From Gammaproteobacteria bacterium (GTDB taxonomy: Bacteria; Pseudomonadota; Gammaproteobacteria; Tenderiales; Tenderiaceae): a DNA stretch of 64,000 nt. The notes beneath the pieces are model-generated. The model made no database searches, was not told the DNA's origin, and saw only the letters and a list, made by a program, of their open reading frames with translations. Below are positions 1 through 64,000 of the stretch, piece by piece. A program made the position numbers and the translations under genes. Within the stretch, counting starts at the first letter, position 1. Each line of letters begins with the position of its first letter. The stretch spans positions 1-64,000 of the forward strand of contig JAKFXL010000037.1 in NCBI GenBank assembly GCA_021731365.1. The letters run 5' to 3'.

Positions 1-126
1 GCATTGGCGGGGCCGGAGGGTTGTTTGTGGTGTGCAAGGGTAAACCAGGTGAGTATTGGCGTCGATACTATTATTAACTGTTTTGAGTGTACTGGTTTGC
101 TGGATGGGTATAGTGTGATTGGATGA
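1..126 (+). other. possible end of an upstream gene, unresolved
   Basis: Two plus-strand frames are open from the window edge. Frame 1 runs to a TGA at 124-126 that overlaps the next ATG as ATGA, a common operon junction. Frame 3 runs to TAA at 75-77 and ends in the residues GEYWRRYYY. Neither tail is recognisable, and they cannot both be real. In Enterobacteria a NudF-type hydrolase precedes the DUF1249 gene, but nothing here proves that. Confidence 0.2.
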
Positions 127-524
127 GCTGGATTTACGAATATAATTTTCACTGTTTGACGGAGTTGCTGCCGGAGTTGCAGCGGCCACAGCGTCGGTTA
201 TTGTCGTATGTTGGCACTGCTGGGGGGTTGACGGTGGATCTGGTGGAGTCCCATAAGTACACAACGATTGTGCGGTTGAGTCAGACGTTGCCGGTACCGT
301 TGACGCTGGCGGCCAGTCCGGTGATGGTGGTGCGGGTGTATCACGATGCCCGTGTGGCCGAGGTGCTCTCTTACCAAAATCACCACCGCTTCCAGCCCCG
401 TTACGATTATCCAAACCCTGAGATGTGTCAGCGGCGTGAGAAGCAGCGGGTGAACGAGTTTTTAGGTGAGTGGTTGAGTTTCTGTATTGCTAACGAGTGG
501 TCTCTTCAGGTCAGGGCTGTTTAG
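123..524 (+). CDS. DUF1249 family protein (YqiB-like)
   Basis: This is a 133-residue soluble protein of unknown function that resembles the DUF1249/YqiB family in length and layout. It has an N-terminal Tyr-Asn rich start, a central beta-rich part (about residues 35-85, with VVRVYHDARVAEVL) and a C-terminal helix with the segment NEFLGEWLSFC. Family members usually sit between nudF and cpdA. Here the next gene is convergent: its last codons overlap this gene by about 60 bases (462-524). The ATG overlaps the stop of an open upstream frame. No good ribosome binding site is visible, so the start is less certain than the family call. Confidence 0.7.
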   Translation: MSWIYEYNFHCLTELLPELQRPQRRLLSYVGTAGGLTVDLVESHKYTTIVRLSQTLPVPLTLAASPVMVVRVYHDARVAEVLSYQNHHRFQPRYDYPNPEMCQRREKQRVNEFLGEWLSFCIANEWSLQVRAV

Positions 525-1430
525 GGGGGGCTCGCCCTTCAGGGCGACTTCCAGGGTGCCGGAGCGCACATGAAGATCGCGTTGTGGGAAGGGGATTTCG
601 ATACCGGCATCACGCAGTTCGTCTTCCAGTACCCACATGAACAGTGCGTGAGTGCTGCCGGGTTTGGCGACTAGTTCCGGTCCTGCCCAGAGCACCAGTT
701 CAAAGTCCAGGCTGCTGTCACCAAATTTAACCAGCCATACGTCCGGTTCATGGCCTGCTTCATTCAGCACACCGGGCACACGGGTGGCGGCGCGCAGTCC
801 AGCGGCTTTTACCTTGTCTTTGTCGGTGCCATAGGCGACCCCAAAAGGGATGTGCAGGCGCTGTTTGCGACCACTGTAGGTCCAGTTGACCAGTCGGCTT
901 TGGGTGAATTCGTTATTGGGGACGATGATGTCAACGTCGTCGTTGGTGGTGATGCGGGTGTAGCGCAGGGATATCTCCTGGACGTTGCCACGCACACCGG
1001 ATTGTAGTTCGACAAAATCGCCCACTTTCAGGGTTTTTTCCAGTAGCAGAATGATGCCGGAGACAAAGTTCGCCACAATGCTCTGCAGGCCAAGGCCGAC
1101 ACCGACGCCGATGGCACCGCCGAGGATGGCCAGACCGGTCAGATCAATACCCATGTAGCTCAGTGCGGCAAAGGAGCCGGCAATCCAGATGGTGTAACGG
1201 AGGATGCGGGTCCAGGCAAAGACGCTGCCACTACTGTTGGCGAGTTGGGGGGAGCGGGCGGCGAGACGGCGGATGGAGCTCTCTATTATTTTGGCCCCCC
1301 ACCAGAATGCGATGATGAGCAGTAGCAGGCCAGCGACAGTGGCGATAGATAGTTGTGAGTTGCCTACAGTGAGCAGGGGTTTTGAGAACCATGTTAAAAA
1401 CTGGTCAAATGAGAACTCTTGAGTATTCAT
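462..1430 (-). CDS. small-conductance mechanosensitive channel (MscS family)
   Basis: A 322-residue inner-membrane channel that would open under membrane tension and release solutes on hypo-osmotic shock. Three hydrophobic segments are visible: about residues 24-47, 73-95 and 98-130. The third is the Gly/Ala-rich pore helix (GGAIGVGVGLGLQSIVANF) followed by the FVSGIILLLE and KVGDFVEL stretch typical of MscS. The cytoplasmic beta and alpha/beta domains follow to about residue 285. It is close in size to E. coli MscS (286) and lacks the long periplasmic domain of MscK/MscM types. It stands alone, with its 3' end overlapping the convergent DUF1249 gene. Confidence 0.9.
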   Translation of the reverse strand: MNTQEFSFDQFLTWFSKPLLTVGNSQLSIATVAGLLLLIIAFWWGAKIIESSIRRLAARSPQLANSSGSVFAWTRILRYTIWIAGSFAALSYMGIDLTGLAILGGAIGVGVGLGLQSIVANFVSGIILLLEKTLKVGDFVELQSGVRGNVQEISLRYTRITTNDDVDIIVPNNEFTQSRLVNWTYSGRKQRLHIPFGVAYGTDKDKVKAAGLRAATRVPGVLNEAGHEPDVWLVKFGDSSLDFELVLWAGPELVAKPGSTHALFMWVLEDELRDAGIEIPFPQRDLHVRSGTLEVALKGEPPLNSPDLKRPLVSNTETQPLT

Positions 1431-1564
1431 GGGCTGCTCTTGGTATCTATTTATATTGGGCTGGGCTATTTACTGCCACTAACTCCGAAAATAACTGTAT
1501 CACTATTAAGTGCCTGGCTGGCCATTATGGCGTAGCCGGGGGCATAAGTGGTTGTACAGTCTGA

Positions 1565-3352
1565 CTACTCCAATGTTCGCTCTTGCTGCTGTAGTGTCCA
1601 CATCTGCGAGTATAACGTGCCCTGTTCCAGCAGTTGGCGATGGCTGCCACGTTCGACGATGCGACCCTGTTCCATGACGAGTATCTGGTCGGCGTCGATG
1701 ATGGTGGAGAGACGGTGGGCGATAACCAGGGTGGTACGGTTGTGTGCCACTTCCCGCAGCTCTTTCAGGATGGCCTGCTCCGATTTGGAGTCGAGGGCGG
1801 AGGTGGCTTCATCGAAGATCAGGATTTTTGGATCTTTTAATACGGTGCGGGCGATGGCGATGCGCTGTTTTTCGCCGCCGGAGAGTTTCAGACCACGTTC
1901 ACCAACGGTGGTCTGGTAGCCCTCGGGTAACGAGGTGATGAAATCATGGATGTGGGCGGTCTGGGCGGCGCGGATGATCTGCGTTTCCGTGGCCTCGGGA
2001 TTGCCGTAGGCGATGTTGTAGTGGATGGTGTCATTGAAGAGCACGGTGTCTTGCGGCACGATGCCGATGGCGGCACGTAGGCTCTTTTGGGTGACGTCAC
2101 GAATATCCTGCCCATCGATGTAAATGGCCCCGCCATTGACCTCATAGAAACGGAATAACAGCCGTGACAGCGTTGATTTTCCCGCGCCGCTGTGGCCCAC
2201 CACCGCCACTTTTTTACCGGCGGGTATCTCAAAATCGACGTCGTGAAGAATGGGGCGGCTGGCGTTGTAGCTGAAGTTGACGTGGTCAAAGCGGACGCTG
2301 CTGTTGGTGACGGTTAGTGCGGCTGCGTTGGGTTTGTCTGTGACGTCGGCGTCGTTGGCAAGCAGGCTGAACATCTTCTCCATGTCGGCCAGTGAGTGTT
2401 TGATCTCGCGGTAGACAAAACCGAGGAAGTTGAGCGGCATGAAGAGCTGGAACAGATAGGCGTTGATCAGCACCAGATCGCCGATGGTCATGGTGCCCTT
2501 GGTGACGCCGTCACTGGCAAGGATCAGCAGCGCCGTCATGCCGGCGGCGATGATGGCCCCTTGGCCAACGTTGAGCAGACTGAGGGAGGTCTGATTTTTA
2601 ACGGCGGCGTCTTCCCACTTTTTCATGTTGCTGTTGTAACGGTTGGCCTCATACTCTTCGTTACAGAAGTATTTGACCGTTTCGTAGTTCAGCAGGGAGT
2701 CGATGGCGCGGCTGTTGGCCTTGGAGTCGAGGTCATTCATGGTGCGGCGGAAGTTCATGCGCCATTCGGTGACAATCAGCGAGAAGGCGATGTAGCTAGC
2801 CACACTGATGAGGGTGATGATGGCAAACCAGGCGTCGTAGTTGATAAACAGGATGATGACCACCAGCCCGATCTCAAAAAGGGTGGGCAGGATATTGAAG
2901 AGCATGAAGTTAAGCAGGAAGCTGATGCCGCGACTGCCCCGTTCGATATCCCGTGACATGCCGCCGGTCTGGCGCTCCAGGTGAAAGCGGAGTGACAGGG
3001 CGTGCAGGTGGCGAAATACCCGCATGGCGACACGGCGGATTGAGCTTTGTGTGACCTTGGCAAAGATGGCGTCGCGCAGCTCATTAAACAGTGTGCTGGT
3101 CAAACGCAGCGCCCCGTAACCCAATAAAAATGCCAGGGGGAGTGTCAGCAGCACATCTTTTACGGAGAGGTGATCAACAATCTCTTTAAGAAACCAAGGG
3201 GTTGCCACCATGGCCCCTTTGGCCAGCATCAGGCAGATCAGCGCGGCGATGACTCGGGGTTTGTGCTCCCACAGGAAGGGAATTAAGGTGCGCAGGGTCT
3301 TCCAGTCGTTGCGCGGAGCAGTAGAGGGGGGTGATTCGCTATGGTGATGCAT
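1565..3352 (-). CDS. ABC exporter, Atm1/HMT1 type (fused permease-ATPase)
   Basis: A 595-residue half-transporter with six membrane helices (about residues 30-320) followed by one nucleotide-binding domain. The Walker A GHSGAGKST lies near residue 381. The Q-loop region (IVPQDTVLFNDT), the signature LSGGEKQR, the Walker B ILIFDEATSALD and the H-loop IAHRLST are all intact, so it should be an active ATPase as a homodimer. The sequence style, including the FCNEEYEANRY and KYFCNEE region, matches the Atm1/ABCB7/HMT1 group, which in bacteria exports glutathione or glutathione-metal conjugates. The N-terminus begins MHHHSES, a short His cluster. It is divergent from aspS; 212 bases separate it from the downstream mscS-type gene's start at 1430 only by a 134-base gap with no gene. 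Confidence 0.88.
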   Translation of the reverse strand: MHHHSESPPSTAPRNDWKTLRTLIPFLWEHKPRVIAALICLMLAKGAMVATPWFLKEIVDHLSVKDVLLTLPLAFLLGYGALRLTSTLFNELRDAIFAKVTQSSIRRVAMRVFRHLHALSLRFHLERQTGGMSRDIERGSRGISFLLNFMLFNILPTLFEIGLVVIILFINYDAWFAIITLISVASYIAFSLIVTEWRMNFRRTMNDLDSKANSRAIDSLLNYETVKYFCNEEYEANRYNSNMKKWEDAAVKNQTSLSLLNVGQGAIIAAGMTALLILASDGVTKGTMTIGDLVLINAYLFQLFMPLNFLGFVYREIKHSLADMEKMFSLLANDADVTDKPNAAALTVTNSSVRFDHVNFSYNASRPILHDVDFEIPAGKKVAVVGHSGAGKSTLSRLLFRFYEVNGGAIYIDGQDIRDVTQKSLRAAIGIVPQDTVLFNDTIHYNIAYGNPEATETQIIRAAQTAHIHDFITSLPEGYQTTVGERGLKLSGGEKQRIAIARTVLKDPKILIFDEATSALDSKSEQAILKELREVAHNRTTLVIAHRLSTIIDADQILVMEQGRIVERGSHRQLLEQGTLYSQMWTLQQQERTLE

Positions 3353-3411
3353 TCTGGCTCCGGGGCGGCAAAGGGGATCAAGCTAACAGAGGCGCGGTGC
3401 AAAGCGCAATT

Positions 3412-3440
3412 TTCACCGCGATTCACTGCCATGGTACAAT
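3412..3440 (+). promoter_or_regulatory. predicted sigma-70 promoter for aspS
   Basis: TTCACC at 3412-3417 and TACAAT at 3435-3440 are separated by 17 bases, a good fit to a sigma-70 promoter. Transcription would start near 3447 and leave an untranslated leader of about 180 bases before aspS. It lies in the 276-base gap between the divergent ABC exporter and aspS; no small gene or clear leader structure was recognised there. Confidence 0.5.
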
Positions 3441-3628
3441 CGCGGCCTCTGATTTTTGGCGAGTTTCCCGGTACCTGTAGGTGCTGGGTGGTTTTCCGGG
3501 TAAGCCATGCGGGCCTGATGATGGGCGGGCGATGGGCGAGCTAGCTGAGTCGCTGCCAGGGTGTGGTGATCACAATATTGAATGAATGTACTAAACCGAA
3601 TTTAAAGCACAAGGATACAAAACAGAAA

Positions 3629-5416
3629 ATGCGTAGCCATTATTGCGGCCAGGTCACAGAAGCTCTGGAAGGCCAGGAGGTTGAGGTTAGCGGCTGGGTA
3701 CATCGCCGCCGTGACCATGGTGGAGTTATCTTTATTGATCTGCGCGATCGTGAAGGGATTGTGCAGGTAGTCTTCGATCCCGACAGCGCCGAGACATTTA
3801 TGAGCGCTGAGCGTGTCCGTAACGAGTACGTGTTGCGTGCCAAGGGTAAGGTTCGTATCCGCCCGGCAGGCACTGAAAACAGCAACATGGTGACTGGCAA
3901 GATCGAAATCATCGGCCACGAGCTGGAGATCCTCAACCGTTCCGAGCCGCCACCTTTCCAGATTGATGATGAGTGTGACGCCAGCGAAGAGGTCCGCCTG
4001 CGTTACCGCTATCTTGATCTGCGCCGTCCGGAGATGCGTAACCGGCTTAAGCTACGCGCACGGGTGACCCGTCACCTGCGTAACTTCCTGGATGATCATG
4101 GTTTTCTGGAGATCGAAACCCCTTTTCTGACCAAGGCGACTCCGGAAGGGGCGCGTGATTACGTGGTGCCGAGTCGTACCCATCAGGGTAAGTTTTTTGC
4201 GCTGCCGCAGTCACCGCAGCTCTTTAAGCAGCTGTTGATGATGAGCGGTATGGATCGTTACTACCAGGTGGCGCGCTGCTTCCGTGACGAAGATTTGCGG
4301 GCTGACCGTCAGCCAGAGTTTACCCAGCTCGATATCGAGGCCTCCTTCATTAACGAAGAGCAGATCATGGGGCTGATGGAAGAGATGTTTCGTGATCTGT
4401 TTGCCCATATCCTGGAAGTGGCACTGCCAAAAAATTTCCCGCGTATGACGTTTGCTGAGGCGCAGTACCGTTTTGGTTCGGATAAGCCAGACCTGCGTAT
4501 CCCCCTGGAGCTGATCGATCTGACTGACCTGATGAAGGCAGTGGACTTTAAGGTCTTCTCCGGTCCGGCCAACGATTCCAACGGGCGCATTGCCGCGATT
4601 CGTCTCCCCAAGGGTGGTGAGCTGAGCCGTAAAGAGATTGATGATTACACTGCGTTTGTCGCCATCTACGGTGCCAAAGGGTTGGCCTATATTAAGGTCA
4701 ACGATAAGGCTCAGGGGCGTGAAGGTTTGCAGTCGCCGATCCTGAAGTTCCTGCCGGATGAGGTGATCGACGGCATCATGAGCCGCACCGGTGCCGAGAA
4801 TGGTGACCTGGTCTTCTTTGGTGCAGATAAAACCAAGATTGTGAATGAGTCGCTGGGTGCATTGCGTATCAAGCTGGGTCATGACCGGGGTCTGGTACAG
4901 CACGGCTGGCAGCCGCTGTGGGTGGTTGACTTCCCGATGTTTGAACATGATGAAAAGGACAATCGCTGGGTTGCGATTCACCACCCCTTTACCGCCCCGG
5001 TGGGGACACTGGAGGAGGTGGCTGCTGATCCTGGCAACGCACTCTCCCGCGCCTATGATCTGGTGCTCAACGGCACAGAGGTGGGCGGCGGTTCAATCCG
5101 TATCCACAATCCTGAGATGCAGCAGCAGGTATTGGCGTTGTTGGGAATCGGTACCGATGAGGCGCGGGAGAAGTTTGGCTTTCTGCTGGATGCCTTGAGT
5201 TACGGTTGTCCCCCACACGGTGGTCTCGCCTTTGGCCTTGATCGCCTGATCATGTTGATGACCGGCGCTCAGTCGATCCGTGATGTGATGGCGTTCCCCA
5301 AAACCCAGAGCGCCGCCTGCCCATTAACGTCAGCCCCGTCTGATATTGGCTTGGCGCACATGCGTGAATTGGGATTACGTCCCCGTCAGGCGGCAACGCC
5401 CGCTGCAGCCGAGTAG
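3629..5416 (+). CDS. aspS: aspartyl-tRNA synthetase
   Basis: Charges tRNA-Asp with aspartate (class II synthetase, cytoplasmic dimer). The 595-residue protein has the N-terminal OB-fold anticodon-binding domain (residues 1-110), the class II core with motif 2 ([23 protein letters not shown] region) and motif 3 ([13 protein letters not shown]), and the inserted GAD domain of bacterial AspRS (about 290-420). The frame stays open upstream to 3563, but homologues start at MRSHYCGQ, so the ATG at 3629 is preferred. It is followed by a perfect 11-bp hairpin and then nadA. Confidence 0.97.
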
Positions 5417-5424
5417 CCTTTACC

Positions 5425-5456
5425 GGACTGAGGGTAGATTTATCCACCCTCAGTCC
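5425..5456 (+). terminator. hairpin after aspS
   Basis: A perfect 11-bp inverted repeat (GGACTGAGGGT and its complement) encloses a 10-base loop, 9 bases after the aspS stop. No run of T follows (CCATTTCG), so it may be a weak or bidirectional terminator, or an RNA-stabilising hairpin between aspS and nadA. Confidence 0.45.
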
Positions 5457-5504
5457 CCATTTCGATATACATTGTGTTTGTAGCAATTAACACGGTGGGA
5501 GCTT

Positions 5505-6605
5505 ATGAATCAAAGCAATCTGGCCATTCAACAGTTTTCACAACTAAGCGATGACGAGTGTCAGACGCGCATCGAAGCGGCGAAGGCGCAGCTGGGTGAG
5601 CGGTTACTGATCCTCGGGCACCACTATCAGAGGGAAGAGGTGTTTCGTCACGCCGACATGGCGGGTGATTCCCTTAAGCTTTCGCGGGCAGCGGCGGCAT
5701 CAAAAGCGGAATACATCGTCTTTTGTGGTGTGCATTTTATGGCCGAGGTGGCGGATATTCTGACTCGTCCGGATCAAATCGCCATCCTGCCTGATCTGGC
5801 TGCTGGTTGTGCCATGGCCGACATGGCCAATCTTGCCAAGGTTGAGCGTGCCTGGCGTGAGCTGAGCGCGGTGATCAATCCGGACGAGTCAGTGACGCCG
5901 GTCACGTATATTAACTCTGCCGCTGATCTGAAGTCGTTTTGTGGCGAGCACGGTGGCATTGTCTGTACCTCCACTAACGCCCGTCATGTGCTGGAGTGGG
6001 CGTTTGAGCGGCGTGAGAAAGTCCTCTTTTTCCCTGACCAGCATCTGGGGCGTAACACCGGTTTCAAAATGGATATCCCGCTGGAGCAGATGGTGGTGTG
6101 GGACTTTGATCAGCCGCAGGGCGGCCTGACGGTTGAGCAGATTAAAAATGCCCGGATGATCCTCTGGAAAGGGTTCTGTTCAGTGCATCAGATGTTCAAG
6201 CCTGACCATATCGATGCCTTTCGTGCTAAATACCCCGATGGCAAAGTGATCTCTCACCCGGAAGCGTCGTTTGAGGTGTGTCAGAAGTCTGATTTTGTCG
6301 GCTCAACGGAGTACATCATCCGCACGATTAATGAGTCGGCAGACGGTACCCGCTGGCTGGTGGGGACCGAGCTGAATCTGGTGAAGCGGCTTGCTGAGCA
6401 GAACCGTGCCCGTGGTACCCATGCGCACTTTATGTCGCCCACCATCTGTATGTGTTCAACTATGTTCAGGGTCGATCCTCAGCACCTGTTGTGGGTGCTG
6501 GAGAGCCTGGTTGCGGGTAAGGTGGTGAATCAGGTCAAGGTGCCGGAACAGGTGGCGCAGCAGGCGCGGTTGGCGTTGCAGAGAATGTTGGATCTGAATA
6601 TCTGA
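5505..6605 (+). CDS. nadA: quinolinate synthase A
   Basis: Condenses iminoaspartate with dihydroxyacetone phosphate to quinolinate in NAD biosynthesis, using a 4Fe-4S cluster. The protein has 366 residues, the length of the E. coli type. The start of the first repeat domain shows ILGHHYQREEVFRHADMAGDS. The three cluster cysteines can be placed in FCGVHFMAE, GGIVCTSTNA and the C-terminal CMCSTMFRV segment. The ATG at 5505 follows GTGGGAGCT. It is transcribed alone between the aspS hairpin and a rho-independent terminator. The iminoaspartate source nadB is not in the window. Confidence 0.96.
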   Translation: MNQSNLAIQQFSQLSDDECQTRIEAAKAQLGERLLILGHHYQREEVFRHADMAGDSLKLSRAAAASKAEYIVFCGVHFMAEVADILTRPDQIAILPDLAAGCAMADMANLAKVERAWRELSAVINPDESVTPVTYINSAADLKSFCGEHGGIVCTSTNARHVLEWAFERREKVLFFPDQHLGRNTGFKMDIPLEQMVVWDFDQPQGGLTVEQIKNARMILWKGFCSVHQMFKPDHIDAFRAKYPDGKVISHPEASFEVCQKSDFVGSTEYIIRTINESADGTRWLVGTELNLVKRLAEQNRARGTHAHFMSPTICMCSTMFRVDPQHLLWVLESLVAGKVVNQVKVPEQVAQQARLALQRMLDLNI

Positions 6606-6620
6606 TATCGGGATGGCAGA

Positions 6621-6652
6621 TAAAAAATGGCACCGTCGGTGCCGCTTTTTAT
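6621..6652 (+). terminator. rho-independent terminator after nadA
   Basis: A short G+C-rich hairpin (GGCACCGTCGGTGCC) is flanked by an A-rich 5' side and followed by GCTTTTTATT, 20 bases after the nadA stop. This is a classic intrinsic terminator. Confidence 0.8.
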
Positions 6653-6819
6653 TGCTTGGCTTGCATCCTGTTTGCAGGCAAAAATCAAGCGGGATATGCA
6701 AAAATATTTCACTGGCATTTTGGTCGAGACGTCGCATAAGATGCGCGCGCCTGACGCCGCTTTTTTGCAGCACAGGCGTGGCTTTTGTCTATTTTATCTA
6801 TTCCACAAGGAGTTTTCCC

Positions 6820-7116
6820 ATGAAAAGAATCATTGCCCCAGTGATTGCTGGCGTTCTGGTTTTGGGTCTGTTAACCGGCTGTGACTCAAAAGAGCGTGAT
6901 GCCCTAAAAGGACAAGTGACTTCATTGCAGCAGGAGTTGGTGACAGCCAATAATGCCTTGGCTGCCAAGGAGAGCGAGTTGACATCGTTGCGGAGTGAGC
7001 TGCAAAGTGTGAAAGAGTCAGAAGCTCGGGCGCTTGAGCAGGTTGCAGTGATAACCACTGAGCTTGAAACAGCTAAGCTTGAGCTGGAAACAGCACTGGC
7101 GAAAAAGAAGAGATAA
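6820..7116 (+). CDS. small coiled-coil lipoprotein
   Basis: A 98-residue predicted lipoprotein. Residues 1-22 form a signal peptide ending in the lipobox LLTGC, so Cys22 would carry the lipids. The remaining 76 residues are almost entirely one long alpha-helical coiled coil rich in Leu, Glu, Ala and Gln (LKGQVTSLQQELVTANNALA) and end in AKKKR. The design resembles Lpp/Lpp-like proteins, but there is no evidence that the terminal Lys is joined to peptidoglycan. The frame is open upstream to 6613, but the ATG at 6820 with AAGGAG eight bases before it is clearly the start. The specific family is not recognised. Residues after the Cys are Asp-Ser; Asp at +2 is an inner-membrane retention signal in E. 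coli. Confidence 0.75.
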   Translation: MKRIIAPVIAGVLVLGLLTGCDSKERDALKGQVTSLQQELVTANNALAAKESELTSLRSELQSVKESEARALEQVAVITTELETAKLELETALAKKKR

Positions 7117-7125
7117 TTGATTTTT

Positions 7126-7159
7126 GCACGGTGAGGCAGATGTGTCTGCCCCACTGTGC
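7126..7159 (+). other. strong hairpin between lipoprotein gene and yebC
   Basis: A 15-bp stem with one G-T pair and one mismatch (7126-7140 with 7145-7159) has a 4-base loop, 10 bases after the lipoprotein stop. It is not followed by T residues on either strand, so it is not a standard terminator. The rest of the 200-base gap to yebC holds no recognised element. Confidence 0.5.
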
Positions 7160-7319
7160 CTATCCATGTCCTGTTATCAATGACGGGGCGTAAGGGTGCA
7201 AACAGCGCCTTGTCTGGTTTTTGTTATAGCCATGAATTTGTAGTGCCATTGTCATTTCCGCCTGCTCCACCATGATGGTAAACTTTCGCCTACTTGTGAA
7301 CCATCGTAACGAGGGATGT

Positions 7320-8069
7320 ATGGCAGGACATAGTAAATGGGCCAATATTCGTCACCGTAAGGGGCGTGCGGATGCTAAACGGGGCAAAATTTTTACCCGT
7401 CTGATTCGTGAAACCACCGTGGCTGCCCGTCTGGGTGGTGCTGATCCGGATGCCAACCCCCGTTTGCGTGCAGCGATAGATAACGCCCTTGGCAATAACA
7501 TGTCCAAAGAGACCATCGAGCGGGCGGTCAAGCGTGGCGCTGGTGGCCTGGAGGGTGGGGATTATGAAGAGATTCTTTATGAAGGGTACGGCCCCGCTGG
7601 TGTGGCGCTAATGGTTGAGTGTATGAGTGATAACCGTAACCGCACCGTGAGCGACGTGCGCCACGCCTTTTCCAAACGTGGTGGCAACTTGGGGACAGAT
7701 GGCTCGGTTGCATACCTATTTACTAAGCAGGGCATACTCAGTTATGCACCGGGCAGTGATGAGGAGCGCATTATGGAGGTGGCGCTGGAGGCCGGTGCTG
7801 AGGATATCTCCAGCCATGATGATGGTTCCATTGATGTTATTACAACACCAGACTCTTTTATTGATGTGAAAGCGGCAATGGCCGCTGCCGGACTGGTGCC
7901 GGAACATGCGGATGTCACCATGAACCCCAGTTTAACGGTGTCACTGGCGTTAGAGGATGCACAAAAAGTGATGGCGTTGATTGATATGCTGGAAGAGCTG
8001 GATGATGTGCAGAATGTGTACAGTAACGCTGACTTCTCGGATGAAGTGATGGCGCAGCTCGATAACTGA
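7320..8069 (+). CDS. yebC: YebC/TACO1 family regulatory protein
   Basis: A 249-residue cytoplasmic protein of the YebC/PmpR/TACO1 family. It opens with the hallmark [18 protein letters not shown] and has the conserved [12 protein letters not shown] and [14 protein letters not shown] segments. Family members act as transcriptional regulators, or help translation of difficult (proline-rich) sequences. The frame extends upstream to 7272, but homologues start at MAGHSKW, preceded by GAGGG. It is the first gene of yebC-ruvC-ruvA-ruvB; its TGA overlaps the ruvC ATG by one base. Confidence 0.96.
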
Positions 8070-8569
8070 TGACACTTCGTATTCTTGGCATCGATCCTGG
8101 CTCCAGGATTACCGGTTTTGGCGTGATTGAGGTCAATCATGGCAAGTTTTCTTATATCACCAGTGGCTGTATTCGTGTTGAAGGTAAAAGTTTGCCTCAG
8201 AAGTTGAAATCGATTTTCGAAAGTGTGACTGAGATCATCACCGAGTTTTCACCTACGGAGATGGCCGTTGAGCAGGTGTTTGTGCGCAACAATGTCTCCT
8301 CCGCGCTTAAACTGGGCCAGGCCAGAGGGGCGGCTATTTGCGCGGGGGTGATGCAGACGCTGGATGTCTTTGAATATACCGCCACCCAGGTCAAGCTAGC
8401 GGTGGTGGGCAAGGGCCACGCAGATAAAACCCAGGTACAGTTTATGATGCGAGCGTTGCTTAGCCTGCCGGGGCTGCCGCAAGAGGATGCGGCGGACGCG
8501 CTGGCCTGTGCCCTCTGCCATAGCAATACCCGTGATTCAGTGCTGCAAATGCGGGCGGCCCAGCAATGA
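8069..8569 (+). CDS. ruvC: Holliday junction resolvase RuvC
   Basis: A 166-residue RNase H-fold endonuclease that cuts four-way junctions as a dimer, guided by RuvAB. The catalytic acidic residues are in place: Asp in [14 protein letters not shown], Glu in MAVEQVF, and two Asp in [13 protein letters not shown]. It overlaps yebC upstream (TGATG) and ruvA downstream (ATGA), which suggests translational coupling. Confidence 0.97.
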
Positions 8570-9210
8570 TTGGGCGTCTACGTGGCACCTTGGTGTATAA
8601 ACGGGCACCGCTACTGATGGTGGATGTGGCGGGTGTGGGGTATGAGGTTGAGGTGCCCACGAGCACCTTTTACGCCTTGCCTGATATTGGCAAGGAGACT
8701 GTGGTGCAGATCCATATGGTGGTGCGTGAAGATGCCCATCTGCTCTTTGGCTTTGCGACAGAGGCTGAACGTAGTTTTTTTCGTGAGCTGATCAAGGTCA
8801 ATGGTGTGGGGGCAAAAATGGGGTTGGCCATCCTCTCCGGTATGTCGGTTGATGCGTTTGCAGCGGCAATCCGCAACAATGATGTCGCTGTACTGGTACG
8901 GCTGCCCGGTGTGGGTAAAAAGACCGCAGAACGACTGATCGTTGAGATGCGCGACAAAATGGATGCCCATGTGTCGGGATTGGCAGCGATATCGACTGTG
9001 GCCAGTCTGGAACGGAGCAGTGGCAGCAACGAAAATAGTTCACTTGGCGACGCAATCAGCGCGCTGGAGGCCCTGGGTTACAAACCGCCCGAAGCGAGCC
9101 GGATGGCACGCAACGCCCAGAGTGTGCTGCGTGGGGCAGGCCCTGTTACCGATGGCGACCTGCCAAGTGAGCAGATTATCCGTCAGGCATTGAAGGCGGC
9201 AGCGGGTTAA
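8566..9210 (+). CDS. ruvA: Holliday junction helicase subunit RuvA
   Basis: Binds four-way junctions as a tetramer and docks RuvB for branch migration. The 214-residue protein has the N-terminal OB fold ([12 protein letters not shown], residues 1-63), two helix-hairpin-helix motifs ([13 protein letters not shown] near 85 and [13 protein letters not shown] near 120), and a C-terminal RuvB-binding domain (about 155-214, [13 protein letters not shown]). The ATG lies inside the ruvC stop (ATGA). Confidence 0.97.
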
Positions 9211-9225
9211 TGTTGAGAAGAGACT

Positions 9226-10302
9226 TTGATTGAGACTGATCGTCTAACCCGGGTTGCGGTGCCCGCCTCCCGTGAAGAAGAGGCGATTGACCGCGCCATC
9301 CGGCCAAAAAAACTGGACGATTATGTTGGCCAGCCGGCCGTGCGGGAGCAGATGGCTGTGTTTATTGCAGCGGCCAAAAAACGTAGCGAGGCGCTTGACC
9401 ACACACTCATCTTTGGTCCGCCAGGCTTGGGTAAAACCACGCTGGCCCACATTATCGCCAACGAGATGGGGGTGGGCATGAAACAGACGTCAGGCCCGGT
9501 GCTCGAGCGCCCGGGTGATCTGGCGGCATTGCTGACCAACCTTGAGCCACACGATGTGCTGTTTGTGGATGAGATTCATCGGCTCAGCCCAGTGGTGGAG
9601 GAGGTGCTCTATCCCGCCATGGAAGATTATCAACTCGATATTATGATTGGTGAGGGGCCAGCGGCACGTTCAATCAAGCTCGACTTGCCACCCTTTACCC
9701 TGGTGGGGGCGACCACGCGCGCCGGGTTATTGACGTCTCCACTGCGTGACCGTTTTGGTATCGTTCAGCGTCTGGAGTTCTATAATATCGTCGATCTCAC
9801 CTCCATCGTTAAACGTTCAGCGCACATTCTTAATGTAACGCTCGATCATGAAGGTGCGGTTGAGATTGCACGCCGTTCGCGTGGAACACCGCGTATTACC
9901 AATCGACTGTTGCGCCGGGTGCGTGATTTTGCCGAAGTGAAGGCCGATGGCAGGATAACGGCGACAGTGGCGGCGGGTGCGCTCGACCTGCTTGATGTAG
10001 ATGTACATGGTTTTGACATGATGGATCGCAAGTTACTACTGGCAATCCTGCAGAAATTTGATGGTGGCCCGGTGGGGGTGGACAGTTTGGCTGCCGCCAT
10101 CGGTGAGGAGCGCGGCACTATAGAGGATGTGCTGGAACCCTATCTGATACAGCAGGGGTTTATGATGCGCACCTCTCGTGGCCGCGTGGCGACCCGCACC
10201 GCGTATCAGCACTTTGGCTTAACGCCACCTGCGCCTCCAGGGGATCAGTTGCAGGCTGGTGAGTCATATCAAGAGGCGCTGGATGAGTTTGACAGGGGCT
10301 GA
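9226..10302 (+). CDS. ruvB: Holliday junction helicase motor RuvB
   Basis: A 358-residue AAA+ ATPase, the hexameric motor of RuvAB branch migration. Walker [13 protein letters not shown], Walker [10 protein letters not shown], sensor 1 [18 protein letters not shown] and the winged-helix domain (after about residue 260) are all present. The start appears to be TTG at 9226, giving MIETDRL as in homologues, with AGAAGAG about six bases upstream; no in-frame ATG gives the conserved N-terminus. It begins 15 bases after ruvA. Confidence 0.96.
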
Positions 10303-10401
10303 TACTACTTTGTAAAGGCTAAAAGTTTTTTCAGGTACAATGTGGCACTTCCTGTGTTGAAGTCTGTCTCTGTAGGCGGTTGTACTACTAAATTGGATTT
10401 A

Positions 10402-10818
10402 ATGAACACTTTTTGCTGGCCAGTCCGAGTCTATTACGAAGATACCGATAGTGGTGGTGTGGTTTATTATGCCAACTACTTGCGCTTTATGGAGCGGGCA
10501 CGTAGTGAGTGGTTGCGTAGCTTGGGCATTGGGCAAAACCAGTTAATAGAACGAGATGGGTTGATTTTTGTTGTGCGTCATGTTGAGTTGAACTACCTCA
10601 AACCAGCACGTTTTGACGACACCCTGCAGGTGACTGTGGCTGTACACGAGCGGGGTCGTGCTAGCCTCACGTTTGAGCAGCAGGTGTTGCTTGACGCTGA
10701 AGGTAAGCCAGTGGTGTTGTGTTCTGGACAGGTAAAAATCGCTTGTGTTGATGCTGCAACTATGCGGCCCCGAGCCATTCCTGATTATATTCAAGTGGAG
10801 ATTGATGGTGTCATCTGA
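10402..10818 (+). CDS. ybgC: tol-pal associated acyl-CoA thioesterase YbgC
   Basis: A 138-residue hotdog-fold thioesterase, the usual first gene of tol-pal operons; E. coli YbgC hydrolyses acyl-CoA and interacts with phospholipid synthesis enzymes. The catalytic segment YYEDTDSGGVVYYANYLRF contains the conserved Asp. The frame extends to a GTG at 10342, but homologues start at the ATG at 10402 (MNTFCWPVRVYYEDT). Its last 14 bases overlap the tolQ start. Confidence 0.94.
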   Translation: MNTFCWPVRVYYEDTDSGGVVYYANYLRFMERARSEWLRSLGIGQNQLIERDGLIFVVRHVELNYLKPARFDDTLQVTVAVHERGRASLTFEQQVLLDAEGKPVVLCSGQVKIACVDAATMRPRAIPDYIQVEIDGVI

Positions 10819-11497
10819 TTTATCGATCATGACTTTGCTAACGGAAGCCAGCCTGCTGGTGCAGCTGGTAATGCTGTTACTGTTATTGATATCGGTTCTT
10901 TCCTGGACCGTTATCTTCAATAAATGGAAAAGCCTGTCTCGTGCACGGCGTACAACGGCCTCGTTTGAAGACCGGTTTTGGTCGGGTGGTGATCTGAACC
11001 GGCTCTATGAGCAGGTGAGTTCCAACGGTGAAAGCAGTGGTATGGAGCGTATCTTTGTTGCAGGCTTTAAAGAGTTTGTGCGGTTGCGTAAGCAGGCAGA
11101 TGCCGAGCCGATGGCAGTGATCGAAGGCGCGCAACGTATGATGCGGGTCAAACTCAACCGTGAGGCGGATGCGATGGAGGATAACTTGCAATTCCTGGCC
11201 ACGGTCGGCTCCACCAGTCCTTATGTGGGCCTGTTTGGTACTGTCTGGGGGATCATGAATTCGTTTCATGCGTTGGGTAATGTGCAGCAAGCGACGTTGG
11301 CGATGGTGGCCCCCGGGATTGCTGAGGCACTTATTGCAACGGCGATGGGGTTGTTTGCGGCGATTCCTGCGGTGGTTGCCTATAATCGTTTCCGCACCGA
11401 TACCGAGCGTCTGGTGAGTAATTACGATAATTTTGTTGATGAATTCACCTCGATCCTGCAGCGTCAGGTACATGGTGATAAAGGTGGGGCACACTAG
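10805..11497 (+). CDS. tolQ: TolQ, proton channel subunit of Tol-Pal
   Basis: An inner-membrane protein of 230 residues with three membrane helices, homologous to ExbB/MotA. With TolR it uses proton flow to energise TolA during cell constriction. Helix 1 spans about residues 15-38; helices 2 and 3 (FLATVGSTSPYVGLFGTVWGIM and EALIATAMGLFAAIPAVVAYN regions) carry the conserved small and Thr residues. The longer frame to 10745 is rejected because the ATG at 10805 gives the normal N-terminus and length. It overlaps ybgC by 14 bases. Confidence 0.96.
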   Translation: MVSSDLSIMTLLTEASLLVQLVMLLLLLISVLSWTVIFNKWKSLSRARRTTASFEDRFWSGGDLNRLYEQVSSNGESSGMERIFVAGFKEFVRLRKQADAEPMAVIEGAQRMMRVKLNREADAMEDNLQFLATVGSTSPYVGLFGTVWGIMNSFHALGNVQQATLAMVAPGIAEALIATAMGLFAAIPAVVAYNRFRTDTERLVSNYDNFVDEFTSILQRQVHGDKGGAH

Positions 11498-11499
11498 TC

Positions 11500-11943
11500 G
11501 TGGCTCAACAGCGGCAGCGTCAACGTCGTGCACCCATGGCAGAGATCAATGTTGTCCCCTACATTGATGTTATGTTGGTGTTATTGGTTATTTTTATGAT
11601 TACAGCGCCACTGCTATCCCAAGGGGTTGATGTGGAGCTGCCCAAGGCAAATGCCAAACCGATGGAGACAAAAACAGAGGAGCCGCTGGTTGTATCGGTG
11701 GATGTGAAGGGGAACTACTACCTGAATATCGGTGGCAAAGATGAGTCCATTGTAGACAACGATGAGTTGAGTCGCCGGGTTGAGAGTGTATTGCGTCGGC
11801 AGCCAGAGACGCAGGTAATGGTCCGTGGAGACACCGCAGTTGATTACGGCCGGGTCGTTGAGTTAATGGTGTTGTTGCAAAAGGCAGGTGCCCCGAGCGT
11901 AGGGATTATGACGGCACCGCCGGAAAATCTGCCCAAGCGCTAG
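11500..11943 (+). CDS. tolR: TolR, energising subunit of Tol-Pal
   Basis: A 147-residue ExbD-like protein. A short cytoplasmic N-terminus is followed by one membrane helix (about residues 17-40, INVVPYIDVMLVLLVIFMI) that contains the essential Asp23, then a periplasmic domain ending in AGAPSVGIMTAPP. It starts with GTG at 11500, two bases after the tolQ stop, and precedes tolA by 18 bases. Confidence 0.96.
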   Translation: MAQQRQRQRRAPMAEINVVPYIDVMLVLLVIFMITAPLLSQGVDVELPKANAKPMETKTEEPLVVSVDVKGNYYLNIGGKDESIVDNDELSRRVESVLRRQPETQVMVRGDTAVDYGRVVELMVLLQKAGAPSVGIMTAPPENLPKR

Positions 11944-11961
11944 TGGGTAAACAATATCAGC

Positions 11962-12957
11962 ATGTTTAAGTTTATTCGCCAAAACCCCATGGCTTTTACT
12001 GTTGCTGTATTGCTGCATGGGTTGATGTTTGGGGTGTTATTTTTTAATTTTGACTGGAATCAGTCAATGCCGATTACTCCGCCTCATGTGGATGTGGTAA
12101 AGGCGGTGATGGTCGATGATGCTCAGCTCAAGGTAGAACAAACGCAAAAACGAAAAACGGAGGAACAGCAGCAGCGCAAGCAGGAAGAGCGTATTCAGCG
12201 TGAGGCTGAAGCAGCGCAAAAAAAGGCGCTGGAAACGCAAAAACAGAAACAAGAGAATGAGCGTCGTCGCGCCGAAGATGAGACAAAACGGCGAACACAT
12301 GAGCGTCAGCAGCGTGAGATTGATAATAAACGTGAGGCTGAAGTGCGCCAGAAACGTGAGGCTGATGCAAAAAAAGTAGCTGATGCAGCTGAAGGCAAAC
12401 GTAAATCCGCTGAAGCGGATCAGCAACGAAAGGCCGAAGAGGATCGTCAGCGCCAGGCGAGTGAGGCCGAGGCTGCTAAAAAAAAGCAGCAGGAGCTGGA
12501 ACGTAAAGCTTCAGAAGAGCGGAAGCGTGAACAAGAGCGTAAGGCCGTCGAAGAACGTAAGCGCCAAGAGACCGAAGAACGCCGCTTGATAGAGGAGCAG
12601 CGCCGCAATGAGGAATTTGCAGCAGAGCAGGCGCAACGCCAAGCGGCGCGGCAGGGGCAGCTCAATAGTGAAAAGAACAATATTATGTATCAGATACAGC
12701 AAAAGGTGCAGAATGCGTGGCGTAAACCGACGGGTTGGCCGAGTGGTACTCGTTGTAAAGCGCGGGTACGATTAGTGCCAGGCACCGGGGTGGCGCAGGT
12801 GATTGATGTGCATGTGGTGACAAGTTGTGGCCAGGTGTTGTTTGACCAGTCAGTGGAGAGTGCTGTGTATAGTGCTTCGCCACTGCCATTTCCAACGTCA
12901 CCGGAGCTGGTCAGAGAGTTTCGGGAATTTATTTTAGACTTTAACCCTAAGGATTAA
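11962..12957 (+). CDS. tolA: TolA, trans-periplasmic linker of Tol-Pal
   Basis: A 331-residue protein anchored by one N-terminal membrane helix (about residues 9-30), followed by a long charged helix rich in Glu, Lys, Arg, Gln and Ala (about 50-230) and a C-terminal globular domain (about 235-331: [19 protein letters not shown] and a second Cys in VVTSCGQV, a likely disulfide). TolA reaches across the periplasm to Pal/TolB and is powered by TolQR. The helical domain is rich in Arg-Gln-Glu rather than the Ala-Lys repeats of E. coli TolA (421 residues), and is shorter. Confidence 0.94.
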
Positions 12958-12961
12958 TCTG

Positions 12962-14269
12962 TTGAATGTGTTGCGTACGTGGGTATTAACTCTTTTTATA
13001 CTCTTGCTGTGGAGCGGTGTTGCTCGGGCTGAGTTGACGATTGAAATTACCAAAGGCCAGCAGGGCGGCTTACCCATAGCCATTGTGCCTTTTGGCTGGC
13101 AGGGTGCCGGGGTGGCACCACCGCAGGATATAGCTAAAATTGTGACTGCTGATCTTGAGCGCAGTGGGCGTTTTGATCCGGTGGCAACACGTGATCTATT
13201 GGCGCGCCCGACAGATGGATCCCAGGTTAATTTTCGTGACTGGCGTTTGGTGGGTGCCCCCCATCTGGTGGTGGGTAAGGTCAGTGCGGTTGGTGATAAC
13301 TATACGGTGCAGTTCCAGCTTTTTGATGTCTATAAAGAGTCACAAAAGACCGGTTATACCTTTCAGGTAAAAGAGGGTGAGTTACGTGCTATAGCACATC
13401 GCATCAGCGATATTATTTATGAGGCTCTGACAGGTGAGAAAGGGGCGTTTGGTACCCGTATAGCGTACGTGACATCAACCGTGTGGCAGGCCAATAATGT
13501 GCGTTATTACGCGCTTTATGTCGCCGATATTGATGGCTATAATCCGCAGCTCATCATCCGTTCGAAGGAACCACTGATGTCACCCGCGTGGTCACCGGAT
13601 GGCCGCAAGCTTGCGTATGTCTCTTTTGAGAGCCGGCGGCCGGTGATAATGGTTCAGGATGTTTTTACCGCTCAGCGAGAAAAAGTGGCGGCGTTTAGCG
13701 GAATAAATGGTGCGCCCGCATGGTCCCCCGATGGTACGCGGCTGGCGATGTCGCTTTCCAAAGATGGGAACTCGGAAATTTACGTGATGCATGTTGCTGG
13801 CGGACGTCTGCAACGGCTGACTGAGCACTTGGCTATTGATACGGAACCGGCATGGTCTCCTGATGGACGTAAGCTGGTGTTTACATCGGATCGTGGTGGT
13901 AGACCGCAGATTTACAGGATTGCTGCCGATGGTGGCAAGGCTGAGCGGGTAACGTTTGATGGTCGTTATAACGCACGAGCCTCGTTCTCCCCCGATGGTA
14001 AGCGTATTACGTTTATCAATGGTGATGGCAACGTATTTAGGGTTGCGGTGATGGAGCTGGCGACAGGGAATGTGCAGATATTGACAAATAGTCGCCTGGA
14101 TGAGTCGCCTAGTTTTTCGCCAAATGGTAGTATGATCATCTACGCAACCGAACATGCTAACCGGGGTGTTTTAGCAGCAGTATCGTTGGATGGGCGTGTA
14201 CAGCAGCGTATCCAGTTGCAGGAGGCTGGTGATGCCAGAGAGCCTGTGTGGGGACCGTTTACTAAGTAG
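12962..14269 (+). CDS. tolB: TolB, periplasmic beta-propeller of Tol-Pal
   Basis: A 435-residue exported protein. A signal peptide (about 1-23, ending GVARA) precedes an N-terminal alpha/beta domain (to about 165) and a six-bladed beta-propeller whose blades repeat the motif [12 protein letters not shown] or variants ([24 protein letters not shown]). It binds Pal and TolA. The start is TTG at 12962, with AAGGA eight bases upstream, only four bases after the tolA stop. Confidence 0.96.
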
Positions 14270-14380
14270 AGATAATGTCGAGTGATGAGTGCAAACCGGG
14301 GATTCGGTTTGAGCAGGAAAATTGTTTTCTGGGTTTTGTTTATGGTTGCTTTAAATTAATGTGTTTTTAGGAGATATATA

Positions 14381-14917
14381 ATGAACGTTTTTGCAAAAGG
14401 TACGGTTGTGCTGCTGTCGTCAATGATGTTATGGGGTTGCTCTAGCACACCTAAAACAACAACTGCCCCGGTGGCAGGTACTCAGACCACTGCACCGGTA
14501 TCAACGCCGACCACCTCCACAATGAATGATACTGACATGAATGCCGGTGCACGTATGGCAACGGATGAGCTGTCTGATCCTAATAGCCCGCTGGCTAAGC
14601 GCACTGTATATTTTGATTTTGATAAGAGTGATATCAAACCAGAAGCTCGTCAGGTTATTGAGCATCATTCCAAGTATCTTTCTGCCAATTCCAGTACACG
14701 TATTGTGTTGCAGGGCCATGGTGATGAGCGTGGTACCCGTGAGTACAACCTGAGTCTGGGTGAGCGTCGTGCACGTGCGGTACAGCAGGTGATGACGCTG
14801 ATGGGTGTATCTCCCAGCCAGTTGGAATTGGTGAGCTATGGTGAAGAGCGTCCTGCTGCCATGGGCCATGATGAAGGCGCTTGGGCATTGAATCGTCGTG
14901 TTGAATTGGTTTACTAA
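14381..14917 (+). CDS. pal: Pal, peptidoglycan-associated lipoprotein
   Basis: A 178-residue outer-membrane lipoprotein. The signal peptide ends in the lipobox LWGC (Cys20), followed by a Thr/Pro/Ala-rich linker and an OmpA-like peptidoglycan-binding domain (about 70-178: [36 protein letters not shown]). It ties the outer membrane to the wall and is released or recruited through TolB-TolA. It has AGGAG seven bases before the ATG. The 111-base gap after tolB contains a small hairpin (AAACCG/CGGTTT) near 14297-14312, which may partly separate its expression. Confidence 0.96.
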
Positions 14918-14926
14918 GGTAAGCTA

Positions 14927-15823
14927 ATGGTGATTCTCTCCAGACAAAGCTGGATAGGGGGTGTGGCTGCTGTTGTGCTAGCCACACTCCCTTTTGTTGC
15001 CTCGGCGCAGGAGTATCTGCCCCCCGTTGTTGATCGTTCAACGGGTTCTGCAGGTCGTGTGGTTGTTAAAGGCCCTGTTGGTACAGCCGTAGCTCCGACA
15101 CCTTCGTTGGAGGAGCGTCTTGGCCGTATCGAGCGGCTGGTTGATAATCAGGCGCTGGTTGATATGTTAGTGCGTCTTAACTCTTTGCAATCTGATAGTC
15201 AGGCGTTGCGAGGTGAGATGGAGGCATTGACACACGAATTAAATAATATGAAGCAGCGCCAACGTGATCTATATCTCGATATTGATCGTCGTTTGGGCAA
15301 GCTTGAAGATGCAGGTAGTCGGTCGCCGGTGGCTGCGATACCGTCCACAGTTATGCCAGCAGAAACCATGAATACTAGTGCGGCTGTCACGCCTGGTGTT
15401 GATGGGGTTATGTCGGCCCAAGGTGGTGGCGATCCGGCACGTGAGCGAGATGCGTATCAGAAAGCATTTAATATCTTGAAAGATGGTCAGTACGAGCAGG
15501 CCATCACCGAATTTAAAAGTTTTATTACTCAATATCCAGCGGGTGAATTAAGTGACAATGCCCTTTACTGGCTGGGAGAGGCTAATTATGCTACCCGTCG
15601 TTACAAAGTGGCCGTTCAGGAGTTTCGTAAGTTGCTTGAGCTGCGTCCGAATAGTACTAAGGCGGCTGATGCGATGTTGAAACTTGGGTATGCCTATTAT
15701 GAATTGGCTGAATGGGACTCTGCACGTAAAGTATTGACTGATGTTGTTAGTCGATATGCAAACACTACGGCAGCCCGGTTATCTGAAAGCCGTTTGCAAA
15801 AAATGCGTCTGGAAGGGCGTTAA
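14927..15823 (+). CDS. cpoB: CpoB (YbgF), Tol-Pal coordinating TPR protein
   Basis: A 298-residue periplasmic protein that in E. coli couples Tol function to PBP1B-driven wall synthesis. A signal peptide (about 1-28, ending ASA) precedes a short coiled coil (residues 60-125, the trimerisation region), a Pro/Thr/Ala-rich linker and three TPR-like repeats (about 175-295: AYQKAFNILKDGQYEQAI, NALYWLGEANYATRRY, AMLKLGYAYYELAEW). It lies nine bases after pal. Confidence 0.94.
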   Translation: MVILSRQSWIGGVAAVVLATLPFVASAQEYLPPVVDRSTGSAGRVVVKGPVGTAVAPTPSLEERLGRIERLVDNQALVDMLVRLNSLQSDSQALRGEMEALTHELNNMKQRQRDLYLDIDRRLGKLEDAGSRSPVAAIPSTVMPAETMNTSAAVTPGVDGVMSAQGGGDPARERDAYQKAFNILKDGQYEQAITEFKSFITQYPAGELSDNALYWLGEANYATRRYKVAVQEFRKLLELRPNSTKAADAMLKLGYAYYELAEWDSARKVLTDVVSRYANTTAARLSESRLQKMRLEGR

Positions 15824-15849
15824 CCCACCTCTTTTGATGCAGGTCCACC

Positions 15850-16518
15850 GTGACAGATAAAACCTCTGAAGTATCGTTGCCACGTCTGCGAATCAGTGAA
15901 ATCTTCTTTTCCTTGCAGGGAGAGGCACGGACTGTGGGTATGCCCACCGTTTTTGTTCGCCTGACGGGGTGTCCATTACGCTGTAGCTATTGTGATACCA
16001 CTTACGCCTTTCAGGGTGGTGAGTGGGTCTCTTTTGATGAGATCATTGATAGCATTGCACAGTATGAAACGCCTTATGTGACAGTGACTGGAGGTGAGCC
16101 GCTTGCTCAGCCTGATTGTATTGCCCTGCTGAAGTTACTCTGTGATAAGGGGTACCAAGTCTCGCTTGAGACCAGCGGCGCACTGGATATTAGTGCGGTT
16201 GATATACGTGTCTCACGCGTTATGGATCTTAAAACCCCTGGTTCTGGTGAGCAGCCACGTAATCTGCTAGAGAATATTGAGCAGATTACCCCCAACGATC
16301 AGATTAAATTTGTTGTCTGTGATCGTAATGATTATCTCTGGAGTCGGGAGATGATTATTCGTTACGAGCTGGCTGGCCGGTGTGAAGTTCTGGTATCGCC
16401 AAGTTATGGTGAGATCAGTGCCCGTGAGTTGGCTGATTGGGTGCTTGAGGATCGCCTGCCTGTGCGCTTTCAGGTGCAGTTGCATAAATTATTGTGGGAT
16501 GATGAACCCGGCCGTTGA
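15850..16518 (+). CDS. queE: 7-carboxy-7-deazaguanine synthase QueE
   Basis: A 222-residue radical-SAM enzyme that converts 6-carboxytetrahydropterin to 7-carboxy-7-deazaguanine in queuosine biosynthesis. The cluster motif is C-x3-C-x2-C in [16 protein letters not shown] (about residues 40-50), preceded by [15 protein letters not shown] and followed by the SAM-binding VTGGEPLAQ. The start is GTG at 15850. Its 3' end overlaps queC by 17 bases, so the two are probably translated together. Confidence 0.95.
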
Positions 16519-17209
16519 TACAGGCACTCGTCGGAAAGCGGTATTGCTGCTTTCAGGAGGGTTGGACTCTGCTACTTGTCTTGCGATAGCGCGGGATGAG
16601 GGGTACGACTGTTATGCGCTGAGCTTCGATTATGGACAGCGGCATCACGCTGAGTTGGCGGCAGCACAGCGTGTTAGTCAGGCGTTGGGTGTGCTGGAGC
16701 ATAAAGTAATCCAACTTGATCTGCGTGATATTGGTGGCTCAGCGCTTACTGATTCGACGATTGATGTACCTACCGAACAGGCTGATGGTATACCGGTAAC
16801 CTACGTACCGGCGCGCAATACGGTATTTCTAGCGCTGGCACTGGGCTGGGCAGAGGTATTAGGGGCGCAGGATATCTTTATTGGTGTCAATGCGGTGGAC
16901 TACTCCGGTTATCCCGATTGTCGCCCAGAGTTTATTGCGGCCTTTGAACAGATGGCTAATCTGGCGACCAAAGCTAGCGTGGAGGGGTACCCCTTTCAGA
17001 TTCACACTCCGCTTATTCATCTTACCAAGGCTGAAATTATTCAACGTGGCATTGCGCTGGGCGTTGACTATAGCTCTACGGTCTCTTGTTATAATGCGGA
17101 TATTGCTGGGTTGGCTTGTGGATGTTGTGACTCTTGTAGTTTGCGTTTGCAGGGATTTTGTATGGCAGGTGTGAATGATCCAACCAAATATAGAAAAAAG
17201 CGAAATTAG
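16502..17209 (+). CDS. queC: 7-cyano-7-deazaguanine synthase QueC
   Basis: A 235-residue ATP-dependent enzyme that turns the carboxyl of CDG into the nitrile of preQ0, the next step after QueE. The PP-loop [14 protein letters not shown] is at about residues 14-27, and the zinc site is the cysteine cluster near the C-terminus ([17 protein letters not shown]). Two adjacent ATGs (16499, 16502) can start the protein. The longer frame to 16382 lies inside queE and is not credible. queD and queF are not in the window. Confidence 0.95.
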
Positions 17210-17255
17210 GGCTGGTCTGATTGTGGTTTTTGGACTAAAATAGCGCCTCTTTTAT

Positions 17256-17331
17256 GGGTCGTTAGCTCAGTCGGTAGAGCAGCGGACTTTTAATCCGTTG
17301 GTCCCGCGTTCGAATCGCGGACGACCCACCA
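17256..17331 (+). tRNA. tRNA-Lys (anticodon TTT)
   Basis: A 76-base tRNA with acceptor stem GGGTCGT/ACGACCC, D-arm TAGCTCAGTCGGTAGAGC, anticodon loop CTTTTAA, T-arm GTTCGAATC and encoded CCA. TAAAAT at 17236-17241 may be its -10 box, followed by a GC-rich discriminator; no good -35 is seen. A strong terminator follows ten bases later. Confidence 0.98.
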
Positions 17332-17340
17332 TATAAAAGT

Positions 17341-17380
17341 AAAGCCGGGGTGATTAATCAAATCACTCCGGCTTTTTTTT
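17341..17380 (+). terminator. rho-independent terminator after tRNA-Lys
   Basis: A long stem (AGCCGGGGTGATT paired with AATCACTCCGGCT, one G-T pair) is followed by eight T. It ends tRNA-Lys transcription. On the other strand the A-rich flank could also serve the convergent copper chaperone gene. Confidence 0.9.
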
Positions 17381-17396
17381 GTCCGCAGGGTAGCTG

Positions 17397-17873
17397 TTAA
17401 TGATGTTGGTGAGAATGGGCGTCTGTTGTTGCCTCGTCATTTTGCTTGACGATTAAATGGATTGATTTTGTAGTGTTTTCGAAGTGCAACGTCAACGGGA
17501 TGGAGTCGCCAGTTTTGATGGCCTGCTTGGGATTGTTTAGCATTAGATGGTAACTGCCAGGTTCAAGCGTTGCGGAGCCTCCTGCGTTGATAGAGAGGGC
17601 CTTCACTGCATCCATGTGCATCATTCCGTTGTGTAGTGTGGTGCGATGTAGTTGTACAGTGCTAAATGATGGGCTGCTGGCTGCGGTGAATACTATGTTG
17701 TTGCCAGAGCGGTTGTGAATGGTCATGTAGCCTGCCAGTACAGTGGCTGTTGGTGGGGCGCTACGTATCCAGGGGTTTTCGATATCAATCTGTTCTGTCC
17801 CCCAGGCACTGGTTGCCATGATCATTATGCTGCTGGTGATGGCGATAAGGTTGTTTTTGTAGTGTTTCAACAT
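17397..17873 (-). CDS. periplasmic copper chaperone, PCuAC family
   Basis: A 158-residue exported protein of the PCuAC/DUF461 family, which delivers Cu(I) to the CuA site or to Sco proteins for cytochrome oxidase assembly. A signal peptide (residues 1-25, ending TSAWG) precedes a cupredoxin-like domain. The metal motif is visible as LHNGMMHMDAV followed by YHLML, matching the family pattern of Met/His then H-x-M. The tail DAHSHQHH adds more potential metal ligands. ATG at 17873 lies four bases after the sco gene; the longer frame runs back through that gene and is rejected. Confidence 0.9.
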   Translation of the reverse strand: MLKHYKNNLIAITSSIMIMATSAWGTEQIDIENPWIRSAPPTATVLAGYMTIHNRSGNNIVFTAASSPSFSTVQLHRTTLHNGMMHMDAVKALSINAGGSATLEPGSYHLMLNNPKQAIKTGDSIPLTLHFENTTKSIHLIVKQNDEATTDAHSHQHH

Positions 17874-17877
17874 TGAG

Positions 17878-18510
17878 TTACTCTCCGTAATAGTCACGAA
17901 TTTTTGTAATGACGTTGACCATTTTGCTAGCAGGGTGTGGGGGTAAAATATGGGCGCGTAGACGGCCTTGGGGGTCAACTACGAGAATGGCAGAGTAGTG
18001 ATTAACCTCATAACTGTTGCTGTCGTTGTTGCTGAACTCATAAATGACCCCTACAGCTTCGGCAAGCTGGTCTATATTCTTTTTGTCTCCAGTGAGCGCA
18101 ATGAAATCTGTATTAAAGTAATGTACGTATTCTTTGAGCTTTTCTGGGGTGTCGCGCTGAGGGTCCAAAGTGACAAAAATGTATTTTATATCTTCATTTC
18201 CGGCCGTTTTTGCGACTTGATTCATGTTTGTCAATGTCGTTGGGCAAATGTCAGGGCAATGGGTGTAGCCAAAAAAGAGAAGGCTCCAGTGCCCTTTAAG
18301 GCTTTTTAGATGAAAGGGGGAACCCTCCTGGTCTATCAGATTGGTATCGGGTAGTGTGATGGGAGGGGATATGATTGACACTCCCATTTGTGCCTGAAAC
18401 TCCAGCGGGGCAGGTTCGTTTTCTACAAACAGGGCAACGCCAGCGCCTGTGAGTAACAGGGCGAGTAATCCAAATAGAATGAGTCGGTTTTTTTTCAGAA
18501 TGGGATTCAT
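17878..18510 (-). CDS. SCO1/SenC family copper-dependent assembly protein
   Basis: A 210-residue thioredoxin-fold protein anchored by one N-terminal helix (about 9-28). It has the copper ligands of the Sco family: C-x3-C in THCPDICPTTL (about residue 95) and a distal His in EVNHYSAILVVDP (about 180). Sco proteins metallate or reduce the CuA centre of cytochrome oxidase. It is operonic with the PCuAC gene downstream. The frame continues upstream to 18717, but MNPILKKN with the hydrophobic anchor directly after it is the natural start. No oxidase subunit gene is in the window. Confidence 0.92.
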   Translation of the reverse strand: MNPILKKNRLILFGLLALLLTGAGVALFVENEPAPLEFQAQMGVSIISPPITLPDTNLIDQEGSPFHLKSLKGHWSLLFFGYTHCPDICPTTLTNMNQVAKTAGNEDIKYIFVTLDPQRDTPEKLKEYVHYFNTDFIALTGDKKNIDQLAEAVGVIYEFSNNDSNSYEVNHYSAILVVDPQGRLRAHILPPHPASKMVNVITKIRDYYGE

Positions 18511-18767
18511 ATATTTGAGCCTGGAGTAGTTATGGTTCCGGTTTGTTGTGTGGAATGGATCATGTTTATCGATGATACCCATTTTTTTCGTACAAAAGAG
18601 GTTTTTATGCTGTAAAAGTAGTGATTTTTTCTTTAATGGATGGTACAAGATCAAGGGAGAGGGAAAATCTGTTTTGTCGTTGTTGGCAACAAGGTAAACT
18701 CTTGTCATCACATACATTCATTTTGAAAAACAACTCTTGTTTATCAACCACAGGGGCGAGTATAGCA

Positions 18768-19193
18768 ATGAAAAAAACTGTAAAGAAGGCTGTAACCAAG
18801 AAGGCAGCTGTACCTAAGAAAGCTGTTGTGAAAAAAGCAGCAGTGAAAAAGGTGGCTGTTAAGCCAGCAGCCAAGCCTAAGAGTGTTAGCAAGGCATTTA
18901 CCAAATCTGAGCTGTTGAATACTATTGCCGAGAGCAGTAGTGTGGCAAAAAAAGATGTTAGTGCCGTGCTAGATGCCTTGGCCAACGTCATTGAGTCGCA
19001 CATTAAAAAGGGTGCTGTTGGCCAGTTTACCCTGCCTGGACTGTTAAAAATCAAAACAATCCGCAAGCCTGCTACAAAGGCTCGTAAGGGTACTAATCCG
19101 TTCACAGGTGAAGAGACGATGTTTAAGGCTAAACCAGCCCGGACAGCGGTTAAAATTCTGCCGTTAAAGAAAGTGAAGGAGATGGTTGCTTAA
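18768..19193 (+). CDS. HU-family DNA-binding protein with lysine/alanine-rich N-terminal tail
   Basis: A 141-residue nucleoid protein. Residues 1-42 are a low-complexity tail of Lys, Ala, Val and Pro repeats (KKAAVPKKAVVKKAAVKK) that resembles eukaryotic histone H1 tails. Residues 43-141 fit an HU/IHF fold: SKAFTKSELLNTIAE helix, the dimer core, and the DNA-binding arm ending in GTNPFTGEE, as in the RNPQTG arm of HU. ATG at 18768 is preceded by AGGGGCGAG; an upstream extension to 18621 is not supported. It is divergent from the sco gene and followed by a strong terminator. Fused tails of this kind are known in some bacteria; their exact role here is inferred. Confidence 0.9.
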   Translation: MKKTVKKAVTKKAAVPKKAVVKKAAVKKVAVKPAAKPKSVSKAFTKSELLNTIAESSSVAKKDVSAVLDALANVIESHIKKGAVGQFTLPGLLKIKTIRKPATKARKGTNPFTGEETMFKAKPARTAVKILPLKKVKEMVA

Positions 19194-19232
19194 ACACCAC
19201 CTAACTGTTTCTGTCTGGCAGATTGAAAAGAG

Positions 19233-19260
19233 GCCTGGTTCGTGAGAACCAGGCTTTTTT
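19233..19260 (+). terminator. rho-independent terminator after the HU gene
   Basis: A perfect 9-bp stem GCCTGGTTC/GAACCAGGC with loop GTGA is followed by six T. It lies between convergent genes. Confidence 0.92.
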
Positions 19261-19286
19261 ATCTCTTAATATCGGGGAGTCAGTGG

Positions 19287-21287
19287 TTATTTTATTGCTG
19301 CTGGTTTCAGTTCAATGGGGGGCATCCGCATTTTAAATGGAGTGGCTGTGCGGTTTAGTCGATCGTCGTAGATGGTGGCAAAGGCCAGCACCTGTTTGAC
19401 ATAGTTCCGGGTCTCCTTGTAGGGGATGTTCTCAATCCAGATATCGGTGGCGATCTTTTCATTGGGGAGCCAGCTTTTTACCCGGTGGCTCCCCGCATTG
19501 TACGCGGCACTGGCGAGTGCTGTATTTTGATCAAATCTATTTAGTACTTTGCTCAGGTAGCTGATGCCAAAGCGAATGTTGGTATCGGTATCAAGCAGTT
19601 GATTGCTGTTATTTAGGCGTACGGAGAGCTCTTTGGCGATCATTTTGCCGGTGTCGGGCATAATCTGCATTAATCCCATGGCCCCTTTAGGTGAGAGTGC
19701 ATCGCTGGCGAAGGCGCTCTCCTGACGGATGATGGCATATGCCCATGCGGGGTCTATTTTCTGAAGAGTGGCATTTTTCATGACCTGCTCACGATAGGTG
19801 ACTGGAAAACGAATCTCCACTTCATCCATGTAGTTGGCGCGGATGAGGGCAGATATAGCGCGATCGTGCCAACCCCATTCGTGAGCTATTTTGGCTGCCT
19901 TGAGCAGTGTGCTGGCATCGCTGTACTGTGTTAAATGGTACCATTCGCGTCGAGCATTACTGATGTCACCCATGGCATAAAACTCTCGTGTACGTTGAAT
20001 GGCGGGGAGTTTACGTGCGGCTGCCAACTCATCTTCTGAAAACTGAAGTGCCCGGTGTTCAAACTCGTAGCCCACGCCGATTCTGTCAGCGGCCATGAAT
20101 CCGTAATAGTCGCGGTTTTTGGCGGCGGCAATAAATGCCTGGCGCGCCTGTTCGGTATTGCCAGTGGCTTCGTAGGCACGGCCACGCCAATATTGCCAGC
20201 GTTCGTTCTCCTGCTCTGTGGTGGTGAGTTGATTGATCCAGGAGAGGGCACTTTTCCAGTCGCCCGAGTTAATGGCGGTGAGAACGCGCCATTCACGCAC
20301 TGCAGCGTTATCGCTGCTCTTGAGGTTGTTGAGCCACTGCATTGCGTCAGGGGCCTTTGCTCGGGCTAGTGTCAATGCGATATCGGTTTCAACACGATCA
20401 GAATCGTTTTTATCGAAGGTGTAAGTGGTTGTCAGTGTGCGCCAGGTGTCCGCTGCCATTTTTGGGTTGAGCCGCGTTAAGCGCTGCATACTGTAGGCGA
20501 TAATAGTCCTGTTGATAGGGCTATTATCTTTGAGCTGTGGGTTGGTGAGAATTGTTTCCGGACGCAGGTGTGTGTCGTGCCAGAGTGCTGCCCAGTTTTG
20601 CTGCTCTTTGCTGAGGTATGGTTCCAGGGCACGTGCTTCGTACGTCTCCCCGCTCTGCATGAGCAGCACAAGCCGACTCCATGTCAGTGCCTGATCCACA
20701 AAACCAGCGCTGCGCCATGCTGTGATGAGTGGTTCACAGTCACTAGGCAAAGGTCTGGCGGTGAGCCAGAGTCTATCCAGCTCCTTAAACGCAGACTCTT
20801 TGTCACCAGTTTTATAGAGTGCATAGCGGTAGTTGCATTGCAGCCCGATATTGTCGCTGGGGGTATAAAAGGCGATGAAGTGTGACCACATCCCCTGGCT
20901 GGCGAGGTGGTCCAGCCATCTGTTGTTGAGGCGGTTGGCCAGTGGCGTGTCACTGTATTTTTTGATAAAGCGGGTGATGGTTGCGCTGTCGTTTTTACTG
21001 AAGTCCTGGGTCATCTGCCAGTACTCCAGATAGGGGTAGAGCGGGTACTCCTGTAGCTGCGGTGATAATTTGTTGTATTGCTCTATGCGGCCATTTTTTA
21101 ATGCATCATTTGCAGTCTGAAACAGGGTGCGTTGCTGGCTTGTGCTGGCCTCATCAGTGGCGGCGCTCGCCTGCTGTGATGGCAGAAGCAATAATGCCAT
21201 CGACATTACAACCGCTTTCAAAATGGGGGCGTGAAATGAGCAGTGGGACTGTTGGCCGGCATGGCGGCTGAAAAGTGAGTATGGCAC
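19287..21287 (-). CDS. slt: soluble lytic murein transglycosylase (Slt70-like)
   Basis: A 666-residue periplasmic enzyme that cleaves glycan strands to 1,6-anhydromuramyl products. A signal peptide (hydrophobic MSMALLLLPSQQASA) precedes a long all-helical superhelical U/L domain (about 45-480) and a C-terminal lysozyme-like domain with catalytic Glu in IIRQESAF (about residue 520) and the SLT motif SPKGAMGLMQIMPDTG. The annotated start is GTG at 21287; a TTG at 21221 would place the signal peptide right at the N-terminus and is a fair alternative. The length matches Slt70 (645). Confidence 0.93.
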   Translation of the reverse strand: MPYSLFSRHAGQQSHCSFHAPILKAVVMSMALLLLPSQQASAATDEASTSQQRTLFQTANDALKNGRIEQYNKLSPQLQEYPLYPYLEYWQMTQDFSKNDSATITRFIKKYSDTPLANRLNNRWLDHLASQGMWSHFIAFYTPSDNIGLQCNYRYALYKTGDKESAFKELDRLWLTARPLPSDCEPLITAWRSAGFVDQALTWSRLVLLMQSGETYEARALEPYLSKEQQNWAALWHDTHLRPETILTNPQLKDNSPINRTIIAYSMQRLTRLNPKMAADTWRTLTTTYTFDKNDSDRVETDIALTLARAKAPDAMQWLNNLKSSDNAAVREWRVLTAINSGDWKSALSWINQLTTTEQENERWQYWRGRAYEATGNTEQARQAFIAAAKNRDYYGFMAADRIGVGYEFEHRALQFSEDELAAARKLPAIQRTREFYAMGDISNARREWYHLTQYSDASTLLKAAKIAHEWGWHDRAISALIRANYMDEVEIRFPVTYREQVMKNATLQKIDPAWAYAIIRQESAFASDALSPKGAMGLMQIMPDTGKMIAKELSVRLNNSNQLLDTDTNIRFGISYLSKVLNRFDQNTALASAAYNAGSHRVKSWLPNEKIATDIWIENIPYKETRNYVKQVLAFATIYDDRLNRTATPFKMRMPPIELKPAAIK

Positions 21288-21347
21288 GAGGCTGTTTGGC
21301 TTCTATATTGTGGGTTTGATATGAAGTATGTCATCCGAGTGTTATGA

Positions 21348-21902
21348 ATGCCAGACTGTTTTTGTGAAGGAATGGGGTTGGGTTTGAGAGATAGAGTGTT
21401 GCTAAAAATAGGGGTCTCTGCCTGTTTGCTCGGGGAGCAGGTCCGGTATGACGGTGGCCACAAGCGTAACCAGGCGCTGCTTGATTGCCTGTCGGAGGGG
21501 TATGAGTTAGTGCCAATATGCCCAGAGGTGGCGGTAGGGATGGGGGTGCCACGTCCCCCGGTGCATCTGATAACACAAGGTGCAGAGATCCGAGCGGTAG
21601 GGGTGGCAGATGAACGGCTTGACGTGACTTTGCCGTTGACAGCATATGGCCAGCAGGTGGCGGTGGCCGGGTTAGGTCTATCTGGTTTTGTATTTAAGAG
21701 CCGTTCGCCTAGTTGTGGTTTTGGCACAACCCCGATCCAAAATGGGGATGGCAGTCATCACTATGGTAATGGGCTGTTTGCCGCACAAATTGTCCAGATA
21801 CTGCCCGAATTACCTGTGATTGATGAGGTGGTACTGCAGCAACCAGTGCTGAGAGCGCTGTTTTTGCGGCGGGTGGATGGTTATGGCCAGAGAAGTTTAT
21901 GA
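21348..21902 (+). CDS. DUF523 family protein (TudS-like)
   Basis: A protein of up to 184 residues of the DUF523 family. Conserved features are KIGVSACLLGEQVRYDGGHK, a Cys-Pro-Glu (ICPEVAVGMGVPRPP) and FVFKSRSPSCGFGT; these three cysteines fit the iron-sulfur ligands described for the desulfurase TudS, a member of this family. The true start is uncertain: 21348 (ATG), 21372 (ATG directly behind AAGGA) or 21396 (GTG, just before the conserved part). It stands alone between slt, which is divergent, and the PEP-CTERM locus. Confidence 0.85.
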   Translation: MPDCFCEGMGLGLRDRVLLKIGVSACLLGEQVRYDGGHKRNQALLDCLSEGYELVPICPEVAVGMGVPRPPVHLITQGAEIRAVGVADERLDVTLPLTAYGQQVAVAGLGLSGFVFKSRSPSCGFGTTPIQNGDGSHHYGNGLFAAQIVQILPELPVIDEVVLQQPVLRALFLRRVDGYGQRSL

Positions 21903-22096
21903 GTTGTTTAATTATATGTTGGACACAACTGCCAGTATAAAAAATTGTCCGGTGTAACCGTGTCTGCTATTAACAGGCGATTTGTCTGAGCGGGGACGAG
22001 ATATCGGCGTGGTTGCCTGCTCATTATTATAATTTCATCTGGGTGCCGTTAAGGTATTGCAGGTACATAAAGATGGTCTGTTTTTCAGGAGTGGTG

Positions 22097-24919
22097 ATGG
22101 ACTCAGAATCAATTTTTACAAAAATGCGATACGTGGTGTTGCTGGGGCTGTTTTGCGTGGCAGCCTCAGGTGGGGCTGACGCGGGCCGTCAGCAGGCGAC
22201 GGCCTACTACGAGCAGGCGGCGGTCCTCTTCAATGGTGGCAAGTATCCAGAGGCGATCATTCAGCTGAAAAATGCGCTGAAGAATGATGGCGCTCTGCTG
22301 GCGGCGCGCATCCTGCTTGGACAGGCGTATATGGAGAGTGGTGATGCCGCGGCAGCGGAGAAGGAGCTGCACGAGGCCGAACGGCTGGGGGCGGACAAGA
22401 GCCTGACGGCAGTGCCGTTGGCCAAGTCCTACCTGAAACAGTACAAGTATCAGGCGCTGCTCAACGATCTCTACCTGGATGCCTATCCCGCTTCAGTGCA
22501 GGGGGAGTTGTTGGCCTACCACGGCCACGCCTACCTTGAGATGCAGCAGCTGAAGGAGGCCGAAAAGGCCTTCAAACACGCGTCTGAGCGGGCACCTCTG
22601 AGTCCGGTGCCGCTGAGCGGCCTGGCGTTGATGCAGTTGCGGACGGGTAACCTGGCTGATGCTGAGGGGGCGGTCAAAAAGGCGCTGGCTTTGGCGCCGA
22701 CTGATGTTGATGCGCTTAGTGTCAAGGCGGCGATGATCCATGCACGCGGTGATCTGAAGGCGGCGGTTGCCGCCTATGGTGTTGTTGTCGCAAAAGAGCC
22801 CACTCATCTGGAGGCGCGGTTGGCACGTGCGGGTGTCTACATCGATCTGAAGGAGTACACCAAGGCGGCGACGGATCTTGGCTATCTGACCACAAAATAT
22901 CCCTTCGAACCCCGTGTCATCTACATGCAAAGTCTGGTGTATGGCTACCTTAACGAGCCAGCCAAGGCCCAGGCGGCCCTGAAAAAGGCCGCCGTGATCA
23001 TTGATGGTCTGTCCACGGCGATGTTGCTGCAAAGTCGTCAACTGATGTTGCTGGCCGGGTTGACCTATTCCGGTATTGGTAATTACCAGCAGGCGCAGAG
23101 CCATCTGGAGCGGTTGCTAAAACTGGATGCAAAAAATATCGCCGCCAAGAAGCTGTTGGGTGCGGTGTTATTAGCGCTAAAAAAATATGACGATGCCGTG
23201 ACCCAATTGCAACCGTTGGTTGATTCGGGCGTGCGTGATTACAAGCTGCTGACATTGTTGGGTACGGCCTACATGCACAAAGGGCGGCATGACAAGGCGG
23301 TGGCGCTGCTTGAAGAGGCCGTGGCGCTGGGGGGGGATGATCTTGATCCCCGTTTCCATTTGGCATTGAGTAATTTTGGCGCCGGCAAACAGGCCCAGGG
23401 GAGCACAGAGCTGGCCGTCATTTTTGAAAAAAACAGCAATCGGAGTGACGTCGGTGCCGCCCTGGCGGTGATGTATATCAAGCAGGGTAAGAGCGAGGCT
23501 GCCATTAAAGCGCTGAAAACAATATTGGCACAGGAACCGGACAACGTCACTTTCAACAATTTGCTGGGTACAGCTCAGGTCATAGCTGGGCAATACGATG
23601 TGGCACGTACCACCTTTACAAAAATTGAGGCACAGGTGCCCAAGTTCATGCCGGTACAGATCAACCTGAGTCGCTTGGATAGCCTGACAGGCCGCCATGA
23701 CAAGGCACAGCAGCGATTGCAGGCGGCCATGTTAATTGAAGGGGCACCTGTGGCGCTGCTGATGTTTGAGCAGGCCAAGGTGGCGGAGGTGGCGGGTGAT
23801 CGTGATGGGGCGATCCGCTGGGCGGAGAAGGGGCGCTCCCAGGATCGTAACGCCCTGCCGCTACGGCGCTATCTGGTTGGCCTATATCAACGCTCCGGCG
23901 ATCCGAAAAAAGCCTTGGATGTGGCGCTTGAGGCGAAGCTGATCGCGCCGGAAGATCTTGACGTGCTGGATCTGGTAGCCAATGGCCACATCACCGTAAA
24001 CGATCCTCGTGGTGCTGCCGGGCTCTTGCGGCAGATGACGACGCTGGCTGGATTTGATCATCAGTGGCTCTACCGCATCGCCGAAAAACAGTACCTCATC
24101 AAGTCATATAAAGAGGCCGAGTGGTCGTTGCAAAAGGCTGTTCAGGCGGCGCCTGGTTTTGCCCCAGCCAATGTGGCTCTGATCGAGACACTTATTGGTC
24201 TGAACAAGGTCGACGAGGCGGAGGTGAAGTTACGTGCTGCGCAGAAAAATATCAGCGGGTTTGCGGAGGGCGAGCGTTTGTTTGGTGATATCTACCTCAA
24301 GCGTGGTGACCAGCAGCGTGCCATCGCCTCTTACGAGATAGCCCAGAGACGTCAGCCGACGGCCACCCTGGCCATCAAACTCTATCAGGCATATGCCGCT
24401 GCAGGTGAGTGGTCGAAGGCGGTTGCGGTGATGCGCGACTGGTCATCCAGACATCCTCAGGATCTTAATGCCAAGCAGGCACTGGCCGAGGCCTATCTCC
24501 GTCAAGGGCAGTATCAGCAGGCTGCCGCTGTATATGAAGAGGTGGCAAAAAACAGTCCGGATAATGGCCCCCTGTTAAGTAACCTCGCCTTCACCTACCT
24601 CAAAATGGGCAAGCTCAACCGTGCCCTGGATCTGGCGCAGAAGGCCTATGGCCTCTCGCCCAACGATGCCGGGGTCAGCGATACCCTGGGTTGGGTGCTG
24701 GTAAAGAGCGGTCAGGCGGAGAAGGGGCTCTCCTATCTGCGTGATGCCTTCTCACGCGCCTCGAATAACCCGGAAATTCGCTATCACATTGCCGCCACCC
24801 TGGCCGAGTTGGGTCGTACTGCTGAGGCCAAGACGGAGCTGAGAGCTGTCCTGGATTCAAAGCTGGAATTTGATGACATTGTTGAGGCGCGGGCGCTGCA
24901 GCGACGCCTGGTTAAATAA
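22097..24919 (+). CDS. prsT: PEP-CTERM system TPR-repeat protein (PrsT-like)
   Basis: A 940-residue exported protein made almost wholly of tetratricopeptide repeats (roughly twenty; for example AAVLFNGGKYPEAIIQLKNA and LKLGYAY-like units ending near residue 925). An N-terminal hydrophobic segment (about 10-28) ends ADA; I see no convincing lipobox although some members are called lipoproteins. The size and the neighbour carrying a PEP-CTERM signal match PrsT, a component found with exosortase/EPS loci that may be involved in surface-protein or polysaccharide export. ATG at 22097 has AGGAG five bases upstream; the frame to 22013 is not needed. The 194-base gap before it holds no recognised element. 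Confidence 0.82.
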   Translation: MDSESIFTKMRYVVLLGLFCVAASGGADAGRQQATAYYEQAAVLFNGGKYPEAIIQLKNALKNDGALLAARILLGQAYMESGDAAAAEKELHEAERLGADKSLTAVPLAKSYLKQYKYQALLNDLYLDAYPASVQGELLAYHGHAYLEMQQLKEAEKAFKHASERAPLSPVPLSGLALMQLRTGNLADAEGAVKKALALAPTDVDALSVKAAMIHARGDLKAAVAAYGVVVAKEPTHLEARLARAGVYIDLKEYTKAATDLGYLTTKYPFEPRVIYMQSLVYGYLNEPAKAQAALKKAAVIIDGLSTAMLLQSRQLMLLAGLTYSGIGNYQQAQSHLERLLKLDAKNIAAKKLLGAVLLALKKYDDAVTQLQPLVDSGVRDYKLLTLLGTAYMHKGRHDKAVALLEEAVALGGDDLDPRFHLALSNFGAGKQAQGSTELAVIFEKNSNRSDVGAALAVMYIKQGKSEAAIKALKTILAQEPDNVTFNNLLGTAQVIAGQYDVARTTFTKIEAQVPKFMPVQINLSRLDSLTGRHDKAQQRLQAAMLIEGAPVALLMFEQAKVAEVAGDRDGAIRWAEKGRSQDRNALPLRRYLVGLYQRSGDPKKALDVALEAKLIAPEDLDVLDLVANGHITVNDPRGAAGLLRQMTTLAGFDHQWLYRIAEKQYLIKSYKEAEWSLQKAVQAAPGFAPANVALIETLIGLNKVDEAEVKLRAAQKNISGFAEGERLFGDIYLKRGDQQRAIASYEIAQRRQPTATLAIKLYQAYAAAGEWSKAVAVMRDWSSRHPQDLNAKQALAEAYLRQGQYQQAAAVYEEVAKNSPDNGPLLSNLAFTYLKMGKLNRALDLAQKAYGLSPNDAGVSDTLGWVLVKSGQAEKGLSYLRDAFSRASNNPEIRYHIAATLAELGRTAEAKTELRAVLDSKLEFDDIVEARALQRRLVK

Positions 24920-25017
24920 AGGTAGTGTCGGATTTCTTTGCAGATGGCGGTGAGAATGGTGCAACGAGGAGTCGCGAGCCCAATCTTATTGCCTGATTAA
25001 TAAGGCGGTTTTAATGG

Positions 25018-25033
25018 TGGCTCAAATATTGCT
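25018..25033 (+). promoter_or_regulatory. predicted sigma-54 promoter of the PEP-CTERM gene
   Basis: TGGCTCAAATATTGCT matches the sigma-54 consensus TGGCACG-N4-TTGCW at all but two positions, with the required GG-N10-GC spacing. It lies 69 bases before the ATG at 25102, so transcription would start near 25045. PEP-CTERM genes in several bacteria depend on sigma-54 with the PrsK/PrsR two-component system, which supports the reading. The regulator genes are not in the window. Confidence 0.65.
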
Positions 25034-25101
25034 AAACAGCAGGTAAAGTAGGGTTTTGTTTCTCAATAACGCGCTATCTGGCAGTGAGGTAAGGATTGAA
25101 T

Positions 25102-25935
25102 ATGCGTAATTATAAGTGGCAGGTAAGTGGATTGTTGGTTGCATCGATTGCAGCAACGTTGTTTTCAACTTCGGCGGTCGCCGCTATCAATTACAGCTTT
25201 GCGGGTGGCTCAGGGCAGACCGTGACCGGGTCGAGTTTTTCGGCGGCGGGTGGCCCCAATGTGGTGGTGACCGGCTGGTCCAATACTGTGGTAGCAGGAG
25301 CGCCGGGGCTGGACGATGATCAGCTGGCCGCGCAAACTGTCAAATTGTGGAACGGTTTGGGTGTCTCTAGCAGTGGTGAACCTACCTCCTCTCCCCAGCA
25401 CTCGACTGATAATTCCGGACCTGTGGAGATGATTCTGTTTTCGTTTGCGTCAGATATTGCCCTGGCGGGATTGTCGATAGGATGGTCGCAGACTGACTCT
25501 GACATGACGGTATTGGCCTATACCGGTGGTGGTGCGCCGAGTTTGGCGGGCAAGACCTACAGTCAATTAACGGCGGTGGGTGGTGGCTGGAGCTTGATAA
25601 GTCATCTCTCCAATGTTTCCAATGTTTCGTCGAACAGCGCCAGCATAACGGGCAGTGCAGCCTTTAATACTGGTGCCAGCCCGATATTTTCATCTTACTG
25701 GCTTGTGGGGGCGTACAACCCTATTGTTGGCAGTTCTCCTGGTTGGACGAGGGATAATGATTTTGTCAAAATCAGCGGCCTGACAGGTAGCACCAAGCCG
25801 ACTGGCGCTGGACAGGTGCCGGAACCCACCACACTGTTATTGATGGGGGCGGGATTGTTGGGCATGACTTATGTGCGTCGTCGTGAGACATCGGTTAAGT
25901 CTGGGAGCAAGGCGGGTAACACTCTTTCCTGCTAA
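25102..25935 (+). CDS. exosortase-dependent surface protein, XDP1-like, PEP-CTERM
   Basis: A 277-residue secreted protein. A signal peptide (about 1-27, ending SAVA) is followed by a Gly/Ser/Thr-rich beta domain and the C-terminal sorting signal at about 239-261: VPEPTTLLLMGAGLLG, then YVRRR. The body contains features I associate with the XDP1 family: the run SIGWSQTDSDMTVLAYTG and SSYWLVGAYNP. An exosortase would cleave at the PEP motif and release the protein into the exopolysaccharide layer. Sixteen residues follow the Arg cluster, a longer tail than most PEP-CTERM proteins have. ATG at 25102 with AAGGA six bases upstream is preferred over TTG at 25096. Confidence 0.85.
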   Translation: MRNYKWQVSGLLVASIAATLFSTSAVAAINYSFAGGSGQTVTGSSFSAAGGPNVVVTGWSNTVVAGAPGLDDDQLAAQTVKLWNGLGVSSSGEPTSSPQHSTDNSGPVEMILFSFASDIALAGLSIGWSQTDSDMTVLAYTGGGAPSLAGKTYSQLTAVGGGWSLISHLSNVSNVSSNSASITGSAAFNTGASPIFSSYWLVGAYNPIVGSSPGWTRDNDFVKISGLTGSTKPTGAGQVPEPTTLLLMGAGLLGMTYVRRRETSVKSGSKAGNTLSC

Positions 25936-25953
25936 TCATCGCGTTTGTTTGTT

Positions 25954-26020
25954 AGGGAATCTCTGAACGTTGCCAGCCCTTCGACAGGCTCAGGGCGAAC
26001 GGGGTTATTCAGAGGTTCCT
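25954..26020. repeat. 67-bp palindromic intergenic repeat
   Basis: Outer arms AGGGAATCTCTGAA and TTCAGAGGTTCCT are near-perfect inverted copies, and the centre holds CCCTTCGACAGGCTCAGGGC, an inner imperfect palindrome. A core of this type recurs in intergenic regions of many gammaproteobacteria, which makes it a REP- or MITE-like element. It follows the PEP-CTERM stop by 18 bases and could act as its terminator or mRNA stabiliser. Confidence 0.7.
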
Positions 26021-26153
26021 TAAATAAAAAAAGTGTGGCTTTATCTGTGGTGTTGAATAGTCGCGGCTGTATTGGTTATGGATGACCCAGATGTATGAGG
26101 TGAGGCGGAGCCCTCGCAACATATAAAAACAACAAAAGTGGTTGGGGTCAGGC

Positions 26154-26630
26154 ATGATGTTGCAGGATGGTTATGGTGAGCCATGCTTTAATGGTGCGGA
26201 ACGTCGTTCAGACAGTGAGCGCCGAAAATACTCGTTGATCACCGTGATGCGTTCACTCTATGGGCGGCGCGCCTTGGGCCGACGTACCGCAGACGGGATC
26301 GGCGCCTATGTCGACCGCTTCGGCCCCCGCATCCTGCTGCTGAGTCTGGCCATCGTCACCCTCTGCTGCGCCGATGCCGTTTTTACCCTCAATCTCATCA
26401 ATTCAGGTTCTGCTTACGAACTCAATCCGCTGATGCGCTGGACCATGGAGCAGTGTGTCTATTTCTTCCTCTCTCTCAAGATCGGCCTCACCTGTCTGGC
26501 GCTGTTTGTACTGCTGGGGCTGAAAAATTTCCATGTCTTTAACTCTATCAAGGTCAGTTACATTCTCTATGGCACCTTGATGGCCTACGCGTTGCTGATC
26601 AAATACGAGCTATTACTGCATCTTGTGTAG
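26154..26630 (+). CDS. DUF5658 family membrane protein
   Basis: A 158-residue predicted inner-membrane protein. The first 55 residues are charged and Arg-rich (ERRSDSERRKYS, RRALGRRTADG). Three hydrophobic helices follow at about 61-84 (LLLSLAIVTLCCADAVFTLNLI), 100-120 and 130-155. The D-A-x-F-T-L and E-L-N-P-L-M-R motifs are those of the DUF5658 family, whose function is unknown. ATG at 26154 (or 26157) follows a GGGGTCAG; a TTG at 26142 is possible. No sigma-54 site is seen. Its closeness to the PEP-CTERM gene may be chance. Confidence 0.75.
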   Translation: MMLQDGYGEPCFNGAERRSDSERRKYSLITVMRSLYGRRALGRRTADGIGAYVDRFGPRILLLSLAIVTLCCADAVFTLNLINSGSAYELNPLMRWTMEQCVYFFLSLKIGLTCLALFVLLGLKNFHVFNSIKVSYILYGTLMAYALLIKYELLLHLV

Positions 26631-26740
26631 CCTGGGGGCTTTTGCTCCAGACCTTGTGAGCAATATGGTCAGCGGAATTCAGGCTGCCGGGCTTGGCAGA
26701 GTATAGAATATCGCTTTGTCACTAACGCTGGGATAAGGGA

Positions 26741-29392
26741 TTGTCAGATCTACTAGAACGCATTGCTAGCGGCGCCACTGTGCTCACCGTCAACAGCCGC
26801 CTCGCGCGCCATCTGCTGAGCGAATATGAACAGTGGCAGCTGGCGCAGGGCAGCACTCACTGGCCGACACCGGAGATCGTGCCGTGGAGCGCCTGGGTGC
26901 AGCGGCAGTGGCAGGCGCTGGCCTTTGTCGATAGCGATCAGCCAACGCTGCTTGCGGAAGAGGCGGCGCTGGCGCTGTGGGAACGGGTGATCGAGGACTC
27001 GCGCTGGGGCGATCTCCTGCTCAACAGTCAGGCCACGGCGCGTGCTGCCATGCAGGCGTGGCGGCTGTTGCGGCAGTGGCAGCTGCAACCGGCCGTGTTG
27101 GCCCATGAGGAGGGCGCTGATACGGTCGCCTTTTACGCCTGGGCCGAGGCATTTCAGAAACGCTGCCGCAACGAGCGCTGGCTTGATGAGGCGGCACTGC
27201 CCAATCAGATCACTGCCGCGCTTGTTGACGGCAAGCTCAGTGTCGCCGCTGAATTTCTCTGGATAGGATTTGATGACCTGACACCGCAACACCAGGCGTT
27301 GATGGCGGCGCAACAGCAGGCTGGTGCAGCTGTGGCGCAGCTCGATCTGCCGCACAAAAGCGCCCAGCCACGCACGCTGGCCTGTGCCGATAGCAGCAGT
27401 GAGATCCGCGCCATCGCCGCCTGGTTGCGTGATCTGCTTGATAGGGGCGAGCCCGGCCCCATCGGCGTGGTGGTGCCAGAGCTGGCGGCGCAGCGCCATA
27501 ACATTGAACGCATATTTGACGAGGCGCTGCTGCCCGGCGCGGTGCTCGACCTGAGTCAGCCGCACCCCAAACCCTACGACATCTCACTTGGTTACGGCCT
27601 GGCGACACTGCCGGTAGTTCACACAGCACTCAATCTGTTTTCGCTGGTGCGTGCCCCGGCACCGTTACATCAGTGGGGTCGACTGCTGCTCTCACCTTTT
27701 ATTGCCGGTGGCGAACAGGAGTTTCTGCTGCGTGCACAACTCGATGCCACGCTGCGCCGTCACGGTGAAAACTCACTGACGTTGAAAAATCTGATCTATC
27801 AAGCGGGGCGTCACCACTGCCCACTGTTGGCCCAATCACTCAAACGTTTTGCCGATAGCTACAGCGCCCTGCCGCGTCGTCAAAGTCCTGCTGCCTGGGC
27901 GCGCAGTTTTGAACAGCTGTTGCAGGCCGCCGGTTGGCCCGGTGAACGCAGCCTCGATAGCCACGAATATCAAACAGTACAGGCGTGGCGCAAATTGCTG
28001 ATACGTTTTGCCGGGCTCACCGAGGTGTTGCCGGAGCTGAACTACGCCGATGCGCTGAAACAGCTACGGCAACTGGCGGGCAGCACACTCTTTCAACCAC
28101 AGAGCCAGTCACGACCGATCCAGGTGATGGGGGTGCTGGAGGCGGTGGGTCTGGAGTTTTCGCACTGCTGGGTGATGGGGTTGCACGACGGTGTCTGGCC
28201 GCCAGCACCACAACCGAATCCCTTCCTGCCCATCACTCTGCAACGTAGCTTGCAGATGCCACACGCCTCGGCTGAGCGGGAACTGAATTTCGCCACACAG
28301 GTGAGTCGTCGTCTCTTTGCCGCAGCGCCGCAGGTGATCATCAGCTATCCGTTGCATGAAGGGGATAGTGAGCTGCGCCCCAGCCCATTGATTGCTGAGC
28401 TTGAACCGCTGTCGCCGCCCGATTGGTTGACGCAACCACCGCCACGTTATCGCAACCAGATGTTTGCAGCGAGGGCATTGGAGAGTTACAGCGACTGGCA
28501 GGGACCGGTGCTGGCCGATGATCTGCCCGTCACAGGCGGTACCAGCATCTTCAAGGACCAGGCCGCCTGTCCGTTCCGCGCCTTTGCCCGCCATCGCCTC
28601 TTTGCCGATTCGCTGGAAGAGCCGGAGTCGGGGCTTGGTGCCGCCGAACGGGGCAGTCTGGTGCATAAAGTTTTGGAGGCGTTCTGGAAACAGACCAACG
28701 ATCTGCTCAGTTTGAATCAGCTTGACGTCGAGGCGCTACAGCAGTGTGTCACCGGGATTGTTGTCACCATCATCGCGGCGGAGGCGCAAAAATATCCGCA
28801 GATATTTACCGAACGTTTCGCCCAACTCGAATGTAATCGTCTTACCAAACTCACCTGCGCCTGGCTGGAGGTTGAACGTGGCCGGCCCGCCTTTGCGGTG
28901 GCGGCACTGGAGGCGGAGCAGCTGTTTGCCATCGGCGGTATTGAGGTGAAGATGAAGGCCGACCGCATCGATAGATTGGCGTCGGGTGGCGAGATGATCA
29001 TCGACTACAAAACCGGCAAGACCAGTGTCAACGACTGGTTTGGTGAACGTCTCAACGAACCGCAACTGCCACTCTATGCACTGGCGCAGGGTCACGCCGC
29101 AGAGGCGATCACCTTTGCCGCGCTGCGCCCGGAGCGGTGTGCCTTTCAAGGGGTGAGTAAGGATGAAAATGTGGCCAAGGGTATCAGTCAGAGCAAAATT
29201 GATTGGGGTGTACAGCAGGGAATCTGGCGCGATGCGTTGACTAATCTGGCGCAAGAGTTTCGCCAGGGGCGCGCCGTGGTTGAGCCAAAGGAGGGGGCCA
29301 AAACCTGCACCTACTGTGACCTTGGGCCACTCTGCCGCATTAACGAACTCAACGGACTGGGATTGGCTGAAGTGGAGAGTGAAGATGAGTAG
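26741..29392 (+). CDS. AddB-like nuclease with 4Fe-4S site (probable DNA repair protein)
   Basis: An 883-residue protein of the AddB/Cas4-like superfamily, often annotated as probable DNA repair protein in gammaproteobacteria. The first 500 residues resemble a degenerate helicase fold without a usable Walker A. The C-terminal third is a PD-(D/E)XK nuclease domain: KADRIDRLASG, then MIIDYKTGKTS. Cysteines at about 610, 856, 859 and 865 (ACPFRAFARH and CTYCDLGPLC) match the AddB iron-sulfur staple. The start is TTG at 26741 behind AAGGG. It overlaps the helicase gene by eight bases, so the two are surely a complex for double-strand-end processing. Confidence 0.85.
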   Translation: MSDLLERIASGATVLTVNSRLARHLLSEYEQWQLAQGSTHWPTPEIVPWSAWVQRQWQALAFVDSDQPTLLAEEAALALWERVIEDSRWGDLLLNSQATARAAMQAWRLLRQWQLQPAVLAHEEGADTVAFYAWAEAFQKRCRNERWLDEAALPNQITAALVDGKLSVAAEFLWIGFDDLTPQHQALMAAQQQAGAAVAQLDLPHKSAQPRTLACADSSSEIRAIAAWLRDLLDRGEPGPIGVVVPELAAQRHNIERIFDEALLPGAVLDLSQPHPKPYDISLGYGLATLPVVHTALNLFSLVRAPAPLHQWGRLLLSPFIAGGEQEFLLRAQLDATLRRHGENSLTLKNLIYQAGRHHCPLLAQSLKRFADSYSALPRRQSPAAWARSFEQLLQAAGWPGERSLDSHEYQTVQAWRKLLIRFAGLTEVLPELNYADALKQLRQLAGSTLFQPQSQSRPIQVMGVLEAVGLEFSHCWVMGLHDGVWPPAPQPNPFLPITLQRSLQMPHASAERELNFATQVSRRLFAAAPQVIISYPLHEGDSELRPSPLIAELEPLSPPDWLTQPPPRYRNQMFAARALESYSDWQGPVLADDLPVTGGTSIFKDQAACPFRAFARHRLFADSLEEPESGLGAAERGSLVHKVLEAFWKQTNDLLSLNQLDVEALQQCVTGIVVTIIAAEAQKYPQIFTERFAQLECNRLTKLTCAWLEVERGRPAFAVAALEAEQLFAIGGIEVKMKADRIDRLASGGEMIIDYKTGKTSVNDWFGERLNEPQLPLYALAQGHAAEAITFAALRPERCAFQGVSKDENVAKGISQSKIDWGVQQGIWRDALTNLAQEFRQGRAVVEPKEGAKTCTYCDLGPLCRINELNGLGLAEVESEDE

Positions 29393-32300
29393 GGTTGTTG
29401 ATGCCGCGCAGCGGTTGCAGGCACTAGAACCGAACGGCTCTTTCATCGTACAGGCCCCCGCCGGTTCGGGTAAGACCGGTCTCATCACCCAGCGTTTTCT
29501 GGTGCTGCTGGCGCGGGTCAACTCACCGGAAGAGATCATCGCCATCACCTTCACCCGCAAGGCGGCGGCCGAGATGCGCGACCGTCTGTTAAGTGCGTTG
29601 CGGCTGGCGACCAAACCGTTGCCTGCGGATGCTGATCCTTATCTTAAGCAGACCCGTGACCTAGCCTGTATCGCGCTGGCGCGTGATGCCGAGTTGAACT
29701 GGCAGCTACTCAGCAATCCGGCGCGGCTGCGTATGCAGACCATCGATTCACTCTGCGCCTCACTCACACGTCAGCTGCCGGTGATGGCGCGTTTTGGCGC
29801 ACAGCCGGGGATTGCCGATGATCCCGAGAGTCTCTACCGCGAAGCGGCGCAGCAGACCCTGGCCGATCTTGAGCGGGGCGAGGCGTGGTCCTCTTCAATA
29901 GAGCATTTGCTGGCCCATCTTGATAACAATCTTTCAGTCGCTGAATCGATGCTGGTGCAGATGTTGGCCAAACGTGATCAGTGGCTGCGCCATCTGGTGA
30001 GCCTGCTCAGTGAAGATGAGCGGCGTGAGCTATTGGAGCAGGCACTGCAAGGGGTGATCGATTCCACATTGCAACGGGCGCAGCAGCTATTTCCCGTCGC
30101 GCAGATCTCCGAGCTGTGTGAGGTGATGAATTTTGCCGCCAACCACGTCAACAATGATCACACCATGGCCTGCTGCCGTGAGTTGAGTGATCTGCCCGAT
30201 GAGGATGTGGCGCAGTGGCAAGGTGTTATCGAACTGTTGTTGAAACAGGATGGCGACTGGCGCAGCAACATTAAAGGCATCACTGCCAAACAGGGTTTTC
30301 CCGCGGCCTCAAGCACCAAAGATAAAAGCGAGGCGCAGCTTTTTACCCGTAAAAAAACCGCGCTGGTGGAGCTGACGGGATTGTTGAGTGAGGTACCCGA
30401 TCTGCAACAGGCGCTCAACGATATTCGTAGCCTGCCCGGTCCAAATTACAGCGACGATCAGTGGCAGATTGTCGAGGCGATGTGTGAGCTGTTGCTGGTG
30501 GCGGCGGCCCATCTGCGAGTTGTTTTTGGCAGCCGTGGTCAGGTCGATTTCAGTGAGATACAGCAGTCGGCACTGCAAGCGCTGGGAGATGAGGATAATC
30601 CTACCGATCTGGCGCTATCGCTCGACTACCGCATCCAGCATCTGCTGGTGGATGAGTTTCAGGATACCTCGTTTGGCCAGTATCGGTTGTTGCAGCGCCT
30701 GACGGCCGGTTGGCAGCGTGGTGATGGTCGCACGCTGTTTCTCGTCGGCGATCCGATGCAGTCGATCTACCGTTTTCGTGAAGCAGAAGTAGGATTGTAT
30801 CTACGTGCCCGCCATGAAGGCATTGGTGAGATAGTGCTGACGCCACTGACGTTGAGTGTCAACTTCCGCTCCCAGGCGGGCATCGTTGAGTGGGTCAACC
30901 AGAGTTTTGCGCAGCTGTTTCCACAGCAGGAGGATGTCACTGTCGGCGCGGTCAGTTACAGCGACTCGGTTGCGTTTCATGGCCATGATGGCGATGCAGT
31001 GACGATTCATCCGGCGCTGAGCCACGATAGCGAGGGCGAGGCGTTAAAAATTGTGCAGCTGGCGCAACAGGCGTTGCAGCAGAACCCCCATGGAACCGTC
31101 GCCGTGCTGGTGCGGGCGCGCAGCCATCTGGTGGCGATCGTTGCCGCCATGAAACGGGCCGGGCTGCGCTATCGCGCCATCGAGATCGAAGCACTTGGCC
31201 ATCGTCCGGTGGTGCAGGATCTCTATGCACTGACACGAGCGCTGTTGCATCCCGCTGATCGTATTGCCTGGTTGGCGCTATTGCGGGCGCCGTGGTGTGG
31301 GCTGTCGCTGACCGATCTTGCTGCACTTACCAACGGGCCGCGTCGCTCTGTGGTTTGGGATCTGATACAGGACGTGGCGTTGCTCTCGGCGGTTGGTCAG
31401 CAACGTTTGCAACAGCTGCAAACAGTGTTGGCGCAGGCGCTGCAATCGCGCGGCCGTCACCGTTTACGGCGTTGGATTGAATCGGTCTGGGTGCAGCTGG
31501 GCGGTCCTGCCTGTGTTGAAAACACCACCGATCTTGAAGATGCCGAAGTCTTTTTTAATCTGCTGGATAGGCTTGATAGCGCCAGTGGCCTGGATGAGCT
31601 GAAACAACTCGATGAGTCGCTGGCGCAACTCTACGCCCTGCCAGATGTTGATGCCGATGAACGGATTCAGGTGATGACCATCCACAAGTCGAAGGGGTTG
31701 GAGTTCGACACGGTGATCCTGCCCGGCCTTGGCCGCAAGGCACCACCCGGTGATAGCCCGATGCTGGTATGGCAGGAGCGCTGGTCCGATGGCGGCAGTG
31801 AACTGCTGCTGGCGCCAGTGCGCGCTACCGGCGAAGAGCACGACGCCATCTACCGTTATATACAGAAGATCGCCGCCCAGAAGGGGGATTACGAAACCGG
31901 GCGGGTGCTCTATGTTGCCGCCACCCGTGCCAAACGCCGGCTGCATCTGCTGGGCCATACCACGATCAATGAAGATGAATTACGCGAACCGCAGAAGAGT
32001 TCGCTGCTGCGGCTGTTATGGCCGGTGGTGGAGCCGCATTTTAGTGAGTTGCAGTCTGCAGAGTCTTCGCCGCAACCGGCGGAGCTGGTATTGCCAACGG
32101 CTGCGCCTCTATTGCGGCGACTGGTCTCGGATTGGCAGCTACCCGCGCCAGGCGCAGCGGTGGCGGTTGTCAATGTGGAGGCTACCGTGCCGGGCGAGTC
32201 ACTCAATCCTGAGTACCTCTGGGCCGGTGAGAGTGCACGCCACATCGGTACCGTGGTGCATGAGTTGCTGCAACGCATCGGCGAGGAGGGGGTGGGGCAG

Positions 32301-32780
32301 TGGAGCGGTGAACGTATCGTATCACTGCGGCACTACTATCAAATCGCACTTACTCATCTTGGTGTTGTTGCTGATGAGCTCACTGCCGCAGTACAGCGTG
32401 TTGAGCAGAGCCTGTTACAGACCCTGAATGATGAGCGTGGTCGTTGGTTACTTGATAATACCCATCAGGGGAGTCGTTGTGAGTATGCGGTCAGCGGAGT
32501 GTTAAATGGTCAGGTGGTGCATGCTGTTATCGACCGTACCTTTATTGATGCGGCGGGGCGGCGCTGGATTGTTGATTACAAAACCGCCAGCCATGAGGAC
32601 GATGATGTGGACAGTTTTATTGCCGATGAGGCGTTGCGTTATCGCCCACAGCTGGAACGTTACGCGCAGATGATGGCGCTTGAAGATGAGCGTCCCATTG
32701 AGCTGGGCCTCTATTTTCCCTTGTTAAAAAAATGGTATAGCTGGTCCTATTTGTCGCCTGTTAGCCATGAAGGGGGGTGA
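29385..32780 (+). CDS. AddA-like UvrD helicase-nuclease
   Basis: A 1131-residue superfamily 1 helicase fused to a nuclease. Motif I is QAPAGSGKTGLITQRF (residues 20-35), the Q-motif region precedes it, motif II is LLVDEFQDTSFGQYRLL, motif III follows as FLVGDPMQSIYRFREA, and motif V/VI are VMTIHKSKGLEFD and YVAATRAKRRL. The C-terminal PD-(D/E)XK nuclease has AVIDRTFID and RWIVDYKTASHED. It should unwind and resect DNA ends with the AddB-like partner, as RecBCD or AddAB do. ATG at 29385 lies within the partner's last codons. The frame extension to 29280 is shadow. Confidence 0.9.
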   Translation: MSRVVDAAQRLQALEPNGSFIVQAPAGSGKTGLITQRFLVLLARVNSPEEIIAITFTRKAAAEMRDRLLSALRLATKPLPADADPYLKQTRDLACIALARDAELNWQLLSNPARLRMQTIDSLCASLTRQLPVMARFGAQPGIADDPESLYREAAQQTLADLERGEAWSSSIEHLLAHLDNNLSVAESMLVQMLAKRDQWLRHLVSLLSEDERRELLEQALQGVIDSTLQRAQQLFPVAQISELCEVMNFAANHVNNDHTMACCRELSDLPDEDVAQWQGVIELLLKQDGDWRSNIKGITAKQGFPAASSTKDKSEAQLFTRKKTALVELTGLLSEVPDLQQALNDIRSLPGPNYSDDQWQIVEAMCELLLVAAAHLRVVFGSRGQVDFSEIQQSALQALGDEDNPTDLALSLDYRIQHLLVDEFQDTSFGQYRLLQRLTAGWQRGDGRTLFLVGDPMQSIYRFREAEVGLYLRARHEGIGEIVLTPLTLSVNFRSQAGIVEWVNQSFAQLFPQQEDVTVGAVSYSDSVAFHGHDGDAVTIHPALSHDSEGEALKIVQLAQQALQQNPHGTVAVLVRARSHLVAIVAAMKRAGLRYRAIEIEALGHRPVVQDLYALTRALLHPADRIAWLALLRAPWCGLSLTDLAALTNGPRRSVVWDLIQDVALLSAVGQQRLQQLQTVLAQALQSRGRHRLRRWIESVWVQLGGPACVENTTDLEDAEVFFNLLDRLDSASGLDELKQLDESLAQLYALPDVDADERIQVMTIHKSKGLEFDTVILPGLGRKAPPGDSPMLVWQERWSDGGSELLLAPVRATGEEHDAIYRYIQKIAAQKGDYETGRVLYVAATRAKRRLHLLGHTTINEDELREPQKSSLLRLLWPVVEPHFSELQSAESSPQPAELVLPTAAPLLRRLVSDWQLPAPGAAVAVVNVEATVPGESLNPEYLWAGESARHIGTVVHELLQRIGEEGVGQWSGERIVSLRHYYQIALTHLGVVADELTAAVQRVEQSLLQTLNDERGRWLLDNTHQGSRCEYAVSGVLNGQVVHAVIDRTFIDAAGRRWIVDYKTASHEDDDVDSFIADEALRYRPQLERYAQMMALEDERPIELGLYFPLLKKWYSWSYLSPVSHEGG

Positions 32781-32846
32781 GATTTGCCGTGGAAGTTATA
32801 GGGACGGATTGTTTCTGATGTTTTTGAGTTTGGAGAATATCAATAC

Positions 32847-32874
32847 TTGCGTCAATGTTTTGCAAAGGTATAAT
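32847..32874 (+). promoter_or_regulatory. predicted sigma-70 promoter in the intergenic region
   Basis: TTGCGT at 32847-32852 and a perfect TATAAT at 32869-32874 are separated by 16 bases. Transcription would begin near 32881, more than 500 bases before gltX, and into the structured region described next. Confidence 0.55.
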
Positions 32875-32880
32875 GCTTGT

Positions 32881-33197
32881 AGTATTTGGCCTCAGCCAGA
32901 AACAAACTGCTGTTTTGTAATGTGATTCTGTATCGCATTGAAGTATCTGGAGGGGGGGCCGGCATATCTCTGGGGAGGGAAACGTCTGAAGTGATTTCAG
33001 ACTAAGAATGCCGGTATTAGTCCTGGGGAGGACGCCATGGATGGCACACTAAAAATAATAATAATTGTGAAATCGACCATCGTTGGTGGTCTTCTCTAAA
33101 GTGGTTGAAGTGGGAGAAGTATCCATGAGCCACTTGATGGTGTAGGTCAACCAATTGACGTGGCGGCTTAATCTGGACTCGAGTCGCCTGGTTTTTT
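32881..33197 (+). ncRNA. candidate structured RNA upstream of gltX
   Basis: No gene is recognised between 32781 and 33393. A promoter at 32847 and a terminator-like hairpin at 33162 bracket about 315 bases that fold into several local stems: CCGGCAT (32959-32965) with ATGCCGG (33008-33014), enclosing GTCTGAA/TTCAGAC (32984-33002); GTCCT-GGGG-AGGAC (33020-33033); GACCAT/GGTGGTC (33075-33091); and GTCAA/TTGAC (33146-33159). CTGGGGAGG occurs twice, and GGA triplets are frequent in loops. It does not match the RNAs I know (6S, SRP, RNase P, tmRNA, common riboswitches). It could be a small RNA, perhaps with CsrA-type sites, or a gltX leader. Confidence 0.35.
33162..33197 (+). terminator. terminator-like hairpin before gltX
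   Basis: GGCGGCT (33162-33168) pairs with AGTCGCC (33182-33188) through one G-T pair, and six T follow at 33192-33197. The loop is 13 bases, somewhat long. It lies about 200 bases before gltX. Between it and gltX only a weak promoter candidate (TAGAAT at 33335-33340) is seen. Confidence 0.5.
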
Positions 33198-33393
33198 CCG
33201 CAGTAGTTTCTATTCCAATATCGTCTATCTTTGCCCCCTGTCTGGGCGCGCCCTCTTTATATAGTGTTTATAGGTTTGTGGTGGTTACAATCGAATCCTC
33301 GCTGCATAAAACATCCCTAATGCGGTGGGTTTGCTAGAATAGCCCCCTTGGCCTCTCCAACTATGAAGTTCAGCCATGATTTAAAGGATTGAG

Positions 33394-34797
33394 ATGACGG
33401 TACGTACCCGCTTTGCCCCCAGCCCAACGGGCTATCTGCACATTGGTGGCGCCCGCACAGCGCTCTTTTCCTGGCTTTATGCGCGCAAACATGGCGGCCG
33501 TTTTGTGCTGCGCATCGAGGATACCGACCTGGAGCGCTCCTCAGCCGAGTCGGTCAATGCGATCCTGGAGGGCATGACCTGGCTGGGGTTGGAGTATGAC
33601 GAAGGGCCGTTTTACCAGACCCAACGTTTTGATCGCTACAAAGAGGTGATCGGGCAGCTGTTTGATCAGGGCCACGCCTACCACTGCTACTGCTCGCGTG
33701 AAGAGCTGGATGCGATGCGTGAACAGCAGATGAACAACAAAGAGAAGCCACGTTACGACGGTCGCTGCCGCCAGCGTACTGAACCGCGCCCCGGTGTGGA
33801 GCCGGTGGTGCGCTTCAAGAACCCTGTCGACGGTGATGTGGTGATCGGTGATCTTGTAAAGGGAGAGATCGTCATCAGCAATCAGGAGCTGGATGACCTG
33901 ATCATAGCCCGTTCTGACGGTACCCCCACCTATAACTTCTGCGTGGTGGTGGACGATGCCGATATGGGCATTGACTATGTCATCCGTGGTGATGACCACA
34001 TCAACAATACCCCGCGTCAGATCAATATGCTTAAGGCGATGGGGATTGAGCCGCCCAAGTATGCCCACCTGCCGATGATTCTCGGCGGCGACGGCCAGCG
34101 GCTCTCCAAACGTCACGGTGCGGTGAGTGTGATGCAGTACCGCGAGGAGGGGTTCCTGCCCGAGGCGCTGCTTAACTATCTGGTACGGCAGGGGTGGTCA
34201 CATGGTGATCAGGAGATTTTTTCCCTCGATGAGATGATCGAACTATTTTCGCTGGAGGGGTGTAACCGCGCCGCCTCGATCTTTAATCGTGACAAGCTGC
34301 TCTGGCTTAACCATCAGTACATTATGAATAGCGATCCTGCGCATGTGTTTCATCATTTGAGTTATCACCTCGGCTCACTGGGGATCGATCCTGCCAGCGG
34401 CCCTGACATCATCGAGGTGATTAAGGCGCAGCGTGAAAAGGCCAAGACCCTGGTTGATCTGGCTAAGGTGTGTGAGTTTTACTACCGCGACCCAGAAACG
34501 TATGACGAGAAGGCGGCTAAAAAGGCCTTTAATGCCGAGGCGGTAGTGGCGCTGGCTAAATTGCGTGAGGCGCTGGCCGTTATGATCGAATGGAGTCGCG
34601 AGGCGATCCATGCGGCGTTGCAGCAGGTGGTGGATCAGTTGGGTGTTGGCTTTGGTAAGGTTGGCATGCCGGCACGGCTGGCCATTACTGGTGGCGCGCC
34701 ATCCCCCGATTTGGATCTGGTGATCCAGTTGGTGGGTAAAGAGACGGCCCTGCGCCGTTTTGATAAGGCGATTGAGTTTATCAACGCTTCAATATAA
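33394..34797 (+). CDS. gltX: glutamyl-tRNA synthetase
   Basis: Charges tRNA-Glu (class I synthetase). The 467-residue protein has the HIGH motif in [19 protein letters not shown] (residues 8-26), the KMSKS equivalent [10 protein letters not shown] near residue 236, and an all-helical anticodon-binding domain after about 320. The segment [15 protein letters not shown] belongs to the Zn-type insertion, but only some cysteines are kept (CHCYC, then RYDGRCR). It precedes glnS and the tRNA-Glu genes, so enzyme and substrate RNA are close neighbours. Confidence 0.96.
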
Positions 34798-34805
34798 AAA
34801 TTAAG

Positions 34806-34902
34806 GTAGCCCGGATGTAGCGTAGCGAAATCCGGGGTTCTCTCCCAGGATTGTATCTGTTGCATGCCCAAAGCGCTTCGCGGGGCAGGCTCTCCGGGCT
34901 AC
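34806..34902. repeat. 97-bp palindromic repeat between gltX and glnS
   Basis: The ends GTAGCCCGGA (34806-34815) and TCCGGGCTAC (34893-34902) are perfect inverted repeats; inside, GCGTAGCGAAATCCGGGG follows the left end and a second hairpin (GCGCTTCGCGGGGC) lies near the right. The motif GTAGCCCGGAT-n-AGCGAAATCCGGG is a widespread REP-like intergenic element in gammaproteobacteria. It fills the gap nine bases after gltX and ends 20 bases before glnS. Confidence 0.75.
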
Positions 34903-34921
34903 ATATATAGGAAATTTCAGG

Positions 34922-36613
34922 ATGAGCGAAACAACCAACCCCCCAACCAATTTCATTCGCCAGATCATCGACGAAGATCTGCGTAGTGGTAAACGTACCA
35001 ATGTAGCAACGCGCTTTCCGCCCGAGCCTAACGGCTATCTGCACATTGGCCATGCCAAATCGATTGTCTTGAACTTTGGTATCGCCGAAGATTACAACGG
35101 CACCTGCAATCTGCGTTTCGACGATACCAATCCTGGCAAGGAGAACATGGAGTTTGTCGAGGCGATCCAGCGTGATGTGAAGTGGCTCGGTTACAGCTGG
35201 GATGAGAGGCTCTACTACGCCTCCAACTATTTCCAGAATCTGTATGAGTTTGCGCTGGAGCTGATTAAAAACGGTAAGGCCTACGTCTGCGAACTCAATG
35301 CCGAGCAGACCCGTGAGTATCGCGGCACCTTGAAGGAGCCGGGCAAGGATAGTCCTTACCGTAGTCGTTCTGTTGCAGAGAATCTCGATCTGTTCGAGAA
35401 GATGAAAAGCGGCGAGTTTGAAGATGGCACCAAGGTGCTACGCGCCAAGATCGACATGACATCCCCTAACATCAATATGCGCGATCCGGTGCTCTACCGT
35501 ATCCGTCATGGCGTTATTCACCATCAGACCGGTGCCGAGTGGTGTATCTATCCGATGTACGACTACACCCACCCGATCAGCGATGCGCTGGAGGGGATTA
35601 CCCACTCACTTTGTACTTTGGAGTTTGAGGATCATCGGCCTTTCTATGATTGGGTGCTCGATAATATATCTGTCGGTTGTCATCCACAGCAGATCGAGTT
35701 CTCACGCCTCAATCTTGAATACACCGTGATGAGTAAACGCAAACTCACCCAGCTGGTGAGCGAAGGGTTTGTGAATGGTTGGGATGATCCACGCATGCCA
35801 ACCCTGGCGGGTATCCGCCGTCGCGGTTACACACCGGCAGCAATGAAACTTTTCTGCCAGCGTATCGGCATTACCAAGAGCGAAGGCATCGTAGAGATGG
35901 AGCTGCTGGAGAACTGTGTACGGGAAGATCTGAATATCATCGCACCACGCCGCATGGCCGTGCTTGACCCGCTCAAGGTGGTGATCACTAACTATCCCGC
36001 CGATCAGGTGGAGCAGTTAACGTTACCCAACCATCCCCAGGATGAATCCATGGGCACACGTCTGGTACCTTTTTGTAACGAGATCTATATCGAGCAAGAA
36101 GATTTTCTCGAAGAGGCCAACAAAAAATATAAGCGGCTGGTGAAGGGTGACTGTGTACGGTTGCGTAATGCCTATATTATTCAATGTGACGAGGTGGTTA
36201 AGGATGATTACGATAACATTGTCGAAATCCACTGTAGTTATATTCCCGACTCCATCGGCAGCAACCCTGAAGGTATCAAACCGCGTGGTGTGATCCATTG
36301 GGTCTCGGCGCGTCATGGCGTGGTGGCCGAAGTGCGCCTCTATGACCGGCTTTTTGCGGTGGCTGCGCCTGATGCGATGGCCAATAAAGAGGATAAGGCG
36401 TTCACTGATTACCTGAGTCCTGACTCCCTGCACACATTGACACACTGTGTGGTTGAGCCAAGTCTGACTGATGCCCAGCCGGGAGATAGTTACCAGTTTG
36501 AACGTCAGGCCTACTTTTGTGCCGATCTTGATCACGGTAATGGTAAGGTTGTCTTTAACCGTACCGTGACGCTACGTGATACTTGGGCCAAGATCGAACA
36601 AAAGGGCCGTTGA
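34922..36613 (+). CDS. glnS: glutaminyl-tRNA synthetase
   Basis: Charges tRNA-Gln directly (class I, derived from the eukaryotic-type GluRS). The 563-residue protein has HIGH in [18 protein letters not shown] (about residues 40-57), the KMSKS loop VMSKRKL near 273, and the two beta-barrel anticodon-binding domains after about 345. Its presence shows that Gln-tRNA is made without the amidotransferase route. It starts 19 bases after a palindromic repeat and is followed by the tRNA genes. Confidence 0.96.
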
Positions 36614-36657
36614 TAAAGGGGTAGCGTGAGAATTATGGGAGGGGTTGTAATTGTTGC

Positions 36658-36686
36658 TTGACGAGGTGGTGAGTCACGCTTAAAAT
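36658..36686 (+). promoter_or_regulatory. promoter of the tRNA-Ala/tRNA-Glu cluster
   Basis: TTGACG (36658-36663) and TAAAAT (36681-36686) are 17 bases apart, and a GC-rich discriminator (GCGC) follows at once. That is the layout of a strong, stringently controlled stable-RNA promoter. It lies 20 bases before tRNA-Ala. Confidence 0.75.
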
Positions 36687-36705
36687 GCGCATCTCGTTTA
36701 GATAC

Positions 36706-36781
<76 letters not shown>

Positions 36782-36805
36782 AATTTTAGTTTTTAAGGTT
36801 TGTGT

Positions 36806-36881
36806 GTCCCCATCGTCTAGAGGCCTAGGACATCGCCCTTTCACGGCGGTAACCGGGGTTCGAACCCCCGTGGGGACGCCA
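36806..36881 (+). tRNA. tRNA-Glu (anticodon TTC), copy 1
   Basis: A 76-base tRNA with acceptor GTCCCCA/TGGGGAC, anticodon loop CTTTCAC (anticodon TTC), T-arm GGTTCGAACCC and encoded CCA. It lies 24 bases after tRNA-Ala and is probably processed from the same transcript. A weaker hairpin (AAGGCCTAC/GTGGGCCTT, 36891-36917) follows. Confidence 0.98.
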
Positions 36882-36999
36882 TTTAGTACCAAGGCCTACC
36901 GTGAAAGTGTGGGCCTTATTTAAAATAAAACTCTTCGGTGCTGTATTTTTAGGCCAATTTGCCGAAGTAAGTGATACACAAGGTTTTTAAAGTTTGTGT

Positions 37000-37075
37000 G
37001 TCCCCATCGTCTAGAGGCCTAGGACATCGCCCTTTCACGGCGGTAACCGGGGTTCGAACCCCCGTGGGGACGCCA
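37000..37075 (+). tRNA. tRNA-Glu (anticodon TTC), copy 2
   Basis: Identical in all 76 bases to copy 1, including the encoded CCA. It may be read from the tRNA-Ala promoter through the weak hairpin between the copies. Confidence 0.98.
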
Positions 37076-37084
37076 TTTAGTACC

Positions 37085-37115
37085 AAGGCCCGCAGAATAT
37101 GCGGGCCTTTTTTTC
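37085..37115 (+). terminator. rho-independent terminator of the tRNA cluster
   Basis: A perfect 10-bp stem AAGGCCCGCA/TGCGGGCCTT with a 5-base loop runs into seven or more T. It is also the point where convergent minus-strand genes end. Confidence 0.93.
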
Positions 37116-37150
37116 GTCCGCACTTTCGTGTCTGCCCGACATTACCGGCG

Positions 37151-37720
37151 CTAGAAATTTACAATAATATTGGCACCGCCCATGGTGATGACCGATCCCT
37201 CTCTGAGTTGTTCGCCATATTGGTTGATGTTTGAGTTGTTAAAAACAATGGCGTAGCTTTTTAAATAGAGTGAGAAGTCGATGGGCGCGCGGCGCATAGA
37301 GGTTTTGATGCCCACGGCTCCGTAAATATCGATGGGGTCGGAACTCTGTTCTATGTTGGCGTTGGTAGTAGCCTCAGAGTCTTTGCCGATCTCATACATC
37401 AGGTAGTCACCAAGATCGATGCCGATCTCCACGTACGGGGAGAGCGTCGCTGGCAGCGATAACTTGGCGAAGGCATAGACTGGGTAGAGGGTATCTCTGT
37501 TATCAATCTCCAGCGGTTTGGAGGAGGTGATTTTGTTTGCGCTGACCCCCAGTCCAAAACCTTTATTGTAAGCCGTGAATGAGATGCCAGATGCGCGACT
37601 ACCATCACGTTGTTCGTGATGTACGGCAAGATAGCCACCTGTGGTGGCGGCCTGGCCGGGTAGCGAGATGGTTAACAGCAGGGTGCAGAGGGCCGCAGGT
37701 CTAATAAAGCGTTTAATCAT
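37151..37720 (-). CDS. exported hypothetical protein, possible outer-membrane beta-barrel
   Basis: A 189-residue protein of unrecognised family. A signal peptide (residues 1-24, ending PGQA) is followed by alternating hydrophobic/polar segments (GGYLAVHHEQ, GISFTAYNKGFGLGVS, YVEIGIDLGDYLMYEIG, IDFSLYLKSYAIVF) and ends with a C-terminal Phe (ANIIVNF), as in outer-membrane barrels. Such short proteins often look like an eight-stranded barrel. Its ATG overlaps the stop of the upstream reductase gene (ATGA), so it is co-translated, though no functional link is obvious. Confidence 0.7.
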   Translation of the reverse strand: MIKRFIRPAALCTLLLTISLPGQAATTGGYLAVHHEQRDGSRASGISFTAYNKGFGLGVSANKITSSKPLEIDNRDTLYPVYAFAKLSLPATLSPYVEIGIDLGDYLMYEIGKDSEATTNANIEQSSDPIDIYGAVGIKTSMRRAPIDFSLYLKSYAIVFNNSNINQYGEQLREGSVITMGGANIIVNF

Positions 37721-38703
37721 CCGATTTTCACCACTGTTCTGCCAATGCTTTTGCCAGCCAGCATTGTTTCAAACGCCTGGGGCAGCTCGTCAAGTGAGAT
37801 GACGCTGTGTACGATTTTATCAAGGTGTTGTGGTTTGAGTTCATTGCCCAGCCGCTTCCAGATCTTACGCCGCAAGGTAGCGGGGCAGTTGGCAGAGCTG
37901 ATACCGAGCAGATTGATGCTGCGTAAGATAAAGGGTAAGACGGACGTTTGTAACTCGGCCCCGGCTACCAGGCCGATTGAGGCGATATTACCGCGCTCTT
38001 TGGTAGTACGGGCGAGCCAGGCCAGAATGTCGCCACCAACACTGTCAACAGCACCGCCCCACAGGCCCTGTTCCAGGGCTGCTTTGCCCATGGTGAGCTC
38101 GTCACGCAACAGAACCCGGTTGGCACCCAGCTGCTGGAGCAGGGCGGAGTGCTCTTTTTTACCGGTGAGGGCGACTACTTCATAGCCGCGGGTGGCAAAT
38201 ATATCGACGGCCAACATGCCAACACCCCCGCTGGCACCGGTCACAACGATAGGTCCGTAGCTGGGGTTTTGGCGATTTTCTTCCATGCGGTGCAGGGCCA
38301 GTGCGGCGGTAAAGGCAGGGGTGCCCATGACCATTGCTTCAAACGGGCTGAGCCCTTTGGGCAGTGCGACCACACACTCACTGTGGACACGTACATATTC
38401 GGCATAGCCGCCGTCGTAGACTTCGCTCAACCCGGCACCGGTGACCAACACTTCATCACCCACAAGGAATTCGTCACTGCTGGAGTCAATTACAACCCCT
38501 GCCACATCAATGCCGCCCACTAATGGAGAGTGGCGCAGAATTTTGCCTTGGCCTGTTGCGGCCAGTGCATCTTTATAGTTTACGCTTGACCATGAGGCAT
38601 TGATGACAACATTGCCTGCGCTCAGGTCACTTAACGAGAGTCGTTCTAATCCCGCATGAGTAGTATTGTTATCACTGTGGATACGGTAGGCGCGGAAACT
38701 CAT
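37717..38703 (-). CDS. YhdH/AcuI family NADPH-dependent acryloyl-CoA reductase
   Basis: A 328-residue medium-chain reductase. The N-terminal GroES-like domain (SVNYKDALAATGQGKI, PLVGGIDVAGVV) lacks the zinc ligands of alcohol dehydrogenases, and the nucleotide-binding fold shows VTGASGGVGMLAVDIFA. This is the layout of YhdH/AcuI, which reduces acryloyl-CoA to propionyl-CoA. ATG at 38703 sits behind GGAGAGAGAAG; the frame is open to 38736. It neighbours acetoacetyl-CoA synthetase. The AcuI substrate assignment is by family only. Confidence 0.85.
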   Translation of the reverse strand: MSFRAYRIHSDNNTTHAGLERLSLSDLSAGNVVINASWSSVNYKDALAATGQGKILRHSPLVGGIDVAGVVIDSSSDEFLVGDEVLVTGAGLSEVYDGGYAEYVRVHSECVVALPKGLSPFEAMVMGTPAFTAALALHRMEENRQNPSYGPIVVTGASGGVGMLAVDIFATRGYEVVALTGKKEHSALLQQLGANRVLLRDELTMGKAALEQGLWGGAVDSVGGDILAWLARTTKERGNIASIGLVAGAELQTSVLPFILRSINLLGISSANCPATLRRKIWKRLGNELKPQHLDKIVHSVISLDELPQAFETMLAGKSIGRTVVKIG

Positions 38704-38774
38704 CTTCTCTCTCCTGGGGCGACAAGGGTTTGACATACTACGCTGACTTTGGGGGGCGTGGCCAGTGTGCAGAC

Positions 38775-40727
38775 TTAGTCGAGTTCTAATGTCGGGATAT
38801 TACGAAAAAACTCCAGTGCTTCCGGATTGGCCAGTGCATCAATGTTGCTGAGGGGACGGTTGTGGATGAGATCACGTACCGTCAGTTCAACAATTTTGCC
38901 ACTACGGGTGCGCGGAATGTCACCGACCTGAATGATCTTGGCGGGTACGTGGCGGGGGGTGGTGTGGTTGCGAAGGGTGGTTTTAATTGTGTTGATCAGC
39001 GCATCATTCAGCGTCAGGCCATTTTTTAATATGACAAAGAGGATGATGCGTACATCGTCGTGCCATTGTTGAGCGACGGCGATGCTCTCCTGAATCTCGG
39101 GTAGCTGCTCTACCTGACGATAGATCTCAGCGGTACCAATACGGACGCCACCGGGATTTAATACGGTATCGGAGCGGCCATAAATGATCAGGCCATCATG
39201 TTCTGTCAATTCAGCATAATCGCCATGGGCCCAGGTGTTGGCAAAACGTTCAAAATAGGCGGCCCGGTAACGGGCACCATCGGCATCACCCCAGAAACCG
39301 ATGGGCATTGAGGGTGCCGGCGCCTCACATACCAATTCCCCCTGTTGCTGATGAAGGTGTTTCCCCTGTTCATTGTAGATAGCGACTTTCATGCCTAAAC
39401 CACGGCACTGCAACTCGCCTTTATATACGGGCAAGAGTGGGTTGCCCAGGGCAAAGCAGGAGATGATATCTGTTCCGCCTGAGATTGAGGCCAGCAGTAG
39501 CTCTTGTTTGATGTCGCGATAGACAAAATCAAAAGATTCGGGCAACAGTGGTGAGCCAGTACTCAGAAGCGTTTTCAGTGATGAAAGATTATGAGTTTGA
39601 TTCGGTTTTGCAGCGCTTTTTTCCAGTGCAGAGAGATATTTGGCACTTGTCCCGAAGATTGTTGCCTGCTCTTGCTCAGCATAATCAAACAAGATTTCAT
39701 TGTGTGGATGGAACGGAGAGCCATCATAGAGCAGCACAGTGGCCCCTGTTGCCAATGAGCTTACCAGCCAGTTCCACATCATCCAACCGCAGGTGGTGAA
39801 ATAAAATATACGGTCTTCTGCTTTCAGGTCCGTATGTAATGCCAGCTCTTTTAGATGTTGTAGCAATGTGCCACCTGCACCATGAACAATGCATTTTGGC
39901 AATCCTGTCGTTCCTGAAGAGTAGAGTATGTAGAGCGGATGGTCGAACGGTAGCTGTGTAAACTCGATTTCAGTGGCGCTATTGTGGATGAAGTCATGCC
40001 AGTGAGTTGCGTGTGGCACCGTTGCGATACTAGGCTGAGACTCTATGTAAGGTATCACCACCACATGCTGTAGCGTTGGTAGCTGTTGTGTAATGTGTGT
40101 GGCACGGAGCAGGGAATCGATTTTTTGCCCTTTGAACCAGTAGCCGTCTGCGGTGAAGAGCAGTTTTGGTTCAATCTGGCTGAACCGTTCCACCGCACCA
40201 TTCACACCAAAGTCTGGTGAACATGAAGACCAGATTGCGCCAATACTGGTTGTGGCCAGCATCGCGATTACCGTCTCCGGCATGTTTGGCATAAACCCCA
40301 CCACCCGGTCGCCTGTTGTCACCCCTTGGGTGCGCATCGCCGCGGCCAGCTGCGCCACCTGTTGATAAAGTTCACGATAGCTTAGGGCCCGTTTTACCTG
40401 ATCTTCGCCCCAAAAAATTAATGCCGCTTTATCATCACGGCGTTGTAACAGGTTTTCTGCGAAGTTGAGCTTTGCGCCACCAAACCATCGGGCCTCTGGG
40501 ATATTTTTACCATGGCTCAACACCTCATCCCATAGTTTTGAGGATCTCACCTGAGTGAATCGCCATACCATCGGCCAGAACTCCTCTGGCTGGTTGATAG
40601 ACCAGTTATAAAGTTCGCTATAGTTTTGAATGGAGTAGTTGAGGTTGTTATTGACGCGGGCAATAAATCGGCTCAGGTTGGCATCAATAATACGTGTGGG
40701 TGATGGGCTCCAGAGGGGCAGATTCAT
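38775..40727 (-). CDS. acetoacetyl-CoA synthetase
   Basis: A 650-residue acyl-adenylating enzyme that activates acetoacetate with ATP and CoA. The ATP-binding motif [20 protein letters not shown] is present, along with the hinge [21 protein letters not shown] and the catalytic Lys in [15 protein letters not shown]. The N-terminus (W-S-P-S, then [10 protein letters not shown] and [12 protein letters not shown]) matches the acetoacetate branch rather than acetyl-CoA synthetase. It would complete leucine degradation by recycling the acetoacetate released by HMG-CoA lyase at 43713. ATG at 40727 is preferred over GTG at 40733. Confidence 0.9.
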
Positions 40728-40885
40728 AGTCACTCTCGTTAGTATCAGGCTGGGGTTACTACTATAGATCGTATGTGTGGGGTTACTTCTGAAGTCATTC
40801 TGGTATTAATCTTTAGCTCACGTTTTAGCCGTAACTACCGATGATAAGGGTTAAGTAAAACTCTGAAACAGGGGAGCATATCCAT

Positions 40886-42178
40886 ATGACTGCATCCATT
40901 AGTATTAAAGTTCTTATTGTTGCTGTTTCAGCAGAGGTAGGGAAAAGCGTTGCTCAGGCGGTAACAAAAGCCGGTTTTAGCACCAAAGGTAAATTTGCCA
41001 CCAGTCTGGATATTTTGGAAGCTGAGCTCCAGAAGCAGCCGTGGGACTTTGTATTGGCCGCGGATACATTGCCAGACTCCATGGGATTGGCACAGATTGT
41101 GGCAATAACAAATGAACATCAGGCACATACCCCGGTTGTTGTTGTGAACCAAAACGTTGACGACAATCTTCGCTATGAGGCGCTAACGGCAGGGGCAAAG
41201 GATGCCGTATCAAGCCAAAATTTAAAATTATTGGGATTGGTCTTAAAGCCAGGAAAGGTGCAGGAGACATCTTCTTTAGTCGAAGGTATGGAGGATGATT
41301 TTTCGACTGACCCCGAAGTCTCATCAACTTCTGATGCTCCCAAAAAGAAGATATCTGCGGTTGCCGTGGCTGCTCCAGAGCCTCTTTCTGAAGAGGAATC
41401 CCTGTGGAGCATAAAAATTAACAAAGCACTTGAAGCAGGTCGATTCATTTGCGCCTATCAACCAATTGTCAATTTGAATGCCGAGCCATCTGCAAATTAT
41501 GAGCTCTTGTTAAGGATGCTGGACGATGAGGGCAATGAGATACCGCCAGGGGCTTTTCTTGGTGTGGCTGAAAAAACAGGGCGAATGAGTGATATCGACC
41601 GCTGGGTCATTTTACATGCGATTAAAACCATTAAAATAAAACTGAAAGAAGATCCAACCACGCGATTTTTTATAAAACTTTCAACCCAGACATTGCAGGA
41701 CAGTAAATTGATCCGTTGGTTAAGTGAGCAACTTCATGATGCAAAGCTTCCAGCCCACCGTTTTGTATTCGAAATCACTGCTGATGCGGCATGTAAGAAT
41801 GAGCAGCGAATCACCACTTTGGTGAGCGCAATTAAGATGAATAACTGCATGATCTGTATCGACCGTGTGAACGATACAGAAAGCCATAAAAGATTGGCTG
41901 CTGACCTTGGTGTTAACTATCTTAAGCTTGCCGGGCAGTTGATTCATGAACTTTCAGTGAATAGAGATAATCAATATGCGGTAGATAGTATTTCCCGCTA
42001 TGCAAAAGAGAATAAAATCCAAACGATTGCCCAGTTTGTTCAGGATGCTTCATCGCTGGCATTCCTGTGGCAAAAAGGGATTAACTATATTCAAGGGTAT
42101 TATCTGCAGCGCCCGGATTCAGAGCTGAACTATAAATTTGCGATTGAAGAGGCCGAGTGTGAGGCCCCACCACCCTGA
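40886..42178 (+). CDS. degenerate receiver-EAL domain protein (probable c-di-GMP effector)
   Basis: A 430-residue cytoplasmic protein. Residues 7-115 look like a receiver domain, but the acidic pair after strand 1 is missing (VLIVAVSAEVGK); Asp60 is in the place of the phosphoacceptor. A Ser/Thr/acidic linker (125-165) leads to an EAL domain (about 175-420). It keeps Glu206 (YELLLR), Glu296, Asp326, Lys347 and QGYYLQRP, but the metal-binding Asn is Lys264, the second Asp of the DD pair is lost (CIDRVND), and the Glu after the Lys is Gln (TIAQFVQ). Phosphodiesterase activity is therefore unlikely; a binding role like FimX or LapD is more probable. It is convergent with a PilZ gene. Confidence 0.85.
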   Translation: MTASISIKVLIVAVSAEVGKSVAQAVTKAGFSTKGKFATSLDILEAELQKQPWDFVLAADTLPDSMGLAQIVAITNEHQAHTPVVVVNQNVDDNLRYEALTAGAKDAVSSQNLKLLGLVLKPGKVQETSSLVEGMEDDFSTDPEVSSTSDAPKKKISAVAVAAPEPLSEEESLWSIKINKALEAGRFICAYQPIVNLNAEPSANYELLLRMLDDEGNEIPPGAFLGVAEKTGRMSDIDRWVILHAIKTIKIKLKEDPTTRFFIKLSTQTLQDSKLIRWLSEQLHDAKLPAHRFVFEITADAACKNEQRITTLVSAIKMNNCMICIDRVNDTESHKRLAADLGVNYLKLAGQLIHELSVNRDNQYAVDSISRYAKENKIQTIAQFVQDASSLAFLWQKGINYIQGYYLQRPDSELNYKFAIEEAECEAPPP

Positions 42179-42280
42179 TTAGGGTGGGTGATGGCTCGGG
42201 ATGTGACTGGCTGAATATATTATTTGTGGTGGGCCTGTAACGTCGTGTGTGGACGACAAACCATCTGATACTGTCCTTCT

Positions 42281-42320
42281 GAAAAAACCAAGACAGACAG
42301 GATCGCGTCGAGTCTGTCTG
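42281..42320 (-). terminator. rho-independent terminator of the PilZ gene
   Basis: On the minus strand CAGACAG and CTGTCTG form a 7-bp stem around a 13-base loop, and TTTTTT follows five bases later (42281-42287 region). It lies 26 bases past the PilZ stop, between two convergent genes. Confidence 0.6.
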
Positions 42321-42345
42321 ATTCAGTATTTAATCACTGTTGATA

Positions 42346-42717
42346 TTATTCAAAATCATCCAGGTATTTTCTGACAGCCATAAATAACAGGCAGTTATGA
42401 TCAGCCGTTTTTGCATCAAACTCAATACCCATCTTAAAGGCATCTGTCGCAGGGACATCATGAAGGGGATCTCTGTTCTCAATGCACCAGGCGACTCGGC
42501 CATTGATAGCCAGCTTCAGATCGGCGGCATTAAAGTTCAGGCGAATGTTGGTGTTGGCCTCAACCTTGTGAGCGAAGGCAATACCAACGCCAGAGATGGA
42601 GACATCTTTAACATCAAGTATGGGGTATGTTTTACCATCGATAGTGATTTGAAACTCGCCGAGTATCTCGCCGGCAACCCGCTTTCTTTCATGCTGGCGT
42701 CTTTCATGTGTACTCAT
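42346..42717 (-). CDS. PilZ domain protein
   Basis: A 123-residue single-domain PilZ protein that should bind cyclic di-GMP. The N-terminal arginine motif is in ERRQHERKRVAG (RxxxR), and the second motif is DVSISGVGIAF (DxSxxG, residues about 40-50), both intact. It ends in an FMAVRKYLDDFE helix. It is convergent with the degenerate EAL protein, so both are linked to the same second messenger. ATG at 42717 has AGGATG a few bases upstream. Confidence 0.92.
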   Translation of the reverse strand: MSTHERRQHERKRVAGEILGEFQITIDGKTYPILDVKDVSISGVGIAFAHKVEANTNIRLNFNAADLKLAINGRVAWCIENRDPLHDVPATDAFKMGIEFDAKTADHNCLLFMAVRKYLDDFE

Positions 42718-42890
42718 CTTCTGTACATCCTTATTTTTAGTATGGAGTGTGTAAATGTTATCGGTTTTAACAGTACTCCCTGTAGAGCTTTTAACCTAAA
42801 TAATGGTTTATATTTTGTGTGGTAAATTAGTTGCAATAAAATTGAATATGTTGCAGGTAGATATAGGGTTAATGCAGTGTGGCCCCATCG

Positions 42891-43661
42891 CTATTTTGGT
42901 TGCATCCGTAATGCCCCGTCTAATCTGATTACCTCGCCATTCAGCATGGGGTTTTCATAAATGTGCTGTACCAGTTGCGCAAATTCATGGGGTTGTCCAA
43001 GTCGGTGGGGGTAGGGGGTATTGGCGGCGAGGGCTTCGCGGGCCTCAATGGGCAAGGTATTGAACATTGGCGTTTCGAAAATGCCAGGTGCAATCGTCAT
43101 GACACGTACACCGATACGGGAAAATTCGCGGGCCAGTGGCAGCGCCATGCTCACCACGCCGCCTTTGGATGCGGCGTAGGCGGCTTGGCCAATTTGCCCT
43201 TCCAGGGCGGCGATGGAGGCGGTGTTGATGATGACACCACGTTCTCCATCCGACCCTTGGGGGGTGTTGTTCTGCATGATATTGGCAACAGCACGGCAAA
43301 TGGCAAAGGTGCCGATAAGGTTGATGCGGATGGTGTGTTCAAACTCTGCGGTACTCATCAGACCATCGCGGGCCAGTACGCGACGGCTGGGGGCGATGCC
43401 AGCGCAATTGACGGCTAGTGTGATCTCACCAAGTGTTGAGGCGGCAGCGGCGACAGCACTGTCTACTTGAGACTCTGATGAGACGTCGGCTTCGAAGAAA
43501 TGCGCACGTGGGCCGAGTGCGGCGACGGTGGCGCGATTTTGCTCGGGTTTGATGTCGAGTATAGCTACTTCGCTACCGGCGTCGAGCAGGCGTTTTGCCA
43601 CGGCGAGGCCAAGGCCGGAGGCACCGCCGGTGATGATGGCTCTGCATTGGTTGAAGATCAT
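42891..43661 (-). CDS. SDR 3-hydroxyacyl-CoA dehydrogenase (type 2, HSD17B10-like)
   Basis: A 256-residue short-chain dehydrogenase. The NAD motif TGGASGLGLAVAKRLL and Asp in AILDIKPEQ point to NAD(H). NCAGIAPS, the catalytic Ser in INTASIAA, and the YAASKGG triad segment are intact. The sequence style (VLARDGLMSTAEFEHTIRINLIGTF, PGIFETPMF) is that of type 2 3-hydroxyacyl-CoA or 2-methyl-3-hydroxybutyryl-CoA dehydrogenases, which act in isoleucine and fatty acid breakdown. It is the last gene of a minus-strand run. Confidence 0.88.
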   Translation of the reverse strand: MIFNQCRAIITGGASGLGLAVAKRLLDAGSEVAILDIKPEQNRATVAALGPRAHFFEADVSSESQVDSAVAAAASTLGEITLAVNCAGIAPSRRVLARDGLMSTAEFEHTIRINLIGTFAICRAVANIMQNNTPQGSDGERGVIINTASIAALEGQIGQAAYAASKGGVVSMALPLAREFSRIGVRVMTIAPGIFETPMFNTLPIEAREALAANTPYPHRLGQPHEFAQLVQHIYENPMLNGEVIRLDGALRMQPK

Positions 43662-43712
43662 TTGATGGGTTCCTGTTTTTAATACCCCTCATTGTAGGAA
43701 GGGGTCTTGTGG

Positions 43713-44618
43713 TCACATTGGAGGGCGGGGCAAAACTCTTCCTACCCTGCTTTGATTCTCCCGGCCAAGTTTTTCGCAGATGAACCTTCCTGCATCCACC
43801 AATAGATTAAGATCAACGCCAGTCTCGATGTCCATTCCTTTTAACATATAGAGCAGATCTTCAGTTGCCACATTACCGGTGGCACCATTGGCATAGGGGC
43901 AGCCACCCAAGCCTGCGACTGAGGCATCAACAACGCCAACACCCTCTTGCAGACAGACGAAGATATTGGCTAACGCCTGTCCACGGGTGTCGTGAAAGTG
44001 CACGGCAAGGTGTTTTATGGATACGTGTTCGGCGACTGTCAGTACCATCTCGCGGGCCTTGCGTGGCGTGCCGACACCAATGGTGTCACCTAACGATATT
44101 TCGTAACAGCCCATGGTGTGAAGTTGTTTGGCGAGCCTGGCGACCCTTTCCAGCTTTACATCACCATCATAAGGGCAGCCGAGCGCGCAGGAGATGTAGG
44201 CACGGATTCGGATGTTCTGTTGTCTTGCCAGTTCAATCACCGGTTCGAAGCGTTGTAGTGACTCAGTAATGGAGCAGTTGATGTTCTTCTGGTTGAAACT
44301 CTCGGAGGCGGAGGTGAAGAGGGCTATCTCTTTAACACCTACAGTCAGTGCCCGTTCCATGCCTTTGATGTTGGGGATCAGTACGGGGTAGGAGACGCCG
44401 GGCAGTTTGTTGATGTTGGTATAGACAACTTCAGCATCGGCCAGCTGCGGAATGCGTGCTGGATTGACCATGCTGGTCGCTTCGATGACTGAGAGACCGG
44501 TGGCGGAGAGGCGGTTAATGAATTCAACTTTGGTGGCACTGTCAATTTTGTTAGGTTCGTTTTGCAGACCATCGCGTGGACCAACTTCGACGATTTTAAC
44601 GTGTTTGGGAAGGTTCAT
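43713..44618 (-). CDS. mvaB: hydroxymethylglutaryl-CoA lyase
   Basis: Splits HMG-CoA into acetyl-CoA and acetoacetate, the final step of leucine degradation. The 301-residue TIM barrel has VEVGPRDGLQNEP at the start, the metal-binding HFHDTRGQAL and the active-site Cys loop GLGGCPYANGATGNVATED. ATG at 44618. The gene lies downstream of the hydratase and carboxylase genes in the order expected for a leucine cluster; the 121-base gap to the hydratase contains a small palindrome. Confidence 0.95.
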   Translation of the reverse strand: MNLPKHVKIVEVGPRDGLQNEPNKIDSATKVEFINRLSATGLSVIEATSMVNPARIPQLADAEVVYTNINKLPGVSYPVLIPNIKGMERALTVGVKEIALFTSASESFNQKNINCSITESLQRFEPVIELARQQNIRIRAYISCALGCPYDGDVKLERVARLAKQLHTMGCYEISLGDTIGVGTPRKAREMVLTVAEHVSIKHLAVHFHDTRGQALANIFVCLQEGVGVVDASVAGLGGCPYANGATGNVATEDLLYMLKGMDIETGVDLNLLVDAGRFICEKLGRENQSRVGRVLPRPPM

Positions 44619-44636
44619 CAGATGCCACCGTTGTCA

Positions 44637-44654
44637 TTCCGGTGAATGCCGGAA
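44637..44654. repeat. short palindrome in the leucine cluster
   Basis: TTCCGG-TGAATG-CCGGAA forms a perfect 6-bp stem. With its flank GTCATTCCGG it resembles a common short intergenic repeat of proteobacteria. It lies between the hydratase stop and the mvaB start. Confidence 0.5.
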
Positions 44655-44739
44655 CCTAGGCAGCCGCTGTTGTATGAGGTTGTCACGCCCCTTTTATCGT
44701 GTGGCTGTGAAACATTTTGGGCAATGGTGGTACCCATCG

Positions 44740-45516
44740 TCATGGCTTTATCCAGTGTGGGTCACGTTTCTCCAAAAATGCGGTTAACCCCTCTTGCCCC
44801 TCTGGTGATGCCCGCAATGCTGCAATCAACGCCACCAGTTCGTTATCAATCTCATCACTACTCAGCCGTGGCATCAGCCGTTTGCATGCCTTGACCGCTT
44901 CAGGGCCTGCCTTTAAGAGTTGGCGAATGGTTTTATCGACGGTCTCGTCGAGTTGTTCGTCAGCCACGACCTGATGTACCAATTGCAGGTTTAGTGCTTC
45001 ATTACTGCTGAACTGTGCAGCGGTTAAAAAAAGTCGCCGTGTATGGCGTGGGCCGATGCTCATTAATATATAAGGTGATATTACTGCGGGTACTAATCCA
45101 AGCCGTACTTCGGTAAAGGCAAACTGTGCGTTGTGGGTGGTGATGGCGATGTCACAACAGGCGATCAGACCCAGACCACCACCGTATGACGAGCCGTTAA
45201 TACGGGCGATGGTTGGTCTCTGCACGTCAGACAAGGTACGCATCAGCATGGCGAGTTGCGCCGCATCTCTGCGGTTGGTCTCTTCATCATGATCAACGGA
45301 CGCACGCATCCATTCGAGATCGGCACCACTGGAGAATGATGCACCTGCACCGGTGATCACAATCACACGTACTGTTGCATCGCTGTTGCACTCATCAAGT
45401 GCGGTAATCAGTTCGCCGATTAACGCACCATTCAACGCATTATGACGCTCGGGGCGGTTTAGAGTGAGGGTGCGTACACCACGTTTATCAGTGGTTACCA
45501 GCAGGTTGCTCATCAT
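44740..45516 (-). CDS. enoyl-CoA hydratase, probable methylglutaconyl-CoA hydratase
   Basis: A 258-residue crotonase-fold enzyme. The first oxyanion-hole segment is SFSSGADLEWMR, and the second INGSSYGGGLGLIACCDIAI. FTEVRLGLVPAVISPY is where the catalytic glutamates lie. Its place between the methylcrotonyl-CoA carboxylase subunit and HMG-CoA lyase makes 3-methylglutaconyl-CoA hydratase (LiuC) the likeliest role. ATG at 45516 (or 45513) lies one base after the upstream stop, with AGGA in the end of that gene. The frame to 45588 is rejected. Confidence 0.9.
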   Translation of the reverse strand: MMSNLLVTTDKRGVRTLTLNRPERHNALNGALIGELITALDECNSDATVRVIVITGAGASFSSGADLEWMRASVDHDEETNRRDAAQLAMLMRTLSDVQRPTIARINGSSYGGGLGLIACCDIAITTHNAQFAFTEVRLGLVPAVISPYILMSIGPRHTRRLFLTAAQFSSNEALNLQLVHQVVADEQLDETVDKTIRQLLKAGPEAVKACKRLMPRLSSDEIDNELVALIAALRASPEGQEGLTAFLEKRDPHWIKP

Positions 45517-45517
45517 A

Positions 45518-47125
45518 TTACATCCTGAATATGCCGTAGTTGGTCTTGTTGATCGGGGCATTGAGCGCGGCGGCAATGCCAAGACCAATCAGGTTGCGTG
45601 TGTTAATCGGATCAATGATGCCATCATCCCACAGCCGTGCCGTGGCGTAGTAAGGGTGGCTCTGATGGTCGAACTGTTCGCGGATGGTGTTGGCGTAGGA
45701 TTCGGCCTCTTTTCCTTCCCATTTTTTGCCCGCCCTGGTCAAGCTCTCTTGCTTGACAGTGGTGAGCAGATTGGCGGCGGTCTCGCCACCCATCACGGAG
45801 ATCCGGGCGTTGGGCCAGATCCACAACTGCCGTGGACCGTAGGCGCGGCCACACATGGCGTAATTACCCGCACCAAAGGAACCACCGATGATGACAGTGA
45901 ATTTTGGCACCTCGGCGCAGGCGACGGCGGTGACCATCTTTGCTCCATGTTTGGCGATCCCTTCATGTTCAAATTTTTTGCCGACCATAAAACCGGAGAT
46001 GTTCTGTAAGAACAGTAATGGAATGCCGCGCTGATTGCAGAGCTGAATGAAGTGTGTGCCCTTTAATGCGGAATCGGAGAAGAGCACGCCGTTATTGGCA
46101 ATGATACCGACGGGGTAGCCGTGCAGGTGGGCAAAGCCGCAGACCAGCGTGACACCAAACTGTTTTTTGAATTCGTGAAATTCGGAGCCATCCACCAGTC
46201 GTGCAATCACTTCGCGCACGTCGTACTGTTTACGCATGTCGTGGTGGACAATGCCGTACAGCTCTTCTGCGGGATACAATGGTGCAACGGTGGCCTGTTG
46301 TGTGATCACCCCGGCCTTCTGGTAATTGAGATTGGCGACAATGTCGCGGGTAATCTGTAAGGCGTGTTTGTCATCATCGGCAAGATGGTCGGTAACACCG
46401 GAGATCTTGCTGTGCACATCGCCACCGCCGAGTGTTTCGGCATCGACGATCTCCCCGGTAGCGGCCTTTACCAGGGGCGGACCACCGAGAAAAATAGTGC
46501 CCTGTTCACGGACGATGATCGCCTCGTCGGCCATCGCCGGTACATACGCGCCCCCAGCAGTGCATGAACCCATCACCACCGCAATTTGTGGAATGCCCTG
46601 TGCCGACATGCGCGCCTGATTGTAGAAGACGCGGCCAAAGTGGTCGCGGTCGGGAAAGACCTCATCCTGCATTGGCAGGAAGGCACCGCCGGAGTCAACT
46701 AGGTAGATACAGGGCAGACGATTCTGTTCGGCAATCTCTTGCGCACGCAGATGTTTTTTTGCCGTCATTGGATAGTAGGTGCCGCCCTTGATGGTGGCGT
46801 CGTTGGCAATGATGATCACCTTCTGCCCATGCACAGTGCCGATGCCGGTGATGATGCCCGCGCTGGGTACTTCGTTGTTGTACATGCCAAAGGCGGCGAG
46901 GGTGGAAAACTCCATGAAGAGTGTTTTTGGATCACACAATAGCCTGATGCGGTCGCGTACCAGCAACTTGCCACGTTGCAGATGTTTGTCACGCGCCACG
47001 TTGCGGTGGCCGGTGGTGACGTTTTCTATATTCTCACGCAGATCATCGATGAAGAGCTGCATGTGGGCAGCGTTTTCCATGAACTCATCGGAGGCTGTTT
47101 TTATTTTTGATTTGATGATGGCCAT
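45518..47125 (-). CDS. methylcrotonyl-CoA carboxylase, carboxyltransferase (beta) subunit
   Basis: A 535-residue carboxyltransferase. Moves CO2 from biotin to 3-methylcrotonyl-CoA. Typical stretches are [63 protein letters not shown] and [24 protein letters not shown]-type region ([11 protein letters not shown]), with the oxyanion-hole glycines intact. The match to LiuB/MccB is strong by length and context. The partner alpha subunit with biotin carboxylase and biotin carrier is not in the window. ATG at 47125; the open frame reaches 47155. Confidence 0.93.
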
Positions 47126-47209
47126 GTCGCACCTGCCTATTTTGGAAACTGCCAATTCAATTTATCGCACGGAGAGCATCTTCTATTTCCAAGGAAAATA
47201 ATCTGATAG

Positions 47210-48397
47210 TTACGCCAACCGTTCGATAGCGATAGCGGTTGCTTCACCCCCGCCAATACACAATGCCGCAATGCCACGTTGTAGATTACGTGCCTGCAAC
47301 GCATGCAAGAGTGTGACGATGATACGTGCACCGGTTGCGCCGATGGGGTGGCCCAGGGCACAGGCACCGCCATTGACGTTGACCTTGTTGTGATCCAGCC
47401 TCAGTTCACGCATTGCTGCCAGGGTGACAACGGCAAAGGCTTCATTGATTTCGTAGAGATCGACATCACGATCCGACCAGCCACTCCTGGCGTAAAGCTT
47501 TTTGATGGCGTGGATCGGGGCATCGGTGAACAGCTCTGGTGACATGGCCTGGTGGGTATGGGCGACGATGCGGGCCAAGGGTTGTAGCCCGCGTATTCTG
47601 GCATCGTTGGCACGCATTAACAGCAGGGCGGCAGCACCGTCTGAGAGGGAGGATGCGTTGGCGGCGGTGACAGTGCCCCCCTCAGCTTTAAATGCGGGTT
47701 TGAGTCTGGGGATCTTGCTGGTGTCGCATTTGAGTGGTGTTTCGTCTTGATCAACATGCTCTTCGCCTTTGCGTCCTGTCACTGTGACGGCGGCAATTTC
47801 ATCGTTAAACGCATTGCCACTGCTGGCACTTAGGGCACGTCTTACCGATTCAGCCGCGTAGTTATCCTGGTCGTTGCGACTGAAACCAAAACGGCTGGCG
47901 CACTCTTCGGCAAACATACCCATCGCCTGGCCATCATAGGCATTTTGTAAGCCATCAAAGAGCATGTGATCGAGTAGCTGACCATGGCCAAAACGTAGCC
48001 CCTGACGCATCTTGGGGATCAGGTATGGGGCATTGCTCATCGACTCCATGCCACCGGCGATGACAATGTTGGCCGATCCAGCGGCGATGCTGTCATGCCC
48101 CTGCATAACCGCCTTCATGCCTGAACCACAGACCTTGTTGATGGTGGTGCAGCCAGTGGCAATGGAGAGTCCGGCCTTGAGTGCCGCTTGTCGTGCGGGG
48201 GCCTGTCCCAGTCCGGCAGGAAGCACACACCCCATCAGGACTTCGTCGATGGCCTCTACCTTGAGGCCGGTGCCTTTCAGCAGTGCACGAATGGCAGCTG
48301 CCCCCAGTGTTGGCGCGTCAGTTCCGGCAAACTGCCCCATCAGCGCGCCAATCGGTGTGCGCCGGGCGGCAACTATTACGATCTCATCGGTGGCCAT
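47210..48397 (-). CDS. acetyl-CoA acetyltransferase (thiolase)
   Basis: A 395-residue type II thiolase that interconverts acetoacetyl-CoA and two acetyl-CoA. The active-site Cys is in NKVCGSGMKAVMQG (about residue 90), His in GGACALGHPIGATGAR, and the second Cys in AALCIGGGEATAIA. Together with acetoacetyl-CoA synthetase at 38775 it would finish leucine breakdown. It lies upstream of the carboxylase subunit on the same strand; the 84-base gap holds no obvious terminator. Confidence 0.93.
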   Translation of the reverse strand: MATDEIVIVAARRTPIGALMGQFAGTDAPTLGAAAIRALLKGTGLKVEAIDEVLMGCVLPAGLGQAPARQAALKAGLSIATGCTTINKVCGSGMKAVMQGHDSIAAGSANIVIAGGMESMSNAPYLIPKMRQGLRFGHGQLLDHMLFDGLQNAYDGQAMGMFAEECASRFGFSRNDQDNYAAESVRRALSASSGNAFNDEIAAVTVTGRKGEEHVDQDETPLKCDTSKIPRLKPAFKAEGGTVTAANASSLSDGAAALLLMRANDARIRGLQPLARIVAHTHQAMSPELFTDAPIHAIKKLYARSGWSDRDVDLYEINEAFAVVTLAAMRELRLDHNKVNVNGGACALGHPIGATGARIIVTLLHALQARNLQRGIAALCIGGGEATAIAIERLA

Positions 48398-48607
48398 CGG
48401 TTACCTCGTGAGTGGATTATCACTATATGGAAACAGCGGCTGATCGGGCAAATCCTATATGGTGTATAGATGGGTCAATATGGCAGCGCCTTTTTCCGGT
48501 GTACACTCCTGCCCCAGTTAAATGGGCCGGTTAAAGATTAATCGCTAGGTTGTGGGGGATAATGCCCCTCTAACAATGTGATGCGGACACTGCTGGAGGA
48601 GGGAAAA

Positions 48608-49042
48608 ATGTACATAGGTGGTTGTCTCTGTGGAGGTATTCGGTTTGAACTGCACGGCGGTATCAACAACATCGTCTGTTGCCACTGCTCCCAATGTCGT
48701 AAGGCGCAGGGGTCGGCCTTTGCCACTAACGGCGTGGTTCAAGAGGCTGAGTTCCGGTTGTTGGCGGGGGAGTCGTTATTGACGGGGTATGAGTCATCGC
48801 CGGGGCAGAGTAAATATTTCTGTCGCCAATGTGGTTCACCTCTCTTCAGTCGTCACATTCATCGTCCCGGTGAGCTGCGGATTCGGCTGGGTGTGATTGA
48901 CTCTGATATTGATGAGCGACCAGCGGCCCATATCTTTGTGGGTTCCAAGGCGTGTTGGGAAATGGTCACGGGTGACCTGCCACAGTTTGACGGGTATGAA
49001 CCTTCTCGTATGGGCACAGGGAGGGATGGGGATGGCGCTTAA
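48608..49042 (+). CDS. GFA family zinc protein
   Basis: A 144-residue protein of the Gfa/CENP-V fold. Zinc ligands are in GGCLCGGIRFEL, CCHCSQCRKAQGS and FCRQCGSPLFSR, the complete GFA pattern. The family is named for glutathione-dependent formaldehyde activation, but most members have no proven substrate. ATG at 48608 has GGAGG six bases upstream (the longer frame to 48578 lacks this). It overlaps the next gene by 11 bases. The upstream 210-base gap to the divergent thiolase gene holds no recognised element. Confidence 0.9.
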   Translation: MYIGGCLCGGIRFELHGGINNIVCCHCSQCRKAQGSAFATNGVVQEAEFRLLAGESLLTGYESSPGQSKYFCRQCGSPLFSRHIHRPGELRIRLGVIDSDIDERPAAHIFVGSKACWEMVTGDLPQFDGYEPSRMGTGRDGDGA

Positions 49043-49478
49043 AATCCCACCACTGTTTCTGACGCTGCTTTTTATGCTGCTGGCCTGGCTGCTGGCGCAG
49101 TTGCTGCCGGATGTTGTTTTGGTCGTGCCGTTGCCGTTTTCTCTATTGGTGGCAATGGCTGGGGTCGTGGTATGTGGTGCCGGGGTGGTCAAGTTTCGCC
49201 GTTTGGGTACAACCATGAATCCAATCGATCCCACTGGCTCTTCACTGCTGGTCACAACGGGTATCTATAGAATTAGTCGTAACCCGATGTATCTCGGCTT
49301 TCTCTTTTTATTAATGGCTTGGTCGCTCTATCTTGGGTTGCTGACGGCGCTGTTGGTGTCCCCCGCCTTTGTATTGTACATGGACCGCTTTCAGATCAGC
49401 ATCGAGGAGCAGGCCCTGGCCAGCCGTTACGGTGACGCCTATCAGGATTATATGTGCAGGGTACGCCGCTGGTTGTGA
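49032..49478 (+). CDS. ICMT-like membrane methyltransferase family protein
   Basis: A 148-residue protein with three or four membrane helices (about 4-24, 27-47, 85-110). The C-terminal half carries the family motif GIYRISRNPMYLGFLFLL and later RFQISIEEQALASRYGDAYQDYMCRVRRWL-type sequence, as in isoprenylcysteine carboxyl methyltransferase/PEMT-like proteins. The methyl acceptor in bacteria is unknown. ATG at 49032 is preceded by AGGGAGGG within the GFA gene; ATG at 49026 is an alternative. Confidence 0.85.
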   Translation: MALKIPPLFLTLLFMLLAWLLAQLLPDVVLVVPLPFSLLVAMAGVVVCGAGVVKFRRLGTTMNPIDPTGSSLLVTTGIYRISRNPMYLGFLFLLMAWSLYLGLLTALLVSPAFVLYMDRFQISIEEQALASRYGDAYQDYMCRVRRWL

Positions 49479-49611
49479 GGTCAGTTAACCGTTATCTCTC
49501 GCCCCATGTTGCCGATATCCCTTAACAGTGACATGTTTGGGTTGCAGGTGTAAGGTTTTGAAGTCTCATACCACTAATGTGTACCGTGACCATTATTTGT
49601 ATGGAGTTGTT

Positions 49612-50208
49612 ATGAAAAAGCAGTTGTTACAGGCATGTGTAGTGGTAGTTTTGTTATTGGCAGCGTTGCCACTACGTGCTGAACAGACCGAGACGGCAAT
49701 TTTTGCCGCTGGTTGTTTCTGGTGTACTGAGAGTGATTTTGACAAAGTGGCTGGGGTTATCAGTACCGTCTCCGGTTACATTGGTGGTCATAAAAAGAAC
49801 CCCACCTATCGCCAGGTCTCGGCGGGCGGAACGGGCCACACCGAGGCGGTACGGGTTGTGTATGATCCCGCTAAAGTCAGCTATACACAGCTGTTGGACC
49901 ATTTCTGGCGTAATGTGGATCCAACAACAGCCAATGCCCAGTTTTGTGATGTGGGCAGCCAGTATCGCTCCGGAATCTTCTATATGAACGATGAACAGAA
50001 ACGTCTGGCTCTTGCCTCAAAAGCGGCCCTGGAAAAAAACAAGCCGTTTAAAGAGTCGATAGTGACAGAGGTTACCGCTGCCACCACCTTCTATCCTGCT
50101 GAGGAGTACCATCAGGACTACCATACCCGTAATACCGTACGTTATAACTACTACCGCTGGAGTTGCGGTCGTGATCAGCGCCTGGAAGCGTTGTGGAGCA
50201 AAAAATAA
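49612..50208 (+). CDS. msrA: exported peptide methionine sulfoxide reductase MsrA
   Basis: A 198-residue enzyme that reduces Met-S-sulfoxide. It has a signal peptide (about 1-24, ending LRA), so it should work in the periplasm. The catalytic motif GCFWCTESDFDKV is intact, as are GGHKKNPTYRQVSAGGTGHTEAV and the YHQDYHTRNTVRYNYYRWSCG tail, whose Cys may act in recycling. ATG at 49612 with GGAG; the open frame reaches 49528. A periplasmic MsrA without a fused MsrB domain is a known variant. Confidence 0.93.
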   Translation: MKKQLLQACVVVVLLLAALPLRAEQTETAIFAAGCFWCTESDFDKVAGVISTVSGYIGGHKKNPTYRQVSAGGTGHTEAVRVVYDPAKVSYTQLLDHFWRNVDPTTANAQFCDVGSQYRSGIFYMNDEQKRLALASKAALEKNKPFKESIVTEVTAATTFYPAEEYHQDYHTRNTVRYNYYRWSCGRDQRLEALWSKK

Positions 50209-50216
50209 CCTTTGGG

Positions 50217-50552
50217 TTACGCAATAAAGTCCGTTTTGGCCGCCATCACAAAATCATTGGTATGTAATCCTTTGATTTTGTGACTCCACCATCTGACCGT
50301 CACCTTGCCCCATTCTGTAGTGATGGCGGGGTGGTGGTTATGTTGCTCTGCAAGTTCTCCCACCTTGTTGGTAAAGGCCAGCGCCTGTTTGAAATTGGCA
50401 AATGTAAAAACAGCCTGTAGCTGTTTAATACCGTCGATCTCGATTATGTCCCACCCCGGTAACTGAGGCATAAATTCAGCAACCTCTTGTTCACTGACCT
50501 GGGGTGAACCGACTTGGCACGCCTCGCAGCGCATTTGTGGTAGATCAATCAT
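50217..50552 (-). CDS. pterin-4a-carbinolamine dehydratase (PhhB-like)
   Basis: A 111-residue enzyme that regenerates dihydrobiopterin-type cofactors after aromatic hydroxylation. The motif [20 protein letters not shown], followed by [10 protein letters not shown], is the family signature. An aromatic amino acid hydroxylase is not in the window. The N-terminus has a pair of cysteines (RCEACQVG) that is common in this branch. It converges with msrA, 8 bases away. Confidence 0.92.
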
Positions 50553-50649
50553 CTCTGTCTCCTAACCTGTATAAAGGTGAATTGTTATGGGCCAATATTT
50601 GAGATACGGTAAACTCACACAAGCGTAGATTAACAGACAGGTCGTCCCC

Positions 50650-51615
50650 GTGCAGTGCCCCAAGTGTAAATATGTACGTCAACAGGGTGATAGTGCCCCG
50701 CGGTGGCAGTGTCCTGGGTGTGGCATCGCCTATGAAAAATTATCGGGGATATCTCCAGTGCGTGTATCTGTTAACGCCGGGCACACCGCTGACGTTGATT
50801 CGTTACGCAGTAAAAAGGGGGGATCTGCTATCAGCTTCAAAAAAATACGGATTGCCATCCTTCTGGTAATTCTTGTAATGGTGGGGCTTGATAGCTGGCT
50901 GACACTGGTACGCTCCACCTCGTGGGAGCGCCCATTATGGGTGGTGGTCTACCCCATTAATGGCGATGGCAGTGTTGTTGCTGATGAGTATATACAGACA
51001 CTGACAACAGCCGATTTTAATGATGTGGAACAGTTTATGGTTGATGAAGTGCAGCGTTATAAACTGTCGGTAAAAGATCCCGTTGATGTGCGTATTGGAC
51101 CCGTTATAAAAGAGTTGCCACCCTTGCCGCCCGAAGCGGGGGAGCTTTGGAAAACGGTGCTATGGAGTTTACGACTGCGTTATTGGTCCATGGTTAAGGA
51201 TGAATATGATGGCCCTCAGCCCAGTATTCGGATATTTGTTCTTTACCATAATCCAGAAGATACCCCGCGACTGCAACACTCCACCGGACTGCAAAAGGGG
51301 ATGGTGAGTGTGGTGCATGCCTATGCTGCAGAGAAGATGGAGGCGCGTAACAGCGTGGTGATCGCCCATGAGATGTTACATACCCTGGGGGCCAGTGATA
51401 AGTATGATCTGAGCAGTGGCATGCCAATCTACCCCGATGGTTATGGTGATGCGGAGCAGGAGCCATTGTTGCCACAAAAACAGGCAGAAATCATGGGCGG
51501 CAAAATTGTTATCACGGCAACCGAGGCGGTGATGCCAAAAAATCTGAAACAGGCGCTGATTGGCACAGCCACAGCGCGGGAGATTGGCTGGCTGGCACTG
51601 AAGCCCGGTAAGTAG
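50650..51615 (+). CDS. predicted membrane-anchored zinc metalloprotease with N-terminal zinc ribbon
   Basis: A 321-residue protein of a family I do not recognise by name. Residues 3-24 form a zinc ribbon (Cys3, Cys6, Cys21, Cys24; CPKC and CPGC). One membrane helix follows at about 66-81 (IAILLVILVMVGLD). The rest would lie outside. It contains HEMLHTLGASDKYD at 240-253, the HExxHxxGxxD zinc motif of gluzincin/metzincin-like proteases, so it may be an active protease. The start is GTG at 50650, whose early Cys residues support it. It is divergent from phhB and convergent with the thioesterase gene. The substrate is unknown. Confidence 0.75.
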   Translation: MQCPKCKYVRQQGDSAPRWQCPGCGIAYEKLSGISPVRVSVNAGHTADVDSLRSKKGGSAISFKKIRIAILLVILVMVGLDSWLTLVRSTSWERPLWVVVYPINGDGSVVADEYIQTLTTADFNDVEQFMVDEVQRYKLSVKDPVDVRIGPVIKELPPLPPEAGELWKTVLWSLRLRYWSMVKDEYDGPQPSIRIFVLYHNPEDTPRLQHSTGLQKGMVSVVHAYAAEKMEARNSVVIAHEMLHTLGASDKYDLSSGMPIYPDGYGDAEQEPLLPQKQAEIMGGKIVITATEAVMPKNLKQALIGTATAREIGWLALKPGK

Positions 51616-51625
51616 TTGCGACGTA

Positions 51626-52129
51626 TTAGGTGTTGAACTTCGAGTCTTGCGCCTCTGGCTGGTCGCTGCGATAGACCAGAAATGCGACCACGGTTGCTGC
51701 GGCGGTTTTTTTACCATCGACGTACAAACCACACTCCAGCGTATATTTTTTGTTGTTTTTGATCTCCGTCACATGGGCACGTAGTTCCAGTGGCCGATCA
51801 ATCGGGGTGGGTTGCAGATATTTAACATTGAGTGAGCCGGTGGCGAAACGCAGGTGCGGTTCTGACGTGAGCGAGCGGTTCTCGTTGCGGATTGCCGTGG
51901 CCATGGCGGTGGCCATGCAGTGGCAGTCAATGAGTGTGGCGATGATGCCGCCGCAGGTGACATTCTGCCACCCCTGATGAATCTCCCCAGCCTGCCAGTG
52001 GCAGATCGCCTCTTCTCCATCGTCGTCCCAGTAGCTGTGAATGTGTAGCCCCGCCGGGTTGGCGCTACCACAGCCAAAACAGACATCACCGGGCATGGCG
52101 TGCTGAAAGTAGTCGCGTTTGATTGTCAT
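51626..52129 (-). CDS. PaaI-like hotdog thioesterase
   Basis: A 167-residue hotdog-fold protein. The segment CFGCGSANPAGLHIHSYWDD, followed by QNVTCGGIIATLIDCHCMATAM, matches the PaaI/YbaW-type acyl-CoA thioesterases, where the Gly-Gly-x-x-x-x-Leu-x-Asp region holds the active site. ATG at 52129 overlaps the prpD stop (ATGA), so it is the last gene of the propionate block. It may relieve CoA trapping during branched-chain or propionate catabolism; the substrate is inferred only. Confidence 0.85.
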   Translation of the reverse strand: MTIKRDYFQHAMPGDVCFGCGSANPAGLHIHSYWDDDGEEAICHWQAGEIHQGWQNVTCGGIIATLIDCHCMATAMATAIRNENRSLTSEPHLRFATGSLNVKYLQPTPIDRPLELRAHVTEIKNNKKYTLECGLYVDGKKTAAATVVAFLVYRSDQPEAQDSKFNT

Positions 52130-53556
52130 GTTTTCACCCACAGTGTCATGAATTGATCAACAGGCATGGCGGCCAGTTGTGCTGGATCTCGCATCAGCTG
52201 GAGTAAGGACTCTGCCCTCGATGAGGGGAAGTTGCTGTTAATATTATTTTCAAATTTTTCGATCAGCAGTGGTTTGGCCTGGTCGCGACGACGGCGGTGA
52301 CCGATGGGGTATTCAACTGCGGCCTGTTCCACGCTGCCATCCTTGAAGTGGATGGCGATGTTGTTGGCGATAGAGCGTTTTTGTGGATCGAGGTAGTCGT
52401 GGCTGTAGTGGCTGTTTTCGCTTACCACCATCTTGCTGCGTAGATGGTCGATGCGCGGATCCTCTGCCACTTCATCGCTGTAGTGATGGCTCTCAAGATC
52501 ACCAAAGAGCAGGCCGATGGCGACGGCGTATTGCAGCGAGTGGTCGCGGTCGGCGTGGTTGTGCAGCGGGCCGGTTTTATTAATGATGCGCATCGCTGCC
52601 TCTTGTGTGGCTAGTTTGATGTGATCAATCTCGGCAAAACGTGACTTGATTCTGTTGTGCAGCTGAATGGCACACTCTACGGCGGTTTGGGCGTGGAACT
52701 CCACCGGGTAACTTACTTTGAAGAGGATCTGCTCCATCACATAACAATCTAAGGGTTGCGCCAGTGCTAGCGGTTGTCCCTTAAACACCACATCCTGAAA
52801 CCCCCACTGTGGTGCAGTGAGGGCGCTGGGGTAACCCATTTCACCCTTGAGGGCGAGCAGGGCGTGACGTACGGCGCGGGCTGTGGCATCGCCTGCCGCC
52901 CACGACTTGCGCCAGCCGGTATTGGGGGCGTGGCGATAGGTACGCAGTGTGCCGCCATCGAGCCAGGCGTTGGCGAGGGCGTTGATGATGGTCTGCTGGT
53001 CGCCGCCAAGCAGTGCGGTGGCGACAGCGGTAGAGGCGACCTTGACCAGGATTACATGGTCGATACCAACACGGTTGAAGCTGTGGTTGAGTGCCAGCAC
53101 CCCCTGAATCTCATAGGCCTTGATCATGGCGTTGAGTACGTCGTTCATGGTGAGTGGTGTTGTGCCCTGGCGGCTGATGTAATCGGCACAGGCGAGAATG
53201 GCACCGAGGTTGTCGGAGGGGTGGCCCCACTCGGCGGCGAGCCAGGTGTCGTTGTAATCGAGCCAGCGCACCATGCTGCCGATGTTGTGGGCCGCCTGTG
53301 CCGGGTCGAGTTCATAGGTGGTGCCGGGCACACGTACGCCGTTGGTCAATACAGCGCCGGGAACGATGGGACCAAGATGGCGCTGACACTCCGGTTCATG
53401 TAGTGCCAGCATGGCACAGCCAAGCGCATCCATCAGGCAGTAGCGGGCGGTATCGAGTGCTTCGGCGCTGGCGCTGTTGTAGTGCTGGGCGTAGTGGGCA
53501 ATCTCTACTAATAGTGTGTCGAATGGTGGGCGGGTATTGTGGTTAATATTGCTCAT
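52126..53556 (-). CDS. prpD: MmgE/PrpD family 2-methylcitrate dehydratase
   Basis: A 476-residue enzyme that dehydrates 2-methylcitrate to 2-methyl-cis-aconitate, the third methylcitrate step. Typical stretches are YCLMDALGCAMLAL, AAHNIGSMVRWLDYNDTW, WGHPSDNLGAIL and the FKVSYPVEFHAQTAVECA region. ATG at 53556 overlaps the prpC stop by one base (TGATG) and the downstream gene by ATGA, so it is tightly coupled. The length (476) matches PrpD. Together with PrpC and PrpB it makes a full cycle apart from an aconitase. Confidence 0.93.
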   Translation of the reverse strand: MSNINHNTRPPFDTLLVEIAHYAQHYNSASAEALDTARYCLMDALGCAMLALHEPECQRHLGPIVPGAVLTNGVRVPGTTYELDPAQAAHNIGSMVRWLDYNDTWLAAEWGHPSDNLGAILACADYISRQGTTPLTMNDVLNAMIKAYEIQGVLALNHSFNRVGIDHVILVKVASTAVATALLGGDQQTIINALANAWLDGGTLRTYRHAPNTGWRKSWAAGDATARAVRHALLALKGEMGYPSALTAPQWGFQDVVFKGQPLALAQPLDCYVMEQILFKVSYPVEFHAQTAVECAIQLHNRIKSRFAEIDHIKLATQEAAMRIINKTGPLHNHADRDHSLQYAVAIGLLFGDLESHHYSDEVAEDPRIDHLRSKMVVSENSHYSHDYLDPQKRSIANNIAIHFKDGSVEQAAVEYPIGHRRRRDQAKPLLIEKFENNINSNFPSSRAESLLQLMRDPAQLAAMPVDQFMTLWVKT

Positions 53557-54674
53557 CACTGGATGCCTTCATTATTTGGAAATGGCCTGGGTGCGGGACC
53601 GGTATATTCAGCCGTGGGCCGGATCAGTCGGTTGTCGCGGCGCTGTTCGATGATGTGTGCCGCCCAGCCGCTGGTGCGGGCGATAACAAAGATCGGCGTG
53701 AAGAGTGACGTAGGTATGCCGCAGTAGTGGTAGGCAGAGGCGCTGTAAAAATCAAGATTGGGATACATATTCTTTTCACGCATCACCACCTGTTCGATCC
53801 GTTCAGAGATCTCGAAGAGTGTTGAACCGTTGTGATGGTCCGCCAGTTTTTTTGACCAAGCTTTGATAATGGAGGAGCGCGGGTCGCCCTGTTTGTAGAC
53901 GCGGTGGCCAAAGCCCATCACCAGTTGATGCTCCTCCAGCATTTTCATTATGCCGTGTTCCGCCCCATCCGCATCTTTAAAACGGTTAAGCAGCTCCATC
54001 GCCGCTTCGTTGGCACCACCGTGTAATGGACCGCGTAGTGTGCCAATGGCGCTACAGATGGCTGAATAGAAATCGGAGCGTGTTGAGGTGGTGACACGTG
54101 CGGTAAAGGTGGAGGCGTTGAACTCATGTTCAGCGTAGAGGATCAGCGAGACATCAATAGCGCGCTGCTCTTCACCATGGGGTTGTCTGTTGTGCAGTAA
54201 ATGGAGAAAGTGACCGGCAATACTCTCTTCATCATTAGTGACATGAATCCGTTTGCCACTTCGGTGAAAGTGGTACCAGTAGAGCAGCATCGAGCCAAAA
54301 CAGGCGAGCAAACGGTCGGCAATCTCTTCGGCAGGATTATCTTTTGTCTCCGGTTCCAGCGTACCGAGCATGGAGCAGCCAGTGCGCAGCAGATCCATGG
54401 GGTGGGCGGCGGATGGAATGTGTTCGAGCATGAGTTTGAGTGCGCCGGGGATCTCACGCAGTGATTGCAGCTTCTGTCTGTAGTGTCCCAGTTCGATCTC
54501 ATTGGGCAGTGCGCCGTGGATCAGCAGATAGGCCACCGCTTCAAAGCTGGCATGTTCAGCCAGATCGTTGATGGAGTAACCACGATAGAAGAGGCCGCTG
54601 CCCGTTGCCTCCACTGTTGAGATGGCGGTGCGACCGGCGACGATGCCCGCCAGACCTTTATGCTCATTTTTCAT
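53556..54674 (-). CDS. prpC: 2-methylcitrate synthase
   Basis: A 372-residue citrate-synthase-family enzyme that condenses propionyl-CoA with oxaloacetate. The active-site His is in LHGGANEAAMELL, the second in GFGHRVYKQGDPRS, and the Asp in the FYSASAYH region follows. The N-terminal KGLAGIVAGRTAISTV and short length are typical of PrpC rather than of TCA citrate synthase. ATG at 54674 overlaps prpB by 11 bases; the frame to 54806 is a shadow inside prpB. Confidence 0.95.
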   Translation of the reverse strand: MKNEHKGLAGIVAGRTAISTVEATGSGLFYRGYSINDLAEHASFEAVAYLLIHGALPNEIELGHYRQKLQSLREIPGALKLMLEHIPSAAHPMDLLRTGCSMLGTLEPETKDNPAEEIADRLLACFGSMLLYWYHFHRSGKRIHVTNDEESIAGHFLHLLHNRQPHGEEQRAIDVSLILYAEHEFNASTFTARVTTSTRSDFYSAICSAIGTLRGPLHGGANEAAMELLNRFKDADGAEHGIMKMLEEHQLVMGFGHRVYKQGDPRSSIIKAWSKKLADHHNGSTLFEISERIEQVVMREKNMYPNLDFYSASAYHYCGIPTSLFTPIFVIARTSGWAAHIIEQRRDNRLIRPTAEYTGPAPRPFPNNEGIQ

Positions 54675-55536
54675 GATCCAGCTCCTTATCCAGTTGCTGT
54701 TCATAACGGTAGTAGTCGAGGTGGTGGTATAGCTCTTCACGTGTCTGCATCTTGTCGAGCAGCGTTGTTTGCGTGCCAGTGGTACGCAGGGTGGTGTAGG
54801 CCTCAAGCGCGGCGGCGCTCATGGCGCGGAAGGCGGTGAGTGGATAGAGGGCAATATCGACACTGGCGCTCTGCAACTCAGCGACAGTGAACAGCGGTGT
54901 CTTGCCAAACTCGGTGATGTTGGCGAGGATCGGTACATTAATGGTGTTACGAATCTGTTGGTACTGTACCAGTGCGGTCAGCGCCTCCGGGAAGATCATA
55001 TCAGCGCCAGCATCAACGTAGTGTTGGATACGTTGCAGTGCCGACGCCATGCCCTCCACAGCGAGGGCATCACTGCGTGCCATGATGACAAAGTTTGGAT
55101 CGCTACGGGCCGAGACGGCGGTGTGAATGCGGTCACACATCTCATCGCTGCTCACCAGTTTTTTATTGGGGCGGTGGCCGCAGCGTTTCTGTGTCACTTG
55201 ATCTTCGATGTGCATTCCTGCGGCACCGGCAGCGATGAAACGTTCACTGGTGGTGGCGATATCATCAAAGCCAGTGTCGGCATCCACCAGCAGTGGTAGG
55301 TGTGTGGCATGGGTGATACGGTGAATATCCTCGACCACATTATCGAGCGTGGTAAAACCAAGATCGGGTAGACCGTAAGAGGCGTTGGCAATCCCGGCGC
55401 CAGAGAGATAGAGCGCGTTAAAACCGGCGTGTTCAGCGAGCAGGGCGCAGTAGGCGTTGATGGCACCGGCCATCTGCAAGGGGCGCTCTATAAGGAGTGC
55501 ATCACGAAGACGTTTTCCTGCTGAGTGGGTATTCAT
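54664..55536 (-). CDS. prpB: 2-methylisocitrate lyase
   Basis: A 290-residue enzyme that cleaves 2-methylisocitrate to pyruvate and succinate. The isocitrate lyase superfamily signature is present as QVTQKRCGHRPNKKLV, with the catalytic Cys in KRCGH, plus LLVDADTGFD and VIMARSDALAVEG. It lies between the BCKDH E2 gene (stop at 55590) and prpC. No PrpR-type regulator is adjacent. Confidence 0.95.
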   Translation of the reverse strand: MNTHSAGKRLRDALLIERPLQMAGAINAYCALLAEHAGFNALYLSGAGIANASYGLPDLGFTTLDNVVEDIHRITHATHLPLLVDADTGFDDIATTSERFIAAGAAGMHIEDQVTQKRCGHRPNKKLVSSDEMCDRIHTAVSARSDPNFVIMARSDALAVEGMASALQRIQHYVDAGADMIFPEALTALVQYQQIRNTINVPILANITEFGKTPLFTVAELQSASVDIALYPLTAFRAMSAAALEAYTTLRTTGTQTTLLDKMQTREELYHHLDYYRYEQQLDKELDHEK

Positions 55537-55589
55537 ATCAGGGCCTTCTCTTTTATCTCCTCTCCATTGAGGAGTCGGGGTTAAGCTGC

Positions 55590-56711
55590 TTAATCCGCCT
55601 TTTTCAAATCTTTTATAACAGCCATCAGAAACCGCGCCGCCTCACCGCCCGTTACTGCACGATGGTCAACCGTCAGTGACAGCGGCATGATGCGGTGAAT
55701 TACGATTTCGCCATTGCAGGGGACCACCTCATCACGCATCCGCCCTGCGCCGAGTATCGCTACAGTGGGGGGTACTACAATCGGATCGGCGTAACGGCCA
55801 CCGAGGGCACCGAAGTTGGAGAGGGTGATGGTATAGCCGCGCATCTCTTCCGGTGGAATGGTGCGTGCCTTGACGTGCTCCTTGATCTTGTTGAGGGCAT
55901 CACGCAGATCGGCATTGGTCCGTTTGGCGACATCGCGTAGTACCGGGACAAAGAGCCCCTCTTCGGTATCCACGGCAACACCGATATCGACATGTTTGAG
56001 CAGGCGTCGCCCCATCTCTTTGCTGTCGAACCAGGCGTTGAGTGATGGCTCGACCTTGCAGGCGATGACCATGGCACGGATTAATCGCAGTGTGGCGTCG
56101 GTTCCTGGTACCCAGTCGTTGATATCGGCGTCGTCAACGATGGTGACATCGGCCACCTCGGCATGGGCCTGAGCCATGATGTGGGCCATGGCGCGACGTA
56201 CACCACGCATCGGTTCGAGTGGCCCGGCTTGTGAGAGTGTTTTGGCGGCGCGTTCAACATCGGCGGAGATGATGATGCCATCTGCCCCCGTGGGGGTGAC
56301 AACGGCAAGGTCAACATTCATGCGGTGGGCAAGGGCGCGTACGGCGGGGGTGGCCTTGATACCACCACCAGCGCTGTTGGCCTTCCCGACCACAGCGGCC
56401 GCCTCTTTTACGACTCCTTTATTGATCTCCATCTGACCGACGACGGTGCCAGTATCTTTTTTCTCTTCAGGTGTGGTGACAGATTCAAACTCCACCAGCG
56501 GTGCGCCGACCTTGGGGATATCGCCCGCCTTCACAAAGAGTTTTTTAACACGTCCCTTTTCAGGGCTGGGCACATCAACAATCGCCTTGGCGGTTTCGAC
56601 CGAGAGGATCGGTTGATCAAGGGCGACCTCGTCGCCCTCTTTGATCAGCCATTCAACAATCTCCGCCTCTTGCAGCCCTTCGCCCAGATCGGGGAGTTTA
56701 AAAATAGTCAT
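55590..56711 (-). CDS. branched-chain 2-oxoacid dehydrogenase E2 (lipoamide acyltransferase)
   Basis: A 373-residue E2 component. The single lipoyl domain spans residues 1-78, with the lipoylated Lys in SVETAKAIVDVP. A peripheral subunit-binding domain follows at about 118-155 (KATPAVRALAHRMNVDL), then the catalytic domain (about 165-373). The active-site motif reads DHRAVTGGEAARFL; the usual Asp three residues after the His-Arg is a Thr here. It overlaps the E1beta gene by four bases (ATGA). Its place in the complex is secure; E3 is not in the window. Confidence 0.92.
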   Translation of the reverse strand: MTIFKLPDLGEGLQEAEIVEWLIKEGDEVALDQPILSVETAKAIVDVPSPEKGRVKKLFVKAGDIPKVGAPLVEFESVTTPEEKKDTGTVVGQMEINKGVVKEAAAVVGKANSAGGGIKATPAVRALAHRMNVDLAVVTPTGADGIIISADVERAAKTLSQAGPLEPMRGVRRAMAHIMAQAHAEVADVTIVDDADINDWVPGTDATLRLIRAMVIACKVEPSLNAWFDSKEMGRRLLKHVDIGVAVDTEEGLFVPVLRDVAKRTNADLRDALNKIKEHVKARTIPPEEMRGYTITLSNFGALGGRYADPIVVPPTVAILGAGRMRDEVVPCNGEIVIHRIMPLSLTVDHRAVTGGEAARFLMAVIKDLKKAD

Positions 56712-57688
56712 GATACCTCCTGTGTCTTTTTGACCGCTGCCATGATTCGTGCGGTGCTGGGGATGTACTGTTTCTCGAGCCGAAAGAGCGGCATGATGGT
56801 GTCGTAGCCGGTGACACGTTGTACTGGTGCAAAGAGTGACATCAGGCCCCGTTCAGCGAGTTGCGCGGCGATCTCTGAGCCGATGGCACAGGTACGCGCC
56901 GCTTCGTGCACGATGACGCAGCGGCCAGTCTTGGCGACGGAGGTGAGGATGGTCTCCATGTCGAGTGGTTTGAGGGTGGCGACGTCGATCACTTCAGCGC
57001 TGATCCCCTCGCTGGCCAGTTGATCTGCCGCCTGCATGGTTTCGTGAATCATCGCGCCCCAGGTGACGAGGGTGACATCTTTGCCATCACGCAGCTGGAA
57101 GCAGACATCGAGTGGTAGCGCTTCGCCGTTGTCGATCACCTCCTCTTTCATCAGACGATAGAGGCGCGACGGTTCGAGAAAAATAACCGGGTCAGGATCG
57201 CGGATTGCCGCCAGCAGCAGGCCGTACGCACGTTGTGGTGATGAGGGGATGACAACCCGTAGACCGGGCATGTGGGCAAACATCGACTCGGTACTTTCGC
57301 AGTGGTGTTCTGGGGCGTGAATGCCACCGCCGTGAGGTGTGCGTAGTACCATTGGGCAGGTGAGGCGGCTACGGGTACGGTTACGCATGCGTGAGGCGTG
57401 GTTGATGATCTGGTCGACGGCGGAGTAGATAAAGCCCATGAATTGAATCTCGATGATGGGTCTGATCCCCTGTGTCGCCATGCCGACCGCCATGCCGGCG
57501 ATGGCGGTTTCGGCCAGTGGCGCATCCAGTACCCGCTCACCACCAAACCGCTTTTGCAATCCGGCGGTGACGCGGAAGACACCGCCATTGGCCCCCACAT
57601 CTTCACCAAAGACTACAACATTCTGGTCCTCTTCCAGCGCCCGTGCCAACGCCAGGTTGATCGCCTCTACCATGGTGATTTCAGACAT
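56708..57688 (-). CDS. branched-chain 2-oxoacid dehydrogenase E1 beta subunit
   Basis: A 326-residue transketolase-like subunit that pairs with E1alpha. Conserved segments are FGEDVGANGGVFRVT, RVLDAPLAETAIAGMAVGMA, EIQFMGFIYSAVDQIINHA and the PVIFLEPSRLYR strand. ATG at 57688 is behind GGAGGAGAAG, and the frame to 57715 is unneeded. It overlaps E1alpha by eight bases and E2 by four. Confidence 0.95.
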   Translation of the reverse strand: MSEITMVEAINLALARALEEDQNVVVFGEDVGANGGVFRVTAGLQKRFGGERVLDAPLAETAIAGMAVGMATQGIRPIIEIQFMGFIYSAVDQIINHASRMRNRTRSRLTCPMVLRTPHGGGIHAPEHHCESTESMFAHMPGLRVVIPSSPQRAYGLLLAAIRDPDPVIFLEPSRLYRLMKEEVIDNGEALPLDVCFQLRDGKDVTLVTWGAMIHETMQAADQLASEGISAEVIDVATLKPLDMETILTSVAKTGRCVIVHEAARTCAIGSEIAAQLAERGLMSLFAPVQRVTGYDTIMPLFRLEKQYIPSTARIMAAVKKTQEVS

Positions 57689-58817
57689 GATCTTCTCCTC
57701 CCCCTGTGGCACCAAGCTGCATCACCTCGTCACGCTGCTCTTTATAGATGGCGGGCAAGGTTTCGTAGAGGTGGTCAAACATGCTTTCGGGCGGCATGGG
57801 TGGTGTATCGAGGTAGAGTTTCACTTCGCTCTCGATCTCGGCGCTGCACTCGGCCTGTAACGCCTGCTCTTTTGCATCGTCCCAGTCAGCGTTGTGGGTG
57901 AGGTAATTCTTTAAACGCATGATCGGATCAAACTGGCGCTGCCCCTCCAGCTCAGCGGGTGGGCGATAGCGGCTGGCGTCGTCGGCAGTGGTATGGTCAC
58001 TCATGCGGTAGGTGAGTGCCTCGATGAGTGTTGGGCCGCCACCGTTGCGGGCGCGTTCGAGTGCCCGCTCCATAATGTAGCGCATGGCGATGACGTCGTT
58101 GCCATCCACCTGTTCGCAGGGGACACCTGCCGCGATGCCCTTTTGTGCCAGGGTAGCGGCGAAACTCTGTTCGTGACGTGGCAGCGAAATGGCCCACTGA
58201 TTGTTGACGATCACAATCACCACTGGCAGTTGCCAGGCACCGGCGATGTTGAGTGATTCATAGAAGTCCCCTTTTGACGATGCGCCATCACCGAGCACAC
58301 CGACGCTGACACGTGGCTCCTTGCGCAGCTTCATGGCAAACGCTGCACCAACGGCGTGGGGAATCTGACTGGCGATGGGTACGGAGATGGGGAAGTCCTG
58401 GCGCTGTTGCGCGTAGTTCATGCCACGTTCGTCACCACCCCAGTAGAGCAGGATCTCGTGCATGGCGACGCCGCGCATGAACTGCGTGCCATATTCCCGG
58501 TAGACGGGGGCAAAGACGTCGCATGGTTGCATGGCGCTGCCCATGCCGACGGCGACCCCCTCCTGGCCGTTGGATGAGGCGTAGGTGCCCATCTTGCCGG
58601 TGCGTTGCAGGGCAATCGCTTTGTTGTCGAAGAGGCGTGTGAGCACCATGGCGCGATAGAGTTTGATCAGTTCCGCTGGGTCTTTGGCAAATTCGGGAAG
58701 TGGACCGAGGGGAGCACCGTGGTGGTCGATGATCTGGGTGTGTTTGATCTCGAAGGCGACGACTCTGGTCTCGCTGCCAAGGGGGGGGCTGTGATCGGGT
58801 CTCTCTGATGCGTTCAT
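57681..58817 (-). CDS. branched-chain 2-oxoacid dehydrogenase E1 alpha subunit
   Basis: A 378-residue thiamine-diphosphate enzyme that decarboxylates the 2-oxoacids from leucine, isoleucine and valine. The TPP motif begins GDGASSKGDFYESLN and ends with VIVNNQWAIS. The phosphorylation-loop region YRMSDHTTADDASRYR and the MGTYASSNGQEG start segment are as in BCKDH alpha rather than pyruvate dehydrogenase. ATG at 58817 is preferred; a TTG at 58826 lies directly on the ribosome site. It leads the E1alpha-E1beta-E2 operon. Confidence 0.93.
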   Translation of the reverse strand: MNASERPDHSPPLGSETRVVAFEIKHTQIIDHHGAPLGPLPEFAKDPAELIKLYRAMVLTRLFDNKAIALQRTGKMGTYASSNGQEGVAVGMGSAMQPCDVFAPVYREYGTQFMRGVAMHEILLYWGGDERGMNYAQQRQDFPISVPIASQIPHAVGAAFAMKLRKEPRVSVGVLGDGASSKGDFYESLNIAGAWQLPVVIVIVNNQWAISLPRHEQSFAATLAQKGIAAGVPCEQVDGNDVIAMRYIMERALERARNGGGPTLIEALTYRMSDHTTADDASRYRPPAELEGQRQFDPIMRLKNYLTHNADWDDAKEQALQAECSAEIESEVKLYLDTPPMPPESMFDHLYETLPAIYKEQRDEVMQLGATGGGEDHV

Positions 58818-58916
58818 CTCTTTCAACCTCTCTACTCTCTATCGGTCATCGTCCTTCCGTGGTGTATTTGTGGGTCTAAATATAGTGTGCTGGCAGCACC
58901 TTCACCTTATTAGGGG

Positions 58917-60785
58917 TTAATGGTAATCATCCAGCCCGCGCTGAATGATGCCGTCGTTGAGGGCGTTGTATTCACCCTTGATGGCGCGTAAACCAATGGC
59001 TGCATGTTCATGGTCATCGTTGACCAGTAGCCCTTTGAGTGTGGTGCAGATCAGTTTTTTGCTGATGCGAAACTGTTCATCAGCGAGCTGCCAGGCGTAC
59101 TCCTGATTGAGCTTCTGTGCGTGCAGTGCGGTGGCGATGATGGTGAAGAGCTCTTCGCCAACGATGTCGATACGGTTTTGCCGCCCCTGGTCGTCACGCA
59201 TCGACTCGCGGCAGATGAGCATGGCGTAGAAGATGTGCCGTGCCAGGGCGCGGCTGGTGTGCTCTATATACTCCAGCTTTATGCGTAGGCGTGGATGGTT
59301 AAATCCGGAACCATTGGGGATCGGTTGTCTCTTCCACTGGCGCAGATACCAGGGGATATAAAACCCTAGCAGGCGCGGCAGGGCGCTGAGTTTGATGCCA
59401 TCATCCATTGCGTCTTTAATCTGTTCGAGATGGGTATTGAGTCCTTCACGGGCAACAAAGGGGCGCAGGATGTCAGTGGCCCCTTCGCCGATGCGATACA
59501 TGGTCGCGTCGCGCACCAGCTGTTCCAGACCAAAGGCGGGTTCACCGCGCACCCGTTTGGAATCGGCGGTCTCGTAACCCATGCCACCGAAGATCACCTG
59601 GGCGTCGTTGAGGAACTGGATGGTTTGTTCGGAGCAGATGATCTTGGTCAGCGCCGCTTCGATGCGCACGTCGTATCTTTTTTGATCAGCCATCTGCCAC
59701 GCCAATTCACATAACGCCTCCATGGCAAAGAGGCTGGTGGCCATCTTGCCGATACGGATCTGCTGCGTCTGCCGTGATGACAACGGTTTGCCAAAGGTAA
59801 TGCGGCTGTTGGCGCGGTCGAGTGTGGGTTGCCACGCCTGTTTGGCCATGCCGAGGCAGATGGCGGGCACACTCACGGCACGACCGATGTTGAGTATTGA
59901 GAGCGCATATTTGAGGCCGCTGCCGATCTCACCAATGACACAGTCAGCAGGAATTTTTACATCGGTGTAGGTCATGAAACCGTTTTCGATACCGCGACAC
60001 CCTTCGAATTCGCAGCGTTGGTTGACCACGACCCCGGGAGTCTGCATGTCGAGGATAAGGGCGGTGTGAACCTTTGCCTCGGCCCCTTCGCCATTGGGGA
60101 CCGCCACCCAGCGGACTTTGTTTCCTATGAGCTCCTTGCGGGCGGGCACACGGGCGATCAGCGTCAGGTAACGGGCGATGGGGCTGTTGGTGCACCACTG
60201 TTTATTGCCGTTGATGGTGTAGTGGCTGCCATCGCTGCTCAGCACCGCTTCGGTCTGCACATTGGCGGCATCGGAGCCGGTGGACGGTTCGGTGAGGGCA
60301 AAGGCGGAGATGGCGTGGCGGGCGACGATGGGCAGGTATTTATCTTTCTGCTGCTGATTGCCGTAGAGCATGATCGGCATGGCAATGCCGATGGATTGAG
60401 GAACGGCGACGGTGAGCGAGAGGATGTTGCTCCAGCTGGCGATCACAGTTAACACACGGCCGTAGTTGGTGTGGGAGAAGCCGAGCCCGCCGTACTCCGT
60501 GGGGATCTTCATGCCAAAGGCACCCATCGCCAGCAGGCCGCTTAATACTGATTCGGGGATTTTGCCGCTACGTTCGATCTCGTCGGCATCAACATGGTTG
60601 ATGAGGAAGGTCTCGATCTCTTGGCAGTAGGCCAGACCAATAGCCCGTTCTTCGGCCGATTCGGGCGGGGGCAGCAGTAGATCGAAGTCGGGTCTGCCAG
60701 TGTAGAGGCCGGACATGAAGCTGGCACCTTTGATCTGTTCACGCGCCTCTTCGATGCGTTCAAGCCCTTCAAACAGTTTGCTCAT
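58917..60785 (-). CDS. acyl-CoA dehydrogenase, long (ACAD9/VLCAD-like) type
   Basis: A 622-residue FAD enzyme that oxidises an acyl-CoA to the enoyl-CoA. The FAD/substrate segments AFALTEPSTGSDAANVQTEA and NGNKQWCTNSPIARYL are clear. The catalytic Glu is in MYRIGEGATDILRPF, a variant of the usual YEGTNEILR. About 200 residues beyond the core (after about 430) form a second all-helical region, as in very-long-chain and ACAD9 types. It is the first gene of the minus-strand block, 100 bases before E1alpha. Its position suggests branched-chain acyl-CoA use, but the length argues against a simple isovaleryl-CoA dehydrogenase. Confidence 0.88.
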   Translation of the reverse strand: MSKLFEGLERIEEAREQIKGASFMSGLYTGRPDFDLLLPPPESAEERAIGLAYCQEIETFLINHVDADEIERSGKIPESVLSGLLAMGAFGMKIPTEYGGLGFSHTNYGRVLTVIASWSNILSLTVAVPQSIGIAMPIMLYGNQQQKDKYLPIVARHAISAFALTEPSTGSDAANVQTEAVLSSDGSHYTINGNKQWCTNSPIARYLTLIARVPARKELIGNKVRWVAVPNGEGAEAKVHTALILDMQTPGVVVNQRCEFEGCRGIENGFMTYTDVKIPADCVIGEIGSGLKYALSILNIGRAVSVPAICLGMAKQAWQPTLDRANSRITFGKPLSSRQTQQIRIGKMATSLFAMEALCELAWQMADQKRYDVRIEAALTKIICSEQTIQFLNDAQVIFGGMGYETADSKRVRGEPAFGLEQLVRDATMYRIGEGATDILRPFVAREGLNTHLEQIKDAMDDGIKLSALPRLLGFYIPWYLRQWKRQPIPNGSGFNHPRLRIKLEYIEHTSRALARHIFYAMLICRESMRDDQGRQNRIDIVGEELFTIIATALHAQKLNQEYAWQLADEQFRISKKLICTTLKGLLVNDDHEHAAIGLRAIKGEYNALNDGIIQRGLDDYH

Positions 60786-61008
60786 GGCCGCTCCCTTTCT
60801 GTTAGTACAGATATTGGGTCTGTTTGGGTTATCGACCTGTTGCGGGAAAAGTCTGAGTGAATCGGGTGTTGCGGAGTGCTTGCCGTAGGTATGGTTTCTG
60901 CTAAGTGATGGGTTGGGAGGTATATAAGGGTATATAAGTGTGACGTGATTGACTAATATACATGCTCGGGGAGGGGGCTGTTGGCTACATATGGGGTTTT
61001 AAATTTCA

Positions 61009-63078
61009 GTGTCTACAATTAAAAACAGTAAAAAATATTTGGGGGTAGCGAGGCTGGTTCTACCTTTTATGGCCGTGAGTCTGCATGCAGATGAGATGAG
61101 TTCACCACTGTCTGAAGAGGTTTTCTGGGGGGATATGCCGGTCGTCATGTCGGCAACCCGTATGCCACAGTTGGCCGTTGATGCACCAGTGGCGGTGACG
61201 GTGATCGACAGACGCATGATTGAGGCATCGGGGGCACGGGAGATCCCGGAGCTGTTTCGGTTAGTGCCGGGGTTTATTGTTGGTTACCATGACGGTCACT
61301 CCGCTTCAGTGAGCTATCACATGTCGGATGAGCGTTATGCCCGTCGTATGCAGGTATTGGTTGATGGCCGTTCGGTCTATACCACAGCCATTGGTGATAC
61401 TCCCTGGTCTACGCTGGATGTGACGCTGGATGATATAGAACGTATTGAAGTTGTACGGGGTCCCAACTCCGCCAGTTACGGGGCCAACTCCTTTCTGGGG
61501 GTGATCAATATCATTACCCGTTCAGCACTGCTTGACCGTGGCGTATCGTCAATAAAAGTGAATGCTGGAACGCAGGGTGTGCGCGAGATTTTTGTGCGGC
61601 ATGGTGGTGGAAGTGGAAAGCTTGATTATCGGGTCAGCGCTGGTTTCAGTGAGGATGATGGTTTTGCCAAACGATATGACGATAAACGCACCAACACCTT
61701 TTCGGTGCGGGCCGATTATGCGCTGAGTTCGATAGATGCGTTAACATTTTCCGGCGGGGTTGGGATGGGACCGCGCCAGGTGGAAAATCGGTATGTGCCC
61801 GATTTGAGTGTGGATCGTGAAAAACATGAGCTAAACCATAACCAAAGCATTAAATGGGAGCGAACATTAGGCTTGGGAGAGAGTTTGTCGGTTCAGCTTT
61901 ACCATATCTACAACCATAACGTTGAATCATTTCATACAGGAGCCTTCCGGCTTGCGCCAGGGTTGGTCATTGATCCTGTATCTCCCGCCAATGAGGTTGA
62001 TTTTGGTCGTCGTACCGATCGTTACGATCTTGCACTGCAACATAATGTCTCCCTGTTTGATAATTTGCGTGTGGCGTGGGGGGGTGGTTTGCGTGATGAC
62101 AAGGTGTGGGGCGGCAGAAATTTGATGGGGGATGTCACCATCAACAACTATCTTAAATATGGATTTATGAATGTTGAATGGGACGTAAAAAGCCCATGGC
62201 TATTTAATGCTGGTTTAATGGTGGAAGATTACAGTACGACTGGCACAGCGGTGTCGCCACGGCTGGGGGCTAATTACAGCTTTTCACCAATGCAGAGTGT
62301 GCGCTTGACCGGGTCAAAGGCCGTGCGAACCCCGTCGATGTTTGAGTATGCAACGGATTACGGTATCTATGGCGCAGCTACCAATCTGTATAGCGGTAAT
62401 ACATTGATTGGCCCTGGCCCAGCGCTTGATCTGCTCTTCTGGGGTGGGACACGGCAGACGCGGGTTGAGAAGATCACTTCGTTTGAACTCGGTTACCATC
62501 TGGCAACACGGGCAGACAGCGCTTTTTTTGACGCTAAAATCTATCGTGATGACCTTAGTGAGTTGATCTTTAAAGTTGATAACCCCGGCACATTTAGTCT
62601 GGGGCACAACTCACTCTACCTTAACTGTTGCCATATTGTGATTAAAGGCGTAGAGCTGGAGACGAAGCTGGTTGTGGCGGAGAGAAATAGTCTCTATCTG
62701 GGGTATGCGTACACCCATATGCGTGATGCCGATACAGGTAAAACACTGTTAATGGCCCCAAAACATAGCGCAAGCCTGTTATATATGGTTGATTTTGACA
62801 AAGAGTATAGTGCCGGCGTTGGTTACTACTTCACTGATAAAATTCAGGGATGGGAGTCGGCAGATGCTGAGGCGGTGAGGAGTGTTGTGCACCGCCTTGA
62901 TCTGAAAATAAGCAGGAAATTTGTGATGATGAGTGATGAGATTGAGGTGGCTTTGGTTATCAGAAATGCGTTAGGTAAGTATGAAGAGATGGAAGTCTTG
63001 CGACCTAAGGCCAGTTTTGCAGAGTTAAATGAAATTGGCCCTTCAGCATATGTGAGCGTAAAGGTGCAGCTAGACTGA
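61009..63078 (+). CDS. TonB-dependent outer-membrane receptor
   Basis: A 689-residue outer-membrane transporter. A signal peptide (about 1-27, ending LHA) is followed by a plug domain (about 45-165: VMSATRMPQLAVDAPVAVTV, VRGPNSASYGANSFLGVINI) and a beta-barrel. It ends YVSVKVQLD rather than in Phe. The substrate cannot be told from sequence, but the plug resembles receptors for siderophores or vitamin B12. The start is GTG at 61009. It is followed 54 bases later by a periplasmic binding protein gene. The 223-base region upstream shows no Fur-like box I can identify. Confidence 0.92.
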   Translation: MSTIKNSKKYLGVARLVLPFMAVSLHADEMSSPLSEEVFWGDMPVVMSATRMPQLAVDAPVAVTVIDRRMIEASGAREIPELFRLVPGFIVGYHDGHSASVSYHMSDERYARRMQVLVDGRSVYTTAIGDTPWSTLDVTLDDIERIEVVRGPNSASYGANSFLGVINIITRSALLDRGVSSIKVNAGTQGVREIFVRHGGGSGKLDYRVSAGFSEDDGFAKRYDDKRTNTFSVRADYALSSIDALTFSGGVGMGPRQVENRYVPDLSVDREKHELNHNQSIKWERTLGLGESLSVQLYHIYNHNVESFHTGAFRLAPGLVIDPVSPANEVDFGRRTDRYDLALQHNVSLFDNLRVAWGGGLRDDKVWGGRNLMGDVTINNYLKYGFMNVEWDVKSPWLFNAGLMVEDYSTTGTAVSPRLGANYSFSPMQSVRLTGSKAVRTPSMFEYATDYGIYGAATNLYSGNTLIGPGPALDLLFWGGTRQTRVEKITSFELGYHLATRADSAFFDAKIYRDDLSELIFKVDNPGTFSLGHNSLYLNCCHIVIKGVELETKLVVAERNSLYLGYAYTHMRDADTGKTLLMAPKHSASLLYMVDFDKEYSAGVGYYFTDKIQGWESADAEAVRSVVHRLDLKISRKFVMMSDEIEVALVIRNALGKYEEMEVLRPKASFAELNEIGPSAYVSVKVQLD

Positions 63079-63132
63079 GCAGATGGTTGAAACCGTGGGG
63101 GCGGTTGTCAGCGTAGGCGGGTGAATTAGGTG

Positions 63133-64000
63133 ATGTGGTTGATGAGATTAATGTTGTCGACAACATTGGCACTGTTATTCAGTGCCAACGTTGATGCTCG
63201 TCTGCTATTAATTGTAAGCCAGGAGAGTCCGGTCTATCAGGAGTTTCAACAGGGCATGTTAGGTACGCTGAACAGCGTAGCAGCGGAAGCGCTGGATTTG
63301 CGTACGGCAGATGATGTCGATGGGTTGGACTTTTCTCCGTACAGTGCCATTGTGGTTGCAGGTGTTGACGCTGCCAAAGTGGTGGCTGCACGCAATTTCC
63401 TGGATAAACCGGTGTTATACACGATGTTGCCTTTAAGTAGCTATCAGTGGCTGGATGCCCATGGCATGCTGAGTCCACAACACAAACTACTGTATATAGA
63501 TCAACCGGTCGGTCGTTATTTGCAGCTTGTACGTGCCGCTATGCCGGATATAACCACGATTGCTTATTTATACGGTGAAACGTCGGCGTTTTATATTGAT
63601 GAGCTCAAAAAAACTGTCGATGCCACTAAATTGCAGATGATTTTTGGGGACATGATGGGGAGTGATAAATTGTCGAGTCTGCTTAAAAGCATCTCTGCCG
63701 ACAGCGATGTAATGTTGCTTCTACCGGATCCATTTTTTTATAATCGTCGTGTAGTTCAGGAGGTATTACTGGCCAGTTTTCGTTATAAACATCCGTTGGT
63801 TGTTTATTCGGAATCATTCTTGAAGGCGGGGGCGATGTTGGCGTTGTTCTCTACACCAGGGCAGATTGGTCGTCAGACCGCGGAGATCGTCAACTGTTTA
63901 GGACGGCCATGTTATGGCACTGTTATGCAGCGCTCTGCGCCAAAATATTTTTCTGTAATGGTAAATGATGTAGTTGCACGTCAAATGGGGATGAGCAGCA
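63133..64000 (+). CDS. ABC transporter substrate-binding protein (ABC_sub_bind family), partial
   Basis: The first 289 residues of a protein that runs past the window end. A signal peptide (about 1-22, ending VDA) is followed by a periplasmic-binding fold of the ABC_sub_bind/DUF534 type (LLLIVSQESPVYQEFQQGML, then AIVVAGVDAAKVVAA, DVMLLLPDPFFYNRRVV and LVVYSESFLKAG). ATG at 63133. It is probably cotranscribed with the receptor gene upstream. Similar proteins lie beside TonB receptors and sensor kinases in other bacteria, so a signalling role is possible. Confidence 0.75.
   Translation, partial: MWLMRLMLSTTLALLFSANVDARLLLIVSQESPVYQEFQQGMLGTLNSVAAEALDLRTADDVDGLDFSPYSAIVVAGVDAAKVVAARNFLDKPVLYTMLPLSSYQWLDAHGMLSPQHKLLYIDQPVGRYLQLVRAAMPDITTIAYLYGETSAFYIDELKKTVDATKLQMIFGDMMGSDKLSSLLKSISADSDVMLLLPDPFFYNRRVVQEVLLASFRYKHPLVVYSESFLKAGAMLALFSTPGQIGRQTAEIVNCLGRPCYGTVMQRSAPKYFSVMVNDVVARQMGMSS

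Follow-up and report, generated by a model that had tools for sequence, protein, structure and literature searches.

In class II small RNAs, the distal face of Hfq binds A-rich (AAN)n tracts and its proximal face binds poly-U (PMC7145675). RNAs of the Csr/Rsm type (CsrB, CsrC and RsmX/Y/Z) are free-standing, terminated molecules with multiple hairpins and GGA motifs, of which E. coli CsrB has 22 (PMC7652899); the high-affinity CsrA/RsmE site is an ANGGAX six-base loop carried on a stem, and GGA motifs that are occluded or paired are bound worst (PMC4005645). In a further group, the type I toxin mRNAs and dual-function small RNAs such as Ibs, TisB and SgrS/SgrT, a short hydrophobic ORF is combined with a sequestered Shine-Dalgarno sequence.

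Here we present a candidate small RNA gene located between an addA-like gene and gltX in a 64-kb window, the whole stretch of DNA that was analysed, which forms the start of a contig in a genome of 3.4 Mb and 83 contigs. The sequence and its statistics give promoter-like and terminator-like elements, a non-random fold between them, and a separate promoter for gltX. Positions 32881-33197 are probably a real transcription unit. For the fuller reading, an independently transcribed, intrinsically terminated, lineage-specific small RNA gene whose product most likely acts in trans and is held by Hfq, we put the chances at about even. An earlier note on this DNA had described a structured RNA that lies outside the known families and is provided with a promoter and a terminator of its own, and that description is supported by the analysis; the two functions it had proposed, a CsrA/RsmA decoy and a gltX leader, fare badly, as discussed below.

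The GltX protein of the window is closest, at ~81% identity, to those of uncultured Tenderia-like gammaproteobacteria. None of the relatives examined has addA next to gltX; the two genes lie kilobases apart there, and in most of these relatives a SirB-family gene comes next after addA; thus the gene order differs between the lineage of the window and its relatives. The copy of this gene after addA in L120 matches PF04247 with E = 5e-43, and L126 also has a SirB-family gene there. The window has no SirB-family neighbour at that place, where the RNA candidate and gltX stand instead. Downstream, a row consisting of gltX, glnS, tRNA-Ala and two tRNA-Glu genes (33394-37108) ends at an intrinsic terminator at 37108.

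Table 1. Features of the interval between the addA-like gene and gltX, with window coordinates
Feature	Position	Strand	Basis or remark
addA-like gene, UvrD/PD-(D/E)XK helicase-nuclease	29280-32780		ORF upstream of gap
Intergenic gap, addA-like ORF to gltX	32781-33393		613 bases
Sigma-70-type promoter, TTGCGT + 16-base spacer + TATAAT	32847-32874	+	TTG-N19-21-TATAAT in 2.4% of gap shuffles
-35 box TTGCGT; -10 box TATAAT	32847-32852; 32869-32874	+	
Candidate small RNA gene	32881 to ~33197	+	start inferred from -10 box; end = U tract
Closing helix around multibranched domain	32886-32892/33144-33150 + 32895-32898/33138-33141	+	mean pair probability 0.88, 0.86 (predicted)
Hairpin, 9 bp, 32918-32926/32932-32940	32918-32940	+	mean pair probability 0.95 (predicted)
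Three-way domain GCCGGCAU/AUGCCGGU, 8 bp	32958-33015	+	pair probabilities 0.93-0.98 (predicted)
Long imperfect hairpin, 19 bp, 33024-33044/33077-33098	33024-33098	+	pair probabilities 0.86-0.96 (predicted)
Possible 20-codon ORF MDGTLKIIIIVKSTIVGGLL, Shine-Dalgarno GGGGAGGA	33037-33099	+	4.2% of shuffles hold SD, ATG and 18 or more codons
AAAAAUAAUAAUAAUU, five consecutive ARN triplets, possible Hfq distal-face site	33051-33066	+	(ARN)5 in 1% of shuffles
Hairpin AAGUGGUU/AGCCACUU, 8 bp, inner stem	33099-33135	+	mean pair probability 0.95 (predicted)
Intrinsic terminator GGCGGCUU/GAGUCGCC, then UGG, then U6	33162-33197	+	0.25% of gap shuffles
Separate gltX promoter, extended -10 TTGCTAGAATAG	33331-33342	+	like sequence upstream of gltX in relatives
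gltX	33394-34797		ORF downstream of gap

The elements expected at the two ends of a transcription unit were both found in the gap, correctly ordered and suitably spaced (Table 1). Their chance occurrence was estimated from 2000 dinucleotide-shuffled versions of the 613-base gap, scored for the same patterns; none of these (0/2000) held promoter and terminator jointly. The promoter was indeed present ahead of the RNA, as proposed earlier, and its TATAAT hexamer is perfect; the epithet "strong" did not carry over to the -35 box, which is poor. The terminator-like stem followed by six T was likewise confirmed, with 8 bp (33162-33169/33181-33188, 5 GC), an 11-base loop and TTTTTT at 33192-33197. 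This pattern appears to be specific, since it has only five sites across the window, two of them directly 3' of tRNA genes (17373 and 37108). A simpler scan for promoters and terminators overlooked the two elements, its limits on the -35 box and on loop size being stricter. On the minus strand of the gap, simple consensus scans gave no matching promoter or terminator.

Folding of the interval between these signals revealed a stability well beyond that of shuffled sequences, which bears out the idea of a multi-hairpin structure extending over about 315 bases. The RNA from 32881 to 33197 has a predicted free energy of -106.5 kcal/mol (z = -3.64, with 0/100 shuffles equally stable), and the domain 32886-33150 reaches z = -4.15; the significance is concentrated at ~32950-33150 and confined to the stretch between promoter and terminator. 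The anatomy in Table 1 is a prediction from a single sequence, in which the named helices have pair probabilities of 0.86-0.98. The three-way domain (z = -4.29 for 32957-33016) encloses two hairpins, at 32967-32980, with the loop GGGG, and at 32984-33002. The long hairpin (z = -4.0 for 33020-33100) ends in an A/U-rich apical loop, and the AAGUGGUU/AGCCACUU hairpin follows with z = -3.2 (33099-33136). The motif CTGGGGAGG, which had been pointed out as a repeat, does occur twice, at 32970 in the first inner hairpin of the three-way domain and at 33023 in the long hairpin, but the repetition is within chance: a repeated 9-mer was found in 16% of shuffles and a local alignment of the two copies gave P = 0.19, so that an internal duplication was rejected. 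The minus strand was also considered as the RNA and rejected, having locally equal structure, a weaker overall fold (-78.1 kcal/mol vs -106.5 kcal/mol for the plus strand) and no signals of its own.

The candidate RNA matches no described family. An Rfam search, both at the gathering cut-off and with E up to 10, returned chance matches only, in agreement with the claim that this is none of the standard RNAs; a housekeeping RNA (6S, tmRNA, RNase P or SRP) was rejected for want of a match to the Rfam models. Homologues were sought by BLAST and with two single-sequence covariance models, built on the parts 32957-33050 and 33075-33197, and none was detected in 10 genomes of the family; BLAST and the first model found none in 369 genomes of the class, the second model being run on 37 genomes only. 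In relatives, the sole match of the covariance models was the window itself, and the genomes searched include no second member of the genus. Similarity at the DNA level was absent from plasmids, phages, an IMG/VR pattern search and the genomes of family and class. Two short DNA matches were judged to be chance, that in L002 lacking the hairpin arms and that in L003 comprising only the A/T-rich tract. Also, inspection of synteny in relatives, at addA and at gltX, gave no equivalent RNA. Because no homologue was found in the family and class genomes, a function of the RNA is backed by neither conservation nor covariation. Base-pairing small RNAs turn over fast, and the missing homologues are therefore weak evidence against function.

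Several functional assignments were weighed against these observations. The RNA precedes gltX, is encoded on the same strand and has a terminator at its end, an arrangement that would suit a leader or attenuator sensing tRNA or glutamate. That reading is extremely improbable: gltX appears to be served by a conserved promoter of its own, TTGCTAGAATAG, unique within the window and 134 bases past the terminator of the RNA, which argues that the RNA is not its leader. A promoter of this kind is found just upstream of gltX in L004, L005, L008, L010 and L087, relatives that have the promoter without the RNA, and Rfam gave no T-box or riboswitch match. A decoy of the CsrB/RsmZ type, suggested earlier from loops with GGA, is very improbable as well. 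The genome does encode CsrA (PF02599, 91.9 bits), the candidate resembles CsrB/CsrC and RsmX/Y/Z in being a free-standing RNA with several hairpins, a terminator and some GGA, and at 33035-33044 one CANGGANG sequence, CCAUGGAUGG, might fold into a six-base loop with a closing C-G pair. Unlike those RNAs, however, the candidate shows no enrichment of GGA (8 vs a shuffle mean of 8.0) or of ANGGA (2 vs 2.0). Most of its GGA motifs are largely paired in the predicted fold, with only that at 33175 fully unpaired, and a single alternative hairpin, GCC[AUGGAU]GGC, is the one GGA-loop candidate. No GacA/UvrY box (TGTAAG-N6-CTTACA) occurs within 3 mismatches near 32847, and no Csr/Rsm family was matched in Rfam even at E up to 10. 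Genome-wide, GacA/UvrY boxes were not above a control pattern, the best pair lying inside a coding gene.

An mRNA for a small peptide, or a dual-function RNA, is the chief functional alternative, if quite unlikely. The locus has a possible short hydrophobic ORF with a sequestered Shine-Dalgarno sequence, as have Ibs, TisB and SgrS/SgrT. The 20-residue product MDGTLKIIIIVKSTIVGGLL would be hydrophobic, its ATG is preceded at good spacing by the strong Shine-Dalgarno sequence GGGGAGGA, an arrangement that few shuffles reproduce (Table 1), and both Shine-Dalgarno and start codon are predicted to pair with the end of the ORF within the 19-bp hairpin, so that the start would be locked as in silent type I toxin mRNAs. 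Against this, the hydrophobic run derives from a AATAATAAT tract, searches of Pfam and of plasmids returned nothing for the peptide (with only 20 residues, such a query has little power), and simple consensus scans gave no convincing antisense promoter in the gap; the candidate differs from these systems in having no antisense partner that was found, and it has no sequence relation to them, its coding being putative. The candidate might instead have no function and be a spacer, perhaps transcribed, whose structure is fortuitous and which remained after a rearrangement that joined addA and gltX; we consider this unlikely. The different gene order, with a SirB-family gene after addA in most relatives, is in keeping with such an origin, as are the lack of a homologue anywhere searched and the strong folding of other gaps in the window (7117-7271 and 25936-26141). 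What speaks against it is that a promoter, a terminator and strong structure occur together and in the order one would expect.

The reading that we favour is thus an independent small RNA acting in trans in association with Hfq, because the genome encodes Hfq (PF17209, 105.9 bits) and the candidate combines (ARN)5 with a U6 tail, the combination of class II small RNAs. RNA polymerase with sigma-70 would start at about 32881 and stop when it reaches the U tract (33197), and the product would be a compact RNA in which a helix-closed multibranched domain is followed by the terminator. Hfq would then hold this RNA at its 3' U tail and at the ARN tract, which lies in the apical loop of the long hairpin, and the RNA would regulate other transcripts in trans. 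That the candidate acts via Hfq is a tentative proposal, to which we give rather less than an even chance. The (ARN)5 tract, with P = 0.01, is modest evidence for Hfq, since it is one motif among several that were looked for. Like ChiX, CyaR, MgrR and McaS, the candidate has an ARN/AAN tract and a terminator with a U tail; unlike them, it is far more folded, its binding by Hfq is putative, and it has no sequence relation to any of them. At ~315 nt it is also much longer than these four RNAs. Few stretches accessible for base pairing are left in the predicted RNA, and none of its pairings with the start regions of 16 genes in the window was convincing (strongest z -2.1).

The candidate looks like a credible lineage-specific small RNA gene, ordinary in kind, and not a new kind of system. 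It is improbable that it stands for a new class of large (~315 nt), helix-closed, multibranched dual-function RNAs, restricted to one Tenderiaceae-like lineage, in which a long hairpin presents an Hfq tract at its tip and a small ORF is locked by structure. If expressed, it would be a small RNA gene missed by curated models and by homology searches; we found no small-RNA work on this bacterial group in the open literature searched. Its value lies mainly in annotation, and as a case in which structure and transcription signals point to a gene that has no detectable homologues; alone, it changes nothing in what is known of RNA regulation.

Two other gaps in the window were observed to have unusually stable predicted structures. 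Upstream of a yebC-family gene (7272), the gap 7117-7271 contains a near-perfect hairpin of very high stability, GCACGGTGAGGCAGATGTGTCTGCCCCACTGTGC (100-nt z = -6.8), with no clear T-run after it. The gap 25936-26141, which follows the gene for a PEP-CTERM protein (25096-25935), has a 100-nt z of -3.55.
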